Assembly: GCF_018474015.1 (NCBI RefSeq)
Contig: NZ_JAHCSG010000001.1
Coordinates: forward strand, 434,001-498,000
Direction: 5' to 3'
Length of the DNA stretch: 64,000 bases
Source: Williamsia sp. CHRR-6
Lineage (GTDB): Bacteria; Actinomycetota; Actinomycetes; Mycobacteriales; Mycobacteriaceae
Shown: positions 1-64,000 of the stretch, piece after piece
Layout: each line of letters opens with the position of its first letter
How positions within the stretch are numbered: position 1 is the first letter of the stretch
Made by a program: the position numbers and the translations under genes
The notes under the pieces: model-generated
Told to the model about the DNA's origin: nothing
The model's database searches: none
The model's input: the letters and a program-made list of their open reading frames with translations, nothing else

Positions 1-45
1 CTAGGTGATCTAACCAGTGCCGTGCGCACGCTGTGGGGTGACACC

Positions 46-363
46 ATGGCCCCCATGGCGACATCACTGTTGACGGCCGAGGAGATCGAGCGGGCGCGCG
101 CGGCGGCACCCACCTGGACCTGGCATCAGACTGCGGCCGAGCGGTCGTTTCAGGCGGTGAGTTTTCTCGACGGCGTCGACTTCGTCCGGCGGGTCGCCGA
201 GGTCGCCGAGGCCGCCGATCACCATCCCGACATCGACATCCGCTGGCGAACAGTGCGCCTGGAAGTCAGCACGCACTCGGCCGGCGGACTGACGGCGCTC
301 GACACGAGCCTGATTGCCGCCATCGAGCGCATCGTCGATGAACTGGACGGAAAGATCCGCTGA
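46..363 (+). CDS. Pterin-4a-carbinolamine dehydratase (PCD/DCoH family)
   Basis: About 105 residues, the usual size for this single-domain family. The enzyme dehydrates 4a-hydroxytetrahydropterin, recycling the cofactor of aromatic amino acid hydroxylases; many bacterial copies have an uncertain physiological role. The diagnostic core EAADHHPDIDI, followed by a tryptophan (RWRTV) and a later His (STHSAGG), matches the PCD signature of paired His-His-Pro plus a distal His. The ATG at 46 is chosen because GGGGTG lies 5 bases upstream; a second ATG at 55 is possible. It is probably cytoplasmic and monocistronic, and no operon partner is visible inside the window. Confidence 0.9.
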   Translation: MAPMATSLLTAEEIERARAAAPTWTWHQTAAERSFQAVSFLDGVDFVRRVAEVAEAADHHPDIDIRWRTVRLEVSTHSAGGLTALDTSLIAAIERIVDELDGKIR

Positions 364-658
364 CATGCGGTGACGAAGCGATGTTGACCGCATAACGATG
401 TGATCACCAGTCACTTCCGTCACTCTGGTTTCACGCTATGGTCCCTGGGCGGTGCCGGTGCAGCCATCACCACCTACACTGACCCGCGACGCGAATCGAG
501 AAACGTGCGGCGTCTGCCCTCCTCGGCGCCACGCATCGACCGCACTCGACGTCCGCGTCGGGGGAAGAACAACACGAGCAACACGGATCGGCCATCACGA
601 CCGAGGACCACGTCCTGCGGGGCTCGGGGCACTATCCGAACAACGATGGGATGTGATT
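364..658. other. Intergenic region, no gene recognised
   Basis: This 295-base stretch separates the dehydratase from the first secreted protein. Reading frames cross it but lack a recognisable protein or a ribosome site; it probably holds the promoter of the secreted protein gene. No clear hairpin or repeat was seen. Confidence 0.5.
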
Positions 659-1483
659 GTGCGTTTCACTGACGCGCGCACGGGGTCGACGACCCGCCGC
701 CTGATCTGCGCAGCCGCACTGACGGTGCTGGCCATGACCGGCGCGCCGACCGTGGCCCACGCGGCTCCGGCACCGGCGCCGCCCGCAGTCCCCAAGGTCG
801 ACCTCACGACGGTCAACTCCGTCGGGTCGCTGGTGCCGGCCCTGCTGGGGTCGCTGGCCACCAAGGGTCCCGACGGCAAGGTCAACACCGACCTGATCAG
901 GGAAGCCACCGCGATGTCGACTGCCCCCGGCATGCCGCCGCAACTGGGCGCAGTGTGGACGCAGATTGCCCGCTTCCTCGAGGGAACCGCCACCCCCACG
1001 CAGGTCGCCAAGGTCGCCGACACCAACAACAAGAGCGCCGACCCGACCATCCCGACCGGTCCCAACGCTCCCAAGATCCAGCAGTTCCTCTACCCGACCA
1101 TCGGACTGGGCTGCATCCCCGGCGGCGGCTCGGTGGGCAAAGCCCTGGTCACCGCAGGTCCGCAAGAGGCGCCCGCGCCAGGACCGAAGCGCGGCCAGGC
1201 CGGCTTCGTCTACACCTCGCTCGGTACCGGCCCGGCGGTGAACAACCTACGTGCACCGCTGACCGCGATCTGGATCAACATCGACACCGGGCGCTCGGGA
1301 CAGCTCTCCCTCAAGCGCAACGAGCGGATCAATGCGACCAACGGACCGGGCACCTTCACCGGCATCGCCACCACCGGCCGGGGCCGCGTCCTCGCCGCGA
1401 TCTACGGCACCGTCACCACCACCATCAAGAAGGCGCCGGTCGCCTGCACCATCTTCCCCACGGTGGGCCTGGCGTTCATCTGA
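659..1483 (+). CDS. Secreted protein of unknown function, paralogue 1
   Basis: A signal peptide is clear: a basic start with a TTRR stretch, a hydrophobic core (LICAAALTVLAMTGA) and a likely signal-peptidase site after AHA. The mature part has one Cys in GLGCIPGG and one near the C-terminus in VACTIFPTVG, probably forming a disulfide. The middle holds IWINIDTGRSG, which matches AWFNISTGKGG in the next gene, and both proteins end with a C-x5-10-P-x-VG pattern, so the two are tandem paralogues. I chose the GTG at 659 because GGG lies 8 bases upstream; GTG 653 is also possible. The function is unknown. Related exported proteins occur in Gordonia and Rhodococcus, to my recollection. A hairpin terminator follows. 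Confidence 0.75.
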   Translation: MRFTDARTGSTTRRLICAAALTVLAMTGAPTVAHAAPAPAPPAVPKVDLTTVNSVGSLVPALLGSLATKGPDGKVNTDLIREATAMSTAPGMPPQLGAVWTQIARFLEGTATPTQVAKVADTNNKSADPTIPTGPNAPKIQQFLYPTIGLGCIPGGGSVGKALVTAGPQEAPAPGPKRGQAGFVYTSLGTGPAVNNLRAPLTAIWINIDTGRSGQLSLKRNERINATNGPGTFTGIATTGRGRVLAAIYGTVTTTIKKAPVACTIFPTVGLAFI

Positions 1484-1498
1484 TCGACCCGCACTCCC

Positions 1499-1538
1499 AC
1501 GAACAGCCGTCCCGACCGGGGCGGCTGTTCGTAGTTTT
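1499..1538 (+). terminator. Rho-independent-like terminator after secreted paralogue 1
   Basis: A GC-rich inverted repeat (arm ACGAACAGCCG at 1499 with its complement ending near 1532) is followed by a short T run (GTTTTC). It begins 15 bases after the stop codon. Confidence 0.7.
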
Positions 1539-1721
1539 CCGGGCAAACCCACTGTGCCCCTTGATGATCGACACCGTCACCGACGAACGCCCGAATCATC
1601 CACCCCGGTGACGTCTCAGTTCGGTCACACGACTTGTTCCTGCGCATCAGGTCATGCAACTCTCACATGAGTCACATGCGTCTCATCTGTCACAGCAGGT
1701 GGCGCCACCCGAGGAGAACCC

Positions 1722-2498
1722 ATGTCCAGGACCGTCCACCCGACACCGGCCCACCATCGCGTGCGCGCATCGGTCACCGTCGCCGCCGTCTGCGCCGCGC
1801 TCGCACTCGGGATCGCCACCCCGGCCACCGCCGCGCCCACCACCACCCAACCCTCGCCGCCGGCGTCCGCCGCACAGTCGGCGCTGAGCCTGGCGACACC
1901 GTCGGCCGCATCGGGCCCCGATGTCTTCGCCCTGATCAGCCAGGCCAACGCGGCCCTGCGGGCCTTGGGCATCCAGTCCTTCCTCAACCCATCGGTGTCG
2001 TTCAACTGCGTCACCCCTACCGCAAGCAACCCGCTGGGACTCGCCGGTGCGGTAGGCGGAGCCGTCGCCGGACCGTGGTCGGCTCCCGGCCTGGCCCTGC
2101 CCACCATCCCGCTGCTCAACATCGACCCCAACGTGGTCAAGGACGGGCAGACTCTCTACGGGTTCGTGCCGGCCGGGATCACCCCGACCGGCGGTGCCAC
2201 CACAGGGATGCAGGTCGCGTGGTTCAACATCTCCACCGGCAAGGGTGGGTTCGCGGCGATGAGATCGGCGGGCGCCACACTCGTCGACACCTGGCTGGCG
2301 GCCGTCCCGGCCGGTCCCCTGAAGGATCTCGCCGCCACCGCCCTGGGCAACCTCGTCACCACCCTGATCCCGCCGGGCACCCGCCTGGCCCCGGTGGACA
2401 CCGGCAAGGGCACCGTTCTGTCTGCGGTGTTCGGCACCGTGGCCAATGGGTCCCGAAGCTGCTTCTTCCTCCCGATGGTCGGCATCACCAGCGTCTGA
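1722..2498 (+). CDS. Secreted protein of unknown function, paralogue 2
   Basis: 258 residues with a signal peptide: VRASVTVAAVCAALALGIA core, likely cleavage after ATAA. The mature protein has Cys in VSFNCVTPT and in SRSCFFLPMVG, placed like those of the upstream paralogue, and shares the WFNISTGKGG segment with it. A ribosome site GGAGAA sits about 6 bases before the ATG. The central stretch is rich in Pro, Gly and Ala with short hydrophobic runs, but there is no transmembrane anchor after the signal peptide, so it is likely released or wall-associated. The 240 bases upstream hold the terminator of paralogue 1 and then an AT-richer stretch with several CACAT/GTCAC words, so it probably has its own promoter. 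The function is unknown. Confidence 0.8.
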   Translation: MSRTVHPTPAHHRVRASVTVAAVCAALALGIATPATAAPTTTQPSPPASAAQSALSLATPSAASGPDVFALISQANAALRALGIQSFLNPSVSFNCVTPTASNPLGLAGAVGGAVAGPWSAPGLALPTIPLLNIDPNVVKDGQTLYGFVPAGITPTGGATTGMQVAWFNISTGKGGFAAMRSAGATLVDTWLAAVPAGPLKDLAATALGNLVTTLIPPGTRLAPVDTGKGTVLSAVFGTVANGSRSCFFLPMVGITSV

Positions 2499-2542
2499 CT
2501 CGATCTCCCGGCGGCGCAGGCCTGAACAGTAGAATCGGGACC

Positions 2543-2647
2543 ATGGTCACGCTCCAGATCGCCCAGGACCCCGCCGCAGACGCTCTGCTGTCGCGCGATT
2601 CGTTTGCCCTGTTGGCCGGCATGTTGCTGGATCAGCGGTGTAGTTAG
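2543..2647 (+). pseudogene. HhH-GPD base-excision DNA repair protein, 5' fragment
   Basis: The frame opens with MVTLQIAQDPAADALLS and runs through FALLAGMLLDQ, the conserved N-terminus of the short actinobacterial HhH-GPD-type base-excision repair proteins, where this motif normally continues QxPME. Here the frame leaves the family after codon 32 and stops at TAG a few codons later. GGGA precedes the ATG. The missing C-terminal part reappears at 4090-4401 in the same orientation, so the gene is split by inserted DNA and is almost certainly inactive. About 50 residues of the middle of the family are absent from both sides, meaning the insertion was accompanied by a deletion. Confidence 0.85.
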
Positions 2648-2903
2648 CCGTGAGAGCAACCGTAGGAGCACGAGTATCTGTCCTGACCGGACGCCAGAAG
2701 GTCTCACACCAGGCACCGGCAGGAGTGCCGAACGTGGGCTGAGAGCCACGGACACGACGTAGTAGGCGCCTTCGAGGACCCGGGTGTGTGTCAGCGACTG
2801 TAGGGCCCGCTAAGTGGCCGTCTCTGGGCCGGTGGCTCACCTAAGCATCAGGCTGTCACTGTCTCGTACGATTAATGATCGGTGGATGCACAGCCACCTG
2901 TTC

Positions 2904-3482
2904 TCATCCAATACTTGGATTAACATCGACGGGATCGACACGGCAGAATCTACAGCAAACAAACCAAACCTCCTGAGGGATATTTCCAGGCTCAACCGGA
3001 GGGAACCGCCATATCATGCGGCCAGCCTCGGTCAAGTTGGTGTACTCGTTGACTCGGATAAGCAGATCGGCGTCCGATTCGACCCGCGGCCGATAGGCCC
3101 ATCCACCGTGCTTGCCGAAGCCTTTAGCGGGCGGGATGTTCGGGTCGAACTCGATCACCAGGTGCTTATCGCGAAGCATCTGGTAGAACGAACGCAAGCG
3201 AGAGAGTTTGTTCTCGCTCATACCTATTCCATCGGTAGCGACGTACTCCCCATGGTCGCGTAGCCGTTTGAACTGCGTGCATTGGCCCTGCTCGGTCGAG
3301 ACGACGAACGGAAAGTGCTGGTTCACCATCTCTCGCGGGCTCAACTTCCCCCCGTAGTGGCGCTTGATCCACGAGATGTACTGCCGCGTCACGCCGTAAT
3401 GCCTAGCGATGTCGGACTGAGACCAGCCTTGTTCTTTCAACGACTCGACATCTGACAAAGACATGATCGGTTTGGCAGGCAA
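2904..3482 (-). CDS. Phage-type immunity repressor, resembling actinophage cluster A repressors
   Basis: 192 residues. The N-terminus has a helix-turn-helix of the Hin/Mu type, roughly residues 9-35 (SLKEQGWSQSDIARHYGVTR then QYISWIKR). The rest (REMVNQHFP, KRLRDHGEY, GMSENKLSRL, EFDPNIPPAKG, GGWAYRPR, DLLIRVNEYTNLTEAGR) resembles what I recall of the L5/Bxb1 (cluster A) immunity repressors that shut down lytic promoters and bind many short stoperator sites. The TTG at 3482 is chosen because GAAGGAG lies 5 bases upstream; an ATG follows 6 codons later. The gene is intact although no other phage gene remains, so it may still confer superinfection immunity. The family assignment is from memory and needs a search. 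Confidence 0.7.
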   Translation of the reverse strand: MPAKPIMSLSDVESLKEQGWSQSDIARHYGVTRQYISWIKRHYGGKLSPREMVNQHFPFVVSTEQGQCTQFKRLRDHGEYVATDGIGMSENKLSRLRSFYQMLRDKHLVIEFDPNIPPAKGFGKHGGWAYRPRVESDADLLIRVNEYTNLTEAGRMIWRFPPVEPGNIPQEVWFVCCRFCRVDPVDVNPSIG

Positions 3483-4015
3483 TGCAACTCCTTCGTTGTT
3501 AGTTGGCGTGGTGAATCAATCCCTACACTAGACACGTCTCGAACGTCAACCCTTGTATAGCAAGTAGTCGTTAGACAACACCATACAAATGGCCAGAGCG
3601 AACACAAAATATGGTGCATCGTCGACAAACCCTAGGGTGTTTGAACCACACCCATCGCTAACTTAGCGAAACCTTCTTCCTGTGCATCTCAAGAATTTGT
3701 TGCCCGAGCTGGCAATAGCGGGTAAGTCGCGTATTTTAAACCGGCCGAACCTGCTTGCGGTGCAGTGTCAAACGACACTAATCCTGCTTGGTTAGTCATG
3801 CCATGTCAAGCCTCCTTTACACTTTACCGATCAGTCCCACAACTCGCCGTTAAGCCAAAGCTGGGGGAAGTCTCCGATGAGTCGCCCTCGTCTCGCTCCA
3901 GCACAACTCGGCCTGAGTCAATACCCACAAATACGGTAATGAATGTCTTGCGGGCGCGGACCACGTCGGGGTGTGAGCGGACCTGCCAGAACGCCCACAC
4001 CCCAGGTCCGTGATT
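3483..4015. promoter_or_regulatory. AT-rich upstream region of the repressor, no further gene
   Basis: This stretch upstream of the repressor is much richer in A+T than the chromosome. On the minus strand it contains TTGACG followed after 16 bases by TGTAGG, a possible promoter, and the near-palindrome CTTGCTATACAAG around 3551-3565. Other short dyads include AACCCTAGGGT near 3630 and CGCTAACTTAGCG near 3655. No protein on either strand is convincing here. Confidence 0.4.
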
Positions 4016-4089
4016 AGACGAACAAGTCCTGGTTGATCCACTGGAACCGGCCACGGCCCGGGATCTCCAAGAACGTCGTCTTGATTGGT

Positions 4090-4401
4090 ATGCAGGCGTT
4101 GGCCTCGGTGATCGTCGAGAAGTACGACGGCGAGACCGCCCGGATCTGGACCGAGGCGACCACCGGTGCCGACCTGGTGGCGCGACTGCAGGAGCTACCC
4201 GGCTTCGGTGCACAAAAGGCCAAGATCTTCACCGCCCTGCTGGCCAAGCAACTCGGCGTGACACCACGCGGCTGGACCACTGCGGTCGGCGACTACGGCA
4301 AGAAGGGCTATCGATCGGTAGCCGATGTCGTCGACGCCGATTCGCTGGTCAAGGTTCGGGCCTTCAAGAAGGAGCAGAAAGCGAAAGCCGCAGCCGGATA
4401 A
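4090..4401 (+). pseudogene. HhH-GPD base-excision DNA repair protein, 3' fragment
   Basis: From codon MQALASVIVEKYDG onward the frame matches the C-terminal two thirds of the actinobacterial HhH-GPD repair protein: LQELPGFGAQKAKIF is the helix-hairpin-helix, GVTPRGW and SVADVVDADSL follow, and the protein ends in a Lys-rich tail (KEQKAKAAAG). An ATG at 4033 opens the same frame, but its first 19 codons belong to the insert. The N-terminal part lies at 2543. The fragment lacks the N-terminal fold and is unlikely to act alone. Confidence 0.85.
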
Positions 4402-4486
4402 CCGGTTCACGCGAGGTGCTCGGCCAGACACGGTTTGCGCCACCGATGCGGCTTGGGTCACACCGCGATGACATACGCTGTCACCC

Positions 4487-5341
4487 ATGGATGTAAAGCT
4501 CGCCTATGAGGTGCCCTTCAAGGTCGGCTTCGCCGTCACCGGGGTGGCGCTCGCAGCCGTCGAATCCAGCGTGACCATCGCCCGCCTCACCTTCGAGAAC
4601 GTCGCACACGAGGTGAATGCGCTGATCGGCGTCGAAGACGACAACTTCTCGGCCCGCACCCCGCTGCAACTGATCGGTCAGATCGCCGAGCTGCTGGGTC
4701 CCGATCGCCCCATCGGCCGCATCCTCGCCGCCGGCGGGCCACTGGATCGACTGTTGCAGCCAGGCGGTGTGGTGGACCGGCTCACCGAGAAAGACGGTTC
4801 GCTGGAGAAGCTCACCCAGCGGGGTGGGCTGCTGGATCAGATGGCCGATGACCACGGCATCCTGCAACGGCTGGTGGCCAAGGACGGCCCGCTGGATCGG
4901 TTGAGCCGCGAGGGCGGGGTGATCGATCAATTCACCGAGAACGAAGGCATCCTGGAACGGCTGACCAGCAAGGGCGGCATCGTCGACAAGCTGACCGCCG
5001 AAGAGGGTCTCCTGAAGAAGATGACCGATCAGGGTGGCATCATCGACCGACTGGTCGACGACGGCGGGCTACTCGACCAGCTCGTGGGCGAGAACGGCGC
5101 GGTGGAACGGGCGATCGCGCACGGCGGTCCGATCGACCGGATCACCGAGCTGACCGAGGTGATCACCATGCTGGCGCCCAGCATCATCGCCATCCAGGAA
5201 ACGGTTCACGAGCTGCGCGACGCGGTCGACATCCTCAACAATGCCGTGACACCGCTGAGCGATCTGGCCGGCCGGCTGCCCAAACGCCTCAGCCGGGGCC
5301 GTCCGTCCACTCCCGAGCTCAACGGCTTAGCCCAACACTGA
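4487..5341 (+). CDS. Repeat protein of unknown function (10-11-residue GG-x2-D-x-L repeats)
   Basis: 284 residues. Residues 1-60 form a mostly hydrophobic or amphipathic start (LAYEVPFKVGFAVTGVALAA). From about residue 83 to 215 there are about 14 tandem units of 10-11 residues of the type GGhhDpLpppp, for example GGPLDRLLQP, GGVVDRLTEKD, GGLLDQMADDH, GGIIDRLVDD. After that a helix rich in Ile, Leu and Val (EVITMLAPSIIAIQETVHEL) and a basic tail (PKRLSRGRPS) follow. No signal peptide or enzymatic motif is visible. The pattern suggests an elongated amphipathic surface that could bind lipid, membrane or another protein; this is inference. The ATG is preceded by a modest ribosome site. It appears to be transcribed alone. 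Confidence 0.75.
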   Translation: MDVKLAYEVPFKVGFAVTGVALAAVESSVTIARLTFENVAHEVNALIGVEDDNFSARTPLQLIGQIAELLGPDRPIGRILAAGGPLDRLLQPGGVVDRLTEKDGSLEKLTQRGGLLDQMADDHGILQRLVAKDGPLDRLSREGGVIDQFTENEGILERLTSKGGIVDKLTAEEGLLKKMTDQGGIIDRLVDDGGLLDQLVGENGAVERAIAHGGPIDRITELTEVITMLAPSIIAIQETVHELRDAVDILNNAVTPLSDLAGRLPKRLSRGRPSTPELNGLAQH

Positions 5342-5380
5342 GCTCACCGCGCCGCGCGTGGCGGCCGTCGGCCGTCCGGC

Positions 5381-5482
5381 TCAGGTGTCGTTGGAGGTGC
5401 AGCTGCAGGTGGGGCCGCAGTTGCAATCAGTACAGGTGCAGTTCGGGTTTGCGCAGGCCGTAGCCGATTCATTGTCACTCAT
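5381..5482 (-). CDS. 33-residue Cys-rich metallothionein-like peptide
   Basis: The frame from the ATG at 5482 encodes 33 residues with seven Cys packed into 19 positions (core CANPNCTCTDCNCGPTCSC), typical of metallothionein metal-thiolate clusters. The acidic start MSDNES and the lack of hydrophobic residues fit a soluble cytosolic metal buffer, for Cu(I) or Zn(II) by analogy with mycobacterial MymT and other small actinobacterial metallothioneins. It is too short to be called with certainty, but the Cys spacing is hard to explain by chance, and no competing gene covers it. The longer upstream frame is not supported. Confidence 0.65.
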   Translation of the reverse strand: MSDNESATACANPNCTCTDCNCGPTCSCTSNDT

Positions 5483-5549
5483 GCATACAAGTGTGCCAGA
5501 TGGCCCCAGCGCTCGACCATGGTCCGACAGTGCCCCCGGTGCGTTGCTG

Positions 5550-6914
5550 TCATCGGCGTTCGGCGGCTGCGGCGAGCAGAGCTCGATAATGTGCGACGTC
5601 GACGACATCGGGGCTGGCACACACCGACAACGCGACCGTGTTGCCGATCCCATGCACCCCGTGGGTCAGCGACTGCATGGGTGACAGGGCGGGGAATCCG
5701 GCCGTGAGCTGCACCCGGCCCTCGCCCAGTCGCAGATCGGCCGCGCCCCGATCGACGCTGGAGACCACGGTGTTGCCGGTGACGGTCTCGGGTCGCACCG
5801 AAGCGTCGAAACTTCGCACTCCGTGGCGGACCAGCACGGCCGGTAGCGCCCGCAGCACCGCCGCCTCGGCCACCACCGCAGGGTGTGTCCCGCGCCGGCG
5901 TGCCGCGTCGAGATCGGCGCGGATCCGGGCGGCTCGACGATCACGGTCTGGTTCGTCGACCGCCAGATCCACCCCGACCATTCGAAAACTGTTGCCCACG
6001 TTGCCCTGAGAGCGCGGCGGCAGCGCCATCGCCACCTCGGCCCGCAGGCCCGAGTCCACCTCGAGGTAGCTCGACAGGGCCTCCCCCACGATGACCAGGG
6101 CGCCCACGGTGACCGACCCACCGATTCGCCGCAGCCGTGCCGCGGCCACCGGCACCACCGCCAGTCGGCGACGGTCACCAGGGTGCACGTTCACCACACA
6201 GGGCGTGGCGCCGCTGTCGGCGGCCGACATCCGCCCGGCGGCGATGTCGGCCTCGCGCCTGCGGTGGGCACGATGGGCGCGTGGCGCACGCGCCAGCACC
6301 GATCCCAGCGCCACCGGCGTCCGGAGCACACCCGTCAGCGCCGCAACCACAGCCAGGCCTGGGAGTCGTTCGAGGACAGGCGTGGACACCGAGCGCCCGG
6401 TCCCCAAACCTGTTGTGCCCGAACCTGCTGTGCCCGATGCTGTTGTGCCCGAACATGTTGTGGTGGAGAACAGCTCCCGCGCAATCGCAGACGCGCCGGT
6501 TCCGTCGGCCAGCGCATGGGCCATCTGCACGACCACCACCGTCGACTGCTGACCGCGCGATCCGGGCACATCACCCACCGGGGTGAACACGTGCAGTCGC
6601 CACACCTGGCGACGGGTGTCGAGCTGATCGCCCATGGCCTGTGCGAGCAGACTCAGGCAGTGCGACCAATCATCGGCCGTGTGCACTCGAACCTGCTCGG
6701 CCTCCGGCTGTGCCCGAACCCAGTACGGATAGTCCAACGATCCGGGCACCTCGAGAACCCGCAGCCGCAGTTCGGCGAGCCCGGCCGCACGCTGGGCCAG
6801 GGTTGATGCCACCTCTGCCGGCGAGAGGTCAACGCCGACAAAGGAGTACAGCAGGAATTGGTCATTGGGGATGACCGCCGACATCCAGTGGGTGGTGACG
6901 TCGGTCGACGACAT
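5550..6914 (-). CDS. WS/DGAT-like acyltransferase (wax ester synthase family)
   Basis: About 454 residues from the ATG at 6914 (MSSTDVTTHWMSAV), which aligns with the usual MSPxDAxFL start of the family. Family members esterify acyl-CoA to diacylglycerol or long-chain alcohols and are abundant in lipid-storing actinobacteria. The active-site HHxxxDG appears as AHALADG: the first His is Ala while the second His and the Asp-Gly remain. The C-terminal half has the expected MALPPRSQGNVGNSFRMV (Gly-Asn) region and the GNTVVSSV segment. Around residues 165-185 a Gly/Ser/Thr linker is encoded by four 15-bp repeats. The His loss and the linker make activity uncertain. A longer frame opens at 7031 but overlaps the neighbouring gene. 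Confidence 0.75.
   Translation of the reverse strand: MSSTDVTTHWMSAVIPNDQFLLYSFVGVDLSPAEVASTLAQRAAGLAELRLRVLEVPGSLDYPYWVRAQPEAEQVRVHTADDWSHCLSLLAQAMGDQLDTRRQVWRLHVFTPVGDVPGSRGQQSTVVVVQMAHALADGTGASAIARELFSTTTCSGTTASGTAGSGTTGLGTGRSVSTPVLERLPGLAVVAALTGVLRTPVALGSVLARAPRAHRAHRRREADIAAGRMSAADSGATPCVVNVHPGDRRRLAVVPVAAARLRRIGGSVTVGALVIVGEALSSYLEVDSGLRAEVAMALPPRSQGNVGNSFRMVGVDLAVDEPDRDRRAARIRADLDAARRRGTHPAVVAEAAVLRALPAVLVRHGVRSFDASVRPETVTGNTVVSSVDRGAADLRLGEGRVQLTAGFPALSPMQSLTHGVHGIGNTVALSVCASPDVVDVAHYRALLAAAAERR
6409..6468. repeat. Four tandem 15-bp units inside the WS/DGAT-like gene
   Basis: Units start at 6409, 6424, 6439 and 6454 and follow the pattern SCTGYTGTGCCCGAW, with the last copy diverged. 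They encode a five-residue Gly/Ser/Thr repeat on the minus strand. The unit length keeps the frame whatever the copy number. Confidence 0.85.
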
Positions 6915-6963
6915 TCGCTGCACGTCGACCGACGCTAACAGGTGCGAGGAACCTCTCGACGGG

Positions 6964-8187
6964 TCAGGCCGACGGGCGCGCTCCCGCGCTCCACGCGTAG
7001 GGCAGGTCCTCGCCGTTGAGCACGTGTGCACCCACCGACTGCAGCTTGTAGATCAGCGGGTTGTGCACCGAGATCGTGCGAGCGTTGCGCCAGTGGCGAT
7101 CCAGGCGCAGGCGCTCGGAGACGATGGAAGCCCCACCCACCTCGAACAGGTGGCTGGTGGCCGCCACCACCTGATCGATGACGGTTGCCTGGGCACGCGC
7201 GGCCGCCAACTCGGCGGTGTCGAGCAGGGCGTCGTCGAAGGAACCACGCGCCTGCGCGTCATCGAGCGCAGCATCCAGGGTGTCGGCGACGGCCAGCACG
7301 GTGGCCCGTGCGGTGAACGCCACGCTGGACAGTCGCCCGATCACCTGTTGTACCAACGGATCGTGGCGCGGCAGGTCAGCAACGGCATGGGTATAGCTGC
7401 GTGTGCGGTCACGGACCCAGGCTGCGGTGTCATCGGTGGCGCGCTGGGCGATCCCGGCCAGCACGGCGAGTTGTACCAGCTGCAGATAGGACGTCCCGTA
7501 GGTGCGGCCGGGCGCACCGTATCCCGGCCCGAGTACCCGATCGGCGGGCACCGCCACATCGCTGAACTCGGTGGTGCCCGAGGCGGTGAGTCGTTGACCG
7601 AAGCCGTCCCAGTCATCATGCTGGGTCACCCCGGGCGCATCGCCGTCGACCAGGACACCCACCCGTTCGCCGTCCCGATCAGCGGCGACCAGGATGTGGT
7701 CGGCATACAGGCTGCCGGTGCTGTAGTACTTGGTTCCGTTGAGCCGCAACGCATCGTCGGTTCCGGTCAACGTCGTGCGGTAGCGATCCACCGCACCCAC
7801 GCCGGGTTCGGTGATCGCGTTGCCGACCAGCCGACCCTCGGCGACCGCACGCAACCACTGCTCGCGCGATCGCGAGTCGGTGCTCAGCCGCTGATCCTCG
7901 ACGAACGACCAGTGCACTCGAAGTGCCTGCGGCAGATTCGATTCCGCCGCCGCCAGATCGATCAGCAGCGAGAACAACTGACGCACCGACGCGCCATACC
8001 CACCGAACTCCACCGGCACCCGCAGGGCACCGAACTTGGCTTCGCGGAGAAGCGCCACCTCGTCGAAGGCGAGGCGACGATCGATCTCGCGGTCTACGGC
8101 GCCCTGGGCGATCTGCGCGAACACGGGCGCGAAGACCGCGGTGAGATCGGCGTCGGAGTAGGTCTGAGCGGCAGAAGAAGTAGTCAC
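6964..8187 (-). CDS. Acyl-CoA-dehydrogenase-fold flavin monooxygenase (DszC/SfnB-like)
   Basis: About 407 residues with the acyl-CoA dehydrogenase fold: N-terminal helical part (FGALRVPVEFGGYGAS), flavin-binding beta domain (GNAITEPGVG, then LNGTKYYSTGSLYADHILVAA) and C-terminal helices (ATSHLFEVGGAS, LDRHWRNARTISVHNP). The HWRNARTISVHNP end is typical of the DszC/SfnB group, which are FMNH2-dependent monooxygenases of sulfur compounds and other substrates, rather than true beta-oxidation enzymes. I chose the GTG at 8187; an upstream GTG at 8259 would add a less conserved stretch. It is divergent from the luciferase-like gene at 8313. No flavin reductase lies nearby, so it must use a shared one. 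Confidence 0.8.
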   Translation of the reverse strand: MTTSSAAQTYSDADLTAVFAPVFAQIAQGAVDREIDRRLAFDEVALLREAKFGALRVPVEFGGYGASVRQLFSLLIDLAAAESNLPQALRVHWSFVEDQRLSTDSRSREQWLRAVAEGRLVGNAITEPGVGAVDRYRTTLTGTDDALRLNGTKYYSTGSLYADHILVAADRDGERVGVLVDGDAPGVTQHDDWDGFGQRLTASGTTEFSDVAVPADRVLGPGYGAPGRTYGTSYLQLVQLAVLAGIAQRATDDTAAWVRDRTRSYTHAVADLPRHDPLVQQVIGRLSSVAFTARATVLAVADTLDAALDDAQARGSFDDALLDTAELAAARAQATVIDQVVAATSHLFEVGGASIVSERLRLDRHWRNARTISVHNPLIYKLQSVGAHVLNGEDLPYAWSAGARPSA

Positions 8188-8312
8188 CGCGTCAGTCTGT
8201 GCTCGCGACCCGAGACCGACGAGGGTTGCGATCAAGGCAGGTCCAAATGGTCCGAGCACGACACCCGGCCGGACTTCGGCGCACCCCGGCGCCGGGGCGA
8301 TAGCGTTGCCTC

Positions 8313-9176
8313 ATGCGCTACGGCATCTGCATCCTGCCTGAACACCGCTGGTCGACGGCGCGGCCGAACTGGCAGCGGGCCGAGCAGCTCGGCTTCCACC
8401 ACGCCTGGACATACGACCATGTCGTGTGGGGCGGTCTGCCCGAGTCGCGCTGGTACGCCGCCACTCCCACGCTGACCGCCGCCGCCTTGGCCACCTCCAC
8501 GATCAAGCTCGGAATGTTCGTCGCCTCACCCAACTTTCGCCACCCGACGCCGTTCGCGCGTGAATTACAAACCCTCGCCGACGTCTCCGGCGACCGCTTG
8601 CTGATCGGGCTCGGCGCCGGCGGCGATCCCGACGCGGCCATCCTCGGCGAGCCCGGTCTGCCTCCCGGTCGCCGGGTGGATCGATTGCAGGAGTTCACCG
8701 AGTTGCTCGACCGGGTGTTGCGCGAGGATCACGTCACCGTGGCCGGTGACTACTTCGCCACCACCGACATGCGACTGAATTCTGAGCCCATTCGTCCACA
8801 GAACCCGTTTCTACTCGCCGGTAATGGACCACGCTCCGTCCGATTCGCCGCACGCCACGGCGACGGCTGGATCACCACCGGGCCTCGATCGGACACCGCG
8901 AGCGAATGGTTCGCGGCGGTGACCGCAGCGAGCACAATCCTCGACGAGGAGCTGGCCGCGGCCCAACGTTCCCGAGCCGACTTCCCCACCTAAGTCAGCC
9001 TCGACTCCGGGCCCGCGAATTCCCTTGCCGGCAAACAACAATTCATCGACATGACCGGCCGCGCCGAAGAGCTCGGCTTCAGTGATGTGATCTGCCACTG
9101 GCCCCGCGACACCGAGCCGTATCGCGCCAGGCTCGACGTCCTCGACGAGGTGGCCGCTGAGGTCCTCGGGAGCTGA
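8313..9176 (+). pseudogene. Luciferase-like (LLM) F420-type oxidoreductase with an in-frame stop
   Basis: The first 226 codons encode a typical LLM-class barrel: MRYGICILPEHRW start, AEQLGFHHAWTYDHV, FRHPTPFARELQTLADVSG, LIGLGAGGDPDA. A TAA at 8991 interrupts the frame, but the same frame continues with VSLDSGP, then LAGKQQFIDMTGRAEELGF and SDVICHWPRDTEPY to a natural TGA at 9174. The continuation is family-like, so one nonsense change (for example from a Tyr codon) or a read error explains it. If real, the product lacks the last barrel strand and helix and is probably inactive. Relatives use F420 or flavin to oxidise diverse substrates. Confidence 0.75.
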
Positions 9177-9415
9177 GATCGATCGGGTTGCACCGCAACC
9201 CATACTGGAATTCACCCGTGAGCGGGTTGACACGGATCACCGCGACCTGTTGACTGTTCCTCGGTACAAGTTTTTGTGTTCGATTGTCGCTCGCAAGAAT
9301 TTACACGCGAGCGCGTCGGGACCATTCCAGGATCTCCTTCGCACCCGTTGTGGACGCACCCGAGAAGTCGCACACGGTGACCTCTCGACCATCACGTAAC
9401 AAAAGGAAATCTCCC
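9177..9415 (+). promoter_or_regulatory. Upstream region and leader of the cold-shock gene
   Basis: The region starts with a perfect hairpin, GGGTTGC at 9185 and GCAACCC ending at 9201, without a T run. TTGACA at 9227 and TTGACT at 9250 are possible -35 boxes. An AT-richer stretch with a T run (9271-9275) follows, then a leader of more than 100 bases, which is common for cold-shock genes. No protein was found here. Confidence 0.4.
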
Positions 9416-9619
9416 ATGACTCAGGGAACTGTCAAGTGGTTCAACGCTGACAAGGGCTTCGGCTTCATCACCCCCGACGACGGCGGCAAGGATGTCTTCG
9501 TCCACTACAGCGAGATCCAGGGCGGCGGATTCCGCAGCCTCAACGAGAACGATCGCGTGAGCTTCGAGACCGAGCAGGGTGCCAAGGGCCCGCAGGCCGT
9601 CGGCGTCAACGCCATCTGA
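9416..9619 (+). CDS. cspA: Cold-shock protein (CspA family)
   Basis: 67 residues covering the whole single cold-shock domain: [15 protein letters not shown] contains RNP-1 and DVFVHYSEI contains RNP-2, followed by [19 protein letters not shown]. These proteins bind single-stranded RNA and DNA and melt RNA structure at low temperature; the actinobacterial copies are often constitutively high. The start is fixed by AAAAGGAAAT just upstream. A strong terminator follows 20 bases after the stop codon, so the gene is monocistronic. Confidence 0.97.
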
Positions 9620-9637
9620 GCCTCGTCTCACCCGTAG

Positions 9638-9683
9638 CAACCCCGCAGCAGCCGGTGACGGCAGCTGCGGGGTTGTTCGTTTT
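9638..9683 (+). terminator. Rho-independent terminator of the cold-shock gene
   Basis: A 12-bp perfect stem (CAACCCCGCAGC at 9638, GCTGCGGGGTTG ending at 9675) is followed by GTTTT. Confidence 0.9.
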
Positions 9684-9835
9684 CATTCGAATGCTGCCGC
9701 CGACAAAGGTTTTCGGTCTGCTTGTACGCGACCGGTCGGATCAGGGTCGATGCCGACCATCCCCAGATCCCCGGTGTGCACAGTGACTCGATCACTCGCG
9801 TGGACTCCGCTGACATGCGCGGTACGGTCGTGGTG

Positions 9836-12022
9836 ATGAGCAGCCCAGCACCGCAGCCCGCCGCCGACACCGGCGGCGAACCCACCACAGTCACCCCCAC
9901 CCCCGTCGCGGCCCCCTGCGCCGATGGGGCCGGGCTGCCGGCGTCGTGGACATCGCAGCGAGCGCGGACCGCCGATGCGGTGATCGTCGCGCTGGCCGGT
10001 CGCGACGCCGGCCTGCGGGCCGACCAACGGGTCGCCGTGGCGGCGCTCAGCGACCCTGGTGCGCGGGTCCTCGTCGTGCAGGCGACCGGATGGGGCAAGT
10101 CTGCGGTCTACTGGGCGGCCACCGCGATCCGGCGGTCCGAGGGGGCCGGGCCCACCCTGATCGTGTCTCCGCTGCTGTCGTTGATGCGCGATCAGGTGGC
10201 CGCAGCGCAGCGCGCCGGGCTGCGTGCGGCCACCGTGAACTCGTCGAACATCGATGACTGGTCGGCGATCGAAGCCGATCTACGATCCGGTGACCTCGAT
10301 GTGCTGCTGGTGTCTCCCGAGCGACTGGCCAACCCTGGTTTCGGACGGCGAGTCCTCGACTCGTTGCGAGACCGGTTGGGCCTGTTGGTGATCGATGAGG
10401 CACACGCCATCTCCGACTGGGGCCACGACTTCCGCCCCGACTACCGTCGAGTGGCCGACGTCCTGGCCGGGGTCGACACCTCGCTGTCGGTCCTGGCCAC
10501 CACCGCGACCGCCAACGCGCGTGTCAGCGCCGATGTGGCCGCGCAACTCGGCTCGGCCACCCTGGTGTTGCGCGGGCCGCTGGCGCGGCGATCGTTGCAG
10601 CTCAACGTGATCGAGGCGATGAGCCCCATCCAACGCTACGGCTGGGTGATCGACCATCTGCCGACGCTGCCGGGATCGGGGATCGTCTACGTGCTGACCG
10701 TCGCCGATGCGGGACGGCTCGTGGACGCCATCACAGCGGTACACGGCGACCAGGTCTCGGTGGCCGCCTACACCGGCCAGCTCGACGCACAGGTACGCCA
10801 CGAGCTCGAAGACCGATTGCGCGACAACGACATCAAGGCGTTGGTCGCCACCTCGGCCCTGGGGATGGGCTACGACAAACCTGACCTCGGATTCGTGGTG
10901 CACGTCGGTTCGCCCCCCTCGCCGGTGTCCTACTACCAGCAAGTCGGACGTGCCGGACGGGCGATCGACCACGCGGTCGTGGCCTTGCTCCCCTCTCCCG
11001 CCGACGCGGGGATCTGGGACCATTTCGCCACCGCAACCATCCCCGATCCCGATCAGATGGCCCGAGTACTAGACCACATCACCGCCGCCGACGAACCGTC
11101 GTCGGCGATCGCGATCGAGGCGGCCACCGGCATCCGGCGCACCCGCGTGGAGTTGATGCTCAAACAGTTGGCGGTCGACGGCGCCCTCGATCGGGTCGAG
11201 GGCGGCTGGACGTCGACCGGGGTTCCCTGGCATCACGACGCCGAGCACTACGCGGGCATCATCGCCACCCGCAAGCGTGAGGCCGACATCATGCGCGCAT
11301 ACACCCGTGGCGAGCGCTGCCTGATGGCACTGTTGGTCGAATCGCTCGACGACCCCGACGCAGCGCCATGCGGCCGCTGCTCGGTCTGCCGGGGCACGTT
11401 GTCCGACGGTATGACCCAACGCCCCCGGGACGACACGGTGCGCACCGCAGCGGCCGCCCTCCGCAGCGGCGCCGTGGTGCTCGAACCGCGAAAGATGTGG
11501 CCTGGAGGCACATTCGGGACCAGGGGTCGCATCCCGCCCGATCAGGCCGCCGACCCTGGACGCGTACTCATCCACGCCGACGCCCCCGAATGGATCGACA
11601 CGCTGACCGCGGCCCGCTCCGGCGACTCCGCCGCGGTCGACGAGATCGCCCGCGCAGCGGTGTCGGTCCTCAGTCAGTGGCGGGCGACCTGGAGCACCCG
11701 GCCCGATATCGTGGTCTCACTGACACTCACGCCGAGTCCGCTGGGTCCGGCGGTGGCCGAGCATCTGGCCACGGTCGGCAAACTCGCACGCGCCACCCTC
11801 GAAGTGAACACCGAGGGTTCACCAGGACGACAGTCCTCGGGCGCCGACGAAGCCACGTTCTGGCGATCGGCACTGCACGCTTCGCCGGATGTCGCGGGCA
11901 GTTGTGTTCTGCTGGTTGTGGATTCGACCTCCACCGGCTGGCCCACCACAATCGCCGCCGCCCTGTTGCGATCGGCAGGTGCACACGCGGTGCTCCCTCT
12001 GGTTATCCACCGCCCTGCCTGA
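9836..12022 (+). CDS. RecQ-family ATP-dependent DNA helicase
   Basis: 728 residues from the ATG at 9836. Motifs seen: Walker A QATGWGKS (about 82-89), TLIVSPLLSLMRDQ, LLVSPERL, DEAH box LLVIDEAHAISDWGHDFRP (about 187-190), SVLATTATAN, and in the second RecA lobe GIVYVLTVADAG, TSALGMGYDKPDLGFVVH and YYQQVGRAGR. A RecQ zinc-type cluster follows (RCLMALLVESL then CGRCSVC). The last 200 residues are not RecQ-like; VLLVVDSTSTGWPTTIAAALLRSAGA resembles a phosphoribosyltransferase-type fold, an arrangement found in some actinobacterial RecQ-like helicases. No HRDC domain is evident. The role is 3'-5' unwinding in repair and recombination. The first 40 residues are low-complexity and the start could be at another codon. 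Confidence 0.9.
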   Translation: MSSPAPQPAADTGGEPTTVTPTPVAAPCADGAGLPASWTSQRARTADAVIVALAGRDAGLRADQRVAVAALSDPGARVLVVQATGWGKSAVYWAATAIRRSEGAGPTLIVSPLLSLMRDQVAAAQRAGLRAATVNSSNIDDWSAIEADLRSGDLDVLLVSPERLANPGFGRRVLDSLRDRLGLLVIDEAHAISDWGHDFRPDYRRVADVLAGVDTSLSVLATTATANARVSADVAAQLGSATLVLRGPLARRSLQLNVIEAMSPIQRYGWVIDHLPTLPGSGIVYVLTVADAGRLVDAITAVHGDQVSVAAYTGQLDAQVRHELEDRLRDNDIKALVATSALGMGYDKPDLGFVVHVGSPPSPVSYYQQVGRAGRAIDHAVVALLPSPADAGIWDHFATATIPDPDQMARVLDHITAADEPSSAIAIEAATGIRRTRVELMLKQLAVDGALDRVEGGWTSTGVPWHHDAEHYAGIIATRKREADIMRAYTRGERCLMALLVESLDDPDAAPCGRCSVCRGTLSDGMTQRPRDDTVRTAAAALRSGAVVLEPRKMWPGGTFGTRGRIPPDQAADPGRVLIHADAPEWIDTLTAARSGDSAAVDEIARAAVSVLSQWRATWSTRPDIVVSLTLTPSPLGPAVAEHLATVGKLARATLEVNTEGSPGRQSSGADEATFWRSALHASPDVAGSCVLLVVDSTSTGWPTTIAAALLRSAGAHAVLPLVIHRPA

Positions 12023-12027
12023 GCAAG

Positions 12028-13116
12028 CTATCGACGCCACGCGCCTCGGCGGTACTGCGGACGGTAGGGCGCATCGTCGGGGTGCAGACCCAGTGTGTGC
12101 GCGGCCCGCAGCGGCCAGCCGGGTTCGCGCAGGGCTGCACGTGCGAGCAGCACCGCGTCGGCCAGTCCGGTGGACACGATGGTCTCGGCCTGTGCCGGTT
12201 CAGTGATGAGTCCGACTGCCGCCGTGGCGATCTTGGCGTCGCGCCGAATGGTCTCGGCCGCCGCCACCTGATAGCCGGGGCCGATCGGGATGTCAGCCAA
12301 CACGTTTCCGCCACTGGAGACGTCGACCAGATCCACGCCGTGCTCGCCCAGCACGGTTGCGAGTTCGACACTGTCGGCGACCGTCCACCCGCCATCGGTC
12401 CAGTCGGTGGCCGAGATCCGGACGAACAGTGGTTTCTCATCCGGCCACACATCGCGAACCGCATCGACGGTTTCTATGAGTAGTCGGGTACGGCCGGCGA
12501 AATCGCCTCCGTAGCCGTCGGTTCGCACGTTCGACAGCGGAGAGTAGAACTGGTGGAACAGATAGCCGTGCGCGGCGTGGATCTCCACCACGTCGAACCC
12601 AGCGGAATCGGCACGTCGAGCGGCCTCGGCGAATTCTCCTACCAGCTCGGCGATCTCGGGTTCGGTGAGCTCACGCGGCGGGTCGAAGCCCTCGAAGGCG
12701 ATGGCTGAGGGTGCCACCGTCGACCAGCCACCTTCGGCCACCGACACAGTTCCGGTTCGCGGGTCGAACGGAGAGTGGTTGGAGGCCTTGCGTCCGGCGT
12801 GGGCGAGCTGAATCCCGATGGCCGAGTCCTGGGCGTGGACGAAATCGGTGATCCGCCGCCAGGCCGCGACCTGCTCGTCGTTCCAGATTCCGGTGTCATG
12901 CGGGGTGATCCGACCATCGGGGCGTACTGCGGAGGCCTCGGCGATCAGCAGCCCGAACCCGCCGATCGCAAACGAGCCCAGATGAGCCAGATGCCAATCG
13001 GTGGCAACGCCGTCGCCGTCGAAGCAGCTGTACTGACACATCGGCGACAGCCAGATGCGGTTGTCGATGGTGAGATCGCGAATCGTGATGGGCTCGAACA
13101 GATGTGGTTTGGTCAC
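12028..13116 (-). CDS. Old yellow enzyme family NADH:flavin oxidoreductase (YqjM/XenA-like)
   Basis: About 362 residues of FMN-binding TIM barrel. Seen: LFEPITIRDLTIDNRIWLSPMCQYSC start (Cys of the YqjM type), IGIQLAHAGRKAS, EIHAAHGYLFHQFYSPLSN (the substrate-binding His/His and catalytic Tyr region), NVRTDGYGG, DVSSGG and LADAVLLARAALREP for phosphate binding. Such enzymes reduce activated alkenes or nitro compounds with NAD(P)H. The GTG at 13116 is chosen because family homology starts there; the longer frame to 13260 would overlap the divergent Nudix gene. It converges with the RecQ gene, 5 bases apart. Confidence 0.88.
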   Translation of the reverse strand: MTKPHLFEPITIRDLTIDNRIWLSPMCQYSCFDGDGVATDWHLAHLGSFAIGGFGLLIAEASAVRPDGRITPHDTGIWNDEQVAAWRRITDFVHAQDSAIGIQLAHAGRKASNHSPFDPRTGTVSVAEGGWSTVAPSAIAFEGFDPPRELTEPEIAELVGEFAEAARRADSAGFDVVEIHAAHGYLFHQFYSPLSNVRTDGYGGDFAGRTRLLIETVDAVRDVWPDEKPLFVRISATDWTDGGWTVADSVELATVLGEHGVDLVDVSSGGNVLADIPIGPGYQVAAAETIRRDAKIATAAVGLITEPAQAETIVSTGLADAVLLARAALREPGWPLRAAHTLGLHPDDAPYRPQYRRGAWRR

Positions 13117-13219
13117 GCCTATGGGCAACTCGTTACGACGGCACCGCATTCCCGCGTCGGCTGCGCGAGCCGTCGGCGACGGAATCGACATCGCGCGGTG
13201 CGGCGATACGCTGAGCCTC

Positions 13220-13696
13220 GTGCCGACTCCGGATTTCATCCTCGAACTGCGTGCCACCATCGGTCACGCCCCGTTGTGGCTGTCGGGAGTGACCGCAGTG
13301 GTCGAGCACGACAATCGGGTACTGCTGGTCCGGCGGGCCGACAACGGCGAATGGACACCGGTCACCGGGATCATCGATCCCGGCGAGCAGCCCGCAGACG
13401 CGGCCGTACGCGAGACCGCCGAGGAGACCGGGGTGCGCGCCGTCCCCGTCCGCCTGGCCGGAGTCGGGGTGACCCCGGTGGTCACCTACGACAACGGCGA
13501 CGTGACCCAATATCTGGATCTCACCTTCCGAATGCGTTGGCTGGCAGGTGATCCCGTCGTCGGCGATGACGAGAACACCGAATGCCGATGGTTCCCAATC
13601 GAGACGTTGCCGCCGATGTCTGCCCACATGCGCGACCGGATCGACACCGCGTTGAGTGACGATCCAGCCGCGCACTTCACTGTCACCCGACGGTGA
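13220..13696 (+). CDS. Nudix hydrolase
   Basis: 158 residues. The Nudix box is complete: GIIDPGEQPADAAVRETAEE followed by TG (consensus GX5EX7REUXEEXGU). The N-terminal VTAVVEHDNRVLLVRRADNGEW and the C-terminal ECRWFPIETLP are typical of MutT-like hydrolases that cleave nucleoside diphosphate derivatives; the substrate cannot be told from the sequence. The GTG at 13220 gives a start close to the domain. It is divergent from the old yellow enzyme gene and converges with the mycolyltransferase-like gene, 4 bases apart. Confidence 0.9.
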   Translation: MPTPDFILELRATIGHAPLWLSGVTAVVEHDNRVLLVRRADNGEWTPVTGIIDPGEQPADAAVRETAEETGVRAVPVRLAGVGVTPVVTYDNGDVTQYLDLTFRMRWLAGDPVVGDDENTECRWFPIETLPPMSAHMRDRIDTALSDDPAAHFTVTRR

Positions 13697-13700
13697 CGGT

Positions 13701-15173
13701 TCAGCAGGTCGGCGCCCCCGAGCTGGGGATGGTGGTGACAGGGACGGTGGTCGGGGGCGTGGTGGCGCACGTCGATGCGCCGACAGAACTTGGCACCACA
13801 GTGGCCGACTGACCGGTGGCCGACTGATCGACGCCGGTAGTGGTGGTCGGCACCACGCTGCTGGGTACCGAGCCACTCGGGCTGCCCGGTGACGACGGGG
13901 TCGCCCCGGCCGGCGTCGACGCCGGCGAGCCCGAGGACGACGGCAAGCCCGAAGACGACGGCGCGGGCGCACTCGAGGACGCCGACCCGGGCTGACTCGA
14001 CTGGGCCGAACTCGACGGGCTGGTGCTCGACTGGGCCGACTGGGCCGCGCCGGCGGCAGCGATCTGCTGCGCGGTCAGGACCGTGGTCTTCTGGGTGACC
14101 GGCGGAGCCGCTTTCATCGCATCAAGGACCTTGTCACGACCAGCCTGCAGGCCCCGGTTCCAGTTGGCCCAGTTGTGGCCGCCGAAATTGGGCAGCGAGA
14201 TGGTCGAAACCCCCGCCTGCGCGCTCTGCAGCTGGAACAACACCGTCGACACCGCCGACAACACCTCCAGCAGCACTGCACTGATCCGGTCCTGGGGTGA
14301 CAGCCGCGCCATGTCCTGCGGGGTGAGAAAGCCGTTGCCCGACGAGACGATGAGCACCTGGCCGTTCTGCTTGAGCTTGTCGAGATTCTGCGACGGGTCG
14401 TTCTGCTGCCACTGGGCGCTACCGGGCGTCCCCCACATGTTGGTGATGCCGTTGGTGTAGTTCGACACCAGGCTCTGGGTGGCGAAGACACCGAGCGCCC
14501 CGAGGGGGTTGTTGATCTGGTAATACCCCGACATCGCCTGCACCACCTTGAACTGCTCAGGATGCTTCTGCGCCAACGTCACCGCCGGTCCCGCCGACAT
14601 CGAGATCCCCACGATCGCGTTGCCCGACCTTGCCACCCCGAAATTGCGCTCGAGGTAGTCAGGCAGTTCCGCGGTCAAGAAGGTCTCCTGCTTGATGGTG
14701 GTGTTGGCCGCACCCGCCCCGGCGTTCCAGTCGGTGTAGAACGAGGATGCCCCACCGACCGGCATCACCAGGGTGACGTTGGACTTGCCGTCATAGACGC
14801 GGCTGGCCTGCACATCTGTCGTCCAGGCGGAACGATCCTCACGAGCCCGCATCCCGTCCAACATGTAGACCCCGCGGGTGCTGTCGTTGGATGCGCGGAT
14901 CTGCACGATCACGGTCTTGCGCTGCGACGGTGAGTACACCTTGCAGTTCTGTACAAAGTTCCCCGACGAATCCCAGGTGCACCCCGGACGCAGGACCTCG
15001 GCATGACCGACGAGGGCGGACGCGCGGTTGCTCGTGGAGAACAACGTGGTCGCGGCGAACAACAGCACACTCAGCGACACCACGATGACCGCTGGACGCA
15101 GCACCCGAGGGTTGGACCGGAACAATCGGAACGCTGCAGTACCGCTCGGTTGCGTGTGAATGGTCCAGCTCAT
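13701..15173 (-). CDS. Antigen-85-like mycolyltransferase/esterase with Ser/Pro-rich tail
   Basis: 490 residues. Residues 1-54 hold a membrane signal (VLRPAVIVVSLSVLLFAATTLF). The alpha/beta hydrolase domain has the nucleophile motif GISMSAG (Ser about 191), the upstream VTLVMPVGGASSFYTDWN of the Ag85 type, and the His motif FGGHNWANW where Ag85 has GTHSW. This fits trehalose mycolyltransferases that load mycolates onto arabinogalactan and trehalose outside the cell. The last 115 residues are Ser/Pro/Thr-rich low complexity and end in Cys, with another Cys 24 residues earlier. The tail includes a tandem 15-bp repeat. It stands alone; the convergent Nudix gene ends 4 bases away. Confidence 0.85.
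   Translation of the reverse strand: MSWTIHTQPSGTAAFRLFRSNPRVLRPAVIVVSLSVLLFAATTLFSTSNRASALVGHAEVLRPGCTWDSSGNFVQNCKVYSPSQRKTVIVQIRASNDSTRGVYMLDGMRAREDRSAWTTDVQASRVYDGKSNVTLVMPVGGASSFYTDWNAGAGAANTTIKQETFLTAELPDYLERNFGVARSGNAIVGISMSAGPAVTLAQKHPEQFKVVQAMSGYYQINNPLGALGVFATQSLVSNYTNGITNMWGTPGSAQWQQNDPSQNLDKLKQNGQVLIVSSGNGFLTPQDMARLSPQDRISAVLLEVLSAVSTVLFQLQSAQAGVSTISLPNFGGHNWANWNRGLQAGRDKVLDAMKAAPPVTQKTTVLTAQQIAAAGAAQSAQSSTSPSSSAQSSQPGSASSSAPAPSSSGLPSSSGSPASTPAGATPSSPGSPSGSVPSSVVPTTTTGVDQSATGQSATVVPSSVGASTCATTPPTTVPVTTIPSSGAPTC
13801..13830. repeat. Two tandem 15-bp units in the mycolyltransferase tail
   Basis: GTGGCCGACTGACCG at 13801 is followed directly by GTGGCCGACTGATCG at 13816. The repeat lies in the low-complexity tail coding region. 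Confidence 0.85.
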
Positions 15174-15352
15174 GGCGGTGCCCCTTGGTGTCGGATCGGA
15201 CCCGATGCGTGGTCATGTGATCGGCGACCACGCGGTCTGCCGACTATGTCGGATTCGCGCGCCCTGACGTTACCGGGAGAAGTGTCGCCGTCGCGGCTGT
15301 GGTCCGCGCGCATCAGCCGATCACCCCAACCCGGTGTGATACCCATGAACCC

Positions 15353-16249
15353 ATGGACCGCACCGGCACACACATCGTCGAGGTCGGACCCCGCGACGGG
15401 CTGCAGAACGAGGCCACGGTGCTGTCTGTGGCGACCCGGGTCGACTTCATCAATCGCGCCGTCGCCGCCGGTCTGCGCCGCATCGAAGCAGTCAGCTTCG
15501 TCAATCCGGCCCGAGTTCCGCAGATGGCCGGAGCCGAAGACGTGATGGCCGCACTCCCCCGACGCGACGACGTCTCCTACATCGGACTGGTCCTCAACGA
15601 ACGCGGCCTCGACCGAGCACTGGCTGCCGGCGTAGACGAGGTGAACGTCGTTGTGGTGTGCAGCGACGAGTTCAGCATGCGAAACCAGGGGTGCGACGCA
15701 GCCGAAAGCGTCGCCCGTTGGGAACGGATGGCCACACACACCCGTGCGGCAGGCATCTTCACCACCGTCACCCTGGCCGTGTCATTCGGATGCCCGTTCA
15801 GCGGCGAGGTCCCCACCGACCGGGTCGTCGACATCGCTGCGCGCGTCGCAGCAGCCGGCCCCGACGAGATCGCCATCGCCGACACCATCGGCGTAGGAGT
15901 GCCCAGGCAGGTCCGGGCCATTGCCACCGGGTTGACGCGCGTCGCCCCCCACACCTCGACCAGGTGGCATTTCCACAACACCCGCAACACCGGCTACGCC
16001 AACGCGTTGACTGCGCTGGAGCACGGCGACTGCGCCCTCGACTCCAGCATCGGCGGGTTCGGCGGATGCCCGTTCGCCCCCGCAGCCACCGGCAACATCG
16101 CCACTGAAGACCTCACCTACCAGCTCGAACGCTCAGAAGTAGCCACCGGCATCGACGGGGTAGCCGTAACCGACACCGCCCGCTGGATCGGCGAACGACT
16201 GGGCTCACCGGTCACCGCGCTACTCGGCCGGGCGGGCGGCTTTCCCTAG
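15353..16249 (+). CDS. Hydroxymethylglutaryl-CoA lyase-like enzyme
   Basis: 298 residues of TIM barrel. VGPRDGLQNE at the N-terminus is the substrate/metal-binding motif of the HMGL group, HFHNTRNTGYANALTALEHG holds the metal His residues, and GGFGGCPFAPAATGN matches the HMG-CoA lyase signature with its catalytic Cys. The enzyme would cleave HMG-CoA to acetoacetate and acetyl-CoA in leucine degradation or act on a related acyl-CoA. The ATG at 15353 is chosen because the domain begins directly after; the upstream frame is not family-like. No leucine catabolism genes are adjacent. A palindrome follows the stop codon. Confidence 0.9.
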   Translation: MDRTGTHIVEVGPRDGLQNEATVLSVATRVDFINRAVAAGLRRIEAVSFVNPARVPQMAGAEDVMAALPRRDDVSYIGLVLNERGLDRALAAGVDEVNVVVVCSDEFSMRNQGCDAAESVARWERMATHTRAAGIFTTVTLAVSFGCPFSGEVPTDRVVDIAARVAAAGPDEIAIADTIGVGVPRQVRAIATGLTRVAPHTSTRWHFHNTRNTGYANALTALEHGDCALDSSIGGFGGCPFAPAATGNIATEDLTYQLERSEVATGIDGVAVTDTARWIGERLGSPVTALLGRAGGFP

Positions 16250-16252
16250 TTC

Positions 16253-16270
16253 CGTGTCCGTCCGGACACG
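16253..16270. promoter_or_regulatory. 18-bp palindrome between the lyase and SDR genes
   Basis: CGTGTCCG, a TC spacer, then CGGACACG form a perfect dyad 4 bases after the stop codon at 16249 and 38 bases before the next start. Without a T run it is more likely a protein-binding site or a weak terminator. Confidence 0.5.
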
Positions 16271-16308
16271 AGCGCGCGCAGGCCACCCCCCTCGCTACCC
16301 TCGGTGCA

Positions 16309-17268
16309 GTGAACACAATCGATCGTGCGCTCGACACGCTGCTCGACACCACCGTGCTGCCCGGTTACACCAAGATCGGTTCCAGCGTCCGCCGACGATT
16401 CTGGGCACCCGACCCTCCAGCGTTTGACACCCCGGTCGACGTGGTGATCACAGGTGCCGGTTCGGGCCTGGGGGCAGCCGCCGCTCTCGATCTGGCTCGC
16501 CTCGGCGCGCGTGTCCACCTCATCGGCCGCACCGCATCGCGACTCGAGACCACCGCCGCCGACATCCGGTCAACCGTGCCCGGCGCCGAGGTGGTCATCC
16601 GTCCAGCCGACCTGAGCGACCTGGATTCGGTGAGTGTCCTCGCCCGCGACCTGCGCGCTGACCTGCCCCGAATACAGGCACTGGTCCACAGCGCGGGCGT
16701 GATGCCCGACAGTCGGACTCTGTCGTCCCAGGGGCACGAATCTGCCTACGCAACACACGTTCTCGGACCAGTAGCTCTCACCGCAGCGCTGCGCGGCACC
16801 TTCGACCACAGATCGCGGGTGGTGTTCGTCTCCAGCGGAGGCATGTACCCGGTGCCGCTGCGCTTCACCGATTTCAAGTACACCCAGGGCACCTACAAGG
16901 GAATGACCGCCTACGCGCGAACCAAACGTATGCAAGTCGTCATCACCGAGCAGCTGGCCGAAAGACTCACCGCACCAGACGATCCGGTCGTCCACAGCAT
17001 GCATCCGGGTTGGGCGAAGACACCCGGTGTGACAGCGGCAATGCCCGGCTTCAACACGGTGCTGGGGCCACTGCTGCGGACCGCGAGCGACGGGGCCGAC
17101 ACTGCTGTCTGGCTGGCCGCGTCACCGCTCGCACTCGACTCGACGGGCAAGTTCTGGCACGACCGACGGGTCCGACCCACTCACTTCCTGCCCTGGCAAT
17201 CCGACGATCCCACAGCTCGCCACGCCCTGTGGGACCACGTCGCCGCCGCGACCGGCGTCACCTTCTAG
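16309..17268 (+). CDS. Short-chain dehydrogenase/reductase (SDR)
   Basis: 319 residues. The NAD(P)-binding motif TGAGSGLG lies near residue 46, HSAGVMPDS replaces the usual NNAG, and the catalytic Ser...YxxxK is VFVSSGG with TAYARTKRMQ. The long N-terminal part and the LHPGW-like segment (VHSMHPGWAKTPG) resemble the DHRS12/retinol-dehydrogenase-like subgroup that act on lipidic substrates. The start is a GTG at 16309. It lies 60 bases after the lyase gene in the same direction and may be co-transcribed. It converges with the secreted protein gene across a strong hairpin. Confidence 0.9.
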   Translation: MNTIDRALDTLLDTTVLPGYTKIGSSVRRRFWAPDPPAFDTPVDVVITGAGSGLGAAAALDLARLGARVHLIGRTASRLETTAADIRSTVPGAEVVIRPADLSDLDSVSVLARDLRADLPRIQALVHSAGVMPDSRTLSSQGHESAYATHVLGPVALTAALRGTFDHRSRVVFVSSGGMYPVPLRFTDFKYTQGTYKGMTAYARTKRMQVVITEQLAERLTAPDDPVVHSMHPGWAKTPGVTAAMPGFNTVLGPLLRTASDGADTAVWLAASPLALDSTGKFWHDRRVRPTHFLPWQSDDPTARHALWDHVAAATGVTF

Positions 17269-17314
17269 CGACAACGCGTCGACCGCGGTATCCGGATCGG
17301 CGGCCGTCGCCACA

Positions 17315-17353
17315 CAACTGCGGCGGACGGGTTGCCCCCATCCGCCGCAGTTG
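17315..17353. terminator. Bidirectional terminator hairpin
   Basis: A perfect 13-bp stem (CAACTGCGGCGGA at 17315, TCCGCCGCAGTTG ending at 17353) lies between two convergent genes. There is no long T run on either side. Confidence 0.75.
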
Positions 17354-17371
17354 TCAGCGTGAACCGGACGA

Positions 17372-18073
17372 TCAGCTGGTCGCAGCTGCAGTTGCCGGAG
17401 CCGGCACCGTCGCGAACGTCGGGTTGTAGACACGCACGCTCAGCGTGTTGCCCCCACCGGCGATGAGGCTGTTGATGATGCCCTGTGCCGCACCGCATCC
17501 ACCGAACGGCGGGATGGTGTAGGTACCGGTGACCGTGCCGCTGGTGCCCGGCTTCTGGCCGACGAAGTCGGCCGCGTCGAGCTGCCCAGCCAAGCTCGCT
17601 GTGATCGGGGTGGTCACGCACTGCCCGTTCGACACCAGGTTGAGGTCAGCCGAACCGGTGCTCAGACCCAACGGCACCACGCTGTCCAAGCGGATCTGGA
17701 AGGTCTGCTTGACGTCGAGGTTGATCGCGGGCTTGCCGTTCAGCGTGCCCTGGGTCAGCGTCCCGGTGACCGGCGATGCGTTGATGACCGAGATCTTGAA
17801 GCTCGCCGCCTGCAGCGGTCCCAGGTTGAGGCTCGACGAGGTCTGCGCCAGCTTCAGGGTTCCGGTGAGCGTCTTGAGGTCCGTCGTCGACACCAGCTGA
17901 GTGGTCGGAAACGTCACTGTCTGTTTGGTTTTCGCGATCACCGTCGAGGTGTCGGCCTGGAAGGTCACCTGCAGGATGTCTGCGGCCTGGGCACCGCCGG
18001 CGGCAAACCCACCCACGAGTGCGGATGCTGCGGCCATCGCGGCAGCAACAGCGAACCCTCTACGAAGTCTCAT
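17372..18073 (-). CDS. Secreted protein of unknown function
   Basis: 233 residues with a standard signal peptide (MRLRRGFAVAAAMAAASALV core, likely cleavage after AQA). The mature part is beta-rich (alternating Thr/Val/Leu: TVTFPTTQLVSTTDLKTLTGTLKL) with two Cys (GQCVTTP, GGCGAAQ) that may pair. No enzymatic motif is visible. A group of Gordonia and Rhodococcus exported proteins with a similar beta-sandwich pattern is recalled but without assigned function. The start ATG at 18073 is supported by the position of the signal peptide. It ends at a shared hairpin with the SDR gene. Confidence 0.75.
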   Translation of the reverse strand: MRLRRGFAVAAAMAAASALVGGFAAGGAQAADILQVTFQADTSTVIAKTKQTVTFPTTQLVSTTDLKTLTGTLKLAQTSSSLNLGPLQAASFKISVINASPVTGTLTQGTLNGKPAINLDVKQTFQIRLDSVVPLGLSTGSADLNLVSNGQCVTTPITASLAGQLDAADFVGQKPGTSGTVTGTYTIPPFGGCGAAQGIINSLIAGGGNTLSVRVYNPTFATVPAPATAAATS

Positions 18074-18627
18074 TCAGATTCTCCCGAATTGTGTTGTTGG
18101 TCTCAGGCTGAGGCCGACTGGATCGGGACGCTAGCAGCGCGAACTTTCACCTGATGCAGGTTTGTGAAATTTTATTGACTCGCCGGTAACTTTCGGTCCC
18201 GTATTCCGGGCAAATCCGACAAAACCGGAGTCTGATTCTGGCGCAATCACTCTCAGCGTCGCGGCGTGCCAGTCTCTCGAGCATCGAGCGACGCCTCGCC
18301 ACCTCGTCCTCCGCCGAACGCCGGCCGCTACATCTGCGGGCCGGCCTGTGGCCGTCGGTCTATGTCGTACCGATGCACGACACGTCGGGCGCGAAACCGG
18401 GCCGCGATCGCGGGTGATCCCAATCCTTGGCTGAATCGCAACCTTGCCGCCGACGCTGAGCGCCATCACGTCGATCCAGCGAAACTCATTGAGACAGCGG
18501 GTTTTTCACCGATGAGGCGACCGCCGTTCGTTACCGTTTTGTTATATTGCGCAGTCATGTCCGTCGGACCGGGCGATCTGCACGCTCGACAGGCGCCGAC
18601 CGGGCGCGAGCGGCGTACTCTGTACGT
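18074..18627. other. Intergenic region without a recognised gene
   Basis: About 550 bases between divergent genes. The first 150 bases are AT-richer (for example TTTGTGAAATTTTATTGAC near 18160) and probably hold the promoter of the secreted protein gene. The remaining part has open frames with no protein-like features. No RNA gene was recognised. Confidence 0.5.
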
Positions 18628-18643
18628 AGTGACATCCGTCACA
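18628..18643 (+). promoter_or_regulatory. CRP/GlxR-like cAMP-receptor site
   Basis: AGTGACATCCGTCACA matches TGTGA-N6-TCACA at 9 of 10 fixed positions and is a perfect dyad in GTGAC-N4-GTCAC. It lies 31 bases before the start codon of the small membrane protein, so it could repress or position polymerase there. Confidence 0.5.
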
Positions 18644-18673
18644 TGCATGGTCTGCATTGACCGAGGAGAGAAC

Positions 18674-18964
18674 ATGACAAACGCGACTACGAATCACCGT
18701 TCAGGATCGTCGGTGCCGTTGATGGTCGCCGGGTATCTGTTCGGGATGCTCGGAACAGTGGCCCTGGCCCTGTCACTACTGGCCGGAGCCAGTGGCTACA
18801 CCACATATGCGCTGGCTGCAGGCGGGCTCAGCCTGCTGTTCTTCGCCAGCGGATACGGCACCTACCGGCTGCTCTTGAGTCGGGTGCACGACGACCACAA
18901 CCGCGAGACCATCGTCGAAACGCAACGCGAGTCCTACGAGCGTCGCTGGCGCGCCACAGCCTGA
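18674..18964 (+). CDS. Small two-helix membrane protein of unknown function
   Basis: 96 residues from the ATG at 18674, which follows GAGGAGAG by 4 bases. Two hydrophobic segments are visible: VPLMVAGYLFGMLGTVALAL (about 14-37) and the stretch around ALAAGGLSLLFFASGYGTYR (about 45-66). The C-terminus is charged (HDDHNRETIVETQRESYERR) and probably cytoplasmic. No family recognised. A CRP/GlxR-like site lies just upstream and a strong hairpin follows. Confidence 0.7.
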   Translation: MTNATTNHRSGSSVPLMVAGYLFGMLGTVALALSLLAGASGYTTYALAAGGLSLLFFASGYGTYRLLLSRVHDDHNRETIVETQRESYERRWRATA

Positions 18965-18984
18965 GGACGCGACCAGCGCGGTAA

Positions 18985-19030
18985 CCTGCCCGTCACCCTG
19001 GCCCAACGGCGCGTCGGGGTGACGGGCAGG
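18985..19030. terminator. Bidirectional terminator hairpin
   Basis: A perfect 14-bp stem (CCTGCCCGTCACCC at 18985, GGGTGACGGGCAGG ending at 19030) separates two convergent genes. Confidence 0.8.
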
Positions 19031-19052
19031 CTGCTTGTGTAAGCGAGTCAGC

Positions 19053-19487
19053 TCACCGGAGTTGTTGAGCGTGAATCAGATCCAGCCAGAACAGGGCCGC
19101 ACCCTGCACGATCACCGCGCACCCGTGGCCGCGCGCCTGATACCGGGTGACTCGCCCACCAAAATCTGGTGTGCGAACCGCAATGTGGGCACCGGCAGCG
19201 ACATATCCGGCGTCGAGGCCCGTGTTGATCAGGAGCACGGTGCGCAACCGCCCGGCGGTCGGTGGTGTCGCTGCGGCCGCGCCGACGGCGGCGATACCCA
19301 GATCGATCGCGCCCCACACCGCGTTCTGCAGTCCGAACGCGCGGACACCCGCCGAAGTGCCCTTCACCGCGAGTACCGCCCCGCCGAGGGTGCTCACTGC
19401 CCCCCACGTTGCGAGTCGGGCGCTCAGTCGACGAGCAACTCTCGGGCCCTGGTCGCCCATCTCCACGATCTCGGTCATGGCGTCCAT
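19053..19487 (-). CDS. Small membrane protein of unknown function (DUF6992-like)
   Basis: 144 residues with about four hydrophobic segments: LATWGAVSTLGGAVLAVKG, LQNAVWGAIDLGIAAVGAAAA, LLINTGLDAGYVAAGAHIAV and CAVIVQGAALFWLDLIHA. The pattern NAVWGAID ... NTGLDxGYV ... GxGxAVIVQGxxLxxFDxxH is shared by a widespread bacterial membrane family I recall as DUF6992; its function is unknown. The ATG at 19487 or the one 3 codons later may be the start. It lies 23 bases downstream of the F420 enzyme's coding direction end and may be expressed separately. Confidence 0.65.
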   Translation of the reverse strand: MDAMTEIVEMGDQGPRVARRLSARLATWGAVSTLGGAVLAVKGTSAGVRAFGLQNAVWGAIDLGIAAVGAAAATPPTAGRLRTVLLINTGLDAGYVAAGAHIAVRTPDFGGRVTRYQARGHGCAVIVQGAALFWLDLIHAQQLR

Positions 19488-19510
19488 CGTGCCGTACGGG
19501 CCGTGCGACC

Positions 19511-20497
19511 TCAGCTCAACTCGGGGATGACCTCCTCGGCGAAGAGCTGCATCCCGGTGCGGTCGTAGGCGACATCGACGAAATTGGTGATCGCGTACGT
19601 CATGCCCAGCTGCTGCGCCGCCCGTAGGCGCTCGACGATGACCTCCGGAGTGCCGACCAACGGCCCGTTGGCGAGCATGGTGGTGTAGTTCTCCAGCGAA
19701 TCGGCCGGGATGAGCGGCCGATAGTGCTCGGCGACCCAGGCGAGCTTGTCGCGCACGTCGGCGTCAGTCTCGCCGATGATCACGTTGTAGTTCGAGGAAC
19801 GCGTGATGGCGTCGAAGTCGGTGCCCAGATCACGGCAGTGCCCAGCGAGGATCTCGGACTTGTGCGCGAACACCTCCGGCGTGCCGTCGAAGTTGGTGTA
19901 TCGCGCGTACTGCGCGGCGATGCGTAGCGTCTTGCGCTCACCGCCACCGGCGATCCACAGCGGAATGCCGCCGTCCTGCAACGGAAGTGGTCGACCGATG
20001 GCGCCGTCGACCTGATAGTGCGTGCCGTCCAGGGTTGCGGTGCCGATGCTCCACAGCTGCGACATGATCTGCACACCCTCGTCCAGCATCGCCAGTCGCT
20101 CGCCCGCGCGGGGAAAGCCGTATCCGTAGGCCTTCCACTCGTGTTCGTACCAGCCGGCCCCGATGCCCATCTCCACCCGTCCACCAGAGATGACGTCGCA
20201 GGTGGCGGCGATCTTGGCCAGGTACGCCGGATTGCGGTACCCCATGCAGGTACACATCTGACCCAGCCGCACCCGGGAGGTGGATGCGGCGAAGGCAGCC
20301 ATCAGCGACCACGCCTCCAGCGTGGCTTCCTCGGTGGGCACCGGAACGGTGTGGAAATGGTCGTAGACCCAGATCGATTCCCACGGGCCGCTTTCCGCGG
20401 CCGTGGCGATCTCGAGCATGGTCTGCCATTGTGCCGCGGGCTCGATGCCCACCAGATCCAGACGCCATCCCTGAGGTACGAAGATTCCAAATCGCAT
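19511..20497 (-). CDS. LLM-class F420-dependent oxidoreductase
   Basis: 328 residues from the ATG at 20497 (MRFGIFVPQGW), the standard start for the family. Barrel motifs seen: WESIWVYDHFHTVP, RVRLGQMCTCMGYRNPAYLAKIAATCDVISGGR, MGIGAGWYEHEWKAYGYGFP, PLWIAGGGERKTLRIAAQYA. The arrangement is that of the TIGR03560-type F420-dependent group common in Mycobacteriales. The substrate is unknown. An upstream extension of the frame to 20767 is not family-like. It is divergent from the PPOX-type gene at 20602, about 100 bases apart. Confidence 0.9.
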   Translation of the reverse strand: MRFGIFVPQGWRLDLVGIEPAAQWQTMLEIATAAESGPWESIWVYDHFHTVPVPTEEATLEAWSLMAAFAASTSRVRLGQMCTCMGYRNPAYLAKIAATCDVISGGRVEMGIGAGWYEHEWKAYGYGFPRAGERLAMLDEGVQIMSQLWSIGTATLDGTHYQVDGAIGRPLPLQDGGIPLWIAGGGERKTLRIAAQYARYTNFDGTPEVFAHKSEILAGHCRDLGTDFDAITRSSNYNVIIGETDADVRDKLAWVAEHYRPLIPADSLENYTTMLANGPLVGTPEVIVERLRAAQQLGMTYAITNFVDVAYDRTGMQLFAEEVIPELS

Positions 20498-20601
20498 GTC
20501 CCTCAATCTACCTCGCGGCTCGAGTGAAACCTCGACGGTGTGTCCGACGGGCGGGGCCAAACCATGGCGTACTCGGTGGCGTCTGCGGCATGATCGCCAC
20601 C

Positions 20602-21051
20602 ATGAAGCTGACCGACGAACAGGCCCGGTCACGGCTGGGCGAGCACACCCACGGGGTCTTCTGCACCATCCACCCGCGACGCGGACCCGATCCGATGCCT
20701 GTGGTCTACGCGGTGACCGACGACGGCTTCGTCGGCGTACCCATCGACACGGTGAAACCCAAGTCATCCACCCGGCTGCGGCGCGAGGACAACCTGGATC
20801 TCGACCCTCGTGGGTCGCTGTTGATCGAACACTGGGAGACCGAGGACTGGTCGAGGTTGTGGTGGGTTCGGGCGCATCTCGAGCACGTAGCCGACCCGGG
20901 TGAACGCGTGGTCGAGGAATTGAGCGCGCGCCTAGAACACGCTGTGCCCCAGTACGCCGGCCGCCCGTTCCATCACATCCTGGTGTGTCAGATCGTGAGC
21001 ATCACGGGGTGGTCGGCGCAGGATCGGTCGGCCACCACCGCGCCTGCGTGA
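20602..21051 (+). CDS. PPOX-class F420-dependent oxidoreductase (split-barrel)
   Basis: 149 residues. The split beta-barrel pattern MKLTDEQARSRLGEHTHGVF, MPVVYAVTDDGFVGVPIDTV, KPKSSTRLRREDNLDLDPRG and DWSRLWWVRAHLE matches the TIGR03668-type PPOX family of actinobacteria, which bind F420 (or FMN) and reduce varied substrates. The ATG at 20602 is preferred; another at 20590 is in frame. Its last 50 bases overlap the convergent alkyltransferase-like gene. Confidence 0.88.
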   Translation: MKLTDEQARSRLGEHTHGVFCTIHPRRGPDPMPVVYAVTDDGFVGVPIDTVKPKSSTRLRREDNLDLDPRGSLLIEHWETEDWSRLWWVRAHLEHVADPGERVVEELSARLEHAVPQYAGRPFHHILVCQIVSITGWSAQDRSATTAPA

Positions 21052-21340
21052 CCGCAACGATCCCCCGCCGCGTGGGGGTGTTCTCGGTGATCCAGTGCTG
21101 CTGGGCGTCGACCATCAGGTGCGGGGGCAGTGTGCCGTTGGCGCGCACCACCCGCCACCACGTGACCGCCGCGCCCTCGCGGGCCATCACCCCGCCCACA
21201 CCGCGCGGACCACCCCGCTGCAGGTATTCGGCAATGTCGCCGTAGGTCATCACCCGACCGGGCGGGATGGCATCGACCACGTCGAGCACCATCGCGGTGA
21301 ACTCTTCGCGCGGCCCGAGCGCCGAGGCATCGATCGCCAT
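21002..21340 (-). CDS. Alkyltransferase-like (ATL) DNA-binding protein
   Basis: 112 residues with the MGMT-type DNA-binding domain: IPPGRVMTYGDIAEYLQRGG, GVGGVMA, and WWRVVRANG where true methyltransferases have the PCHR motif. Replacement of the active Cys by Trp is the hallmark of ATL proteins, which flag O6-alkylguanine for nucleotide excision repair instead of repairing it. A true Ogt is also present in this window at 33580. The 3' end overlaps the PPOX gene by 50 bases on the opposite strand. Confidence 0.9.
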   Translation of the reverse strand: MAIDASALGPREEFTAMVLDVVDAIPPGRVMTYGDIAEYLQRGGPRGVGGVMAREGAAVTWWRVVRANGTLPPHLMVDAQQHWITENTPTRRGIVAVTQARWWPTDPAPTTP

Positions 21341-21366
21341 GAATTCACGCTAGCCGTACCGCCGAC

Positions 21367-21921
21367 ATGGCAACCACCACCCGGGGCATACTGCTGCTGG
21401 TGAACATTGCTGCCATCGACAGGCCACGCGTGTGGACGATCATCCGGTTCGTTCAACGCGGCGCGTGGTGGGTCTTCGTGGTCACGGCCCTGACGGCAGG
21501 AACGGTGAGCTGGCTCGGCTCCGGTCACCAGGCATTCGTCACCGACACCAACGGCGATCTGTCGAGCACGAGCGCCTTTCAGACTCGCGTCGACATCAGC
21601 TACTACGTACTCGGCAGCGACGACCAATTCGCCGGTCCTCTCACGTTCGTCGCTGCGATCGTGGCGGTGGGGGCAGCAGTGGTTGCCGCGCTGCTACTCG
21701 GCGCGTTCTCGTGGAGCGTGGCCTGGGGGATTCTCGTCCCGCCGGTGGCGATCACGGCGGTGGCCTTCGCCTTGAACGGCACAGGTACGGTCCGCCTGCG
21801 CCTGTCACTGATCGTTCTCGTCGTGCTCGCTGCGGTGGCCCTGTACGAGAGCGCGTTGTGGGCGACCGAGCGGCGCCGGCGATCACGGGTGGGTCCGGTC
21901 AGGCGTGGCCCAGCCGAGTGA
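21367..21921 (+). CDS. Membrane protein of unknown function, paralogue A
   Basis: 184 residues with about four hydrophobic segments: WWVFVVTALTAGTVSWLG, TFVAAIVAVGAAVVAALLLG, WGILVPPVAITAVAFAL and RLRLSLIVLVVLAAVALYES, with a soluble loop of about 40 residues after the first helix (STSAFQTRVDISYYV). It is a paralogue of the protein at 24807: WWVFV-x2-AL-AG-VSW, the ISY motif and SPVAI/RLSL/VLAAVA are shared in order. The GTG at 21400 may be the true start because it matches the paralogue's length better. No family recognised. Confidence 0.65.
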   Translation: MATTTRGILLLVNIAAIDRPRVWTIIRFVQRGAWWVFVVTALTAGTVSWLGSGHQAFVTDTNGDLSSTSAFQTRVDISYYVLGSDDQFAGPLTFVAAIVAVGAAVVAALLLGAFSWSVAWGILVPPVAITAVAFALNGTGTVRLRLSLIVLVVLAAVALYESALWATERRRRSRVGPVRRGPAE

Positions 21922-22381
21922 TCTCGGCCGTCAACTGCCCGCGCAACGAATCGTGTTGCGGTCCCAACGCCGTGGCTGGATCAGCCCAGTTCTCCGAGGC
22001 GTACAGCCACACTGGCTTACCCACGAGGTCGGTTGGTTCCCAGTCGTACCGAGGCCAGATGTGGCAGTGCAGGAACGCATCTGTGTTGCCCAGGATCTCG
22101 ATGTTCAGACGCCGGAACTGGGGATCGGCACGGCGACAGACGATTTCGACGGCGCAAGCGATGAGGTCGACATCGGCCAGGAAGGCCAAGCGCTGCGCCC
22201 GCGGAAGATCCGACAAGCGGTCCACACCAACGGTTTTCGTCAACGCCAGCGTGTAGCCGGGAAGAAACTGCACATCTCCGATGACCGCGAATGATGCCGG
22301 CAGCTCAGCCAGAACGGTCGGGTTGTCGCCCGACAGAGCAGAGCCCACCCGATCAGCGCGCCAGTCGATCCCTTCTCCCAT
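21899..22381 (-). CDS. HIT-like phosphohydrolase domain protein
   Basis: 160 residues. The core LNIEILGNTDAFLHCHIWPR and the following YDWEP resemble a HIT-like group often called diadenosine tetraphosphate hydrolase in actinobacteria; the HxHxHxx motif is degenerate, with Phe in place of the first His. Other family-like parts are FLPGYTLAL and DLPRAQRLAFLADVDLIACAVE. The start ATG overlaps the stop of the upstream ribbon-helix-helix gene as TGATG, so the two are translationally coupled. A nucleotide hydrolase or transferase role is inferred. The 3' end overlaps the membrane protein gene on the other strand by 23 bases. Confidence 0.75.
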   Translation of the reverse strand: MGEGIDWRADRVGSALSGDNPTVLAELPASFAVIGDVQFLPGYTLALTKTVGVDRLSDLPRAQRLAFLADVDLIACAVEIVCRRADPQFRRLNIEILGNTDAFLHCHIWPRYDWEPTDLVGKPVWLYASENWADPATALGPQHDSLRGQLTAEITRLGHA

Positions 22382-22665
22382 CACAGAGCCCGGAAGTCGC
22401 GGAGCGAGCTGTCCACATCATTGGGCCACCCCCGCCGGATGTCAGTGACCAAGTCTGTCGTCCATGGCACGTCCCACGATCGATACTCGTCCCAGTACGT
22501 GTGATTCGCGCCCCGAAACGCCTGTCCGACCAACTCCATCCTTGCCCTACGCTCATGCGCATCAAGAAGTCGTTCGATCAGCGCGGCGGCGGACACACCC
22601 CGCACCCGCGCATCACGATTGATGCGATGGCGCACCTCTTCGGACACTGTGATCGTCGCACTCAT
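22381..22665 (-). CDS. Ribbon-helix-helix antitoxin-like protein
   Basis: 94 residues. MSATITVSEEVRHRINRDAR followed by GVSAAALIERLLDAHERR is a ribbon-helix-helix DNA-binding domain as in CopG/MazE-type antitoxins. The C-terminal half (AFRGANHTYWDEYRSWDVPW, TTDLVTDIRRGW) would be the partner-binding part. An inverted repeat with a GGTATACC core lies just upstream and suits autoregulation. The gene directly downstream encodes the HIT-like protein, not a known toxin such as MazF, PIN or RelE. Start ATG at 22665. Confidence 0.7.
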   Translation of the reverse strand: MSATITVSEEVRHRINRDARVRGVSAAALIERLLDAHERRARMELVGQAFRGANHTYWDEYRSWDVPWTTDLVTDIRRGWPNDVDSSLRDFRAL

Positions 22666-22672
22666 GGCAGAA

Positions 22673-22691
22673 GTATGCCTTTCGGTATACC
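22673..22691. promoter_or_regulatory. Putative operator of the RHH gene
   Basis: GTATGCC (22673) and GGTATAC (22684) form an inverted repeat with one mismatch; the second arm contains the palindrome GGTATACC. It lies 8-26 bases upstream of the ATG and includes TATAC that may be the -10 element. Confidence 0.5.
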
Positions 22692-22699
22692 TGCGGTGG

Positions 22700-23137
22700 T
22701 CAGCCCGACTGCAACGCTTGGGCGAACATCACGATGATGCCGCTGGGTCCACGTACGTAGGTGAGCCTGAAGATGTCCTGATACGTGGCCACGCCGCGTA
22801 GCGGATGACAGCCGTGACGCGCAGCGATCGCCAACGCCGCGTCGATGTCGTCGACCCGAAATGCTATGCGGTGCATACCGATATCGTTCGGCTGCGTCGG
22901 GCTGGTCGCGTTCGCCTGCGGGTGGATGTACTCGAACAGTTCGATCATCGCTGCCCCGTCCGGCGCCTGCAGCATCGCGATCTTCGCATGGTTGCCGTCG
23001 AGTCCCACTGCAGTGTCGGCCCATTCACCGCTCACCTCGTCGCGCCCGAGGACGGCCAGTCCGAGATCGGTGAAGAACGCGATGGCCGCCTCGATGTCAT
23101 CAACTGCGATTCCGACATTCTCGAATGCGATCGACAT
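22700..23137 (-). CDS. VOC (glyoxalase/bleomycin resistance) family protein
   Basis: 145 residues with the paired beta-alpha-beta-beta-beta pattern of the vicinal oxygen chelate fold: FENVGIAVDDIEAAIAFFTDLGL at the N-terminus and MHRIAFRVDDIDAALAIAARHG in the second half, with the likely metal ligand Glu in AAMIELFEYIHP. The substrate cannot be predicted. It starts 3 bases after the stop of the DHFR-like gene, so the two form an operon. Confidence 0.88.
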   Translation of the reverse strand: MSIAFENVGIAVDDIEAAIAFFTDLGLAVLGRDEVSGEWADTAVGLDGNHAKIAMLQAPDGAAMIELFEYIHPQANATSPTQPNDIGMHRIAFRVDDIDAALAIAARHGCHPLRGVATYQDIFRLTYVRGPSGIIVMFAQALQSG

Positions 23138-23140
23138 TCC

Positions 23141-23797
23141 TCAGATCCCTGTGGTGCCGCGCGGAGTTCGGTTCCACAGCTGATGGGTGAGTCCACTTGT
23201 GGTTCCGATGGTCTCGACGGTGAACCGGTCCTCGAGGCCGACGAGGTCGTCGAAGAGTCGAACGCCCGCTCCCAGCACCACCGGGACGATGGCGAGGTGG
23301 AGGAAGTCGACGAGGTCGGCCTGCAGAAACTGGCGAATCGATGACGGCCCCCCACCGAGACGGACATCGAGCCCGCCGGCAGCGTGTTGCGCCATCGTCA
23401 CCGCGTCTTGGGCGTTGGCGTCGATGAAGTGGAAGCTGGTGCCGTTGTCGAACTCGATCGGCGGTCGCCGATGGTGGGTCAGCACGAAGACCGGTGTCCG
23501 GAAGGGCGGTTCGTCACCCCACCATCCCGCCCAGCCGTCGTCGGGCCACGGTCCGGTCTGCGGACCGAACTTGCGGCGGCCCATGATCTCGGCACCGATG
23601 CCCTGGCCCCACATGCTGAACAACGCGCGATCCACCGTCACCGGGTCGTCGATTCCGTTGATTCCGTGGATGACTCGTCCGTCGAACTTGCTGAACAGTG
23701 CTCGCGCATCGCCGATCGGCGCGTCGAAGGTGACCCGGTTACCTGCGGCGTACCCGTCCGACGACACGAACAGGTTGTGGACTCGTGTGCGCGACAT
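23141..23797 (-). CDS. Dihydrofolate reductase family protein (RibD C-terminal-like)
   Basis: 218 residues. Start SRTRVHNLFVSSDGYAAG, then GADIMGRRKF-like IGAEIMGRRKFGPQTG, FVLTHHRRPPIEFDNGTSFHF and RLGGGPSSIRQFLQADLVDFLHLAIVP are typical of the YwjB/RibD_C group. These bind NADPH and reduce pterin- or pyrimidine-like substrates; the physiological role is unknown for most. It is the first gene of a two-gene unit with the VOC protein. Confidence 0.88.
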   Translation of the reverse strand: MSRTRVHNLFVSSDGYAAGNRVTFDAPIGDARALFSKFDGRVIHGINGIDDPVTVDRALFSMWGQGIGAEIMGRRKFGPQTGPWPDDGWAGWWGDEPPFRTPVFVLTHHRRPPIEFDNGTSFHFIDANAQDAVTMAQHAAGGLDVRLGGGPSSIRQFLQADLVDFLHLAIVPVVLGAGVRLFDDLVGLEDRFTVETIGTTSGLTHQLWNRTPRGTTGI

Positions 23798-23833
23798 GTG
23801 TTCTCCCCACTCACTACGGACTGCGAACGTTAG

Positions 23834-24121
23834 TCACTCGCGTTCATGGACTGTGTAGCTACGGCGAATTCCCTGCGTCACCCGACCCCATTCGCTGTCC
23901 GCCACCCGCTGTCGGTGCGCCTCGAACGCGGCCGCGTCGAGGAAAGCCTCATCGACGTGCCACACCTGCAGGTCATCGGTCTGGACCCCATCAAACCGCA
24001 GGCAACCAGCCTCGCTGCACGTGAGCTCGATGTGGCGTGGAAGGTGTTGGCGCACAACGGCGGCCTGCGCAGCGCTATCGCACTCGAGCCGTCCCCGGAC
24101 GATGATGGCCGGGCTGTTCAC
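23834..24121 (-). CDS. Antibiotic biosynthesis monooxygenase (ABM) domain protein
   Basis: 95 residues with the ferredoxin-like ABM fold: AIIVRGRLECDSAAQAAVVR, LTCSEAGCLRFDGVQTDD, LQVWHVDEAFLDAAAFEAHR. Such small dimers act as cofactor-free quinol oxygenases or haem-degrading enzymes; here the role is unknown. The start is ATG at 24121. It lies 36 bases upstream of the DHFR-like gene in the same direction and may belong to its operon. Confidence 0.85.
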   Translation of the reverse strand: MNSPAIIVRGRLECDSAAQAAVVRQHLPRHIELTCSEAGCLRFDGVQTDDLQVWHVDEAFLDAAAFEAHRQRVADSEWGRVTQGIRRSYTVHERE

Positions 24122-24201
24122 GGACGTGACTGTAGCGCGGCAGACGGCGTGGTGACGGTTGCTGCATCGGCGGTCGCGTTCCCGGCGTCACCAGAGCACG
24201 A

Positions 24202-24736
24202 TCAGTCGACGGTGATGCGCGCCTGGATCTCGCGGATCGTGTCGCCGAGGATGCCGCGGCTCAAGAGTCCTGGTCCCAGCGGGCCACCGGATTCGGCGCC
24301 GACCGGCGGCAGCAGTCGCAGGATCGCGCGCTCACCTTCGCTGCACTGCGTCACCTGCCAGTCGATCTCGTCGGCGACCGCGCCGTCGTCACCGGGGTGC
24401 CAGCGACACCGCCTTCACCGCGTAGGCCGCGGCGCCGAGCGCATGGGCACCCATGTGGGCGACCCCTGACGCCTGGGCCACCGACCGGGCGGCCGCCGCA
24501 CCGGCGGGGGTTGTGGCAGCCCCGGCCGCCTTCACCGCGATCATCCGTTTCCCGATCTCGACGGCCGCATTGCTCTCCCCCGCACTGAAGGCACGCGTCC
24601 GAGCCAGGGCGTCGTGAATCGCGTGTGCTGCCTCGGGCTCGGCGTCAAAGAGCGGGAGCACACGCTCTGCGCACGCGGCCGCCCACCGCGCGATCACACG
24701 CCGGTCGGTGTCGTCGAGGGTCTGCGTCGAGGTCAC
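24202..24736 (-). pseudogene. Imm-5-like putative immunity protein, frameshifted
   Basis: The frame from the GTG at 24736 encodes TSTQTLDDTDRRVIARWAAA, RVLPLFDAEPEAAHAIHDAL and SVAQASGVAHMGAHALGAAA, characteristic of the Imm-5-like family of putative immunity proteins. After AVKAVSLAPR it hits TGA, but in another frame the family continues from about 24402: PGDDGAVADEIDWQVTQCSE, then RLLPPVGAESGGPLGPGLLS and IREIQARITVD, ending at TGA (24202-24204). A small indel near 24400-24408 therefore breaks the gene, or is a read error. The GTG lies 10 bases from the 37-bp palindrome. Confidence 0.7.
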
Positions 24737-24746
24737 GGGTTCATGC

Positions 24747-24783
24747 GTAGCAGTTCTTCCCGCTGAGCGGGAAGAACTGCTAC
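24747..24783. repeat. Perfect 37-bp palindrome between divergent genes
   Basis: Two 18-bp arms (left arm starts GTAGCAGTTCTTCCC at 24747, right arm ends GAAGAACTGCTAC at 24783) flank a single central G at 24765. It lies 10 bases from the start of the frameshifted Imm-5-like gene and 23 bases before the membrane protein start. It could be a regulator site or an RNA hairpin in either leader. Confidence 0.9.
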
Positions 24784-24806
24784 GGATCTGTGCAGGGGTG
24801 GGTCGC

Positions 24807-25331
24807 ATGGACGCCGAGCGAATCCTGACCGGTGCACGTCGCCTTCGACGGGCGTCGTGGTGGGTGTTCGTGATCGTCGCGCTGGCCGCGGGACGGGTGT
24901 CGTGGGTGGACCTCGGCAATGGACGAACGGTCACCTACAGCGGCACGTACGCGCCGCTCGAGGCTGTCGACATGTCGAAGTCCTACTCCACCTCGCTCGA
25001 GATCAGCTATGCGGTGCGTGGGGGAATCGAGTGGACGGCGATCGTGACCGTCTGTGCGGCAGCACTTGTCGTCGTCGCAGCTATCGTGCAGGCCGCCTAC
25101 GCGCGACCGCGACCGATGGTGGCCGTCCTCACCGTGCTCGCGTCACCCGTCGCAATCCTCGCCGTGGCCGCCGCCGTGGACGGCATCGGCGGCATCACCT
25201 TCCGTCTGTCCCTGGCCGTGCTCATCGTCCTCGCTGCGGTCGCGGTGCACGGGTGCGCGACCACGGTGGCGGCCGGTCAGCTCGGGACGAGAACAACTTC
25301 AGGTCGTCGCCGGAGAAATAGTTCTGAGTGA
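24807..25331 (+). CDS. Membrane protein of unknown function, paralogue B
   Basis: 174 residues from the ATG at 24807, preceded by AGGGGTGGG. Hydrophobic segments: WWVFVIVALAAGRVSWVDLG, AIVTVCAAALVVVAAIVQAA, VAVLTVLASPVAILAVAAAV and LSLAVLIVLAAVAVHGCA. The loop after helix 1 (STSLEISYAVRGG) matches that of the paralogue at 21367. The short basic C-terminus is cytoplasmic by the positive-inside rule. No family recognised. The palindrome upstream may control it. Its 3' end overlaps a KOW-like frame on the other strand. Confidence 0.7.
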   Translation: MDAERILTGARRLRRASWWVFVIVALAAGRVSWVDLGNGRTVTYSGTYAPLEAVDMSKSYSTSLEISYAVRGGIEWTAIVTVCAAALVVVAAIVQAAYARPRPMVAVLTVLASPVAILAVAAAVDGIGGITFRLSLAVLIVLAAVAVHGCATTVAAGQLGTRTTSGRRRRNSSE

Positions 25332-25424
25332 CGCACCGACGCGGACGAGATAGCGACCGCGTCCCTCGTCGATGTGGACCACAGTGCCGACGTTTCCGGT
25401 CATCACGCCGCCCGTGATCTGCAC
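25299..25424 (-). CDS. Possible KOW-motif peptide in frame downstream of ychF
   Basis: From a GTG at 25424 the frame reads VQITGGVMTGNVGTVVHIDE then GRGRYLVRVG, which looks like a KOW motif (as in L24 and NusG). The frame is the same as ychF and is open from the ychF stop codon to 25299, with no good upstream start or ribosome site. It may be a small gene, a decayed gene or a readthrough extension. The sequence alone cannot decide, hence the low confidence. Confidence 0.3.
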   Translation of the reverse strand: MQITGGVMTGNVGTVVHIDEGRGRYLVRVGASLRTISPATT

Positions 25425-25535
25425 GGTGTCGTTCGGGTGCGAGGTTGACGAACAGCATCCGGCCTGCTCGACCTGCGCGGCCGTCCGGTGCGCGGTCTGC
25501 CGATCGCGAATGCTGCCATGAGGTTGTCCGATCGA

Positions 25536-26615
25536 TCAGACGTTGAATCTGAACTCGACCACGTCGCCGTCGGCCATGACGTAGTCCTTGCCCTCCATGC
25601 GCACCTTGCCTGCGGCCTTCGCCGCGGCCATCGAGCCCGCGGCGTCGAGGTCGTCGAACGACACGATCTCGGCTTTGATGAAGCCCTTCTCGAAGTCGGT
25701 GTGGATGACCCCGGCGGCCTTGGGGGCGGTGTCGCCCTTGTGGATCGTCCACGCGCGCGACTCTTTCGGTCCCGCCGTGAGGTAGGTCTGCAGGCCGAGG
25801 GTGTGGAAGCCGGCACGGGCCAACGAGTGCAGGCCGGGCTCGGTCTGGCCGATCGAGTCGAGCAGCTCTTGGGCGTCCTCGGCATCGAGCTCGAGCAGCT
25901 CGCTCTCGACCTTGGCGTCGAGGAACACCGCATCCGCCGGGGCCACCGCGGCACGCAACTCGTCTTTGCGAGCATCGTCGGTCAGCACCGACTCGTCGGC
26001 GTTGAACACGTACAGGAACGGCTTGGTGGTCATCAGATGAAGTTCGCGCAGCGGCGCCAAATCGATCGAATCCTTCTGCGCGAACAGGGTTTTGCCACTG
26101 TTGAGCAGGTCGTTGGCCTGCTGGGCCACCGCCAGCGTCTCGGCGAGGTCCTTGTTCTTACGGGCGTCCTTCTCCAACCGGGGAATCGCCTTCTCCAACG
26201 TCTGCACGTCGGCCAGGATCAACTCGGTCTCGATCACCTCGATGTCGGCCAACGGGTCCACCCGACCGTCGACGTGCACCACGTCGTCGTCGGCGAACAC
26301 CCGCACCACCTGACAGATGGCGTCGGCCTCACGGATGTTGGCCAGGAACTGGTTGCCCATCCCCTCGCCCTCCGAGGCGCCTTTGACGATGCCCGCGATG
26401 TCGACGAACGACACGGTGGCGGGCAGGATGCGTTCGCTGGAGTGGATCTCGGCCAGCCGACCCAGCCGTGCATCGGGCAACTCCACCACACCCACATTGG
26501 GTTCGATGGTGGCGAACGGGTAGTTCGCTGCCAACACATCGTTACGGGTCAGCGCGTTGAACAGGGTGGACTTGCCGACGTTGGGCAGTCCGACGATTCC
26601 GAGGGTGAGGCTCAC
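25536..26615 (-). CDS. ychF: Redox-responsive ribosome-binding ATPase YchF (Obg-like)
   Basis: 359 residues, the normal length. The P-loop [15 protein letters not shown] lies at residues 9-23, followed by [11 protein letters not shown] (switch I), [20 protein letters not shown] (G3 and the Gly-rich switch), and FNADES in place of the GTPase NKxD, which explains ATP preference in this family. The C-terminal TGS domain is [20 protein letters not shown]. YchF/OLA1 proteins bind the ribosome and influence oxidative stress responses and start-site fidelity. Start ATG at 26615. The AI-2E transporter gene lies 17 bases upstream in the same direction. Confidence 0.97.
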
Positions 26616-26632
26616 GAGGGATCAGTCTAGGT

Positions 26633-27796
26633 TTACCCCGCCACCGGTTCTGCATCGCTGGGTCCGGAATCCTGCGCCGGGTCACCCTCGCCGGGAGGGT
26701 CGGCGCCGTCGGGTGCCTGCGGCTTACCGCCGGTCTTGCCGTCGACGAACTCTCCGTAGTACCGCGCGATCACCGCCAGCGACGCCGCCGCAGGAACCGC
26801 GAGAAACGCTCCGACGATGCCGAACAGACTGCCACCGATCATCACCGCCAACAGCACCAGCACCGGGTGCAGGTTCATCGACTTGGCCTGCAGCCACGGC
26901 TGCAGCACGTTGCCCTCCAGCTGCTGCACCGCGACGATGATCGCCAGCACGATCAACGCGGTCACCGGTCCGTTGGCCACCAACGCGACCAGCACGGCCA
27001 GCGCGCCCGCGACGAATGCACCGACGATCGGCACAAAGCCACCGATGAAGGTCACCACTGCCAGCGCGTAGGCCAGCGGGACGTCGAGGATCACCAGACC
27101 GATCCCGATCAGCACCGCATCGACCAGGCTGACGATGGCCTGGGTGCGGATGAATCCGCCCAGCGTCGTCCACACCCGGTTGAGAACCTCCGCAAGATGG
27201 TCGGCCGCGGGGAACCCGGCCGTCCGCTGCAGCCACGGCGTGAAACGTCGACCGTCCTTGAGGAAGAAGAACACCAGCACGACCACGGTGAACGTGGTGA
27301 CCACCGCCGACCCGGCCGCACTCACCCCGGTGAACACCCCCGCCGCGATCTTCTCGCCGTTGGACTGCAGCCGTTCGGTGATGGAGTCGACCACCGAGTT
27401 CAGCTGGTTGTCACTGATGTTCAACGGCGGTCCGGCCAGCCAGTCCTCCACCTTGGTGATGCCGTCAGATGCCTTCTTGGCCAGGTCGTCGGATTGCTCG
27501 AGGACCGACGGCGTGATGGCCGCGATCACGCCGGCGAAGATTGCCACACCGCCGAGAACTGCGGTCAGTGCCGCCACCGATGGTGACACTCCTTTGTCGA
27601 GCAGCCACCGCACCAGCGGCCACAACACCGTCGAGACGACAACCGCGAGGATGACCGGCAGCACCGCCACCCACAGGCTGCCGACGATCTGGCCGATCAG
27701 CCACAGCGCTGCGGCGACCACCACGACCTGCAATCCGACGATGGAGGTGGACCTCAAATGCGCGCCGTACACCGCACCGCGACTGAGAAAAGGCAT
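26633..27796 (-). CDS. AI-2E family transporter (PerM/YdiK-like membrane protein)
   Basis: About 387 residues with seven to eight hydrophobic segments. Family features: an N-terminal pair of helices (VVVVAALWLIGQIVGSLWVAV), a soluble part (DWLAGPPLNISDNQLNSVVD), the motif FFLKDGRRF, and then GGFVPIVGAFVAGALAVLVAL and QQLEGNVLQPWLQAKSMNLH, the conserved QxxExxxxxP core. The C-terminus is a Pro/Gly/Asp-rich tail. Transported substrates are mostly unknown; the family includes AI-2 exporters and Na+/H+ antiporters. The ATG at 27796 is chosen; the frame extends to 27826. It runs in the same direction as ychF. Confidence 0.92.
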   Translation of the reverse strand: MPFLSRGAVYGAHLRSTSIVGLQVVVVAAALWLIGQIVGSLWVAVLPVILAVVVSTVLWPLVRWLLDKGVSPSVAALTAVLGGVAIFAGVIAAITPSVLEQSDDLAKKASDGITKVEDWLAGPPLNISDNQLNSVVDSITERLQSNGEKIAAGVFTGVSAAGSAVVTTFTVVVLVFFFLKDGRRFTPWLQRTAGFPAADHLAEVLNRVWTTLGGFIRTQAIVSLVDAVLIGIGLVILDVPLAYALAVVTFIGGFVPIVGAFVAGALAVLVALVANGPVTALIVLAIIVAVQQLEGNVLQPWLQAKSMNLHPVLVLLAVMIGGSLFGIVGAFLAVPAAASLAVIARYYGEFVDGKTGGKPQAPDGADPPGEGDPAQDSGPSDAEPVAG

Positions 27797-27888
27797 GGCT
27801 AGATGGTCACACATCGCCATCGCCACACCGGTCCGAGCGCCACCATCAGAAGATCACGTACCGGCAACGGATCACGTACCGTCGAACT

Positions 27889-29073
27889 GTGATCGCTCAT
27901 GCAGCATCAGCGGTGCCCTCGCCTCGGATGCGGACCCCGATTGCGCTGCTGTGCGCGGCCATCGTGGCGGTGGGCACGGCAGCGTGCGGCTCCGACTCCA
28001 CGCCCAGATCCCCCTCAGCCGGACCGGCCGCGTCCACCGGCTCGACCGACAGTGTGTCGGTGACAACCCTCATCAGCGATCTGGACCATCCGTGGGACGT
28101 GGTCATCGACCCCGCCGGAACGATCGTCACCGACGAACGCGGCGGCCGGATCATGGCGCGCTTCGCCGACGGTCGGGTGGCCCAGGTACGCGCAGACCTC
28201 CCCGACCTACAAGCCCGTGGCGAGGGCGGCCTCATGGGGATGGCCCTGGCCCGCGACTTCGCCACCACCCGGTCGGTGTACACCTGCTTCGCCAGCACCG
28301 AAGGCGATGTCCGGGTGGTGCGCTGGACCGCGGCGGCGGACTGGTCGGCGATGACGCGGGCCGACAACGTACTGATCGGCATCCCGCTCAACCCGTCGGG
28401 TCGCCACAGTGGCTGCCGCATCCTGCCCGCCCCCGACGGCACGTTGTACGTGGCCACTGGTGACACTGCCGATCCCATTGCGCCACAGAGCTTGTCGAAT
28501 CTGGGCGGCAAGATCTTGCACGTCGACAGCCGTGGCGCCGGGGTGCCCGGCAACATCGGCGACACCGCGATCCACAGCCTGGGTCACCGTAACCCGCAGG
28601 GGATGGCGTTTGCGCCCGGAACAGATCGGCTCTACACCAGCGAACACGGTCCCACGATCGACGACGAGATCAACCTCGAAGTGCCCCAGGGCAACTACGG
28701 CTGGGACCCCGACACCGCGGCAGCCGGCTACGATGAGGACGTCCCGATGACCGACACCGACCGGCACCCCGGTTCGATACCTGCAGTCTGGTCGTCCGGT
28801 CGACCCACCCTCGCCGTGGCCGATATCGATTTCCTGGGGCCGCAGTGGGGACCGCGCGCAGGCATGGCCGTGGTGGCCACCCTCAAGGCCAGCCGCCTGA
28901 TGCTGTTGCGGCTGCGCCCGGACGGGCGCTCCACCACCGAACGGGTGGACCTGTTGGCCGGGGTGCACGGGCGGCTACGGTCGATCACCACGGCGCCAGA
29001 CGGCGCACTGCTGGTCACCACCGACAACGGTGACAAGACCGACAGCATCCTGCGGGTCGCACCGCGCAGCTGA
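27889..29073 (+). CDS. PQQ-dependent sugar dehydrogenase-like lipoprotein (GSDH family)
   Basis: 394 residues. A lipoprotein signal is visible (MRTPIALLCAAIVAVGTAAC, lipidated Cys in TAAC-G). The beta-propeller shows DLDHPWDVVIDPAGTIVTDE, GGLMGMALARDF, RHSGCRILPAPDGTLYVATGD, SLGHRNPQGMAFAPG and YTSEHGPTIDDEINL, where HRNPQG and the HG-DEIN stretch are the hallmarks of the soluble glucose/sorbosone dehydrogenase family. It would oxidise a sugar in the cell envelope using PQQ, although many members lack a demonstrated activity. The GTG at 27889 or the ATG at 27928 may be the start. Upstream is a direct repeat of GATCACGTACCG (27852 and 27870). Confidence 0.85.
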   Translation: MIAHAASAVPSPRMRTPIALLCAAIVAVGTAACGSDSTPRSPSAGPAASTGSTDSVSVTTLISDLDHPWDVVIDPAGTIVTDERGGRIMARFADGRVAQVRADLPDLQARGEGGLMGMALARDFATTRSVYTCFASTEGDVRVVRWTAAADWSAMTRADNVLIGIPLNPSGRHSGCRILPAPDGTLYVATGDTADPIAPQSLSNLGGKILHVDSRGAGVPGNIGDTAIHSLGHRNPQGMAFAPGTDRLYTSEHGPTIDDEINLEVPQGNYGWDPDTAAAGYDEDVPMTDTDRHPGSIPAVWSSGRPTLAVADIDFLGPQWGPRAGMAVVATLKASRLMLLRLRPDGRSTTERVDLLAGVHGRLRSITTAPDGALLVTTDNGDKTDSILRVAPRS

Positions 29074-29082
29074 GCGGGGCGA

Positions 29083-29334
29083 TCAGCTCCGCCGAGACCT
29101 ACGCCGCTGACTTCGACTTCCACCACTGGCCGCCGAGTCGGTGTCCGATGACGTCGGGGTGGCCACAGACGCGTCTCGCGGCGCGCGCGGACGCTCGGCT
29201 CTTTCGGCCAGAATTGCCTGCTTGACCTGCTCTTCGCCGTAGAGACCCATCATGATCTCCACACCCCACGCGGGTAACTCCGACACCGGACAAAGCTGTT
29301 CTCTCCTGCGTTTGGCGCGCATGCAGGACACCAT
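29083..29334 (-). CDS. Small hypothetical protein, acidic-to-basic tail
   Basis: 83 residues or fewer. The first half (EQLCPVSELPAWGVEIMMGLYGEEQVKQAILAERAE) looks like a folded helical segment, and the second half is Ser/Arg-rich low complexity ending SQRRRSRRS. No family recognised and no clear ribosome site. Codon use at third positions is G/C-rich like real genes here. It converges with the sugar dehydrogenase gene, 9 bases apart, and is divergent from cstA. Confidence 0.4.
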   Translation of the reverse strand: MVSCMRAKRRREQLCPVSELPAWGVEIMMGLYGEEQVKQAILAERAERPRAPRDASVATPTSSDTDSAASGGSRSQRRRSRRS

Positions 29335-29412
29335 GCCACGCGATCCAACCGGTGTCGGCGAAAACCGCGCGAAACCATGCGAGCGTCGCAGATGCGCCGC
29401 GGCCGACGACGG

Positions 29413-29454
29413 TTAGCGAGGACCACTACCGGAGGTATAGTGACCCACGCCACA
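29413..29454 (+). promoter_or_regulatory. Putative cstA promoter with overlapping CRP-like half sites
   Basis: TTAGCG (29413) and TATAGT (29436) are separated by 17 bases, a good sigma-A-type pair. AGTGA-CCCACG-CCACA (29439-29454) overlaps the -10 box and matches the CRP/GlxR consensus at 8 of 10 positions. The start codon is 29 bases further on. Confidence 0.45.
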
Positions 29455-29482
29455 ACGGCAGCCATGTCGCGAAAGGACACCG

Positions 29483-31765
29483 GTGACCGCCACCCCTGAA
29501 GCCGTCGACGACCCTCATGTCGAGCTGATCAAGACCGATCCAGACCTTCCGCCGGTGGCGATCGTCGACCGGTCCCCGATGACCGTCGGCAAACGCCTGC
29601 TCTTCGCGGCCATCGGACTGCTCGGCGCCGTCGCCTGGGCGGTGATCGCGATCGTGCGCGGCGAGAACGTCAACGCGGTCTGGTTCGTGATCGCCGCACT
29701 GTGCACCTATGTCATCGCCTACCGGTTCTACGCACGCTTGATCGAGATGAAAGTGGTCATCCCGCGCGACGACCACGCCACCCCGGCGGAGATCCTCGAC
29801 AACGCCAAGGACTACATGCCCACCGACCGGCGGGTGCTCTTCGGTCACCACTTCGCCGCCATCGCCGGTGCCGGCCCACTGGTGGGACCGGTGCTGGCTG
29901 CGCAGATGGGCTACCTGCCGGGCACCATCTGGATCATCGTGGGTGTCGTGTTCGCCGGCGCGGTCCAGGACTACCTGGTGCTCACCATCTCCACCCGACG
30001 GAGAGGCCGATCGTTGGGCCAGATGGCGCGTGACGAACTCGGCCCGGTGGGCGGGGTCGCGGCGATCGTCGCCGTGTTCGTCATCATGATCATCCTGATC
30101 GCCGTGCTGGGCCTGGTGGTGGTCAACGCGCTGGCCGAAAGCCCCTGGGGCGTCTTCTCGTTGGCGATGACCCTGCCGATCGCGGTGTTCATGGGCATCT
30201 ATCTGCGCTACCTGCGTCCCGGTGCCATCACCGAGGTGTCCCTGATCGGGTTCGTGCTGTTGATGCTGGCCATCATCTCCGGTCGATGGGTGGGTGAATC
30301 CTCGTGGGGCCAGGACTGGTTCAGCCTGTCCCCGGTGTTCCTCAGCTGGGCCATCATCATCTACGGTTTCGCCGCCGCCGTACTGCCCGTCTGGTTGGTC
30401 CTGGCACCCCGCGACTACCTGTCGACGTTCATGAAGGTGGGCACCATCGCGCTGCTGGCCGTGGGCATCCTCATCGCACGCCCGGTCATGCAGGCACCCG
30501 CGGTCAGCGATTTCGCCCACAACGGGCAGGGTCCGGCGTTCGCAGGATCGTTGTTCCCGTTCCTGTTCATCACCATCGCCTGCGGGGCGCTGTCGGGCTT
30601 TCACGCGTTGGTCTCCTCGGGCACCACACCCAAGCTGCTGGAGAAGGAGAGCCAGGCGCGCATCATCGGCTACGGCGGCATGCTCACCGAGTCGTTCGTG
30701 GCGGTCATGGCGTTGATCACCGCCTGCATCCTCGATCAGCACCTGTACTTCGCGATGAACGCACCCAAGGGCGTGACCGGCGGAACTGCCGCCGGCGCAG
30801 CCGAATACACCAACGGGCTCGGTCTGCGCGGCGACCCGACCACCGCCCAGGAGATCGCCGGCTACGCCGCAGGCGTCGACGAGAAGTCGATCGTCTCGCG
30901 CACCGGTGGTGCCCCGACCCTGGCCATGGGCATGTCGGAAACCCTGCAACGGGCCTTCGGCGGAGACTCCCTGCGCTCGTTCTGGTACCACTTCGCGATC
31001 ATGTTCGAGGCCTTGTTCATCCTGACCACCGTCGACGCCGGCACGCGGGTGGCGCGCTTCATGCTTTCCGACAGCCTCAGCAACATCAAGGGCGGCAAGC
31101 GATTCGCCGATCCGTCCTGGCGGGTGGGCGCCTGGCTGTGCACGTTCGTCGTGGTCGCCGGCTGGGGCGGCATCCTGCTGATGGGGGTCACCGATCCCCT
31201 CGGTGGCATCAACACGCTGTTCCCGCTGTTCGGCATCGCCAACCAGCTGCTGGCCGCCATCGCGCTGACCGTGGTGCTGGTCGTGGTGGTGAAGAAGGGC
31301 CTGCTGAAGTGGGCGTGGATCCCTGGTCTCCCGCTGGCCTGGGACCTCACCGTCACCATGACCGCGTCGTGGCAGAAGATTTTCTCCGACAACCCGGCCA
31401 TCGGCTACTGGGCGAATCACCGCGCCTTCGTGAACGCGAAAGACCAAGGGCTGCAGACGTTCAAGACTGCCAAGACGCCCGATGAGATCGACGCAGTCAT
31501 CCGCAACACCTTCATCCAGGGCACCCTGTCGATCGTGTTCGCCGCCCTGGTGCTGATCGTGGTGGCGACCGGTGTGTGGATGTGTGTCCGCTCCATCCGG
31601 GCCGGCGGCCTGCCCACCACCGAGGACGAGACCGTGCCGTCGAAGATCTTCGCCCCCAGCGGCATGATCGCCACACCGACCGAGAAGAAGGTGGCCGCCA
31701 TGTGGGCCGAGCATCACGCCCACGCCGCCGACACACAGGGCACACGAGCACGGGTGCACACGTGA
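29483..31765 (+). CDS. cstA: Carbon starvation protein CstA (peptide/pyruvate transporter)
   Basis: 760 residues with about 17 hydrophobic segments. Family motifs: YRFYARLIEMKVV, DNAKDYMPTDRRVLFGHHFA (PTxRxVLxGHHFAAIAGAGP), GYLPGTIWIIVGVVFAGAVQDY, RRRGRSLGQMARDELG, PVWLVLAPRDYLSTFMKVG, FHALVSSGTTPKLLEKE and VDAGTRVARFMLSD. CstA imports peptides and pyruvate and is induced when carbon is scarce. The GTG at 29483 has GAAAGGA 5 bases upstream. Its stop overlaps the start of the small YbdD-like gene (GTGA), which marks a conserved operon. Confidence 0.97.
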   Translation: MTATPEAVDDPHVELIKTDPDLPPVAIVDRSPMTVGKRLLFAAIGLLGAVAWAVIAIVRGENVNAVWFVIAALCTYVIAYRFYARLIEMKVVIPRDDHATPAEILDNAKDYMPTDRRVLFGHHFAAIAGAGPLVGPVLAAQMGYLPGTIWIIVGVVFAGAVQDYLVLTISTRRRGRSLGQMARDELGPVGGVAAIVAVFVIMIILIAVLGLVVVNALAESPWGVFSLAMTLPIAVFMGIYLRYLRPGAITEVSLIGFVLLMLAIISGRWVGESSWGQDWFSLSPVFLSWAIIIYGFAAAVLPVWLVLAPRDYLSTFMKVGTIALLAVGILIARPVMQAPAVSDFAHNGQGPAFAGSLFPFLFITIACGALSGFHALVSSGTTPKLLEKESQARIIGYGGMLTESFVAVMALITACILDQHLYFAMNAPKGVTGGTAAGAAEYTNGLGLRGDPTTAQEIAGYAAGVDEKSIVSRTGGAPTLAMGMSETLQRAFGGDSLRSFWYHFAIMFEALFILTTVDAGTRVARFMLSDSLSNIKGGKRFADPSWRVGAWLCTFVVVAGWGGILLMGVTDPLGGINTLFPLFGIANQLLAAIALTVVLVVVVKKGLLKWAWIPGLPLAWDLTVTMTASWQKIFSDNPAIGYWANHRAFVNAKDQGLQTFKTAKTPDEIDAVIRNTFIQGTLSIVFAALVLIVVATGVWMCVRSIRAGGLPTTEDETVPSKIFAPSGMIATPTEKKVAAMWAEHHAHAADTQGTRARVHT

Positions 31766-31959
31766 TCACCACCTGGGCGGCGCGCGTGGCACGATCGGTG
31801 CGGGATTACGTTCGCGCCGTGCTCGGTGAGGACCACTATCAGCGCTACCTCGAGCACCATGCGCGCCGCCATCCCGGTGAGCCGGCGATGACCGTGGGCG
31901 AATATTGGCGCACCCGGCATTCCGAGCAGGAGCGCAACCCCGCGACCCGCTGCTGCTGA
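31762..31959 (+). CDS. YbdD/YjiX family small protein (CstA partner)
   Basis: 65 residues. WAARVARSVRDYVRAVLGED then YQRYLEHHARRHPGEPAMTVGEYWRTRHSEQE is the typical YbdD/YjiX pattern (YxxYLxHxxxxHPxxxxMxxxEFxR). In Enterobacteria the equivalent partner is needed for CstA-family pyruvate uptake (BtsT/YjiX, CstA/YbdD). The GTG start overlaps the cstA stop codon by GTGA, so translation is coupled. It ends in Arg-Cys-Cys, a feature seen in many actinobacterial copies as I recall. Confidence 0.93.
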   Translation: MITTWAARVARSVRDYVRAVLGEDHYQRYLEHHARRHPGEPAMTVGEYWRTRHSEQERNPATRCC

Positions 31960-32028
31960 GATCCCGCGCCGCCGCGATGGCCGATTCCCGCCAGCACACC
32001 GCCGGGTGAACCTGCCAGGGTGGACGCC

Positions 32029-33528
32029 ATGACCTCGATGACTCCGCCGAGCCTGGACTTCGACCGCTGCTACGCGGCCGTGTCGGCGCGTGACCGTCGC
32101 TTCGACGGGCAGTTCATCGTGGCCGTCCGCAGCACCGGGATCTACTGCAGGCCATCGTGTCCGGCGCGCACCCCCACACCCACCAACGTCGACTTCCTAC
32201 CCACGGCCGCCGCGGCGCAGCAGCGCGGGTTCCGGGCCTGCCGACGGTGTCGGCCCGATGCGGTGCCGGGATCACCGGCGTGGGATCTGCGTTCAGACGT
32301 CGCGGCACGGGCGATGCGACTGATCGGCGACGGGGTGGTCGACCGAGACGGCGTGGCGGGCCTGGCACGCCACCTCGGGTACTCGGCGCGACAACTGAGC
32401 AGGGTCCTCACCGAGGAGCTCGGCGCGGGTCCGCTGGCGCTGGCCCGAGCTCGCCGCGCCACCACCGCGAGAACCCTCATCGACAACACCACGCTGAGCA
32501 TGTCCGAGATAGCGCTGGCCGCAGGGTTTTCCAGCATCCGGCAGTTCAACGACACGATGCGAGCGGTCTACGGCGTGGCGCCGACCGCGTTGCGTTCCAC
32601 TCGTCGACCCACGCAGCATCCCACTCATGGCCGTATCCGATTGAACCTGCCTGTGCGACAGCCCTTCTCGGTTGCCTGGCTGCACTGGTTTCTCAGTGCA
32701 CACGCGATCGACGGTCTCGAGGCCGTGCACCACGACGGCGAAGTGCCCGTCTACACGCGCGCGCTGACCCTCCCGCACGGGCCCGCCGCGATCGCCCTGG
32801 CGGTGTCCGACGATCATGTGGCCGCCGACATCGCCTGCACCGATCTGCGTGACCTCAGTGCTGCAGTCCAGCGGATCCGCCGCCTCCTCGACCTCGACGC
32901 CGACACCGAGTCCATCGACCGCGCCCTGCACGCAGACCCGGTGTTGGCCCCGCTCATCGATCGCTGCCCAGGTATCCGTTCACCAGGCGCGGTGGATCCG
33001 TTCGAGACGCTCATCCGCACGATGGTGGGCCAACAGATCAGCCTGGCCGCTGCGCGCACGCACGGCCGGCGGCTCGTCGACGCTCTCGGTGAACCGCTGC
33101 CCGTGGCCGCTGATCACATCGGTCCTGCGCCGCGGCTGTTCCCCACCCCTGCGGCGATCGCCGAGCGCGGACACCAGGTGTTGACCGGGCCGCGGCGTCG
33201 CGTGGACGCCATCATCGGCGCGGCTCGTGCGGTCGCCGAGGGGACCGTGGACCTGCACGCGGGGCTGACGACCGCGCAGATCCGCGCGCACGTCCTCGCC
33301 CTGCCCGGGATCGGTCGCTGGACTGCGGACTATCTGGCGCTGCGGGTCCTCGGTGATCCCGACGTGTTGCTCGACACCGACCTGATCCTGCTGCGCAGCG
33401 CCGCTCGGCTGGACATCGATCTCACCGACACCGCGCACTGGGCGCCGTGGCGGTCGTATGTGTCGATGCATCTGTGGCATGACGCGCTGCGCGAGACGGA
33501 ACCGATCCTCGCCGCAGCCCGTCCATAG
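32029..33528 (+). CDS. alkA: Ada regulator/AlkA DNA glycosylase fusion
   Basis: 499 residues with three domains. Residues 10-80: Ada zinc domain with C40, C44, C71 and C74 (GIYCRPSCPARTPTPTN, FRACRRCRPDA); C40 is the methyl acceptor. Residues 85-190: AraC-type helix-turn-helix (HLGYSARQLSRVLTEELGAG, MSEIALAAGFSSIRQFNDTM). Residues 195-499: AlkA domain with the helix-hairpin-helix LALPGIGRWTADYLALR and the catalytic Asp segment GDPDVLLDTDLILLR. The protein senses methyl damage, activates its operon and removes alkylated bases, as in M. tuberculosis alkA. ATG 32029 follows AGGGTGG. The ogt gene lies 51 bases downstream in the same direction. Confidence 0.95.
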   Translation: MTSMTPPSLDFDRCYAAVSARDRRFDGQFIVAVRSTGIYCRPSCPARTPTPTNVDFLPTAAAAQQRGFRACRRCRPDAVPGSPAWDLRSDVAARAMRLIGDGVVDRDGVAGLARHLGYSARQLSRVLTEELGAGPLALARARRATTARTLIDNTTLSMSEIALAAGFSSIRQFNDTMRAVYGVAPTALRSTRRPTQHPTHGRIRLNLPVRQPFSVAWLHWFLSAHAIDGLEAVHHDGEVPVYTRALTLPHGPAAIALAVSDDHVAADIACTDLRDLSAAVQRIRRLLDLDADTESIDRALHADPVLAPLIDRCPGIRSPGAVDPFETLIRTMVGQQISLAAARTHGRRLVDALGEPLPVAADHIGPAPRLFPTPAAIAERGHQVLTGPRRRVDAIIGAARAVAEGTVDLHAGLTTAQIRAHVLALPGIGRWTADYLALRVLGDPDVLLDTDLILLRSAARLDIDLTDTAHWAPWRSYVSMHLWHDALRETEPILAAARP

Positions 33529-33579
33529 AGACAAGGGTTCTGGACAGACCCGAACCCGTCGACCTGTGAAGGAGCATTC

Positions 33580-34110
33580 ATGACCACCTCGACTCCGATC
33601 GCCACCTGCGCGACCCTCACGATGGCCACCGGCGAGTTCACCGCCATCGTCGACGCCGACGATCGTGTGCTCGCCTCCGGGTGGACGGCTGACCCCGACC
33701 CCCTGCTCGAGTTGATCCATCCCGATCTGCGACCGTCAGGGGTGCGCACGCTGCCCGACCTCGGAGCGATCACCCGTGCGGTGCGCGCCTACGACCGGGG
33801 TGACGTCACCGCGATCGACGACATCAGCGTGCACCAGCGTGGCGGCCCGTTCATCGAACATGCCTGGACGGTGCTGCGTACCGTCGCCCCGGGTACCCCG
33901 ATCACGTACTCGGAGTTCGCGGTTCGCGCAGGCAACGACCTGGCCGTGCGCGCCGCGGCCACCGCCTGCGCACGCAATGCCGCCGCGTTGTTCGTGCCCT
34001 GTCACCGCATCCGACGTCGCGACGGCGGACTCGGCGGTTTCCGCTACGGCCTCCACATCAAGCAGGCGCTGATCGATCACGAGAGCAGTCACGGCCTCGC
34101 CGCCGCCTGA
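33580..34110 (+). CDS. ogt: Methylated-DNA-protein-cysteine methyltransferase
   Basis: 176 residues. Active-site VPCHRIRR with the acceptor Cys at about 141, ahead of GGLGGFRYGLHIKQALIDHE, and the DNA-binding part WTVLRTVAPGTPITYSEFAV. It transfers the alkyl group from O6-methylguanine or O4-methylthymine to itself in a suicide reaction. A perfect GAAGGAG is 7 bases before the ATG. It lies directly after the Ada/AlkA fusion, which probably controls both; in M. tuberculosis the order alkA-ogt is the same. Confidence 0.96.
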   Translation: MTTSTPIATCATLTMATGEFTAIVDADDRVLASGWTADPDPLLELIHPDLRPSGVRTLPDLGAITRAVRAYDRGDVTAIDDISVHQRGGPFIEHAWTVLRTVAPGTPITYSEFAVRAGNDLAVRAAATACARNAAALFVPCHRIRRRDGGLGGFRYGLHIKQALIDHESSHGLAAA

Positions 34111-34193
34111 TCGTCGCGGGCCACATCGTCGTTCCCCACGATGTCAGACCCGGTGGGCACCATGAACTCCATGAGTGACATGGGCATTACCGG

Positions 34194-35306
34194 ATGAGCA
34201 TCGCGACGCTGATCGCACTGGTGGTGGGGCTGGCCGTGGGCTTCGGTGCGGGCTGGTGGGTGTATGCCACCCGCACCGCGGCGATACGGGAGAGTCACGC
34301 GCTGGTGTCGCAGGCGTTGGCAGCCGCCAGCGAGGACGCCGCGCGTCGGCAGTCCGGTGCGATCGGGTCGCAGGTGGCGACCATCGTCGGCCCGCTACGT
34401 GACACCCTCGACCGCCTCCAGGACGACCTGCGTCGCGCCGAGCACGGCCGGATCACGTCGATGGCCGGACTCGGCGAGCAGGTCAACGGGATACGTACGT
34501 CGGCCGCCCAACTCGGTGCGCACACCGCCCGCTTGGCCAACGCCCTGCACACCCCGCAGCTGCGCGGACGGTGGGGTGAGCTGCACCTGCAGAAGGTGGT
34601 CGAGGTGGCCGGGCTCAGCCGCCACTGCGACTTCTCCACCCAGCAGACCACCGACTCGGGACGTCGTCCCGATCTGATCGTGCACCTGCCGGGCGAGCGG
34701 GAGATCGTCGTCGACGCCAAGGTGCCGCTGCAGTCGTATCTGGAGGCGGTGGCCACCGACGACTCCGTCGCACAGCGGCGCCTACTCGGCGATCACGCCC
34801 GCGCGCTACGGGCGCATGTGATAGCACTGTCGGGCAAGGACTACTGGGCCACGGTGGCGCGGTCGCCGGAGTTCACCGTCCTGTTCGTGCCCAGCGACAC
34901 CATCCTGGAGGCCGCCTGCCGCGCTGATCCCGACCTGATCGAGTTCGCGTTCGCGCGCAACGTGGTGCCGACGACACCGTCATCACTGGTGGCGTTGTTG
35001 CGCACGGTAGCTCTCACGTGGCGTCAGGATGCGGTGGCCCGCGATGCCGAACAGATTCACGATCTCGGACGTGAGCTCTACAAACGGCTCGCCACGATGA
35101 CCGAGCACCTCGACAAGCTGGGGTCCTCCATCGGACGCACGGTAGAACAGTTCAACGCCACCATCGGCACTCTGGAGTCGCGCGTGATGGTCACCGCCCG
35201 CACATTCGGCGACCTCGACGCGTTCGCCTCGTCCGGGGAGTCCACGCCGAAGGCGGTACGTGAGGTCTCCGCGCACGTCCGTCCGGTTCGCGAGCACTCG
35301 GTCTGA
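34194..35306 (+). CDS. rmuC: DNA recombination protein RmuC
   Basis: 370 residues. An N-terminal membrane anchor (MSIATLIALVVGLAVGFGAGWWVY) is followed by a coiled-coil region and the RmuC nuclease-like domain: NALHTPQLRGRWGELHLQKVVEVAGLS (GxWGExxLxxxLE), DLIVHLPGEREIVVDAKVPL, ARALRAHVIALSGKDYW, FTVLFVPSDTILEAA and VPTTPSSLVALLRTVALTWR. RmuC limits recombination at inverted repeats. The C-terminus (LGSSIGRTVEQFNATIGTLESRV) is coiled. Start ATG at 34194. It is 83 bases after ogt. Confidence 0.95.
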   Translation: MSIATLIALVVGLAVGFGAGWWVYATRTAAIRESHALVSQALAAASEDAARRQSGAIGSQVATIVGPLRDTLDRLQDDLRRAEHGRITSMAGLGEQVNGIRTSAAQLGAHTARLANALHTPQLRGRWGELHLQKVVEVAGLSRHCDFSTQQTTDSGRRPDLIVHLPGEREIVVDAKVPLQSYLEAVATDDSVAQRRLLGDHARALRAHVIALSGKDYWATVARSPEFTVLFVPSDTILEAACRADPDLIEFAFARNVVPTTPSSLVALLRTVALTWRQDAVARDAEQIHDLGRELYKRLATMTEHLDKLGSSIGRTVEQFNATIGTLESRVMVTARTFGDLDAFASSGESTPKAVREVSAHVRPVREHSV

Positions 35307-35412
35307 TCGACATCTCCCAGGTAGCGCGCCCCCTCTCGCGCCGGGCCGGTCCTACCTGCACACGGCACGCCGCCATACGGGAAAACTCAGGTGCAGCCGG
35401 TACCGTCAAGAG

Positions 35413-36396
35413 GTGCTCTCTGCCCAACAAGCCCGTTCCGGGGTGCCGACTGCCATGCAGTCGGTGTTGCCGACCGTGCGGGGCATCCCGTGGTGGGCGG
35501 CAGTGCTGGTCGGGCTGGTGCCTGCGGTCGCGGGTGCGGTGATCGACGCCCAACGCACCGACCACCTCGCCGGATTCTTCAAGATCCTGTACTTCCTCGG
35601 GTGCGTCACGGCCGTGCTGGCTGTTCGCCGGCGATCGCTGTTCACCGCGATCGCCCAGCCCCCGCTCATTGCGTTCGGCGTGTCGCTGGCCACCTATTAC
35701 GCGATCAAAGGCGACACATCGTCGGGTCTGCGGACGTTCATCATCGACGTGATGTTGCCGATCGCCAAAGACTTTCCCCTGATGGCGTGGACATTCGTGA
35801 TCGTGGCCATTCTTGGCGCGGGACGGTGGGTGTTCACCAACGACAAGAAGTCGGCGCAGTCGCGCCGATCCGCCCGCTCCGGCACTCCCAGCCGGCGCCG
35901 ATCCTCGGCGACCGGCGACGACCGGCCCCGGTCTTCACGTAGCCGGCGCGCCGCCGGTGCCCGTTCCTCTGAGTCGGCCTCGACCGACGGCGATCGGGTG
36001 GCCGCGTCGGCGGTGAGCACCCGCCGGACAGGTTCGTGGCGTGACAGCGGGGACCGTAGCACCCGACGTGCCACGTCCGACCCCGACCGGCCGAGCTCCC
36101 GGCGTGCATCTGAGCGCGAGTGGTCGGTGCGGTCGACACCACGCTCGGGGCGGCCCGATGCCGCGCGTGCCGAATCCGGTCGCAGCGAGGTGAGCCGGAC
36201 TGCGCTGCCGCGAACCGCGTCGGGACGCCGTCGACCCGAGACCACCACCCGTGATTCCGATGCCACCCGTACGCGCAGCACTGGACGGGCACCGCGCCGT
36301 TCCGAGGAGCAGCTGCCGCCGATCACCCCGCCCAGCCGACACCCCGGCCGCGACGACGCGCCGCCCATCCCACGCGCCCGCTACCGCGACGCGTGA
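35413..36396 (+). CDS. DUF6542-type membrane protein with long basic tail
   Basis: 327 residues from the GTG at 35413. Four hydrophobic segments within residues 20-150 (IPWWAAVLVGLVPAVAGAVI, ILYFLGCVTAVLAV, AQPPLIAFGVSLATYYAIK, FPLMAWTFVIVAILGAGRWV) match the DUF6542 region found in Mycobacteriales next to cell-division and repair genes. The rest is Ser/Arg-rich and unstructured, ending PSRHPGRDDAPPIPRARYRD. The function is unknown. It lies 106 bases after rmuC; the same pairing occurs in related genomes to my recollection. It converges with the SDR gene. Confidence 0.75.
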   Translation: MLSAQQARSGVPTAMQSVLPTVRGIPWWAAVLVGLVPAVAGAVIDAQRTDHLAGFFKILYFLGCVTAVLAVRRRSLFTAIAQPPLIAFGVSLATYYAIKGDTSSGLRTFIIDVMLPIAKDFPLMAWTFVIVAILGAGRWVFTNDKKSAQSRRSARSGTPSRRRSSATGDDRPRSSRSRRAAGARSSESASTDGDRVAASAVSTRRTGSWRDSGDRSTRRATSDPDRPSSRRASEREWSVRSTPRSGRPDAARAESGRSEVSRTALPRTASGRRRPETTTRDSDATRTRSTGRAPRRSEEQLPPITPPSRHPGRDDAPPIPRARYRDA

Positions 36397-36406
36397 GAGC
36401 GCCGCG

Positions 36407-37294
36407 TCAGCTCTTGGCCAGGGCGGCGAACCGATCGTTGGCCACCCGCATACCGAACGCGTAGAGCGGCGGACAGACGCGCGACACCCAGAACCCGAAG
36501 CGGATGTCACGCGAGGTGTAGACCATGTACCGGTTGCGCAGGACACCCTCGATGATCGCCGCAGCCGCGAACTCTGGTGTCACGGCGCGATTCTCGAAGT
36601 GCCGGACGGCGGCCTTGATGCGGGGGTTCTCGCGGTCCACCCCGGCGATGTCGACGGTGCCGACCAGGGGGGTGGCCACGGCGCCCGGGCACACCAGCGA
36701 CACCCCGATGCGGTGGCGGGCCAGATCGAACCGCAGCACCTCCGAGACGCCGCGGATGCCGAATTTACTTGCGCTGTAGGCGGCGTGCCACGGCAGGCCC
36801 AACAGCCCGGCCGCCGAGGAGACGTTCACCAGGTGACCACCGGCGCCGCGCGCCACCATGGCAGGCACGAACGTCTCGATGATGTGGATGGGTCCCATGA
36901 GGTTGATGTCGACCATGCGTCGCCACGTCTCGTGGGTGAGGTTCTCCACCGTTCCCCAGGCCGACACACCGGCGATGTTCATGACCACATCGGCCACACC
37001 GACCTCGTCGTGGACACGCCGCGCGAACTCGACCACCCAACCGTGATCGGACACGTCTCCGGATGCGCTCAGCGCCACCGTGGCACCGGCCGCCTCGAGA
37101 TCGGCCACCGTCGACGACAGGGCGGCTGTGCTGATGTCGGTGAGCACCAGGCGCGCGCCGAGGCGCCCCGCCTCGACCGCGGCCGCACGACCGATCCCGC
37201 TGGCCGCACCGGTGATGACCACGATGCGATCGGCCAGGGTGGGAACCGGCGGCCGCGAGCGCAGGCGTACCCAGCCGGGGAGTCGAGTCGTCAT
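36407..37294 (-). CDS. Short-chain dehydrogenase/reductase (SDR)
   Basis: About 295 residues from the ATG at 37294. TGAASGIG is the cofactor motif, MNIAGV replaces NNAG, and the catalytic set is NVSSAAGLLGLPWHAAYSASK (Ser, Tyr, Lys). It resembles the cis-retinol/3-oxoacyl-type dehydrogenases that are frequent in mycolate-producing bacteria (LSLVCPGAVATPLVGTVDIAG). The C-terminal DIRFGFWVSRVCPPLYAFGM may contact the membrane. The substrate is unknown. It lies 22 bases downstream of the amidase gene in the same direction. Confidence 0.9.
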   Translation of the reverse strand: MTTRLPGWVRLRSRPPVPTLADRIVVITGAASGIGRAAAVEAGRLGARLVLTDISTAALSSTVADLEAAGATVALSASGDVSDHGWVVEFARRVHDEVGVADVVMNIAGVSAWGTVENLTHETWRRMVDINLMGPIHIIETFVPAMVARGAGGHLVNVSSAAGLLGLPWHAAYSASKFGIRGVSEVLRFDLARHRIGVSLVCPGAVATPLVGTVDIAGVDRENPRIKAAVRHFENRAVTPEFAAAAIIEGVLRNRYMVYTSRDIRFGFWVSRVCPPLYAFGMRVANDRFAALAKS

Positions 37295-37316
37295 CCGGGC
37301 AAGCCTAGTGGAGCGT

Positions 37317-38480
37317 TCAGAACGGCAGCTTTCCACCGAACATCGCGTAGATCACCGACAACACCGACTTGAGGACCTGGGCCGAGACATCTGATCCCTG
37401 ACCGGCCAACAGCGCCTGGATGTCGGCCGGGTCCTTGGTCGCGATCAGCTTGCTGATCAACGGGATCAACGATCCGAGGCCGGTCAGGTCCACACCTGCG
37501 CGTGCAGTGGGGCTCGCCGCGTTCGGCACCTCGCCCTGGTTCGCGGTGGCCGCGTTCTGGCTGCCCTGGGGCAGGCTCGGGGTGGCGGCGGGCGCGGCGC
37601 CGGGACCGGTGAGCAGGAACTTCACGATCCCGTCCAGCACCGCGCCGGCGTATTTGGCCTGACCGGTCGGCGACGCCAGTTGCGCGGCCTCGGTGGGGTT
37701 GGCGAGGTTGCCCATCTCGATGAACACTGCGGGCACCTTGGTCAGGTTCACCGCAGCCACATCCGAGCGCGTCTGGAGGCCGTCGACGACCCCGGCGTAG
37801 TTGGCCGTTGGGAATCCGGCGGCCTTGAACGAGTCCCGCATCTGGGTGGCGGCCGCACGGCCGGTGGTCCCCTGCACCGCCGACACCGTGGGATCGGGCA
37901 CGGGTAACTGCGGCACGATGATGTGGAAACCCTTCTTGCCCGGGTCTGCGGTCAATGCGGTGGAGTCAGCGTGAATGCTGACCGCGAGGTCGGCCTTCGC
38001 AGCGTTGGCGGCCGCGGCACGCTCGTCGACGCACCCGCCCCAGCCCACGTCGTCGGGTCGACTGAGCACCACCGTGGCGCCCTGACTCTGCAGTCCGGCC
38101 TTGATCAGCTGCACGACATCCCAGTTGACCGTGTGCTCGGTGGCACCGTTGACCCCGGTGGCGCCTGAGGTCTGACAGTCCTTCATACCGCCACGCCCAT
38201 CGGGGACCTGCCGGGTGAGACTGTGCCCGACCGCTGAGGCCTGATGGCCCGGGTCGAGGAAAACCGTCTTGCCGACCAGCGCGTTCCGGATCGGTGTTGT
38301 CGCAGAAGGTGTTGTCGCAGAAGGGGTTGATACCGACGGGGCGGGTGCGGGTGCGGCAGGCGCAGGTGGGGCGGGCACGGCGGCGGCCGGCGAACTCACC
38401 GCGCCCAGCATCAGCAGGGCCGAGGTGAGGGCCCCGAGCGCCGGCGCGATTCGGGTCGTGCGGAATGGGCGTCGGGTCAT
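37317..38480 (-). CDS. N-acetylmuramoyl-L-alanine amidase (Rv3717/Ami1-like)
   Basis: 387 residues. Signal peptide (RIAPALGALTSALLMLGAVSS), then a Pro/Ala linker with a duplicated SATTP, then the Amidase_3 zinc domain: VGKTVFLDPGHQASAV (first Zn His), GATEHTVNWDVVQLIKAGLQ (Zn Glu), DLAVSIHADS (second Zn His) and VPAVFIEMGNLANPTEA (catalytic Glu). It cuts the stem peptide from MurNAc and supports cell separation. The C-terminal 80 residues are low complexity. The mature domain matches M. tuberculosis Rv3717. ATG 38480 is chosen because the signal peptide begins there. Confidence 0.93.
   Translation of the reverse strand: MTRRPFRTTRIAPALGALTSALLMLGAVSSPAAAVPAPPAPAAPAPAPSVSTPSATTPSATTPIRNALVGKTVFLDPGHQASAVGHSLTRQVPDGRGGMKDCQTSGATGVNGATEHTVNWDVVQLIKAGLQSQGATVVLSRPDDVGWGGCVDERAAAANAAKADLAVSIHADSTALTADPGKKGFHIIVPQLPVPDPTVSAVQGTTGRAAATQMRDSFKAAGFPTANYAGVVDGLQTRSDVAAVNLTKVPAVFIEMGNLANPTEAAQLASPTGQAKYAGAVLDGIVKFLLTGPGAAPAATPSLPQGSQNAATANQGEVPNAASPTARAGVDLTGLGSLIPLISKLIATKDPADIQALLAGQGSDVSAQVLKSVLSVIYAMFGGKLPF
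38293..38322. repeat. Two tandem 15-bp units in the amidase linker
   Basis: GGTGTTGTCGCAGAA occurs at 38293 and again at 38308 without a gap. It encodes the duplicated Ser-Ala-Thr-Thr-Pro linker of the amidase. Confidence 0.9.
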
Positions 38481-38689
38481 CGTGGGGTGCGCAGCGCCGC
38501 CGTCGGCAGTGCTGCGACGCTCCTCTCTCGTCGGAAGACGGCCCGCGCGCCCAGAATCACTCGAGTCACACGTGCCACATGCGTAACAAGTGAACCAGTC
38601 GGCCCGCAGACGCAGCAACCCACGCCCACACCATCGGGCTTTCGTGAGGTCACCGTGATCTGGCCGATACACAAACGTGGTGTGACGGG

Positions 38690-38962
38690 TCAGGTCTCCG
38701 GGCGACGTCGCACCCGGCGGATCCGGATCGGGCCGCGAGCCGACGCCGGATCCACCACGTGTCCACGCTGGGTGATCTCCACGACACCCTCCTCGACCAA
38801 CTCTCGCGCCACCGCACGGACCGCGTCCATCAGCCGACGCCACTGCGCAGGAGCGATGGCGCGGGCCACCTCCGAGGGGCAGATGGTGGCCCCGTCGCGT
38901 CGGGCGTCGAGCAGAGCGAGGATCTGCTCACGCAGCCGCTGTGGATCCTCAGGCGTCGACAT
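38690..38962 (-). CDS. DUF3253 winged-helix-like small protein
   Basis: 90 residues from the ATG at 38962. LREQILALLDARRDGATICP, SEVARAIAPAQWRRLMDAVR, AVARELVEEGVVEITQRGHV and PASARGPIRIRR match the DUF3253 family, a predicted winged-helix fold of unknown function. The start overlaps the last codons of the CobW-like gene by 14 bases in another frame, so it is probably the last gene of the TrhO-CobW-DUF3253 operon. Confidence 0.88.
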   Translation of the reverse strand: MSTPEDPQRLREQILALLDARRDGATICPSEVARAIAPAQWRRLMDAVRAVARELVEEGVVEITQRGHVVDPASARGPIRIRRVRRRPET

Positions 38963-40106
38963 CGATCTCTCCGTCGTCGGCGTCCACCCAGCCCAGGTCC
39001 GTGTCGGCCCACAGCGCGTCCGGGTGCGCGTCGGGTGTCCACGCGAGGTATCGGGTGAGGGCGAGCATCGCCTGCGGCTGCGGCGGTGCCCCGACCACCG
39101 GCAGGTCTGCGGCCGCTGCGGTGACTGCATCGGGATCCATTCCCGCACCGATGACCATCATCTGTGAGGTCGTGACCATCGTCGGATGGCGCACGACACC
39201 GACGTGACCGCCCACCGCATGCACCTCGAGCGACTCGGAATCATCCTGAACCCCTACCTGCACAACACCTTTGATCCGATACACACCTACCGGAGGTCGT
39301 TCGAGAAACGCCGCCACTCGACGCGGGTGCAACGGGCCGTCCCAGCTGAGCACCTGAGATCGATAGTCGGCGTGCAGATGTGGTGCCGCATGCCGTGAAT
39401 GATCATGCCCATCAGCACAATCGGGATCATGATCGTGGCCAGTGTCTGCCGTCGACTCCCACAGCAGGTCTGCGAGTTCAAGTTGCCGCGGTCCGGCGTC
39501 CACTCGATTCGGCAGGTCGACGATCATCGCTGGATCGATCTGCCCGTGCGACACGGCCAGCACCGCGGCTGTCGGATTGTGCTGACGCACATCGTCGATC
39601 AGCAGATCGAGGTCGGGCGCCTCCATCCGGTCGGTCTTGGTGACGGCCACCAGGTCAGCCAACGCGATGTGTCGGTCGACCTCGGGGTGCCGCGCCCGGG
39701 TCCAGGCGTGCTGCTCACCGTCGAGAAGGTAGATCAGCCCGCCGTAGGCCACCGCAGGCGATGACGCGGAGGTGACCAGACGTACCAGCGCCGACGGTTC
39801 GGCCAGGCCGCTGGCCTCGATGACCACCACGTCCAACCCGGCCGCCGGTGCCACGAGATCGGCCAACACCGCTTCCAACGACTCGGCGTCCACCGAGCAG
39901 CAGATGCACCCGTTTCCCAGCGTCACCTTCTGATCAACCGCGCCGGCCACCAGCAGTGCGTCTATCGACACCGCACCGAAGTCGTTGACCAGCACGCCGA
40001 TCCGCGCGCCCCGGGCCGCGCGCAGGAAGTGGTTGAGCACGGTCGTCTTGCCCGCACCGAGAAATCCGGCGAGCACCACCACCGGAACCGAACGCCGCGC
40101 CGACAT
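38949..40106 (-). CDS. CobW/COG0523-family metal chaperone GTPase
   Basis: 385 residues. Walker A GFLGAGKTT (14-22), the CxCC motif GCICC (67-70) used for zinc, VVVIEASGLAEPSALV (Walker B region) and VTKTD (G4-like). A His/Asp-rich insert around residues 238-260 (HDHDPDCADGHDHSRHAAPH) suggests metal binding. COG0523 proteins insert or deliver zinc to client enzymes under limitation. The start ATG overlaps the TrhO stop codon as TGATG; a GTG is one codon earlier. The C-terminal domain (LERPPVGVYRIKGVVQVG) is the CobW_C domain. It is probably cotranscribed with TrhO and the DUF3253 protein. Confidence 0.93.
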   Translation of the reverse strand: MSARRSVPVVVLAGFLGAGKTTVLNHFLRAARGARIGVLVNDFGAVSIDALLVAGAVDQKVTLGNGCICCSVDAESLEAVLADLVAPAAGLDVVVIEASGLAEPSALVRLVTSASSPAVAYGGLIYLLDGEQHAWTRARHPEVDRHIALADLVAVTKTDRMEAPDLDLLIDDVRQHNPTAAVLAVSHGQIDPAMIVDLPNRVDAGPRQLELADLLWESTADTGHDHDPDCADGHDHSRHAAPHLHADYRSQVLSWDGPLHPRRVAAFLERPPVGVYRIKGVVQVGVQDDSESLEVHAVGGHVGVVRHPTMVTTSQMMVIGAGMDPDAVTAAAADLPVVGAPPQPQAMLALTRYLAWTPDAHPDALWADTDLGWVDADDGEIDVDA

Positions 40107-40960
40107 CACGCCGGCCCGTCATCGCATCGTTGGCACCGCACGGTCAGCGCCCGACCTCGATCCTTCGGAAGGTTGATCACCCGCGTACTCGGCGTGGCGC
40201 AACGATCACAGGTGGAGATCACCGCAGCGTTGTCGCTGAAGGTGGTGCTCATCCGACGATCGAAGACATACATCGCGCCGCGCCACCGCCCACGGTCACC
40301 AAACCGTTTGCCGTAGTTCATGATTCCCCCATCAAGCTGATATACCTCCGAGAATCCGCGGCGGACCATCAGGGCGCTGAGGACCTCACACCGCACTCCC
40401 CCGGTGCAGTAGGTGACCACCGGTCGACCCTTGAGATCATCGAAAGCGCCTCCATCGAGCAGGTCGACGAACTCGCGGGTGGTCGTCACGTCGGGACGCA
40501 CCGCCCCCTGGAAATGACCGAGGCGGGATTCGATCGCGTTGCGGCCGTCGAACATCACCACCTCGTCCCCGCGCTCGTCGAGCAAACGATGCAGCTCGTC
40601 GGGAGCCAACCGGATTCCGCCGCCCACCACGCCTCCAGCGTCGACATCGACGACCCCGGGCACCCCGAAGCTGACGATCTCCGGGCGCACCCGCACCTGC
40701 AACCTCGGGAAGTCGTCTGCACCTCCGTCGCTCCACTTGACGTCTGCATTCCCGAACGGGGCGTACCCGCGCGTGGCCGACACATAGCGCTTGACCGCGG
40801 CGATCGGGCCGCCGACGGCCGCGTTGATGCCGTGGGAGGCCACGATGATCCGTCCGCGCAGGCCCGAGGACTCGGCGAGGACCTGTTGCCACAACCGGAT
40901 CGCCTCCGGATCGGCCAACGGGGTGAACACGTAAAACAACGCGATCTTCGACTGCGTCAC
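40106..40960 (-). CDS. trhO: tRNA uridine(34) hydroxylase TrhO (rhodanese-like YceA)
   Basis: 284 residues from the GTG at 40960. FYVFTPLADPEAIRLWQQVL and GRIIVASHGINAAVGG start the family; the rhodanese part has MFDGRNAIESRLGHFQGA and the catalytic loop VTYCTGGVRCE. The C-terminus carries Cys residues (CDRCATPSTRVINL, RCQRCDD), the usual zinc-binding end. TrhO hydroxylates uridine 34 of certain tRNAs using oxygen. The stop overlaps the CobW start as TGATG, and coupling with a zinc chaperone may supply its metal; this is inference. Confidence 0.92.
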   Translation of the reverse strand: MTQSKIALFYVFTPLADPEAIRLWQQVLAESSGLRGRIIVASHGINAAVGGPIAAVKRYVSATRGYAPFGNADVKWSDGGADDFPRLQVRVRPEIVSFGVPGVVDVDAGGVVGGGIRLAPDELHRLLDERGDEVVMFDGRNAIESRLGHFQGAVRPDVTTTREFVDLLDGGAFDDLKGRPVVTYCTGGVRCEVLSALMVRRGFSEVYQLDGGIMNYGKRFGDRGRWRGAMYVFDRRMSTTFSDNAAVISTCDRCATPSTRVINLPKDRGRALTVRCQRCDDGPA

Positions 40961-41161
40961 GCGACAAGGATACGGACGCCGACGGCTTCCCCTGCTGCGC
41001 GCACACGGGGGCGGGGAGTCGGGCCCGGGGATGGCGGGCCACCGGCGATGGTGGACCCCTAGAATCACCTCGCGCACGATTGCTCCGGTACGGGGCGAGG
41101 ACGGCCTCGTCGCGCAAGCCCCTTCATCCGGTCCGGATGAGCAGACGATGGGACGACACAC

Positions 41162-41797
41162 ATGACCTATCCACCCACGGGCGCGCCCGGTGGCCCCAAT
41201 CCGCCGGATGAGTGGAAACCCTCGCTACGCAAGGACTCCGGTGCGCCCGGGTCGGACGACCCGACGACCGCCTTCGGATCTGCAGGCAGCGCGTACGGCA
41301 GCTACCCGGCCGGATACGGCGACGACACGTCGGTGCCGGGCGCACCGTTGAGTGGATATCCCACCCCGCCCTACCCCCAGCCGCAAGCACCCCGGTCGGG
41401 TCCCGGCGAGGCGCCCTATGCCCCAGCCGATTTCGGTGCTCAGCCTGGACCGGGCCAGCCCGGATACGGGCCGGCAGGGTTCGGTCAACCCGGCTACGGA
41501 CAGCCGGTGGGCCCGGGATACGGCCCCTACGGCGGGTTCCCGGTTCAGCCGGTCACCAACACCAAGGCGATCCTGTCGTTGGTGTTCAGCGTGGGCGGGC
41601 TCATCCTGTGCTGCGGGCTCGGGGGCATCCTCGGCGTGGTGTTCGGCACGATGGCGATGAACGAGATCGATCAATCGCAGGGCACCCAGGGTGGCCGCGG
41701 CATGGCCAATGCGGGCCGGATCATCGGTTGGATCGGGATCGCCATCGTCGTGGTGGCGCTGGTGTTGTACCTGGTGGCCGCCATAGCCAGCGCGTGA
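41162..41797 (+). CDS. DUF4190-type membrane protein with Pro/Gly/Tyr-rich N-terminus
   Basis: 211 residues. Residues 1-130 are low complexity with many Pro, Gly, Tyr and Gln (GYPTPPYPQPQAPRSGPGEA). The C-terminal part has two membrane helices: AILSLVFSVGGLILCCGLGGILGVVFG and the last IIGWIGIAIVVVALVLYLVAA, with GTMAMNEIDQSQGTQGGRGM between them, the DUF4190 signature. The function is unknown. Divergent from TrhO. Confidence 0.88.
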   Translation: MTYPPTGAPGGPNPPDEWKPSLRKDSGAPGSDDPTTAFGSAGSAYGSYPAGYGDDTSVPGAPLSGYPTPPYPQPQAPRSGPGEAPYAPADFGAQPGPGQPGYGPAGFGQPGYGQPVGPGYGPYGGFPVQPVTNTKAILSLVFSVGGLILCCGLGGILGVVFGTMAMNEIDQSQGTQGGRGMANAGRIIGWIGIAIVVVALVLYLVAAIASA

Positions 41798-41862
41798 GCT
41801 GACGCTGATCGACCCGGGGTGGGCCGATCAGCGGTCACCTCACGCGCGGGGACTCTCGACGC

Positions 41863-43446
41863 TCAGCGAGAGGTGCGGGCGGGACCGGCGGCGCGGCGAG
41901 CGCGCGACGGCTCAGAACGCACCGCCCCGTGCGGAGCCGCAGCCCGCTGGACAGACGAACGCTGGGTGGAAGAGCGCTGGGTCGACGAACGCTGGGTCGA
42001 CGAACGCTCGGTCGAGTCGGCGCGGGCGCCCGCGCGCGATCCTGAGTTGCGACCTGAACGGCTCCCGTCGGACGCACCGGACTCACTGGTGTGCATCGGG
42101 CGCGAACCGCGGCGCGGCGCACCGGCACGCGACCCGGTCGAACGATCACCACGCGGCTGCGCCGAGCGACCGGACCCGCCGCCGCGAGTCGATCGGGCGC
42201 CGGCACCGGCCGGGCGACGCCGCGACCCGGAACCGGCGGGCGCGGGCGCCTTCTCGGGAGCCGGGGTGACGTGCGGGGCCCGGTCGCCGACGAGGTCGAC
42301 AACCTCGGCTGACGCGGCGCTCACCCGGTGCGGGGCCACGTCGATGTCGGCCTTCTTCAACAGCCGACGCAGGTCCGCGCGCTGCTCGGGCAGGGCGATG
42401 GTCACCACATCGCCTGCGTTGCCTGCGCGGGCCGTGCGGCCCGAGCGATGCAGGTATGCCTTGTGTTCGGCGGGCGGATCGACGTGGATCACCAACTCCA
42501 CGTCGTCGACGTGCACGCCGCGCGCGGCCACGTCGGTGGCCACCAGCACCCGGACTGATCCCTCACCGAACGCTGCGAGGTTGCGATCCCGTTGCGGCTG
42601 AGAGAGATTGCCGTGCAGATCGACCGCAGGGATACCGGAAGCGGTCAGCTTCTTGGCCAACTTCTTCGCCTGGTGCTTGGTGCGCATGAACAGGATGCGC
42701 CTGCCGACGCCCGAGGCGAGGTATTCGACGAGATCATTCTTCGATGCGGTGTCGGCGACCTCGAAGACGTGGTGGGTCATGGCGGCCACCGGCGAGTTCG
42801 CCTCGTCCACCGAGTGCATCACCGGCTGCTGCATGAATCGGTGCACCAGCTTGTCGACACCGTTGTCCAACGTGGCCGAGAACAGCAGCCGCTGCCCACC
42901 CTGCGGGGTCTTGGTCAGAATGCGGGTGACGGCGGGAAGGAATCCGAGATCGGCCATGTGATCGGCCTCGTCGATGACGGTGATCTCGATCTCGTCGAGG
43001 GTCAGGTGCCGCTGATCGAGCAGGTCTTCCAGCCGTCCCGGGCACGCGACGACGATGTCGACACCACCCTGCAGCGCATCGACCTGACGTTTCTGGTTCA
43101 CGCCGCCGAAGATCGTCGTGGTGCGCAGGGAGTAGGCCGCAGCCAACGGATCGATGACGGCTTGGATCTGCGTGGCCAGTTCACGCGTGGGGGCCAACAC
43201 CAACGCGCGCGGGCGACCTCGACGGCGGGTCGGGCCACTGCCGTCGGCGATCCGAGCGACCAGCGGAATGGAGAACGCAAGCGTCTTACCCGAGCCGGTC
43301 TTGCCTCGTCCGAGAACGTCTCGGCCCGCCAGCGTGTCGGGCAGGGTGTCGACCTGGATGGGGAAGGCGGTGGTCTTGCCGTCGGCGCCCAGCGCGTCGA
43401 CGAGGGCGGCGGGAACGCCCAGGGTGATGAAGTCAGTGGAGGTCAC
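41863..43446 (-). CDS. DEAD-box ATP-dependent RNA helicase (RhlE-like)
   Basis: 527 residues from the GTG at 43446; GAAAGG lies 6 bases before it. Motifs: Q motif around FPIQVDTLP, Walker A GRGKTGSGKT, PTRELATQI, GGVNQKRQVDALQGG, CPGRLEDLL, DEAD as VIDEADHMADLGF, SAT as LFSATL, and in domain two FMRTKHQAKKLAKKL, TDVAARGVHVDDV and HRSGRTARAG. The last 115 residues are rich in Ser, Arg, Gly and Thr with a four-fold STQRS repeat, a likely RNA-binding tail. Such helicases remodel rRNA and mRNA, notably at low temperature. The gene ends next to the DUF4190 gene. Confidence 0.95.
   Translation of the reverse strand: MTSTDFITLGVPAALVDALGADGKTTAFPIQVDTLPDTLAGRDVLGRGKTGSGKTLAFSIPLVARIADGSGPTRRRGRPRALVLAPTRELATQIQAVIDPLAAAYSLRTTTIFGGVNQKRQVDALQGGVDIVVACPGRLEDLLDQRHLTLDEIEITVIDEADHMADLGFLPAVTRILTKTPQGGQRLLFSATLDNGVDKLVHRFMQQPVMHSVDEANSPVAAMTHHVFEVADTASKNDLVEYLASGVGRRILFMRTKHQAKKLAKKLTASGIPAVDLHGNLSQPQRDRNLAAFGEGSVRVLVATDVAARGVHVDDVELVIHVDPPAEHKAYLHRSGRTARAGNAGDVVTIALPEQRADLRRLLKKADIDVAPHRVSAASAEVVDLVGDRAPHVTPAPEKAPAPAGSGSRRRPAGAGARSTRGGGSGRSAQPRGDRSTGSRAGAPRRGSRPMHTSESGASDGSRSGRNSGSRAGARADSTERSSTQRSSTQRSSTQRSSVQRAAAPHGAVRSEPSRARRAAGPARTSR
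41954..42013. repeat. Four tandem 15-bp units in the helicase tail
   Basis: Units begin at 41954, 41969, 41984 and 41999 with consensus GACGAACGCTGGGTC. They encode the STQRS repeats of the DEAD-box helicase tail and keep the frame in any copy number. Confidence 0.9.
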
Positions 43447-43908
43447 GGTATGCCTTTCGGGCATCGGACTCCCGGGCCGACATCTGCGTCTGGCCCTCGT
43501 GAGGCACACGCCGTCGACCATGGAGTCGGTGGCGAACACGCGGGATTGCGCGTCCGTTCGCCGTACGAAGGAATCGACAGCCGACCTGCTGCGGCAATGA
43601 AGAAGCGTTTCTACGACGCGAATCGCCTGCGACGCAGCCGATTTTCATCTCCCACCCTAGCCGAGATCCCGCGCGCGACCGACATCGTGGCCCGTCGGGT
43701 ACGCCACACCGATTCGGCGTAACGAATCCCGGGCAATTCCGATAGGCGCGCTCAGTGGAGCCGGGCGTTCGCCGGGGGCGCATTTTCCCCACCCCCGCCG
43801 AGGCGGCTTTCGCAGCTGAATTCACGGATGCAACCACGCAGGTGACGCATCTGCTTCTCCACAATCACCGGACAATCGCGCGACACGGAAACTACAAAGT
43901 GAGAATGT
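43447..43908. other. Intergenic region between the helicase and lsr2 genes
   Basis: About 460 bases between divergent genes. I see only short frames without protein-like features; the longest minus-strand frame near 43752-43988 covers the lsr2 promoter and is not convincing. The last part is AT-richer, as expected for lsr2 upstream DNA, to which Lsr2 itself may bind. Confidence 0.5.
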
Positions 43909-43937
43909 TTGCCGAACTCATCGGTGTGAACTAACCT
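43909..43937 (+). promoter_or_regulatory. Putative lsr2 promoter
   Basis: TTGCCG (43909) and TAACCT (43932) are spaced by 17 bases and lie 44 bases upstream of the lsr2 ATG. Confidence 0.5.
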
Positions 43938-43980
43938 CAGCGTCAGCACATCATCATTTGATTGAGAGGGCAGTACGAGC

Positions 43981-44325
43981 ATGGCCAAGAAGCAGATCGT
44001 TCAGTTCATCGACGACATCGACGGTAAAGTGCTGGACGAATTCGAAACCGTCCGTTGGTCGCTGGACGGTCGGAGCTACGAATTCGACACCTCACCCAAG
44101 CATGCGCAGCAGTTCCGCGACCTCGTGGCGAAGTATGTGGAAGCGTCTCGGACCGTCAACGGACGAGGCGCCGGCAAGCGCAAAACCGTTGGCAGCACCG
44201 GGGGTACGCGCTCGAAGGAGCAGACGCAGGCCATTCGTGACTGGGCGAACAGCAACGGCTACGAGGTGAGCAACCGCGGGCGTATCCCAATCGAGGTCGT
44301 CGAGGCTTTCGAGGCCGCGCACTGA
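43981..44325 (+). CDS. lsr2: Nucleoid-associated protein Lsr2
   Basis: 114 residues, the normal length. N-terminal dimerisation part (KKQIVQFIDDIDGKVLDEFE, VRWSLDGRSYEFD) and C-terminal DNA-binding part with the AT-hook-like RGR at 99-101 (SNRGRIPIEVVEAF) after SKEQTQAIRDWANSNGYEV. Lsr2 is the H-NS-like silencer of AT-rich and foreign DNA in Mycobacteriales; it could silence the AT-rich phage segment and the tmRNA-side genes in this window. GAGAGGG lies upstream. A strong terminator follows. Confidence 0.98.
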   Translation: MAKKQIVQFIDDIDGKVLDEFETVRWSLDGRSYEFDTSPKHAQQFRDLVAKYVEASRTVNGRGAGKRKTVGSTGGTRSKEQTQAIRDWANSNGYEVSNRGRIPIEVVEAFEAAH

Positions 44326-44345
44326 GACCACGCCACCGCGTCTGC

Positions 44346-44382
44346 GACCGTCTGTCCGCTACTGGACAGGCGGTCGTTTTTG
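44346..44382 (+). terminator. Rho-independent terminator of lsr2
   Basis: A 12-bp stem with one mismatch (GACCGTCTGTCC at 44346, GGACAGGCGGTC ending at 44375) precedes GTTTTT. Confidence 0.92.
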
Positions 44383-44705
44383 GTTACCGGCCTCCTCCAC
44401 AGCTAATTCCGGTGCGCGGGCGCGGCGCACCGACACCTCCCGCATTACCCCTCCGGTGACCCATTCCATGGACGTGGGCGGGTGGCTCGCGGGATAACTT
44501 CACCTATGCCCGAGGCCGTTTACCGCTCCGATTCCGTCATTCACGGCAGTGGGTACCCCCGGCGACAAATGGGTGTCGCTCCGCACGCGTTGGGCTCCCT
44601 CGAGCTGGGTTCTTCCATCGCGTGCGCGGCACCAGCCTCCCGATCGCGTCGGGGGGCTGCTGGCAGGGGGGCCGGTGGGGCATCGAGGCGCGGTCCGGCG
44701 CCGAT
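44383..44705. other. Intergenic region without a recognised gene
   Basis: This stretch between the lsr2 terminator and the tRNA terminator has GC-rich frames on both strands, none of them family-like. No RNA gene or repeat was recognised. Confidence 0.5.
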
Positions 44706-44743
44706 GAAAAACGCCCCGACCCGTATGTCTACGGGGCGGGGCG
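44706..44743 (-). terminator. Rho-independent terminator of the tRNA gene
   Basis: On the minus strand, a CGCCCCG/CGGGGCG outer stem with an inner CCCCGTA/TACGGGT hairpin is followed by TTTTT (read on the plus strand as AAAAA at 44707). Confidence 0.88.
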
Positions 44744-44758
44744 ATCGTCGTTTCGGAG

Positions 44759-44831
44759 TGGAGCTAAGGGGACTCGAACCCCTGACCCCCACACTGCCAG
44801 TGTGGTGCGCTACCAGCTGCGCCATAGCCCC
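44759..44831 (-). tRNA. tRNA-Ala (anticodon GGC)
   Basis: 73 nt read on the minus strand: acceptor GGGGCTA pairs with TAGCTCC, the D stem GCGC/GCGC encloses the AGCTGGTA loop, the anticodon stem CCACA/TGTGG encloses CTGGCAG (anticodon GGC), and the T arm is CAGGGGTTCGAGTCCCCTT. The discriminator is A and CCA is not encoded. A terminator follows 15 bases later. Confidence 0.97.
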
Positions 44832-44954
44832 GCAAGCATTGCGATGCACTGCCGGTGAACTCCGGCGGTACGGCAACCTGGTTGAAATTACACCATCGCC
44901 TGATACGGCTCCAAATCCCGCGACCGGCTTCGGCGGTGTCGGCAGCGGCCGACC

Positions 44955-45707
44955 TCAGGAGGCCAGTAGCTTGGTCAGCCACGCGGTGTCGTCGCCGACA
45001 TCGGACACTGATCGGCCGGCGCTGAGCACCGACGGGGTGGCCACCGAGCCGCCCAGCGCGATGGAGAGCTGATCGTAGGCGAGGGTGGCCGACTGCTTGG
45101 CGTTGGGCACCTGCGACCCTGACGAGATGCATTGCTGTACCGACGAATCCGCGCCCACAGCGGCGGCCTTGGCGGCCAGATCGGTGTTGTCGTGATCGGT
45201 CTTGCCCTCCTCGGGCTGTTGCCGGTACAGCGTGCCGTGGTAGTCCAGCGCCTTCTCCGGTCCGGCCCCGACCTGTACACACCGCAGCGCTGCTGCGGCC
45301 CGCGTCGAGTAGTCACCCGACTTCGACCGCTTGTCGAGGAAGGTCAACATGTGGAAGCGGATACGCAGCTCACCCCTGGTGGCTGCGGCCGTCATCGCCT
45401 CGCCGTTGGTGGCCTCGAATTTCCTGCAGGCCGGGCACGAGAAATCCTCGAACACGTCGATGGTGTGCCGCGCCCCGGGCGTGCCGATGATCAGCGCCGC
45501 GTTGGTCTCGAGGATCTTCTCGTCGGCAGTGCCCTTCACCCCACCCTTGTCGCGGATCAGCACCGCGACCACGATCGCCACGATCACCGCCACCGCGGCC
45601 GCCCCGAGAATGTAGGCAGCCCGACTGGAGGTGGATCGTGGCTGATAGCCCGGCGCCTGCCGGGACCGCGGCTCAGCCACCACACACCGCGCAGGGGGCA
45701 CGGTCAC
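44955..45707 (-). CDS. Membrane-anchored DsbA-like thiol-disulfide protein
   Basis: 250 residues or slightly fewer. An N-terminal membrane anchor (AAYILGAAAVAVIVAIVVAVLI, about 30-52) is followed by a DsbA/DsbG-type thioredoxin fold with the active-site FEDFSCPACRKFEA (CPAC). Two more Cys occur (ALRCVQVG, VQQCISSG). Pro after ATPSV is the expected cis-Pro (GGSVATPSVL). It would form or isomerise disulfides outside the membrane, as the mycobacterial DsbA-like proteins do. Start codons GTG at 45707 or about 45680 are both possible. The tRNA-Ala gene lies downstream. Confidence 0.88.
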   Translation of the reverse strand: MTVPPARCVVAEPRSRQAPGYQPRSTSSRAAYILGAAAVAVIVAIVVAVLIRDKGGVKGTADEKILETNAALIIGTPGARHTIDVFEDFSCPACRKFEATNGEAMTAAATRGELRIRFHMLTFLDKRSKSGDYSTRAAAALRCVQVGAGPEKALDYHGTLYRQQPEEGKTDHDNTDLAAKAAAVGADSSVQQCISSGSQVPNAKQSATLAYDQLSIALGGSVATPSVLSAGRSVSDVGDDTAWLTKLLAS

Positions 45708-45810
45708 ACATCACAGGGTCCTGAATCAACATGTAGCCCAGCCTATCCAAGGTGGACTCAGGGTTGGCTGACTCAGCTCCCACCTCGCACCGACGAGTAG
45801 ATTCCCGGCT

Positions 45811-46605
45811 ATGACGTCTTCTAACTCTGAGTCAGCGCAGGGGGCCTCCCCGACCTCCGATTCCGCCGACCTCACCCCGATCGTCGGCGCCCACGACGAC
45901 GGCAACGGCACCGACGAGGTCGGGCACACCCACGCCGACGTCTCGGGCGGATTCCTGCGGGCCGCCACCTTCGGCGCCATGGACGGACTGGTGACCAACA
46001 TCAGCCTGGTCGCAGGTGTCGGCGGATCCGGCGCCAGCGGTCACACGGTCATCCTCAGCGGTGTGGCCAGCCTGGTGGCGGGTGCGTTCTCGATGGCTCT
46101 GGGTGAGTACACCTCGGTCTCGACCCAGAACGAGCAGGTCGACGCCGAGGTGCGCACCGAGCGGCGCGAGCTGGCCACCAATCCCGAAGCCGAGACCGCC
46201 GAGCTCGCCGAGATGTTCATCGACATGGGTCTGACCGAAAAAACCGCTCGGACCGCAGCCGAGGAGGTGCACCGCGACCCAGAGCGAGCGGTGAACCTGC
46301 ATCTCACCCAGGAACTCGGCCTCGATCCGAACGAGAAGCCCTCACCGATGTTGGCCGCGGTCTCGTCGTTCTTCATGTTCTCCCTCGGCGCGGTGTTCCC
46401 ACTCATCCCCTACTTCTTCGGCAGCGAGCTCCTGTGGTTGGCGCTGCTGGTCGGCGGGATCGGACTGCTGGGTGCGGGTGCACTGGCGGCACGCTTCACC
46501 GACAAGCCGATCTGGTGGGGCGCGGTTCGGCAGTTGCTGTTCGGCGTGATCGCCGCCGGCGCCACCTACCTGGTGGGCTATCTCATCGGGACGCCCACGG
46601 CCTAG
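45811..46605 (+). CDS. VIT1/CCC1 family iron/manganese transporter
   Basis: 264 residues. DVSGGFLRAATFGAMDGLVT and NISLVAGVGG begin the family; then VASLVAGAFSMALGEYTSVS, QNEQVDAEVRTERRELATNP (the cytosolic metal-binding helical part, with EMFIDMGLTEKTARTAAEEV), SFFMFSLGAVFPLIPYFF and the last two helices. Five membrane helices are expected. VIT1-like proteins move Fe(II) or Mn(II) by exchange with protons. The N-terminal 35 residues are acidic and low complexity. Divergent from the DsbA-like gene. Confidence 0.93.
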   Translation: MTSSNSESAQGASPTSDSADLTPIVGAHDDGNGTDEVGHTHADVSGGFLRAATFGAMDGLVTNISLVAGVGGSGASGHTVILSGVASLVAGAFSMALGEYTSVSTQNEQVDAEVRTERRELATNPEAETAELAEMFIDMGLTEKTARTAAEEVHRDPERAVNLHLTQELGLDPNEKPSPMLAAVSSFFMFSLGAVFPLIPYFFGSELLWLALLVGGIGLLGAGALAARFTDKPIWWGAVRQLLFGVIAAGATYLVGYLIGTPTA

Positions 46606-46628
46606 GCGTGCCCGTCCGCAGAGACCGG

Positions 46629-48281
46629 TCAGTCGTGTAGGGCTGCGTCGACCACGGACTGGGCCTGCGCCTGCACCTGTGCGAGATGCTCTGCGTCGAC
46701 GAACGACTCGGCGTAGATCTTGTACAGGTCCTCGGTGCCCGAGGGTCGGGCGGCAAACCAGGCCCGATCGGTGACCACCTTCACGCCACCGATCGGTGCC
46801 CCGTTGCCGGGAGCCTCGGTCAGCACGGCGGTGATGGGGTCACCGGCCAGCGAGGTCGCGGTGATCGCCGACGCCGACAACGTCGCCAGCACCGCCTTCT
46901 GCTCTCGGGTCGCGGGGGCGTCGATGCGCGCGTAGACCGGATCGCCGTAGGTGGCCGCGAGTTCGCGGTAGCGCTGCGACGGGGTGCTGCCGGTGACGGC
47001 GAGGATCTCCGAGGCCAGCAGCGCCATGATGATCCCGTCCTTGTCGGTGGTCCACACCGAACCATCACGCTGCAGGAACGACGCCCCGGCGCTCTCCTCC
47101 CCACCGAAGGCGATCTCACCCGAGAGCAGGCCCGGGACGAACCACTTGAAGCCGACCGGCACTTCGACCAGCCGACGCCCGTGCCCGGCGACCACCCGGT
47201 CGATCATCGAGGAGCTGACCACCGTCTTGCCGATGGCCGCTGCCGGATCCCACTGCGGCCGGTGGGTCAACAGGTAGTCGATGGCGACGGCGAGAAAGTG
47301 ATTGGGGTTCATCAGGCCGCCGTCGGGTGTGACGATCCCGTGCCGGTCCGCGTCCGCGTCGTTGCCGGTGGCGATGTCGAAGCTGTCCCGCGCTGAGATC
47401 AGCGATGCCATCGCATCGGCCGACGAGCAGTCCATCCGGATCTTGCCGTCGGTGTCGAGGGTCATGAACGCGAACTGTGGATCGGTGAGGGGGTTGACCA
47501 CCGTCAGGTTCTGCAAGGTGTACATGAACCCGATCTCGGCCCAGTAGCCCACCGACGCCCCGCCCAGCGGGTCGGCGCCGATCCGGATCGCCGAGGTGCG
47601 GATCGCATCGGTGTCGATCACGTTCTTGAGACTGTCGATGTAGGTGGCACTGAACGGGTACTCCCGCACCCGATCGGAGGCCTGGGCGTCGGCGAACGGG
47701 ATGCGAGGCACCTCCTTGACGCCACTGCGCAGCAGGTCGTTGGCCCGCGCCGCGATCGGCGCGGTGATCGTCGAGTCCGCAGGCCCCCCGTTGGGCGGGT
47801 TGTACTTGAACCCACCGTCGCGCGGCGGATTGTGCGACGGGGTCACCACGATGCCGTCGGCCCGATCGGGGTCATCGGCCGCCAGACCTGCGTTGTGCTG
47901 CAGGATGGCGCGACTGATCACCGGGGTCGGGGTGTGCCGGTCGAGTTGGTCGACGTAGACCAGCACGTCGTGGGCGACGAGCACCTCGATGGCGGTGCGC
48001 CACGCGGGCCGCGACAACGCATGCGTGTCGACGCCGATGAACAGTGGGCCGCCGATGCCTGCCGCCTGCCGGTGTTCGACGATGGCCGCGGTGGTGGCGA
48101 TGATGTGCGATTCGGTGAACGCGGTGTCGAGGCTCGATCCGCGGTGCCCCGACGTACCGAAGACCACCTGCTGTGCGGGGTCGTCGGGGTCGGGAATGTT
48201 TCGGTAGTACGCGGCCTCGAGTTCTTCGAGGTCGACGAGATCTTCTGGCCGTGCCGGGGTGCCGGCCCTCTCATGCGCCAT
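46629..48281 (-). CDS. pgm: Phosphoglucomutase (alpha-D-glucose phosphate-specific)
   Basis: 550 residues from the ATG at 48281 ([20 protein letters not shown]), as in the bacterial enzyme. Motifs: [20 protein letters not shown], the phosphoserine loop [13 protein letters not shown], the metal loop [34 protein letters not shown] (sugar binding), [17 protein letters not shown] and the phosphate loop [15 protein letters not shown]. It interconverts glucose-1- and glucose-6-phosphate for glycogen, trehalose and wall sugar synthesis. A longer upstream frame to 49106 overlaps the divergent hydrolase and is not coding. It converges with the VIT1-like gene. Confidence 0.97.
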
Positions 48282-48461
48282 GGTGTGTGACCAACCCTTC
48301 CGGTGGTGGCGCGGGGTCGGCGCCGTCGACGATTCTGCCAAAGATGACCGGTCGGTATCGTGTGTGGCGTCCGTGTGGTTGTGCTGCGGACCGGCGTTGC
48401 GAACAGTTGCACCCCGACCGTCCGCACGCCATCCGACGACCCGTCCGAAAGGCCCTCTCCC

Positions 48462-49124
48462 GTGGCTCTGTCCTGCCCCGCCTCGAGTTCGAGCCGGGTT
48501 CGAGCGGCCGTGCTGGTGCTGCCCGGCGGAACCGATTTCAGCTACCGACCCTTCTCCTGGCGGTCCCCCTCTGCCTTGCGGATGTACCCGTTCACGCTCT
48601 CGATCGCCGCGCGCTTCGGCGGTCGGGTGGCTGTGGAGCAGGCCGAGTATCGGGTGTACGGCTGGAACGGCGAGCAGGCCAGCCCGATGCCGTACGCGCG
48701 GGCCGCGCTCGACCGGTTGGCTGCCCGTCACCCCGGGGTGCCCATTCATTTGATCGGCCATTCGATGGGCGGACGGGTGGGTGCGCATCTGGCCGGCGAT
48801 CCCCGTGTACACGGGCTCCTCGCGCTGGCCCCGTGGTGGCAGTACGCGGATTGGCGGTTCATCGGTCGCAGCGTTCGTGTGGTGGCGATGCACGGCACCG
48901 CCGACACCCGCACATTTGCTCGCCGCACCGAGCATGGGGTCGCCGAACTGCTCCGGGCAGGAGTGGACGCCACGTACATACCGGTCGCGAACGGGGGACA
49001 CGCGATGCTCGATCACATCGGCGACTGGCACCGCACCGCGATGGGCTTCGTGTCCACCGCCCTCGCCCGCTCGGCTGCACCGTCGGCCTCGCAGTCCCAG
49101 GCTCATCCGGCGGCACCCCGGTGA
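48462..49124 (+). CDS. Alpha/beta hydrolase
   Basis: 220 residues from the GTG at 48462 (GAAAGG 10 bases upstream). [36 protein letters not shown] (nucleophile GHSMGG), [12 protein letters not shown] (acid) and [16 protein letters not shown] (His) give the complete triad pattern of a dienelactone-hydrolase/lysophospholipase-like enzyme. The substrate is unknown. Its stop overlaps the start of the next gene as GTGA, so the two are translationally coupled. Confidence 0.88.
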
Positions 49125-50410
49125 ACGCCGTCCACATCAACCTGTTGACCGGGTGGTTTCCCATCGTGGTGCAGGTGGTGGCCGGGTCGGCGTTGCTCGC
49201 CGCGTTGGCCTGGCGACCGCGCCGATGGATCGCGCTGTGGGGCAGCGGATCGCTGGCGGTGGGCACCATCGGTGCCATCGCGATCTACTCGTACTTCAGC
49301 ACCAACGACATGTCGCCGGACACCGCGCCGAGTGGTTTCTGGATCTGGATCGCCGTGGCCATCGCCGCTCCGGTGTTGCTGCTCGCAGGGGTCCGGAGCC
49401 GCCGCGTCACCGATCATCTGGCTGCGGTCATCACCATCCCGCTGGCGTTGCTGTGTGTCGCGGTGTCGGCCAACCTGTGGACCGGCTATTACCCCACCGC
49501 CTATCGAGCGTGGCAGGGCCTGACCGACGGCCCGTTGCCCAACCAGATCAGCGCCACCGAACTGCCCGCGCAGCGGGGCGTGCCCACGCCGGTCGGAAAG
49601 ATCGTCGCGCTACGAGTTCCGCACGCGTTCAGCGGCTTTCATGCACGTACCGAGTTCGCATATCTGCCGCCGGCTTGGTTTCGCGGGCCGATCCCTCCAC
49701 AGCTGCCGGTGGTCGTGATGCTCGGTGGGGTGATCAACACCCCCGACGACTGGGTACGCAGCGGGAACGCCGCACACACCGTCGACCGCTACGCGCGGAC
49801 CCATGGCGGCCGGGCACCCATCCTGGTGCTGGCCGATCCGTCGGGCAGCATGAACAACGACACAGAATGCGTGAACAGCGCACGCGGCAACGTCGAGACC
49901 CACATCCTCGACGAGGTGCGCCCGGCGGTCATCGCGCAGTTCGGCACCGCCACCGCAGCGCGCGATTGGGCGCTGGCGGGCTGGTCGATGGGCGGTACCT
50001 GCGCGGTGACGATGGCGACCCGACACCCCGAGGCGTTCGGTTCGTTCATCGACATCTCCGGCGACATCGCACCCAACCTCGGTGATACCAAGAAGACGAT
50101 CGCCGGCCTGTTCCACGGCGACGTGGGTGCCTGGGAAAGCTTTGATCCCAGCATCGTCATGCAGCGCCACGGACGCTACGACGATCTGGCCGGATGGTTG
50201 CAATCCGAGGGTCATCGCGGACGGCGGGGTCACCTGCACTCCTCGCAGATCACAGCCGCACGACACCTGTCCGAGATCGCCCGGGCGCAGGGCGTCGAGG
50301 TGGTCGAGCGTGATCTACCGGGTGCGCACACGTGGGAGTTCGCCGGCCGGGCCTTTGCAGATGCATTGCCGTGGTTGATGTCTCGCCTGGATGTGCCGCA
50401 CGCGGTCTGA
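49121..50410 (+). CDS. Membrane-anchored esterase of the antigen-85-like fold
   Basis: 429 residues. Residues 1-125 carry four hydrophobic segments ([78 protein letters not shown]). The rest is an alpha/beta hydrolase of the esterase-D/Ag85 type: [57 protein letters not shown] (nucleophile Ser in GWSMGG), [14 protein letters not shown] and [10 protein letters not shown] (His). The catalytic domain faces out. This four-helix-plus-esterase architecture is common in actinobacteria and resembles corynebacterial and mycobacterial mycolyl esterases. It is coupled to the upstream hydrolase by the GTGA overlap. Confidence 0.9.
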
Positions 50411-50492
50411 TCTTCTAGACGCGCCGACACGGGGCCGCCGACGCGCTGATGCGTCGACGGCCCAGTTCGTTCAGATCATTCGGCGGGCCGAA

Positions 50493-51341
50493 TCATGCAG
50501 GGACGTAGTCGAACACATCCGGGTTGGGTCCGGTGCGTCCCGACTCGCCCTGATCGAGGGCGTCGATGGAGGCCATGTCGGCGTCGGTCAGCTCGAAGTC
50601 GAAGATCTCGAAGTTCTCCCGCACCCGACTCGCGGTGGTGGACTTCGGAAAGACGATGTACCCGTGCTGGATGTGCCAGCGCAGCGTGACCTGTGCGGTG
50701 GTCTTGCCCAGACGCTCGGCGATGGCCGACAGGATCGGATCTCCCAGCACCCCGCCCTGGGCGATCGGAGACCAGGCCTCCACGGCGATGCCACGGCCGG
50801 TGCTGTCGGTGCAGACATCGCGGTTGGCGAAGTACGGATGGACCTCGATCTGGTTGATCGCGGGCACCACACCCGTTTCGGCGGCCAGCCGATCGAGGTG
50901 CGCGGGCTGGAAGTTGGAGACACCGATAGAGGTTGCGCGGCCGTCCTCGGCGAACTCGATCATCGTCTTCCAGGTCGACACGAAGTCCCCGTCGTACAGG
51001 GTGGGCAGCGGCCAGTGGATGAGGAACAGGTCAACGTGGTCGGTGCCCAGCTTGCGCAGGCTCTCATCGAGGGAGCGCCGCGCGTCATCGGGGCGATGGA
51101 AGCCGTTGTTGAGTTTGGTGGTCACGTAGATCTCGCTGCGGTCGACACCGCTGTCGGCGATGCCCTGCCCGACACCGGCCTCGTTCTGGTACATCTGCGC
51201 GGTGTCGATATGCCGATACCCGATCTCGATCGCCTGCCGGGTGGCCGCGGCCGTCTCCTCCGGCGCGATCTGGAAAACGCCGTAACCGAGCTGGGGAATG
51301 GTGGTTCCGTCGTTGAGGGCAATCAAAGGAACTGAGGTCAT
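50493..51341 (-). CDS. Aldo/keto reductase (2,5-diketo-D-gluconate reductase-like)
   Basis: 282 residues, TIM barrel. GTTIPQLGYGVFQI, GYRHIDTAQMYQNEAGVGQG (Asp and Tyr), TKLNNGFHRPDDARRSLDES, DLFLIHWPLPTLYDG (Lys/His), SIGVSNFQPAHLDRLAAETG, NQIEVHPYF and the C-terminal VFPKSTTASRVRENFEIFDF (NADPH phosphate site) are the family motifs. It reduces aldehydes or ketones with NADPH; close relatives act on 2,5-diketogluconate and methylglyoxal. ATG 51341. It marks the left edge of the accessory region next to ssrA. Confidence 0.93.
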   Translation of the reverse strand: MTSVPLIALNDGTTIPQLGYGVFQIAPEETAAATRQAIEIGYRHIDTAQMYQNEAGVGQGIADSGVDRSEIYVTTKLNNGFHRPDDARRSLDESLRKLGTDHVDLFLIHWPLPTLYDGDFVSTWKTMIEFAEDGRATSIGVSNFQPAHLDRLAAETGVVPAINQIEVHPYFANRDVCTDSTGRGIAVEAWSPIAQGGVLGDPILSAIAERLGKTTAQVTLRWHIQHGYIVFPKSTTASRVRENFEIFDFELTDADMASIDALDQGESGRTGPNPDVFDYVPA

Positions 51342-51611
51342 CTACGTCTCCTCGTTTGGGCTCACGCTGAACCCAATTGCGGGTCCTGTGCTGATGCCAA
51401 CACGATGGCGGGCGAAGTGATTCCCGTGCGGCGGGCGGTCCCGATGACGGTGGGTTCAGGCGGTGGAAGCATTCTGGCTGGTGATGGCGGGTGAGGATGT
51501 GGGTATGCGCAGGATGTTGACGGCTGTGAAGTGCCCCAGGATTAGTTCCTATGTGGTTGCAAGGGCCGGGGTGGCGTGCCCGCGGGGGTGTGAGGCTGAT
51601 CCTCGTGCGGC

Positions 51612-51834
51612 GCGCAGCTCTGGGCGGGGGTCTGCGCCGAGCTGGCCAACCGCGGCGTCGCTGATGTATTCGTCGTGTGCTGGGACGGACTGACCGCGCT
51701 GCCCAAGGCCATCGAGGCGAACTGGCCCGATTCGCTGGTCCAGACCTGCGTGGTGCACCCGATCCGCACGGCGATACGGTTCGTGACCCACGGGCCACGT
51801 ACAGCCGTCGTAGCGGCCCCGCGGGCGCTCAACA
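51612..51834 (+). mobile_element. IS256-family (mutator-type) transposase remnant
   Basis: One frame reads AQLWAGVCAELANRGVADVF then VVCWDGLTALPKAIEANWPD, SLVQTCVVHPIRTAIRFV, the conserved middle of IS256 transposases (DDE Asp in CDGL-like CWDGL and the VQTCxVH motif). The flanking frame is broken and no start, end or terminal inverted repeat is visible, so only about 70 codons remain. The 270 bases to its left (51342-51611) contain nothing recognisable. Confidence 0.75.
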
Positions 51835-51934
51835 GGAGTGACGGACAGGTGCCTCGCTTCGGAAGCCTGGTCCTTGCGCTCGGGTTGTCGGTGCCGCAAA
51901 TATCCGGTTGGGGAACTTCAACGACAGACCTCTA

Positions 51935-51963
51935 TTGACACCGCCATCCCCTTGCTTTACTTT
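51935..51963 (+). promoter_or_regulatory. Strong sigma-A-type promoter of the secreted/membrane pair
   Basis: TTGACA (51935) and TACTTT (51958) are separated by 17 bases; a near-consensus -35. The ATG of the next gene is 39 bases further on. A second near-copy of the CTTTACT word follows (CGCTTTACT). Confidence 0.6.
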
Positions 51964-52002
51964 CGCTTTACTAAAGTCCGTTCCAGGCAACAAAAGGCCC
52001 AA

Positions 52003-52455
52003 ATGCGACATCACTTAACTATCTTCATCGCACTTATGACCTCACTCGCCATAGCTGGCACCGTCCTCGCGGGTCCGGCAGGCGCGACTCCAGACGCCGC
52101 CCCCGCGATCCCTGGAACAGTGACTGTCGATCAGCGCACATTCATTGAGTCCAGCCTGGGTTCACAAGCTGTAGAGGATCTTTCGGACGCGATATCAGAA
52201 ACTAAGGCACTGCCAGTCGCAGCGGTTGCGATCGCTGCAGCAGCGTGGTGCGCACGCGGAGCGTTGGCAAGCGTGCCGACATCGGTTCTCGACGACATTT
52301 CGAACGGCGGCGCTGGAACAGCCTACGCACGCAACGCGATCATCGGCTGCCTAGGCGGCGAGATCGGAGGACTGGTCTGGAAGTTCTTACCCGCTTATCT
52401 GAAGAAGAAGGCGATCGAAGCCGTTGCCGCCTTCGTCATTCGGTACATACGCTGA
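52003..52455 (+). CDS. Secreted small protein with hydrophobic C-terminus (bacteriocin-like candidate)
   Basis: 150 residues. A signal peptide is clear (HHLTIFIALMTSLAIAGTVL, likely cleavage near AGA-TPDA). The mature part starts acidic (DQRTFIESSLGSQAVEDLSD), then contains hydrophobic Ala/Ile/Val-rich helices with one Cys each (VAVAIAAAAWCARGALAS and NAIIGCLGGEIGGLVWKFLP) and ends in a basic amphipathic helix (YLKKKAIEAVAAFVIRYIR). The codons are less GC-rich than the neighbours, suggesting transfer. A small membrane protein follows 3 bases later. The layout resembles secreted hydrophobic toxins with a membrane immunity partner, but I recognise no family. The role is inferred only. Confidence 0.7.
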   Translation: MRHHLTIFIALMTSLAIAGTVLAGPAGATPDAAPAIPGTVTVDQRTFIESSLGSQAVEDLSDAISETKALPVAAVAIAAAAWCARGALASVPTSVLDDISNGGAGTAYARNAIIGCLGGEIGGLVWKFLPAYLKKKAIEAVAAFVIRYIR

Positions 52456-52458
52456 CCC

Positions 52459-52809
52459 GTGGGCTCAGCTATCGCACTGACGCTTGGCGGAGCCGTGGCG
52501 TGCGTCGTGCTGATGCTCGCAGCCGACACCGGCCGCCGTGGCGAGGCCACCAATGCGTCGATCGGCTACTCGGTCCCCGAGCACGTGAAGATCGACCCGG
52601 AATTGCGAAAAAGGGCAAACCAAATTCTTTTTCGACATTGCGCCACTGCCGCAGTGATCACCGGACTGATCGCCGTATTAGGAGCGCCGTACGCCCTGGG
52701 ATTGATCGATGCAGACATATCGACAGCTGAGTTGGTGATAGCCGCAGGGATGGCTGGCGTTGCGGCGTTCATAGCGTTGCTGGGATTAGAGAGAATCAAG
52801 CAGCTGTAA
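52459..52809 (+). CDS. Two-helix membrane protein, possible immunity partner
   Basis: 116 residues from a GTG 3 bases after the stop of the secreted protein gene. Hydrophobic segments: ALTLGGAVACVVLMLAAD (about 5-22), ATAAVITGLIAVLGAPYALG (about 62-82) and ELVIAAGMAGVAAFIALLG (about 90-108). A soluble 40-residue loop lies after the first (GYSVPEHVKIDPELRKRANQ). No family recognised. The tight coupling and membrane nature are what would be expected from an immunity protein to a secreted hydrophobic peptide. The stop lies 11 bases before the tmRNA terminator T run of the opposite strand. Confidence 0.65.
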   Translation: MGSAIALTLGGAVACVVLMLAADTGRRGEATNASIGYSVPEHVKIDPELRKRANQILFRHCATAAVITGLIAVLGAPYALGLIDADISTAELVIAAGMAGVAAFIALLGLERIKQL

Positions 52810-52820
52810 TTGTCTGCACC

Positions 52821-52858
52821 AAAAAAAGCGTCGCCCCGGCCGATGGCCGGGGCGACGC
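52821..52858 (-). terminator. Rho-independent terminator of ssrA
   Basis: On the minus strand, a 14-bp perfect stem (GCGTCGCCCCGGCC and its complement, 3-base loop) is followed by seven T residues. The stem begins directly after the tmRNA 3' end. Confidence 0.95.
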
Positions 52859-53225
52859 GGTGGAGCTGCCGGGAATCGAACCCGGGTCCTTCGTCATATC
52901 AGCAGGGCTTCTCCGTGTGCAGTTCGCTACGCCTCTACTCGGATCTCTCGGTCACGCGAACAAGCCGAGATGACGATCCCAGTCGCTGTTGGGTGTCCCG
53001 TCTGGCTCCGCGACCGAGCCAGACGGTGAGCCCCCTGAATGATGCCGGTACCCGGGGCGGGAGCACACCCGGGCCGACAGACACGCGCTCGCTCAGGCGG
53101 CGAGGGCGTAGTCGCGCTGATTGGAATCGGCGCTTAATTGGTTGCAATGACGCTTACGGTGGTCTCTTGCCTGCACCGACACGCTTCCCCTACATCAACG
53201 CACGCAGTCGAAACCGTTCAGCCCC
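52859..53225 (-). ncRNA. ssrA: tmRNA (ssrA)
   Basis: About 367 nt on the minus strand. The 5' end GGGGCTGAACGGTTTCGACT and the 3' part GGACCCGGGTTCGATTCCCG then GCAGCTCCACC form the tRNA-Ala-like domain (GGGGCT pairs AGCTCC; TTCGATT T loop). The encoded tag is ADSNQRDYALAA, ended by TGA. tmRNA with SmpB rescues stalled ribosomes and tags incomplete proteins for proteolysis. CC of the 3' CCA is present; the next base is G. smpB lies 120 bases upstream in the same direction. The gene's 3' end is a common integration site for islands. Confidence 0.98.
53093..53131 (-). other. tmRNA tag-peptide reading frame
   Basis: The 13 codons encode ADSNQRDYALAA followed by TGA. The C-terminal ALAA is the ClpXP/ClpAP-type degron. 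The Asn at position 4 differs from the His of the mycobacterial ADSHQRDYALAA tag. Confidence 0.93.
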
Positions 53226-53344
53226 GTGTAGGTGCCCGCCCGTATGACTCAGGCGGACACCTCATGGTAACAACCGACACCGACGAGATCATCCGAGTTT
53301 CGATCTTCGCGAGGTCACCCGCGAGTCCCTTCACCGCTCGGGGC

Positions 53345-53824
53345 TCAGCCGGGTATCCCTTTGACACGGCGGCCGAGTTCGCGGACCACCTCGCGGTTGG
53401 CGGTGCGTTCGGCGAGAGCACGTCGTTTGTCGTGGGCTTGCTTGCCCTGGGCCAGCGCCAACTCGACCTTCACCTTGCCGTCGTTGAAGTACATCGACAG
53501 CGGGACCAGAGTGAGATTGCCGGTCGCGATCTTGCCGGCCAGGGTGTCGATCTCGCGCCGGTGCAGCAGTAACTTGCGATTGCGGCGCACCGCGTGGTTG
53601 GTCCACGAGCCGTTGCCGTACTCGGCGATGTGCAGCCCGCGCAGCCACACCTCACCGTCGTCGATGGTGGCGAACGCGTCCACCAGCGAGGCCTTGCCGT
53701 CGCGCAGGCTCTTCACCTCGGTGCCCACCAGCGCCACCCCGGCTTCGTAGGTGTCGACGATGCTGTAGTTGTGCCGCGCCTTACGGTTGGTCGCGATGGC
53801 TTTGCGACCCTTCTCCTTCGCCAT
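53345..53824 (-). CDS. smpB: SsrA-binding protein SmpB
   Basis: 159 residues from the ATG at 53824, preceded by [98 protein letters not shown] and the basic C-terminal tail ([13 protein letters not shown]) are all conserved. SmpB carries tmRNA into the stalled ribosome. It is immediately upstream of ssrA and downstream of the ftsX region, as in M. tuberculosis, although here a GNAT gene is inserted in the opposite direction. Confidence 0.98.
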
Positions 53825-53952
53825 GGGTGTCACCTCTTCTCACTGGTCGTCGGTCATCGGGGGCGCCGGTGTGCCGGGCTGACTCTCCAGCCTACTGACC
53901 CGCGTCATCGGTGGGGAAATCGATTTCGGCTCCGACTGCGATGATGTGGTTC

Positions 53953-54471
53953 ATGTCCGAACCCGTCCCCCTTCCCCCGCTCCGGCCGGCGCAGGTCGGC
54001 GACGCCGAGGCCATCGCCGACCTCCGCGACGACCTCGCCCGCTGGCTGATCGACTCCGGCGTGCACCAATGGCAACCCGGTGAGGTGACAGTCGCCGAGA
54101 TCGCCGCAGGCGTGGGCGACGGGCAGTGGCATGTCGCCACCATCGATCACGAAGTGGTGGCCTGCGTGAAGCTGTCGTGGTCCGACCCCGACTTCTGGGG
54201 CGCCGACAACGCACCGGCCGGATACATCCACGGGTTGATGGTGCACCGCGATCATGCCGGCTCGGGCTGGGGCCGACAGATCATCGACTGGTGTGCTGAC
54301 CGAGCCCGCGACGCCGGTCACGACCGTCTCCGGCTCGACACCGCCGCGCACAACACCACGATGGTCGACTACTACCGCGCGCGCGGATTCGACGTGGTCC
54401 GCGAGGCCGACCTGCCGCCGATGTACGGCCGCGAGATGCGCATCGTGTTGTTCGAACGCGTCATCGGCTGA
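53953..54471 (+). CDS. GNAT family N-acetyltransferase
   Basis: 172 residues from the ATG at 53953. PLPPLRPAQVGDAEAIADLR, GEVTVAEIAAGVGDGQWHVA, DNAPAGYIHGLMVHRDHAGS and GWGRQIIDWCADRA (the acetyl-CoA pyrophosphate loop, Q/RxxGxG/A variant) with LRLDTAAHNTTMVDYYRARG place it in the family. The substrate is unknown. It is flanked by smpB (divergent) and ftsX (convergent) and breaks an otherwise conserved run of genes. Confidence 0.88.
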   Translation: MSEPVPLPPLRPAQVGDAEAIADLRDDLARWLIDSGVHQWQPGEVTVAEIAAGVGDGQWHVATIDHEVVACVKLSWSDPDFWGADNAPAGYIHGLMVHRDHAGSGWGRQIIDWCADRARDAGHDRLRLDTAAHNTTMVDYYRARGFDVVREADLPPMYGREMRIVLFERVIG

Positions 54472-54480
54472 CCGGCCCGC

Positions 54481-55386
54481 TCAGATGCGGACGTAGAACC
54501 GCAAGGTGGCGTAGCCGGTCACGGTGGCCAGCCCGATTCCACCGAGCAACAGCCACGGCGACACGTACACCACGTCGCCCACGGTGATGCGGGCCAGGAT
54601 GTTGACCCCATAGAGGTCGGCGAGCGCGCGGTCGAAGAACACCACCTTGGCGGCGAACAATCCGGCCACCGCCAACACCGATCCGATGATCGACGACACC
54701 ACCGCCTCGAGGAGGAACGGTAGCTGGGTGTACCAGCGGGTGGCCCCGACCAGTCGCATGATGCCCACCTCGGTGCGCCTGGTGTACGCCGCGATCTGAA
54801 CCGTGTTGGCGATCAACAGGATTGCCGCGATGGCCAGCACTGTGGCGATGGTGAACGCGGCGTTGCGGGTGCCGTCGAGCACGCTGAAGATGCGTTTGAC
54901 CAACTCGCGTTGGTCGAGCACCCCGTCCACCCCCGCCGCCCCGCGGTACTTGTCCAACACCGTGCCGAAGCGGTCGGGGTCAGACATCCGCACCTTGAAC
55001 GAGGCAGGCAGCGTGTCCTCCCGGATCATCGAGGCGATGTCGGGGTTGTTGACGAAGGTCTTGGTCTTGGCGTCGCGGAACGCCGCAGCCCGGTCGATGA
55101 ACTGCACCGACTCGACGCCGTTCTCGTTCTCGATCTGCGAACGCAGCGTGGAACACGGTGCCGCGCGACACTCTGGATCGGCGTTGGCAACCTGATCGGA
55201 GATGAAGAACTGCATCTCCACCCGGTCGAGGAAGATGGTGCGGCTCTTGTCCGCCATCTGCACCACCAACAGACCGCCACCGAACATGGCCAGGGTGATG
55301 GCGGTGGTCAGCACCATCGCCAACGTCAAGGTGATGTTTCGGCGCAGGCCGGTGAGGACCTCTTTGAGGATGAAGCTCGCGCGCAT
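54481..55386 (-). CDS. ftsX: Cell division ABC-type permease FtsX
   Basis: 301 residues. Four membrane segments: ITLTLAMVLTTAITLAMFGG near residue 20-40, AAFTIATVLAIAAILLIANTV, FLLEAVVSSIIGSVLAVAGL and the last near YVSPWLLLGGIGLATVTGYA. The large extracellular loop includes CRAAPCSTLRSQIE (a Cys pair) and ESVQFIDRAAAFRDAK. FtsX forms the FtsEX complex that transmits ATP-driven changes to peptidoglycan hydrolases such as RipC. It lies 65 bases downstream of ftsE in the same direction. Start ATG 55386. Confidence 0.97.
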   Translation of the reverse strand: MRASFILKEVLTGLRRNITLTLAMVLTTAITLAMFGGGLLVVQMADKSRTIFLDRVEMQFFISDQVANADPECRAAPCSTLRSQIENENGVESVQFIDRAAAFRDAKTKTFVNNPDIASMIREDTLPASFKVRMSDPDRFGTVLDKYRGAAGVDGVLDQRELVKRIFSVLDGTRNAAFTIATVLAIAAILLIANTVQIAAYTRRTEVGIMRLVGATRWYTQLPFLLEAVVSSIIGSVLAVAGLFAAKVVFFDRALADLYGVNILARITVGDVVYVSPWLLLGGIGLATVTGYATLRFYVRI

Positions 55387-55451
55387 GCGGTTCGGTGTCC
55401 CTTCGAACGCGGTGTCGGTCGGTGCTGGAAGTCGCTGCGGTCCTGGACAGT

Positions 55452-56138
55452 TCAGCCCACGCCGTACACGCCACTCTCGTCGTCGCGAACGAGGTGACCG
55501 AGGTTGAACTCCAACACCCGACGACGCATCGCGTCGACGATGTGGCGGTCGTGGGTGGCCATCACCACCGTGGTGCCGCGCCGGTTCACCCGGTCGAGCA
55601 CGTCGACGATCTCTTCACTGGTCTCGGGATCGAGGTTTCCGGTCGGCTCGTCGGCCAACAGCAGCAACGGACGGTTGGCGATGGCGCGTGCGATGGCGAC
55701 CCGCTGCATCTCACCGCCGGACAACTCGTGGGGCATCCGGTCGGATTTTCCGGCCAGCCCCACATAGTCGAGGACCTCGGGCACCACCCGTGCGATGGTG
55801 CTCTTGGGTTTCCCGATCACCTCCAGGGCAAAGGCCACGTTGTCGGCCACCGACTTCTGTTGCAACAGACGGAAATCCTGGAAGACACAGCCGATGGACT
55901 GACGCAGCAACGGAACTCGCCGACTGGGCAACTTGTTGACGTGGTAGTCGCCCACGTGCACCTCGCCGCGGGTCGGCTTGTCCTCCTTGAGCAGCAGCCG
56001 AAAGAACGTCGTCTTGCCTGAGCCCGACGGCCCGATCAAGAACACGAACTCGCCCTTGCCCACGTCGAGGCTCAGGCCGTCGAGGGCCGGGCGGCCGGCG
56101 GCCTTGTACTTCATCGTGACGTTGTCCAGGCTGATCAC
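55452..56138 (-). CDS. ftsE: Cell division ATP-binding protein FtsE
   Basis: 228 residues from the GTG at 56138. Walker [12 protein letters not shown] (36-46), ABC signature [14 protein letters not shown], Walker [12 protein letters not shown] with NLDPETS, and the switch His in MATHDRHIV. It binds ATP and acts with FtsX in the divisome. The N-terminal [20 protein letters not shown] is typical. The gene order mscS-like, small membrane protein, ftsE, ftsX, smpB runs on the minus strand. Upstream there are 130 bases with no gene. Confidence 0.98.
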
Positions 56139-56269
56139 GGTGAGCCAGTGTAGACACGAAAGCTGAGTCCACGGCCCAAGCGCGCGGGGCGTCGGGGGCG
56201 GGGCTTGTCGGGAGCGGGGGTTGACCGGAGCGGGGGTTGTCGGCGGGTACCGCAGACCCGGGGTCGGGC

Positions 56270-56764
56270 TCAGGAGGTCGGGGGCACGGTGACCGTCGTC
56301 GTGGGCACCTCACCGGGTGCCGGCCCCGGGGTGATCGCCGACGGTGTGATGCCGGCGGGCGCTGACGATGACGATGACGCAGGGCTACCTGAATCCTGCG
56401 GTGGCCGAGCAGCACTCGCCGACGACGGCGTGGAGGTGACCGTGGTGACCGGCGAATTCTGTTGCACGGGTTCGGTGACGACCGGCAGCGTGATGCTCGG
56501 CGGCCGGTTCTGCTTGTCGATCTTGTCGTAGTGATCGACGCGCTGCCCGTAGAGCGTGAGCAGGCCGACGAACAACAACACCAGGATGACTGTGCCGGTG
56601 CGCGCACGGCCACCGAACAGGTGGCGCGGCAGGAGGCGCCGCAAACGGGTCCCGGATACGGGTGCCGCAGCAGGCCGCGATTGCCCAGACGAGTCCGGCC
56701 CCACCGCGGCAGGCGCTTCCCCAGGGGTGGGGCGCGGATCGGGTTCGGCTGTGGGAATGCTCAT
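56270..56764 (-). CDS. Single-pass Ser/Pro/Thr-rich membrane protein
   Basis: 164 residues. One membrane helix ([20 protein letters not shown], about 56-75), an N-terminal Pro-rich cytosolic part and a C-terminal 85-residue Ser/Pro/Thr-rich outer part ending [10 protein letters not shown]. The motif [11 protein letters not shown] follows the helix. The ATG overlaps the stop codon of the MscS-like gene (ATGA), so it is translationally coupled. In M. tuberculosis Rv3103c, a proline-rich membrane protein, occupies the same position between ftsE and an Rv3104c-type gene. Confidence 0.8.
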
Positions 56765-57699
56765 TCGGCCTGCTCCGTCGATCGTGGCGGGACGGGCACA
56801 CCCGATCCGGTCAAGGCGACGGTCACCTCGGGGCTGCCGGTGGCCAATGCGATCCCGGCGCGTCCGAAGGTGCGCACGATCCGCGCACGCAGGTCCCGGC
56901 TCACCTCGAACTGCTTGCCCGGCAACGTTCGCGCCACGATCCGGACCGTGACCGCGTCGATGTCCATCTCGACGACACCCATCGCGGTCGGCGCGTCGAG
57001 CAGCAGCGGACGCATCCGTTGATCGGCGAAGGTCTGTTCACCGATGGTGTGCAGCAGATCGTTCACCCGGCTCAGGTCGGTGCCTGGGGGCAGCGGGATG
57101 TCGACCACCGAGCGCGCCCAGTCCTTGGACAGATTGATCGCCTTGACGATCTGGCCGTTGGGCACGGTGATCACCTCACCGTCGATCGAGCGGATCTTGG
57201 TGATCCGCAGCGTCACGTCTTCCACCGTGCCCGAGGCGGTCTCGGGTGAACCGATGACCGCGAGCTCCACCACGTCGCCGAACCCGTACTGCTTCTCGGT
57301 GATGATGAAAAAGCCCGACAGCAGGTCTTGCACTATGCGCTGCGCACCGAAACCCAACGCGGCCCCGATCACCGTCGCCGGAGCGACGAATCCGGTGATC
57401 GGCACGTCGAAGATGCGGATGATGTTGACTGCGGCGAACAGGTACACGATGACGATGGCAACCCAGGAGACGACCTGCGCCATCGAATGCCGGTGCTTCG
57501 AGGTCTCCGACCGGACCAACTCGTCGCTGGTGGTGAAGTCGTTGTCGATGCGGGTGGTGATCCGCTTGGACACCCATTGGATGAACCGGGTGGCCAGCAA
57601 TGCGCCCACGATGAACAACAGGACTTGCAGACCTTCCAGCGAGAGCCATCGGATCAGCCGATCACTGCCCGCAGGACCCGTCGCCAACACGTGCACCAT
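56761..57699 (-). CDS. MscS-family mechanosensitive channel
   Basis: 312 residues from the ATG at 57699, 7 bases after the prfB stop. Membrane segments: LEGLQVLLFIVGALLATRFI, VVSWVAIVIVYLFAAVNIIR, then the pore helix GFVAPATVIGAALGFGAQRI with VQDLLSGFFIITEKQYGFGD, the conserved TM3/beta entry. The cytosolic vestibule has VEDVTLRITKIRSIDGEVIT then VPNGQIV, the family signature. It releases solutes on hypo-osmotic shock. It is coupled with the downstream small membrane gene and follows prfB. Confidence 0.93.
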   Translation of the reverse strand: MVHVLATGPAGSDRLIRWLSLEGLQVLLFIVGALLATRFIQWVSKRITTRIDNDFTTSDELVRSETSKHRHSMAQVVSWVAIVIVYLFAAVNIIRIFDVPITGFVAPATVIGAALGFGAQRIVQDLLSGFFIITEKQYGFGDVVELAVIGSPETASGTVEDVTLRITKIRSIDGEVITVPNGQIVKAINLSKDWARSVVDIPLPPGTDLSRVNDLLHTIGEQTFADQRMRPLLLDAPTAMGVVEMDIDAVTVRIVARTLPGKQFEVSRDLRARIVRTFGRAGIALATGSPEVTVALTGSGVPVPPRSTEQAE

Positions 57700-57706
57700 G
57701 TCGCGC

Positions 57707-58822
57707 CTAGCCGTCCTGAGTGGCCATGCGCCACCGGATTCCGGCTTCGATGAAGCCGTCGAGGTCACCGTCGAGCACCGCCGAGGGGTTGTTGACCTCG
57801 AACTCGGTCCGCAGGTCCTTCACCATCTGATACGGGTGCAGCACATAGGAACGCATCTGATTGCCCCAGCTCGAGCCGCCGTCACCCTTGAGCGCGTCCA
57901 TCTCGGCGCGCTCTTCCTTGCGCTTGACCTCCAGCAGCTTGGCCTGCAGCACCTTCATGGCGGCGACCTTGTTCTGCAGCTGGCTCTTCTCGTTCTGGCA
58001 GGTCACCACGATGCCGGTGGGGATATGGGTCAGACGCACCGCGGAGTCGGTGGTGTTGACCGACTGTCCGCCGGGACCCGACGAGCGGTACACGTCGACG
58101 CGCAGATCGTTCTCGTCGATGTCGATGTGGTCGGTGGTCTCGACCACCGGAAGCACCTCGACCTCGGCGAACGATGTCTGCCGCCGTCCCTGGTTGTCGA
58201 ACGGGCTGATCCGCACCAGGCGATGAGTGCCCATCTCCACCGACAGCGTTCCGTACATGTAGGGCGCCTTGACCGCGAAGGTCGCGCTCTTGAGCCCGGC
58301 CTCCTCGGCGTAGGAGGTGTCGTAGACCTCTACGCCGTAGTCGTGTTTCTCGGCCCACCGGATGTACATGCGCATCAGCATCTCGGCCCAGTCGGCGGCA
58401 TCGACACCGCCGGCGCCTGAGCGGATGTTGACCAGCGCGTCGCGGGCGTCGTACTCGCCGGCGAGCATGGTCTTGACCTCCATGGCCTCGATGTCGGTAC
58501 GCAGTGTGCTCCGCTCGGCGTCGGCATCGGCCAGCGCCGCTGTCTGGGCGTCGCCCACTTCGTCCTCGGCGATCTCGTAGAGCACCGGCATGTCGTCGAG
58601 CCGCGACCGCAGCTCACGAACCCGACGCAGTTCGCTCTGGGCATGACTGAGCTCGCTGGTCACCTTCTGCGCGTGCTCCTGGTCGTTCCACAGATCAGGG
58701 TCGGCGGCCTGGTGTTCGAGTTCGTCGATGCGGCGGGCCAGCTCGTCGAGGTCGAGCACCTTCTCCACGGTGGTCAGAGTGGTGTCGAGGGCCTCGAGGT
58801 CTGCCTGTACGTCGGGTTGCAC
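57707..58822 (-). CDS. prfB: Peptide chain release factor 2
   Basis: 371 residues from the GTG at 58822. The helical N-terminal domain is followed by [20 protein letters not shown], the GGQ loop [20 protein letters not shown], and [20 protein letters not shown]. The stop codon recognition region (SPF) is of the RF2 type, for UGA and UAA. The reading frame is continuous from the start, with no programmed +1 frameshift of the E. coli kind near codon 25. Neighbours (MscS-like and ftsEX downstream) match the mycobacterial order. Confidence 0.98.
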
Positions 58823-58889
58823 GGTTCACCAGGCTACTGCGCCGGCGCGCCGGACCGAATTCGCGACCGGCCGCAACGGCGCGCGGGGT

Positions 58890-59267
58890 TCAGAACAGTT
58901 CTTTGGGTGGCTGCAGCTGGCCGAAACTCCAGGTGGAATCGACCTTGCCGGGCTTGTAGACCACCGGCAGGTCATCTCCGAGCTGCGGCCAGCGTGCCGC
59001 AGCCGCCACCACCATGTGCCCGTAGACATCGGTGGGGTGGGTCTCGGGCCCGATGATGGTGCCCGAGATGGTGCAGAAGACCTCGCCGTTCTTGTCGCCT
59101 TCGCCTGGACGATCACTGACCCCGGTCACGGTCAAGGTCCCTTCGCGCAACTGCGCAGCAGCTGCGGCGCTGAGCCCACCACCGGTGCCGCGGGAGCGCT
59201 GGAACTGCCGCACCGTCAGCACCAGCAGAGCCGCGAACGCCAGGATGAACAGAAAAGTGATGAACAT
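58890..59267 (-). CDS. Small membrane-anchored protein of unknown function
   Basis: 125 residues from the ATG at 59267, preceded by GAGAGGAGCG. One membrane helix at the N-terminus (FITFLFILAFAALLVLTVRQ), then an extracellular or cytosolic domain: LREGTLTVTGVSDRPGEGDK, GEVFCTISGTIIGPETHPTD, VYGHMVVAAAARWPQLGDDL and VYKPGKVDSTWSFGQLQPP. This pattern is shared with related actinobacteria to my recollection, but no function is known. It sits 67 bases upstream of prfB in the same direction. Confidence 0.7.
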   Translation of the reverse strand: MFITFLFILAFAALLVLTVRQFQRSRGTGGGLSAAAAAQLREGTLTVTGVSDRPGEGDKNGEVFCTISGTIIGPETHPTDVYGHMVVAAAARWPQLGDDLPVVYKPGKVDSTWSFGQLQPPKELF

Positions 59268-59334
59268 CGAGCGCTCCTCTCGGTGCGATGCCCGCATCTG
59301 AGGCATTGGCGACGGTGTCCTCTACTCTACCGGC

Positions 59335-60144
59335 ATGACCTCCTCCGACCCTGGTGTCGCCGGGTCCTCGTACGCCGCTGACCTCCAGCTCGCCATCGAG
59401 CTGGCCGACCACGCCGACGCCATCACCCTGGACCGATTCGGCGCCCTGGACCTGCAGGTGTCGGACAAACCCGATCTCACGCCGGTCTCCGACGCCGACC
59501 TCGCCACCGAGACCGCGTTGCGCGGCGCACTGGGCCAGGCCCGCCCCGATGACGCGATCCTGGGTGAGGAGTTCGGCGGCGCGGTGGCCCTGACCGGTCG
59601 CCAGTGGGTGATCGATCCCATCGACGGAACCAAGAACTTCGTCCGCGGGGTACCGGTATGGGCCACCCTGATCAGCCTGCTCGTCGACGGCACCCCGGTG
59701 GTGGGGGTGGTCTCGGCACCGGCCCTGACCCGCCGCTGGTGGGCGGCCACCGGAGCCGGCGCCTACGCCCGCGACCCGCACGGCGTCAGCCGCGCCATCT
59801 CGGTGTCCCGGGTCGATGCGGTGTCCTCGGCGAGCCTGTCGTTCTCCAGCCTCACCGGGTGGGCTGATCGCGGGTCCCGTGAGCAGTTCATCGAGCTGAC
59901 CGATCGGGTGTGGCGGGTGCGCGCCTACGGCGACTTCTACAGCTACTGCCTGCTCGCCGAAGGAGCGATCGACATCGCGCTGGAGCCAGAGGTGTCGTTG
60001 TGGGACCTCGCGCCACTCGATGTCCTGGTGCGCGAAGCCGGTGGACGCTTCACGGATCTGACCGGCCGCGCCGGCCCCCACGGCGGCAGCGCGGTGGCCA
60101 GCAACGGCCACCTCCATGAAGCCGTGCTCGCCGGTTTGGCGTGA
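59335..60144 (+). CDS. hisN: Histidinol-phosphatase (inositol monophosphatase family)
   Basis: 269 residues. The metal-binding motifs of the family are complete: ILGEEFGG (first Glu), [15 protein letters not shown] (DPIDGT), and [20 protein letters not shown] (second Asp). The [20 protein letters not shown] segment resembles M. tuberculosis Rv3137, which is HisN. The enzyme dephosphorylates L-histidinol phosphate in histidine synthesis. Start ATG 59335 with weak ribosome signals. It is divergent from the small membrane-anchored gene. Confidence 0.92.
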
Positions 60145-60165
60145 GCTGGACCTCGGTTCCTCGGC

Positions 60166-60636
60166 TCAGCTGACCGACGGGAACAGGCCACTGCCGGTCG
60201 CGGCAGCCACCGCCCGCACCACGCCGTAGCCGATCCAGACCGCGGCTACGGCGTAGACCAGCGGGTTACTGACCAACCGCCCGACCGGTGCCAGGTCACG
60301 ACGGGCCAGCAACAACGCACCCGACGCCATCACCAGCACCGCGACGAAGGCCATACTCAACGACCCGAATGCGTTGTAGGAGAAAGCGGCGCCGAGGTCA
60401 CCGTGGGCGGTGGCGATCCAACTGCGGGTGAGTCCACAGCCCGGACACGGCAGTCCGGTGAGCAATCGGACCGGGCACATGATCGGCCCCGACGAACTGA
60501 GTGACTCGGGGATGACGGCGGCGGCGACGAGCGCGGCTGCGCCCGCCGCCGCCGCAGCCGATACGGACGGGTTGTCACGGACCACGTCGACACGCGAAGC
60601 ACTCACGCAATCCACGGTGCCACGAACCGACGTCAT
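60166..60636 (-). CDS. DUF2752 membrane protein
   Basis: 156 residues. Three or more hydrophobic segments, with the DUF2752 signature MCPVRLLTGLPCPGCGLTRS followed by WIATAHGDLGAAFSYN. The Cys-rich CPxRxxxGxxCPxCGxTR motif could bind metal, but the function is unknown. The start ATG at 60636 is 10 bases after the stop codon of the TM2 gene, so the two form a unit. Confidence 0.9.
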   Translation of the reverse strand: MTSVRGTVDCVSASRVDVVRDNPSVSAAAAAGAAALVAAAVIPESLSSSGPIMCPVRLLTGLPCPGCGLTRSWIATAHGDLGAAFSYNAFGSLSMAFVAVLVMASGALLLARRDLAPVGRLVSNPLVYAVAAVWIGYGVVRAVAAATGSGLFPSVS

Positions 60637-60646
60637 CGGGTGGGGC

Positions 60647-61051
60647 TTATTTGAGCGGCAGGCCGTTGGAGTCCGGCAGCTTGCGCAGGACGATCAGGAT
60701 GAAGTCGATGATCGTCCAGATCCCCAACCCACCACACGTCAGCAACTTGGCGATGCCGAGCCCGGTGTATCCGAGGTAGAAGCGGTCGATCCCGAAGCCT
60801 CCGAGGAAGAACGACAGCAGCACGGTGGTCAGCCATTCCTTGCCGGAGAAGAGTCCTGGGACCTGGCTGACCGGGAACCAGTTGCTTGAGGCGGTGCGCA
60901 CCTGGGTCTCGGGTTTGATCTGCCCGGTGCGGGTCAGATTCTGCAGGTCAGTGAAGGTCATGGGCCCTTGCTCCTGGCCCAGGATGGATGCGAAGAAGGT
61001 GTCGCCATGCGGGTTGGGCGCCGGCGGCGGACTCATCGGAGGTTGCGTCAT
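60647..61051 (-). CDS. TM2-domain protein with GYF_2-like N-terminus
   Basis: 134 residues from the ATG at 61051. Residues 20-70 form a GYF_2 (DUF4339) domain: [40 protein letters not shown]. The C-terminal TM2 domain has two helices around [40 protein letters not shown] and [10 protein letters not shown], with the conserved DRFYLGY motif. TM2 proteins are widespread; some bind cell-surface or recycling factors. It is upstream of the DUF2752 gene in a two-gene unit. Confidence 0.92.
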
Positions 61052-61153
61052 GGCGCACACCATATGCGACATATGACCGTTTTAACCAGGGGTGTCGACG
61101 CGCGGTTCACCGCATGTTCTCCAGACCGCGGGTGTGACCCTCGTGACATCTTT

Positions 61154-61191
61154 CTTACTCCCCGGTAAGATGGACCTTACCGCCGAGTAAG
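61154..61191. promoter_or_regulatory. Double dyad operator upstream of fadE24
   Basis: Two 16-bp palindromic boxes, CTTACTCCCCGGTAAG (61154) and CTTACCGCCGAGTAAG (61176), lie 22 bp apart centre to centre, two helical turns. The second box is almost the reverse complement of the first. They sit 58-95 bases before the fadE24 start, the place expected of a TetR-type fatty-acid regulator site. Confidence 0.7.
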
Positions 61192-61248
61192 GTCGGGACC
61201 GTCCGTGGGAAGACCACACCACATCGTCAACGAAAATGCAGGTGCGAA

Positions 61249-62616
61249 ATGTCTACTCAAACCGAGCCTCGCGACACCTCTGCGGTGGGCAAGGCGCTGC
61301 CCAAGCAGAACGGCTTGGGCGCGGCCATGCGATTCCTCTCGACCCTCACCGGGTCGGACCTCGCCGAGAAGTTCGGGCTGCGCGAACCCATCAACCGGAT
61401 CGCCTACCAGGCCACCAAGACCGGATTCCAGACCCTGGGCGCCGCCAACCGCACCTTCAAGTCGGCCCAGGGCGGTAGCCAGCCCAAGCGCCTGCCGTCG
61501 GCATCCAAAGACGTTTTCAGTCTCGCCCCCGACGACGAGCAGAAGATGATCGCCGAGACGGTGCGCGAGTTCGCCGAGGAGATCGTGCGCCCTGCGGCTC
61601 ACGACGCCGACGAGGCCGCCGCTGCCCCCGAGGACCTGCTGGCCCGCGCGGTCGAGCTCGGCATCACCATGATCAACGTGCCCGAGGAGTTCGACGGCGC
61701 CGCCGATGAGCGCAATGTGGTGACCAACGGCCTGGTCGCCGAGGCGATGGCATACGGCGACATGGGGCTGGCCCTGCCCCTGCTGGCTCCCAGCGGCGTG
61801 GCCTCCACCCTCACCCAGTTCGGCAGCGAAGGTCAGCAGAAGACCTACCTGCCCGACTTCGCCGGCGAGACCGTCCCGCAGGCCTCGGTCGTCATCGCCG
61901 AGCCACGCGCGCTGTTCGACGCGTTCGACATCACGACCAAGGCCACCCGCGTGCCCTCGGGCTACAAGCTCGACGGCGTCAAGTCGTTCGTGCCCGCCGC
62001 CGGCTCGGCTGAGCTGTTCATCGTCGGCGCCGTGCTCGACGGTCGTCCGGCCCTGTTCATCGTGGAATCCGACTCCGACGGCCTGATCATCGAGGCCGAT
62101 CCCGGCATGGGAGTGCGCGCTGCGGGCATGGGTCGCCTGCTGCTCAACAACGTGTCGGTGCCCACCTCGGCGCTGCTCGGTGAGCAGGAGGGTGACGCCG
62201 CGTTCGCCGCCTACCGCGACGTGGTGCGCCTGGCCCGCCTGGGCTGGTCGTCGCTGGCCGTGGGTACCGCACAGGCCGTTGTCGACTACGTGGTCCCCTA
62301 CGTCAACACCCGTGAGGCGTTCGGCGAGCCCGTCTCCAACCGCCAGGGCGTGGCGTTCACGGTGGCCGTCATGGCCACCGAGGTCGACGCCTTGCGCATG
62401 GTCACCTTGCGCGGCACCTCGCGCGCCGAGCAGGGCCTGTCGTTTGCCCGCGAGGCCGCGCTGGCCCGCAAGCTGGTGTCGGACAAGGGCATGCAGATCG
62501 GCTCAGACGGTGTGCAGATGCTCGGTGGCCACGGATTCACCAAGGAACACCCGGTCGAGCGCTGGTACCGCGACCTGCGCGCCGCGTCCATCGGCGAAGG
62601 CATCGTCGTCCTGTAG
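61249..62616 (+). CDS. fadE24: Acyl-CoA dehydrogenase FadE24
   Basis: 455 residues. The N-terminal 90 residues extend the family (TQTEPRDTSAVGKALPKQNG, FLSTLTGSDLAEKFGLREPI). Then DEQKMIAETVREFAEEIVRP, INVPEEFDGA, ASVVIAEPRALFD, DGVKSFVPAAGSAELFIV and ARLGWSSLAVGTAQAVVDYV follow the ACAD fold, and QMLGGHGFTKEHPVERWYRD, LRAASIGEG is the C-terminal region. The length and neighbourhood (hisN upstream, fadE23 next) match M. tuberculosis Rv3139. The substrate is unknown; it probably pairs with FadE23. A double dyad operator lies upstream. Confidence 0.93.
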   Translation: MSTQTEPRDTSAVGKALPKQNGLGAAMRFLSTLTGSDLAEKFGLREPINRIAYQATKTGFQTLGAANRTFKSAQGGSQPKRLPSASKDVFSLAPDDEQKMIAETVREFAEEIVRPAAHDADEAAAAPEDLLARAVELGITMINVPEEFDGAADERNVVTNGLVAEAMAYGDMGLALPLLAPSGVASTLTQFGSEGQQKTYLPDFAGETVPQASVVIAEPRALFDAFDITTKATRVPSGYKLDGVKSFVPAAGSAELFIVGAVLDGRPALFIVESDSDGLIIEADPGMGVRAAGMGRLLLNNVSVPTSALLGEQEGDAAFAAYRDVVRLARLGWSSLAVGTAQAVVDYVVPYVNTREAFGEPVSNRQGVAFTVAVMATEVDALRMVTLRGTSRAEQGLSFAREAALARKLVSDKGMQIGSDGVQMLGGHGFTKEHPVERWYRDLRAASIGEGIVVL

Positions 62617-62661
62617 ATCTTCGAACGCCCACTGTCACAACCTTTTTGAGAGAGAAACATC

Positions 62662-63879
62662 ATGGCAATCAATCTCGAACTGCCCAAGAAGTTGCAGGTC
62701 ACCGTAGACCAGGCGCATCAGGCGGCGGCGAACATCTTCCGTCCCATCTCCCGCAAGTACGACCTGCGTGAACACGACTACCCGGTGGAGCTCGACACGC
62801 TCGCCAGCCTCTACGACGGCCTCAACGACGCCGGTCAGGCCGGAGCCGGAGCCGACGGCGGGCGCAAGCAGCCGCACAAGGAGGTGCCCGCGGGCACCAT
62901 CATCAACGGCGGCAACATGCAGTCGGTCCTCAACTCGATGGAGGTCGCCTGGGGCGATCTGGGGCTGATGCTCACGCTGCCCTATCAGGGTCTGGGCAAC
63001 GCCGCGATCGCCGCGGTGGCCACCGACGAGCAGCTCAAGCGTTTCGGCAAGGTGTGGGCCGCGATGGCCATCACCGAGCCCAGCTTCGGTTCCGATTCGG
63101 CCGCGGTGTCGACGACCGCCGTCCTCGACGGCGACGACTACGTCATCAACGGCGAGAAGATCTACGTCACCGCCGGATCGCGGGCCACCCACATCGTCGT
63201 GTGGGCCACCGTCGACAAGAGCCTGGGCCGTGCCGCCATCAAGAGCTTCGTGGTGCCCCGGGAGCATCCGGGCGTCACCATCGAGCGCCTGGAGCACAAG
63301 CTGGGCATCAAGGTCTCCGACACCGCGCAGATCCGTTTCGAGAACTGCCGCATCCCCAAGGAGAACCTGCTCGGTTCGCCTGAGGTCGACGTGAAGAAGG
63401 GCTTTGCCGGCGTCATGCAGACGTTCGACAACACCCGCCCGATGGTGGCCGCGATGGCCGTGGGTGTCGCTCGTGCCGCCTTGGAGGAGCTGCGTCGGCT
63501 GCTCGAAGACGCCGGTGTGGAGATCGACTACGACAAGCCCGCCAACAGCCAGCACGCCGCCGCCGCCGAGTTCCTGCGGATGGAGGCCGATTACGAGGCC
63601 TCGTACCTGCTGATGTTGCGCGCTGCCTGGATGGCCGACAACAAGGAGCCCAACTCCAAAGAAGCGTCGATGTCCAAGGCCAAGGCTGGACGCAGCGTCG
63701 TCGACATCACCACGCGCGCAGTGGAGTTGGCCGGCACGCTGGGTTACTCCGAGCGTCTGCTGCTGGAGAAGTGGGCCCGCGACTCGAAGATCCTCGACAT
63801 CTTCGAAGGCACCCAGCAGATCCAGAACCTGATCATCGCGCGCCGTGTGCTGAACAAGACCAGCGCCGAACTGAAGTGA
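62662..63879 (+). CDS. fadE23: Acyl-CoA dehydrogenase FadE23
   Basis: 405 residues. INLELPKKLQVTVDQAHQAA start, KVWAAMAITEPSFGSDSAAV and INGEKIYVTAGSRATHIVVW (FAD site), KSFVVPREHPGVTIERLEHK, RFENCRIPKENLLG and YSERLLLEKWARDSKILDIF then EGTQQIQNLIIARRVL (catalytic end) are typical. It lies 45 bases after fadE24 with GAGAGAAA as ribosome site. In mycobacteria some adjacent fadE genes encode heteromeric dehydrogenases; here this is inference from the pairing. A strong terminator follows, so the two genes form an operon. Confidence 0.95.
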   Translation: MAINLELPKKLQVTVDQAHQAAANIFRPISRKYDLREHDYPVELDTLASLYDGLNDAGQAGAGADGGRKQPHKEVPAGTIINGGNMQSVLNSMEVAWGDLGLMLTLPYQGLGNAAIAAVATDEQLKRFGKVWAAMAITEPSFGSDSAAVSTTAVLDGDDYVINGEKIYVTAGSRATHIVVWATVDKSLGRAAIKSFVVPREHPGVTIERLEHKLGIKVSDTAQIRFENCRIPKENLLGSPEVDVKKGFAGVMQTFDNTRPMVAAMAVGVARAALEELRRLLEDAGVEIDYDKPANSQHAAAAEFLRMEADYEASYLLMLRAAWMADNKEPNSKEASMSKAKAGRSVVDITTRAVELAGTLGYSERLLLEKWARDSKILDIFEGTQQIQNLIIARRVLNKTSAELK

Positions 63880-63918
63880 TCACGATCGATCGGCGACGCT
63901 GATCTCGTCGCCCCCATC

Positions 63919-63962
63919 GAGCCCGGGTGCACCGCACGGTGCACCCGGGCTCGGTGCTTTCC
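63919..63962 (+). terminator. Rho-independent terminator of the fadE24-fadE23 operon
   Basis: A perfect 15-bp stem (GAGCCCGGGTGCACC at 63919 and its complement ending at 63952) is followed by GGTGCTTT. The remaining 38 bases of the window hold nothing recognised. Confidence 0.9.
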
Positions 63963-64000
63963 GCCACCACCGGGACGCTCGACCTGCTGTTATGAGCCCG

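Follow-up and report, generated by a model that had tools for sequence, protein, structure and literature searches.

Immunity conferred by phage repressors usually comes as a side effect of harbouring a prophage. Repressors of cluster A phages bind 13-bp operators and stoperators and confer immunity. The locus described here raises two questions: how a phage-type repressor gene came to lie between two pieces of a bacterial DNA repair gene, and whether that gene still does anything for its host. The locus is in a 64,000-nucleotide stretch of Williamsia sp. CHRR-6, referred to here as the window, and coordinates are those of the window unless another locus is named.

A DNA repair gene is split by DNA of low G+C content

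2543..2639, + strand: N-terminal piece of the HhH-GPD gene, reaching from codon 1 to codon ~32/33; similarity to all seven congeners stops at 2639
4089..4401, + strand: C-terminal piece of the HhH-GPD gene (from ~codon 85/86), placed by comparison with congeners

The two pieces lie on the same strand and match residues 1–33 and 86–188 of the intact 189-residue protein of a congener. The gene is unbroken in all seven other genomes of the genus that were compared. Alignment with these genomes puts the left junction at 2639, and on the right side similarity to their HhH-GPD genes picks up again at 4088–4108. About 52 host codons are absent (residues 34–85; 156 alignment columns when the fragment ends are taken from the BLAST ends). 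The intact protein used as query found a match in 197 of 251 family genomes, and the genome of the window has no HhH-GPD match besides the two pieces, so its only copy is split.

The insert (2641–4087, 1.45 kb) has a G+C content of 0.554, compared with 0.680 in 1–2540 and 0.668 in 4090–64000, and none of 1252 segments of the same size (1447 bases, step 50) fell below it. These results agree with a sequence-only reading of this DNA, which had placed the halves of the gene 1.45 kb apart in the same orientation, with DNA of lower G+C between them and about 50 host codons gone. The segment is also not a normal chromosomal feature of the relatives accompanied by an intact repair gene elsewhere, since the repressor gene described below is in none of the seven congeners. 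When insert flank DNA was compared with 151 family genomes, the matches besides the window itself were short, the best having E values of 9e-4 (~32 bases) and 2e-6 (44 bases).

Other kinds of insert were considered and rejected. For an RNA or intron, the sole Rfam match in 2400–4500 had an E value of 0.33 and 22.6 bits against a gathering score of 50; for a transposon or target duplication, we found just short repeats of 11–30 bases with 70–92% identity.

Two features elsewhere in the window were seen by eye. A second dip in G+C (0.56 at 9151–9450) overlaps an ORF at 9284–9619 (+) that resembles a cold-shock protein, and a small ORF at 5381–5653 (−) has a cysteine-rich, metallothionein-like end (ACANPNCTCTDCNCGPTCSCTSNDT).

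The insert encodes a cluster A-type immunity repressor

2904..3482, − strand: cluster A-type immunity repressor ORF, 192 codons; TTG start at 3482, homology over 2988–3482
3488..3494, − strand: GAAGGAG, the likely ribosome-binding site of the repressor, read from the sequence
3797..3810, + strand: stoperator-like CATGCCATGTCAAG, 11 of 14 to a motif derived from Mundrea

By sequence, the ORF, 192 codons long, encodes an actinophage immunity repressor of cluster A type, as had been proposed from the letters alone. Residues 4–165 match phrog_357 (transcriptional repressor) in PHROGs with an E value of 9.6e-77. A tblastn search at 1e-5 found 1082 phage records (1011 Mycobacterium, 44 Rhodococcus, and 26 Gordonia phages and 1 Fromanvirus), with 56–66% identity among the best 60 of the 1082. 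Identity to 11 aligned homologues is 49–65%. The only solved relative is the TipsytheTRex repressor (PDB 7r6r, E 6.2e-44). Similarity to phage proteins is thus far beyond chance, and the likeness to TipsytheTRex/L5-type repressors extends over 165 residues and includes the two-domain layout.

The structural report on TipsytheTRex describes a two-domain protein in which R45, W50, and R108 are essential (PMC9283540). In the 7r6r alignment these correspond to R33, W38, and R95 of the window repressor, all of which are kept; this equivalence uses an inferred numbering offset of 20. Two other positions differ from TipsytheTRex, with D104 replaced by N and K81 by T. D104 is needed in TipsytheTRex, and the Mundrea repressor has L there, so that this position is not conserved in the repressor family.

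A further difference from the cluster A phage repressors, apart from the lack of a surrounding prophage, is at the C-terminal end. The phage homologues end in VEP followed by a stop codon. The window repressor is without that stop and reads on for 27 codons past the homologous part to a stop at 2904–2906, so that its end is GAGCCTGGAAA where Mundrea has GAGCCATGAAA plus a stop. The frame is open and the DNA-contact residues are kept, but the description of the repressor as intact has to be qualified for its end. The C-terminal region of the TipsytheTRex repressor is reported to be flexible and to make no DNA contact (PMC9283540), and for this reason the 27-residue tail could be compatible with binding.

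No promoter consensus was found upstream of the repressor, and the upstream DNA (3483–3826) has no recognisable relative in comparisons with phage and family-genome DNA. The stoperator-like site in this region is no evidence alone because 6.7 matches this good are expected by chance in 64 kb and the window has 5.

Related repressor genes also occur in other settings. Phages Rialto, Ronan, Phox, Alice, and LittleE, whose genomes of 58–155 kb are beyond the usual cluster A size, carry one, and that of Rialto is annotated as a 'hetero-immunity repressor' beside a different immunity repressor of its own. The sole plasmid match is in a 51-kb plasmid of M. intracellulare (NZ_AP024256.1, 9404–9798), where the gene is annotated as a helix-turn-helix regulator.

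Remnants of integrase and tail genes lie on either side of the repressor

2646..2890 (approx.), + strand: 5' region of a serine integrase gene of cluster A type, in a decayed state, from DNA and peptide matches
3827..3961, − strand: weak candidate for part of a tail assembly chaperone gene, from a shuffle test
3968..4003, − strand: hairpin that follows the tail gene remnant and resembles, by eye, the one behind the major tail gene of Mundrea, Remus, and Lillie
4014..4088, − strand: 3' end of a cluster A major tail protein gene (24 codons plus stop), joined directly to the host gene

The sequence-only reading held that the insert contains no integrase and no other phage gene. This proved wrong, as the 5' end of an integrase gene and the 3' end of a tail gene are both present. 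A blastn search with 2640–2985 returned one record, the serine integrase of Dhanush (E 0.008). The peptide translated from 2650 matched 133 phage records, the best 40 of which are all integrases, and its best match is prophiT49-3, a cluster A prophage of M. abscessus with a serine integrase (77% identity over 22 residues, E 0.006). Alignments with seven integrases start at 2646–2662 and end at 2837–2910, with 60–66% identity. Each of them contains frameshifting gaps, the placement of which varies, and the ~240 bp of the remnant hold an in-frame stop plus at least two frameshifts.

At the other end of the insert, a blastn search with 3483–4087 gave weak matches (E ~2) to 36 phage records, 35 of them of Mycobacterium, and 14 of the 15 best rows name the major tail protein. 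The 24-residue peptide encoded on the minus strand at 4017–4088 matched 571 phage records with a best E value of 0.01, and the best 25 of these are all tail or major tail proteins. Compared with five reference phages by tblastx, the tail remnant reached an E value of 6e-5. The integrase and tail matches are each weak alone (E ~0.006–2). For the possible chaperone fragment, the score against four phage chaperones was reached by 13, 17, 3, and 441 of 1000 shuffles. A cluster A terminase used as query against the window's own genome gave no match, nor did the integrase of element L110 (see below) against the genus; such empty results show little.

The left junction coincides with an insertion site in other genera

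2631..2646, + strand: probable attL, host GATCAGC followed by GGTGTAGTTA; cut point common to the G112, G182, and G214 pieces

Four family genomes with several HhH-GPD matches were re-examined (G112, G156, G182, and G214). In G112 and G182, which belong to two other genera, the halves of the gene are 9.8 and 10.2 kb apart, and the first half ends in LLDQQ at codon 32/33. The same end point is found in G214, from a third genus, where one contig (C12; L111, 10.4 kb) has two extra HhH-GPD 5' pieces that end at codon 32/33 and another contig (C67) has a further copy with a 30-residue insertion. In G156 the gene is split just by a short gap.

Integrase genes lie beside these cuts. An integrase ORF begins 17 bases past the last matched host base in G182, and a homologous integrase directly follows the cut in G112 and at one of the G214 pieces; no integrase was found after the cut of the second G214 piece. 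These integrases have 52–56% identity to that of prophiT49-3. The inserts in G112 (L109) and G182 (L110) are satellite-like elements of ~10 kb with major head and head-tail adaptor genes, and in G112 also a scaffold gene. They resemble the window in attB codon and in having a homologous integrase, and differ from it in that the window has a tail-gene end instead of such genes. The family-genome survey found no repressor match in either genome.

Because the cut point is shared with other genera and an integrase lies beside the cut, the left junction is most likely the attL of a serine integrase insertion. Its likeness to the second G214 junction (window GATCAGCGGTGTAGTTA, G214 GACCAGCAGGTGTAGATACAC) extends over ~9 bases by eye, and a 15-base pattern of the L111 junction has no match in the window at three or fewer mismatches. 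On the right side attR is absent, host similarity returning at ~codon 85/86 fused to the 3' end of the tail gene. With attR and most of the phage arm of attL gone, the crossover point cannot be read exactly.

From these comparisons, serine-integrase elements of several genera seem to have an integration hot spot at codon 32/33 of HhH-GPD, and the attB appears to be common to a phage remnant and to satellite-like elements. Among the open-licence literature matches listed, none describes HhH-GPD as the attB of a phage. The attB of Peaches (A4) was described as not predictable in 2011 (PMC3029335), and the MabJ prophages are reported at an attB in MAB_2445 rather than in HhH-GPD (PMC8092301).

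Origin of the locus

The locus is very likely the relic of a prophage that integrated site-specifically. That it might be the remainder of a prophage that had deleted everything else had been suggested before, and the integrase remnant at the shared cut point together with the tail-gene remnant makes this firmer. A cluster A-like temperate phage would have integrated through its serine integrase at a conserved attB at HhH-GPD codon 32/33. The prophage would then have collapsed, losing most of the integrase gene, the greater part of its two genome arms, attR, and HhH-GPD codons ~34–85, with one deletion that began in the tail gene, took out attR, and ended in the host gene at codon ~85. Sequence comparison is the basis for these steps. 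What remains would be a probable attL, the decaying 5' end of the integrase gene, the repressor with its upstream region, and the 3' end of the tail gene fused to the host gene.

The locus lacks two marks of a complete prophage, attR and the canonical gene order. The first of these, along with the missing duplicated core and the loss of most of the phage arm, would also be seen if phage DNA had been inserted illegitimately by chance with a 156-bp deletion of the target. We regard this as highly improbable since the left cut falls at the codon where elements with an integrase have inserted in other genera and, in the window too, the 5' end of an integrase gene adjoins the cut. The gene order poses a different problem. 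The insert reads int(+), repressor(−), tail(−), whereas a canonical prophage, judged by Mundrea and by the complete prophiT49-3, would give int(+), tail(−), repressor(+). The position and strand of the repressor thus do not fit a simple deletion of a canonical cluster A prophage, and a minus-strand repressor between integrase and tail calls for an inverted segment, the involvement of another phage, or a parent that was itself unusual. One solution is a composite in which the repressor derives from a second element, whether a different phage, a tandem insertion, or an inversion, and was brought together at this attB with integrase and tail remnants that are older. The two HhH-GPD 5' pieces at this site on one contig in L111 lend themselves to such a history, as does the occurrence of cluster A repressors in phages outside cluster A. 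Against it, every piece in the insert is cluster A-type and there is no sequence mark of a second insertion, and we consider it unlikely. Collapse of a site-specifically integrated prophage leaving a repressor that perhaps still binds incoming phage is, as a whole account, likely.

Solo cluster A-type repressors in other hosts

A survey of the family found a repressor match in 21 of 401 genomes, that of the window included. We examined 14 of the 20 others, leaving out six genomes of genus g3 with weak matches at 8 places. Three of the 14 loci are in clear cluster A prophages (L041, L043, and L044), for ten the stretch examined holds no further match to five reference phages at E 1e-5, and L037 has one weak match. 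In GTDB contigs an alignment query found 16 named loci. Five of these are prophages (L063–L066 and L068), nine have no other phage match, and L055 and L056 have two and one weak other matches, respectively. A single-protein query found no relative in GTDB genome contigs or viral contigs. Five loci are common to both surveys, leaving 25 distinct host loci, of which 7 are prophage loci and 18 are solo, meaning that they have no cluster A neighbours; among the loci, L038, L060, and L067 are near a contig end and L046–L049 match remotely or in part. Among the named hosts are Mycobacterium fragae, Mycolicibacterium iranicum, Nocardia caishijiensis, Gordonia hankookensis, and Rhodococcus tukisamuensis. 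Among the open-licence literature matches listed, none reports chromosomal solo cluster A repressors.

Weak matches at the E 1e-3 level near solo repressors were not counted as evidence of a prophage. They comprise two stretches in L036, ~6 kb from the repressor, that resemble the lipoprotein gene of prophiT49-3, a serine-integrase-like stretch in L037 ~9–10 kb from the repressor, and a resolvase-like stretch in L060. L055 also has a resolvase-like stretch near the repressor, a resolvase by Pfam.

The repressor frame is open in 13 of the 18 solo loci and broken or truncated in L038, L047, L048, L049, and L067. Three of the open ones form the C-terminal part of a longer ORF:

L040:9680–11524 (−), the same as L061: longer host ORF ending in a repressor domain
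L042:9729–11675 (−): longer host ORF ending in a repressor domain
L060:49–918 (+): longer host ORF ending in a repressor domain

The N-terminal part of the L040 ORF, from Gordonia hankookensis, matches Pfam Serpin (E 3.6e-17); those of L042 and L060 have no Pfam match.

Four of the solo repressors have restriction-related genes nearby:

L036:9707–11327: solo repressor next to a type I HsdS gene
L054:6059–10465: solo repressor next to HsdM and HsdS genes
L047:8401–10222: solo repressor near an Mrr-like nuclease gene
L055:7437–10492: solo repressor adjoining an AAA_5 gene whose SRA match is sub-threshold

We read the AAA_5 gene of L055 as McrB-like; it has no PADLOC match. The first neighbour scan covered ten proteins chosen by eye. 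In all, 118 neighbour proteins gave matches to 171 PADLOC families (25 of the 171 listed). The controls comprised 11 of 18 stretches and 97 of 159 proteins. These 97 proteins matched 12 PADLOC families, including mad2, mad3, mad8, DndA, and SspA, and no restriction-modification model among them. Restriction genes are near the repressor in 4 of 18 solo stretches compared with 0 of 11 controls, which is not significant. With a rate of 8 HsdS genes in 11 genomes (~63 Mb), ~0.03 would be expected in 18 stretches of 12.5 kb and two were observed, though the genome of L054 is outside the sample from which the rate was taken. The restriction-gene neighbourhood was seen post hoc and is a lead only.

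Is the repressor kept and working?

The 165 conserved codons of the window repressor (495 bp) contain no frameshift and no stop. If the three lesions of the integrase remnant had fallen at random over ~240 + 495 bases, the chance that all would spare the repressor is 0.03–0.04 by hand arithmetic. All 31 columns that are invariant in 11 homologues are kept in the window repressor; when each homologue was left out in turn, 5 of the 11 also changed none and the other six changed 1–10. The open frame, the kept residues, and the contrast in lesions are compatible with function and are not proof of it.

If expressed, the repressor would bind the operators and stoperators of a related phage entering the cell, presumably as a monomer with two DNA-binding domains. 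The bound protein would shut off the early promoter and block elongation, which would result in superinfection immunity. We rather expect that the protein, if made, still binds DNA. That it gives immunity to some phage today is a more doubtful proposition, although a possible one.

The nearest precedent for a lone cluster A repressor is LRRHood gp44, a cluster A1 repressor in a cluster C phage that has been described as 'repressor theft' (PMC3029335). The authors propose that it protects against cluster A1 superinfection and keep a recent passenger as the alternative (PMC3029335). Like the window gene, gp44 is a cluster A repressor alone, with the rest of its immunity system missing. The settings differ, since LRRHood is a phage whose gene is 99% identical to that of Bxb1, whereas the window gene is diverged and lies in a bacterial chromosome.

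A similar choice applies here. After the same prophage collapse, the repressor could be a stranded passenger, still undecayed, of no use to the host today, and we give this about an even chance. The lost stop codon with its 27-residue tail and the lack of a promoter consensus upstream suggest as much. The absence of the gene from all seven congeners, from which it follows that the gene is not old in the genus, and the breakage or truncation of 5 of the 18 solo repressors elsewhere point the same way. What an inert passenger explains less well is that the integrase remnant has gathered at least two frameshifts and a stop in ~240 bp and the repressor none in 495 bp, and that R33, W38, and R95 are all kept. 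An open frame amid decayed phage DNA would be expected if the host keeps the solo repressor since it blocks cluster A-like phages. A repressor alone can protect: in the TipsytheTRex report, M. smegmatis with a repressor gene under its own promoter and no prophage showed a drop of more than 4 logs in plating of the corresponding phage (PMC9283540). The recurrence of solo repressors, 13 of 18 with an open frame, and the restriction genes adjoining some of them are also in line with such a role. The same lost stop codon and missing promoter consensus weigh against it, and the restriction-gene neighbourhood was noticed post hoc and is not significant against the 11 control stretches. We therefore hold retention as an immunity locus to be possible and lean somewhat against it.

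The broadest form of this idea is that solo repressors, that of the window included, are a recurrent antiphage trait in Mycobacteriaceae. They would derive from prophage collapse or gene transfer, keep an open frame, in some cases lie beside restriction-modification genes or become fused to other domains, and silence incoming cluster A-like phages without a prophage. We offer this tentatively and consider it rather unlikely. Solo repressors are worth testing as chromosomal antiphage genes, and protection of the host by some of them may persist. Should repressors outlast their prophages and remain active, superinfection immunity could become a trait of the host itself, which would be spared the cost of a prophage. 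In that case, genes that may escape prophage finders would in part determine the host range of phages in the family, and one could test what becomes of prophages as they collapse.
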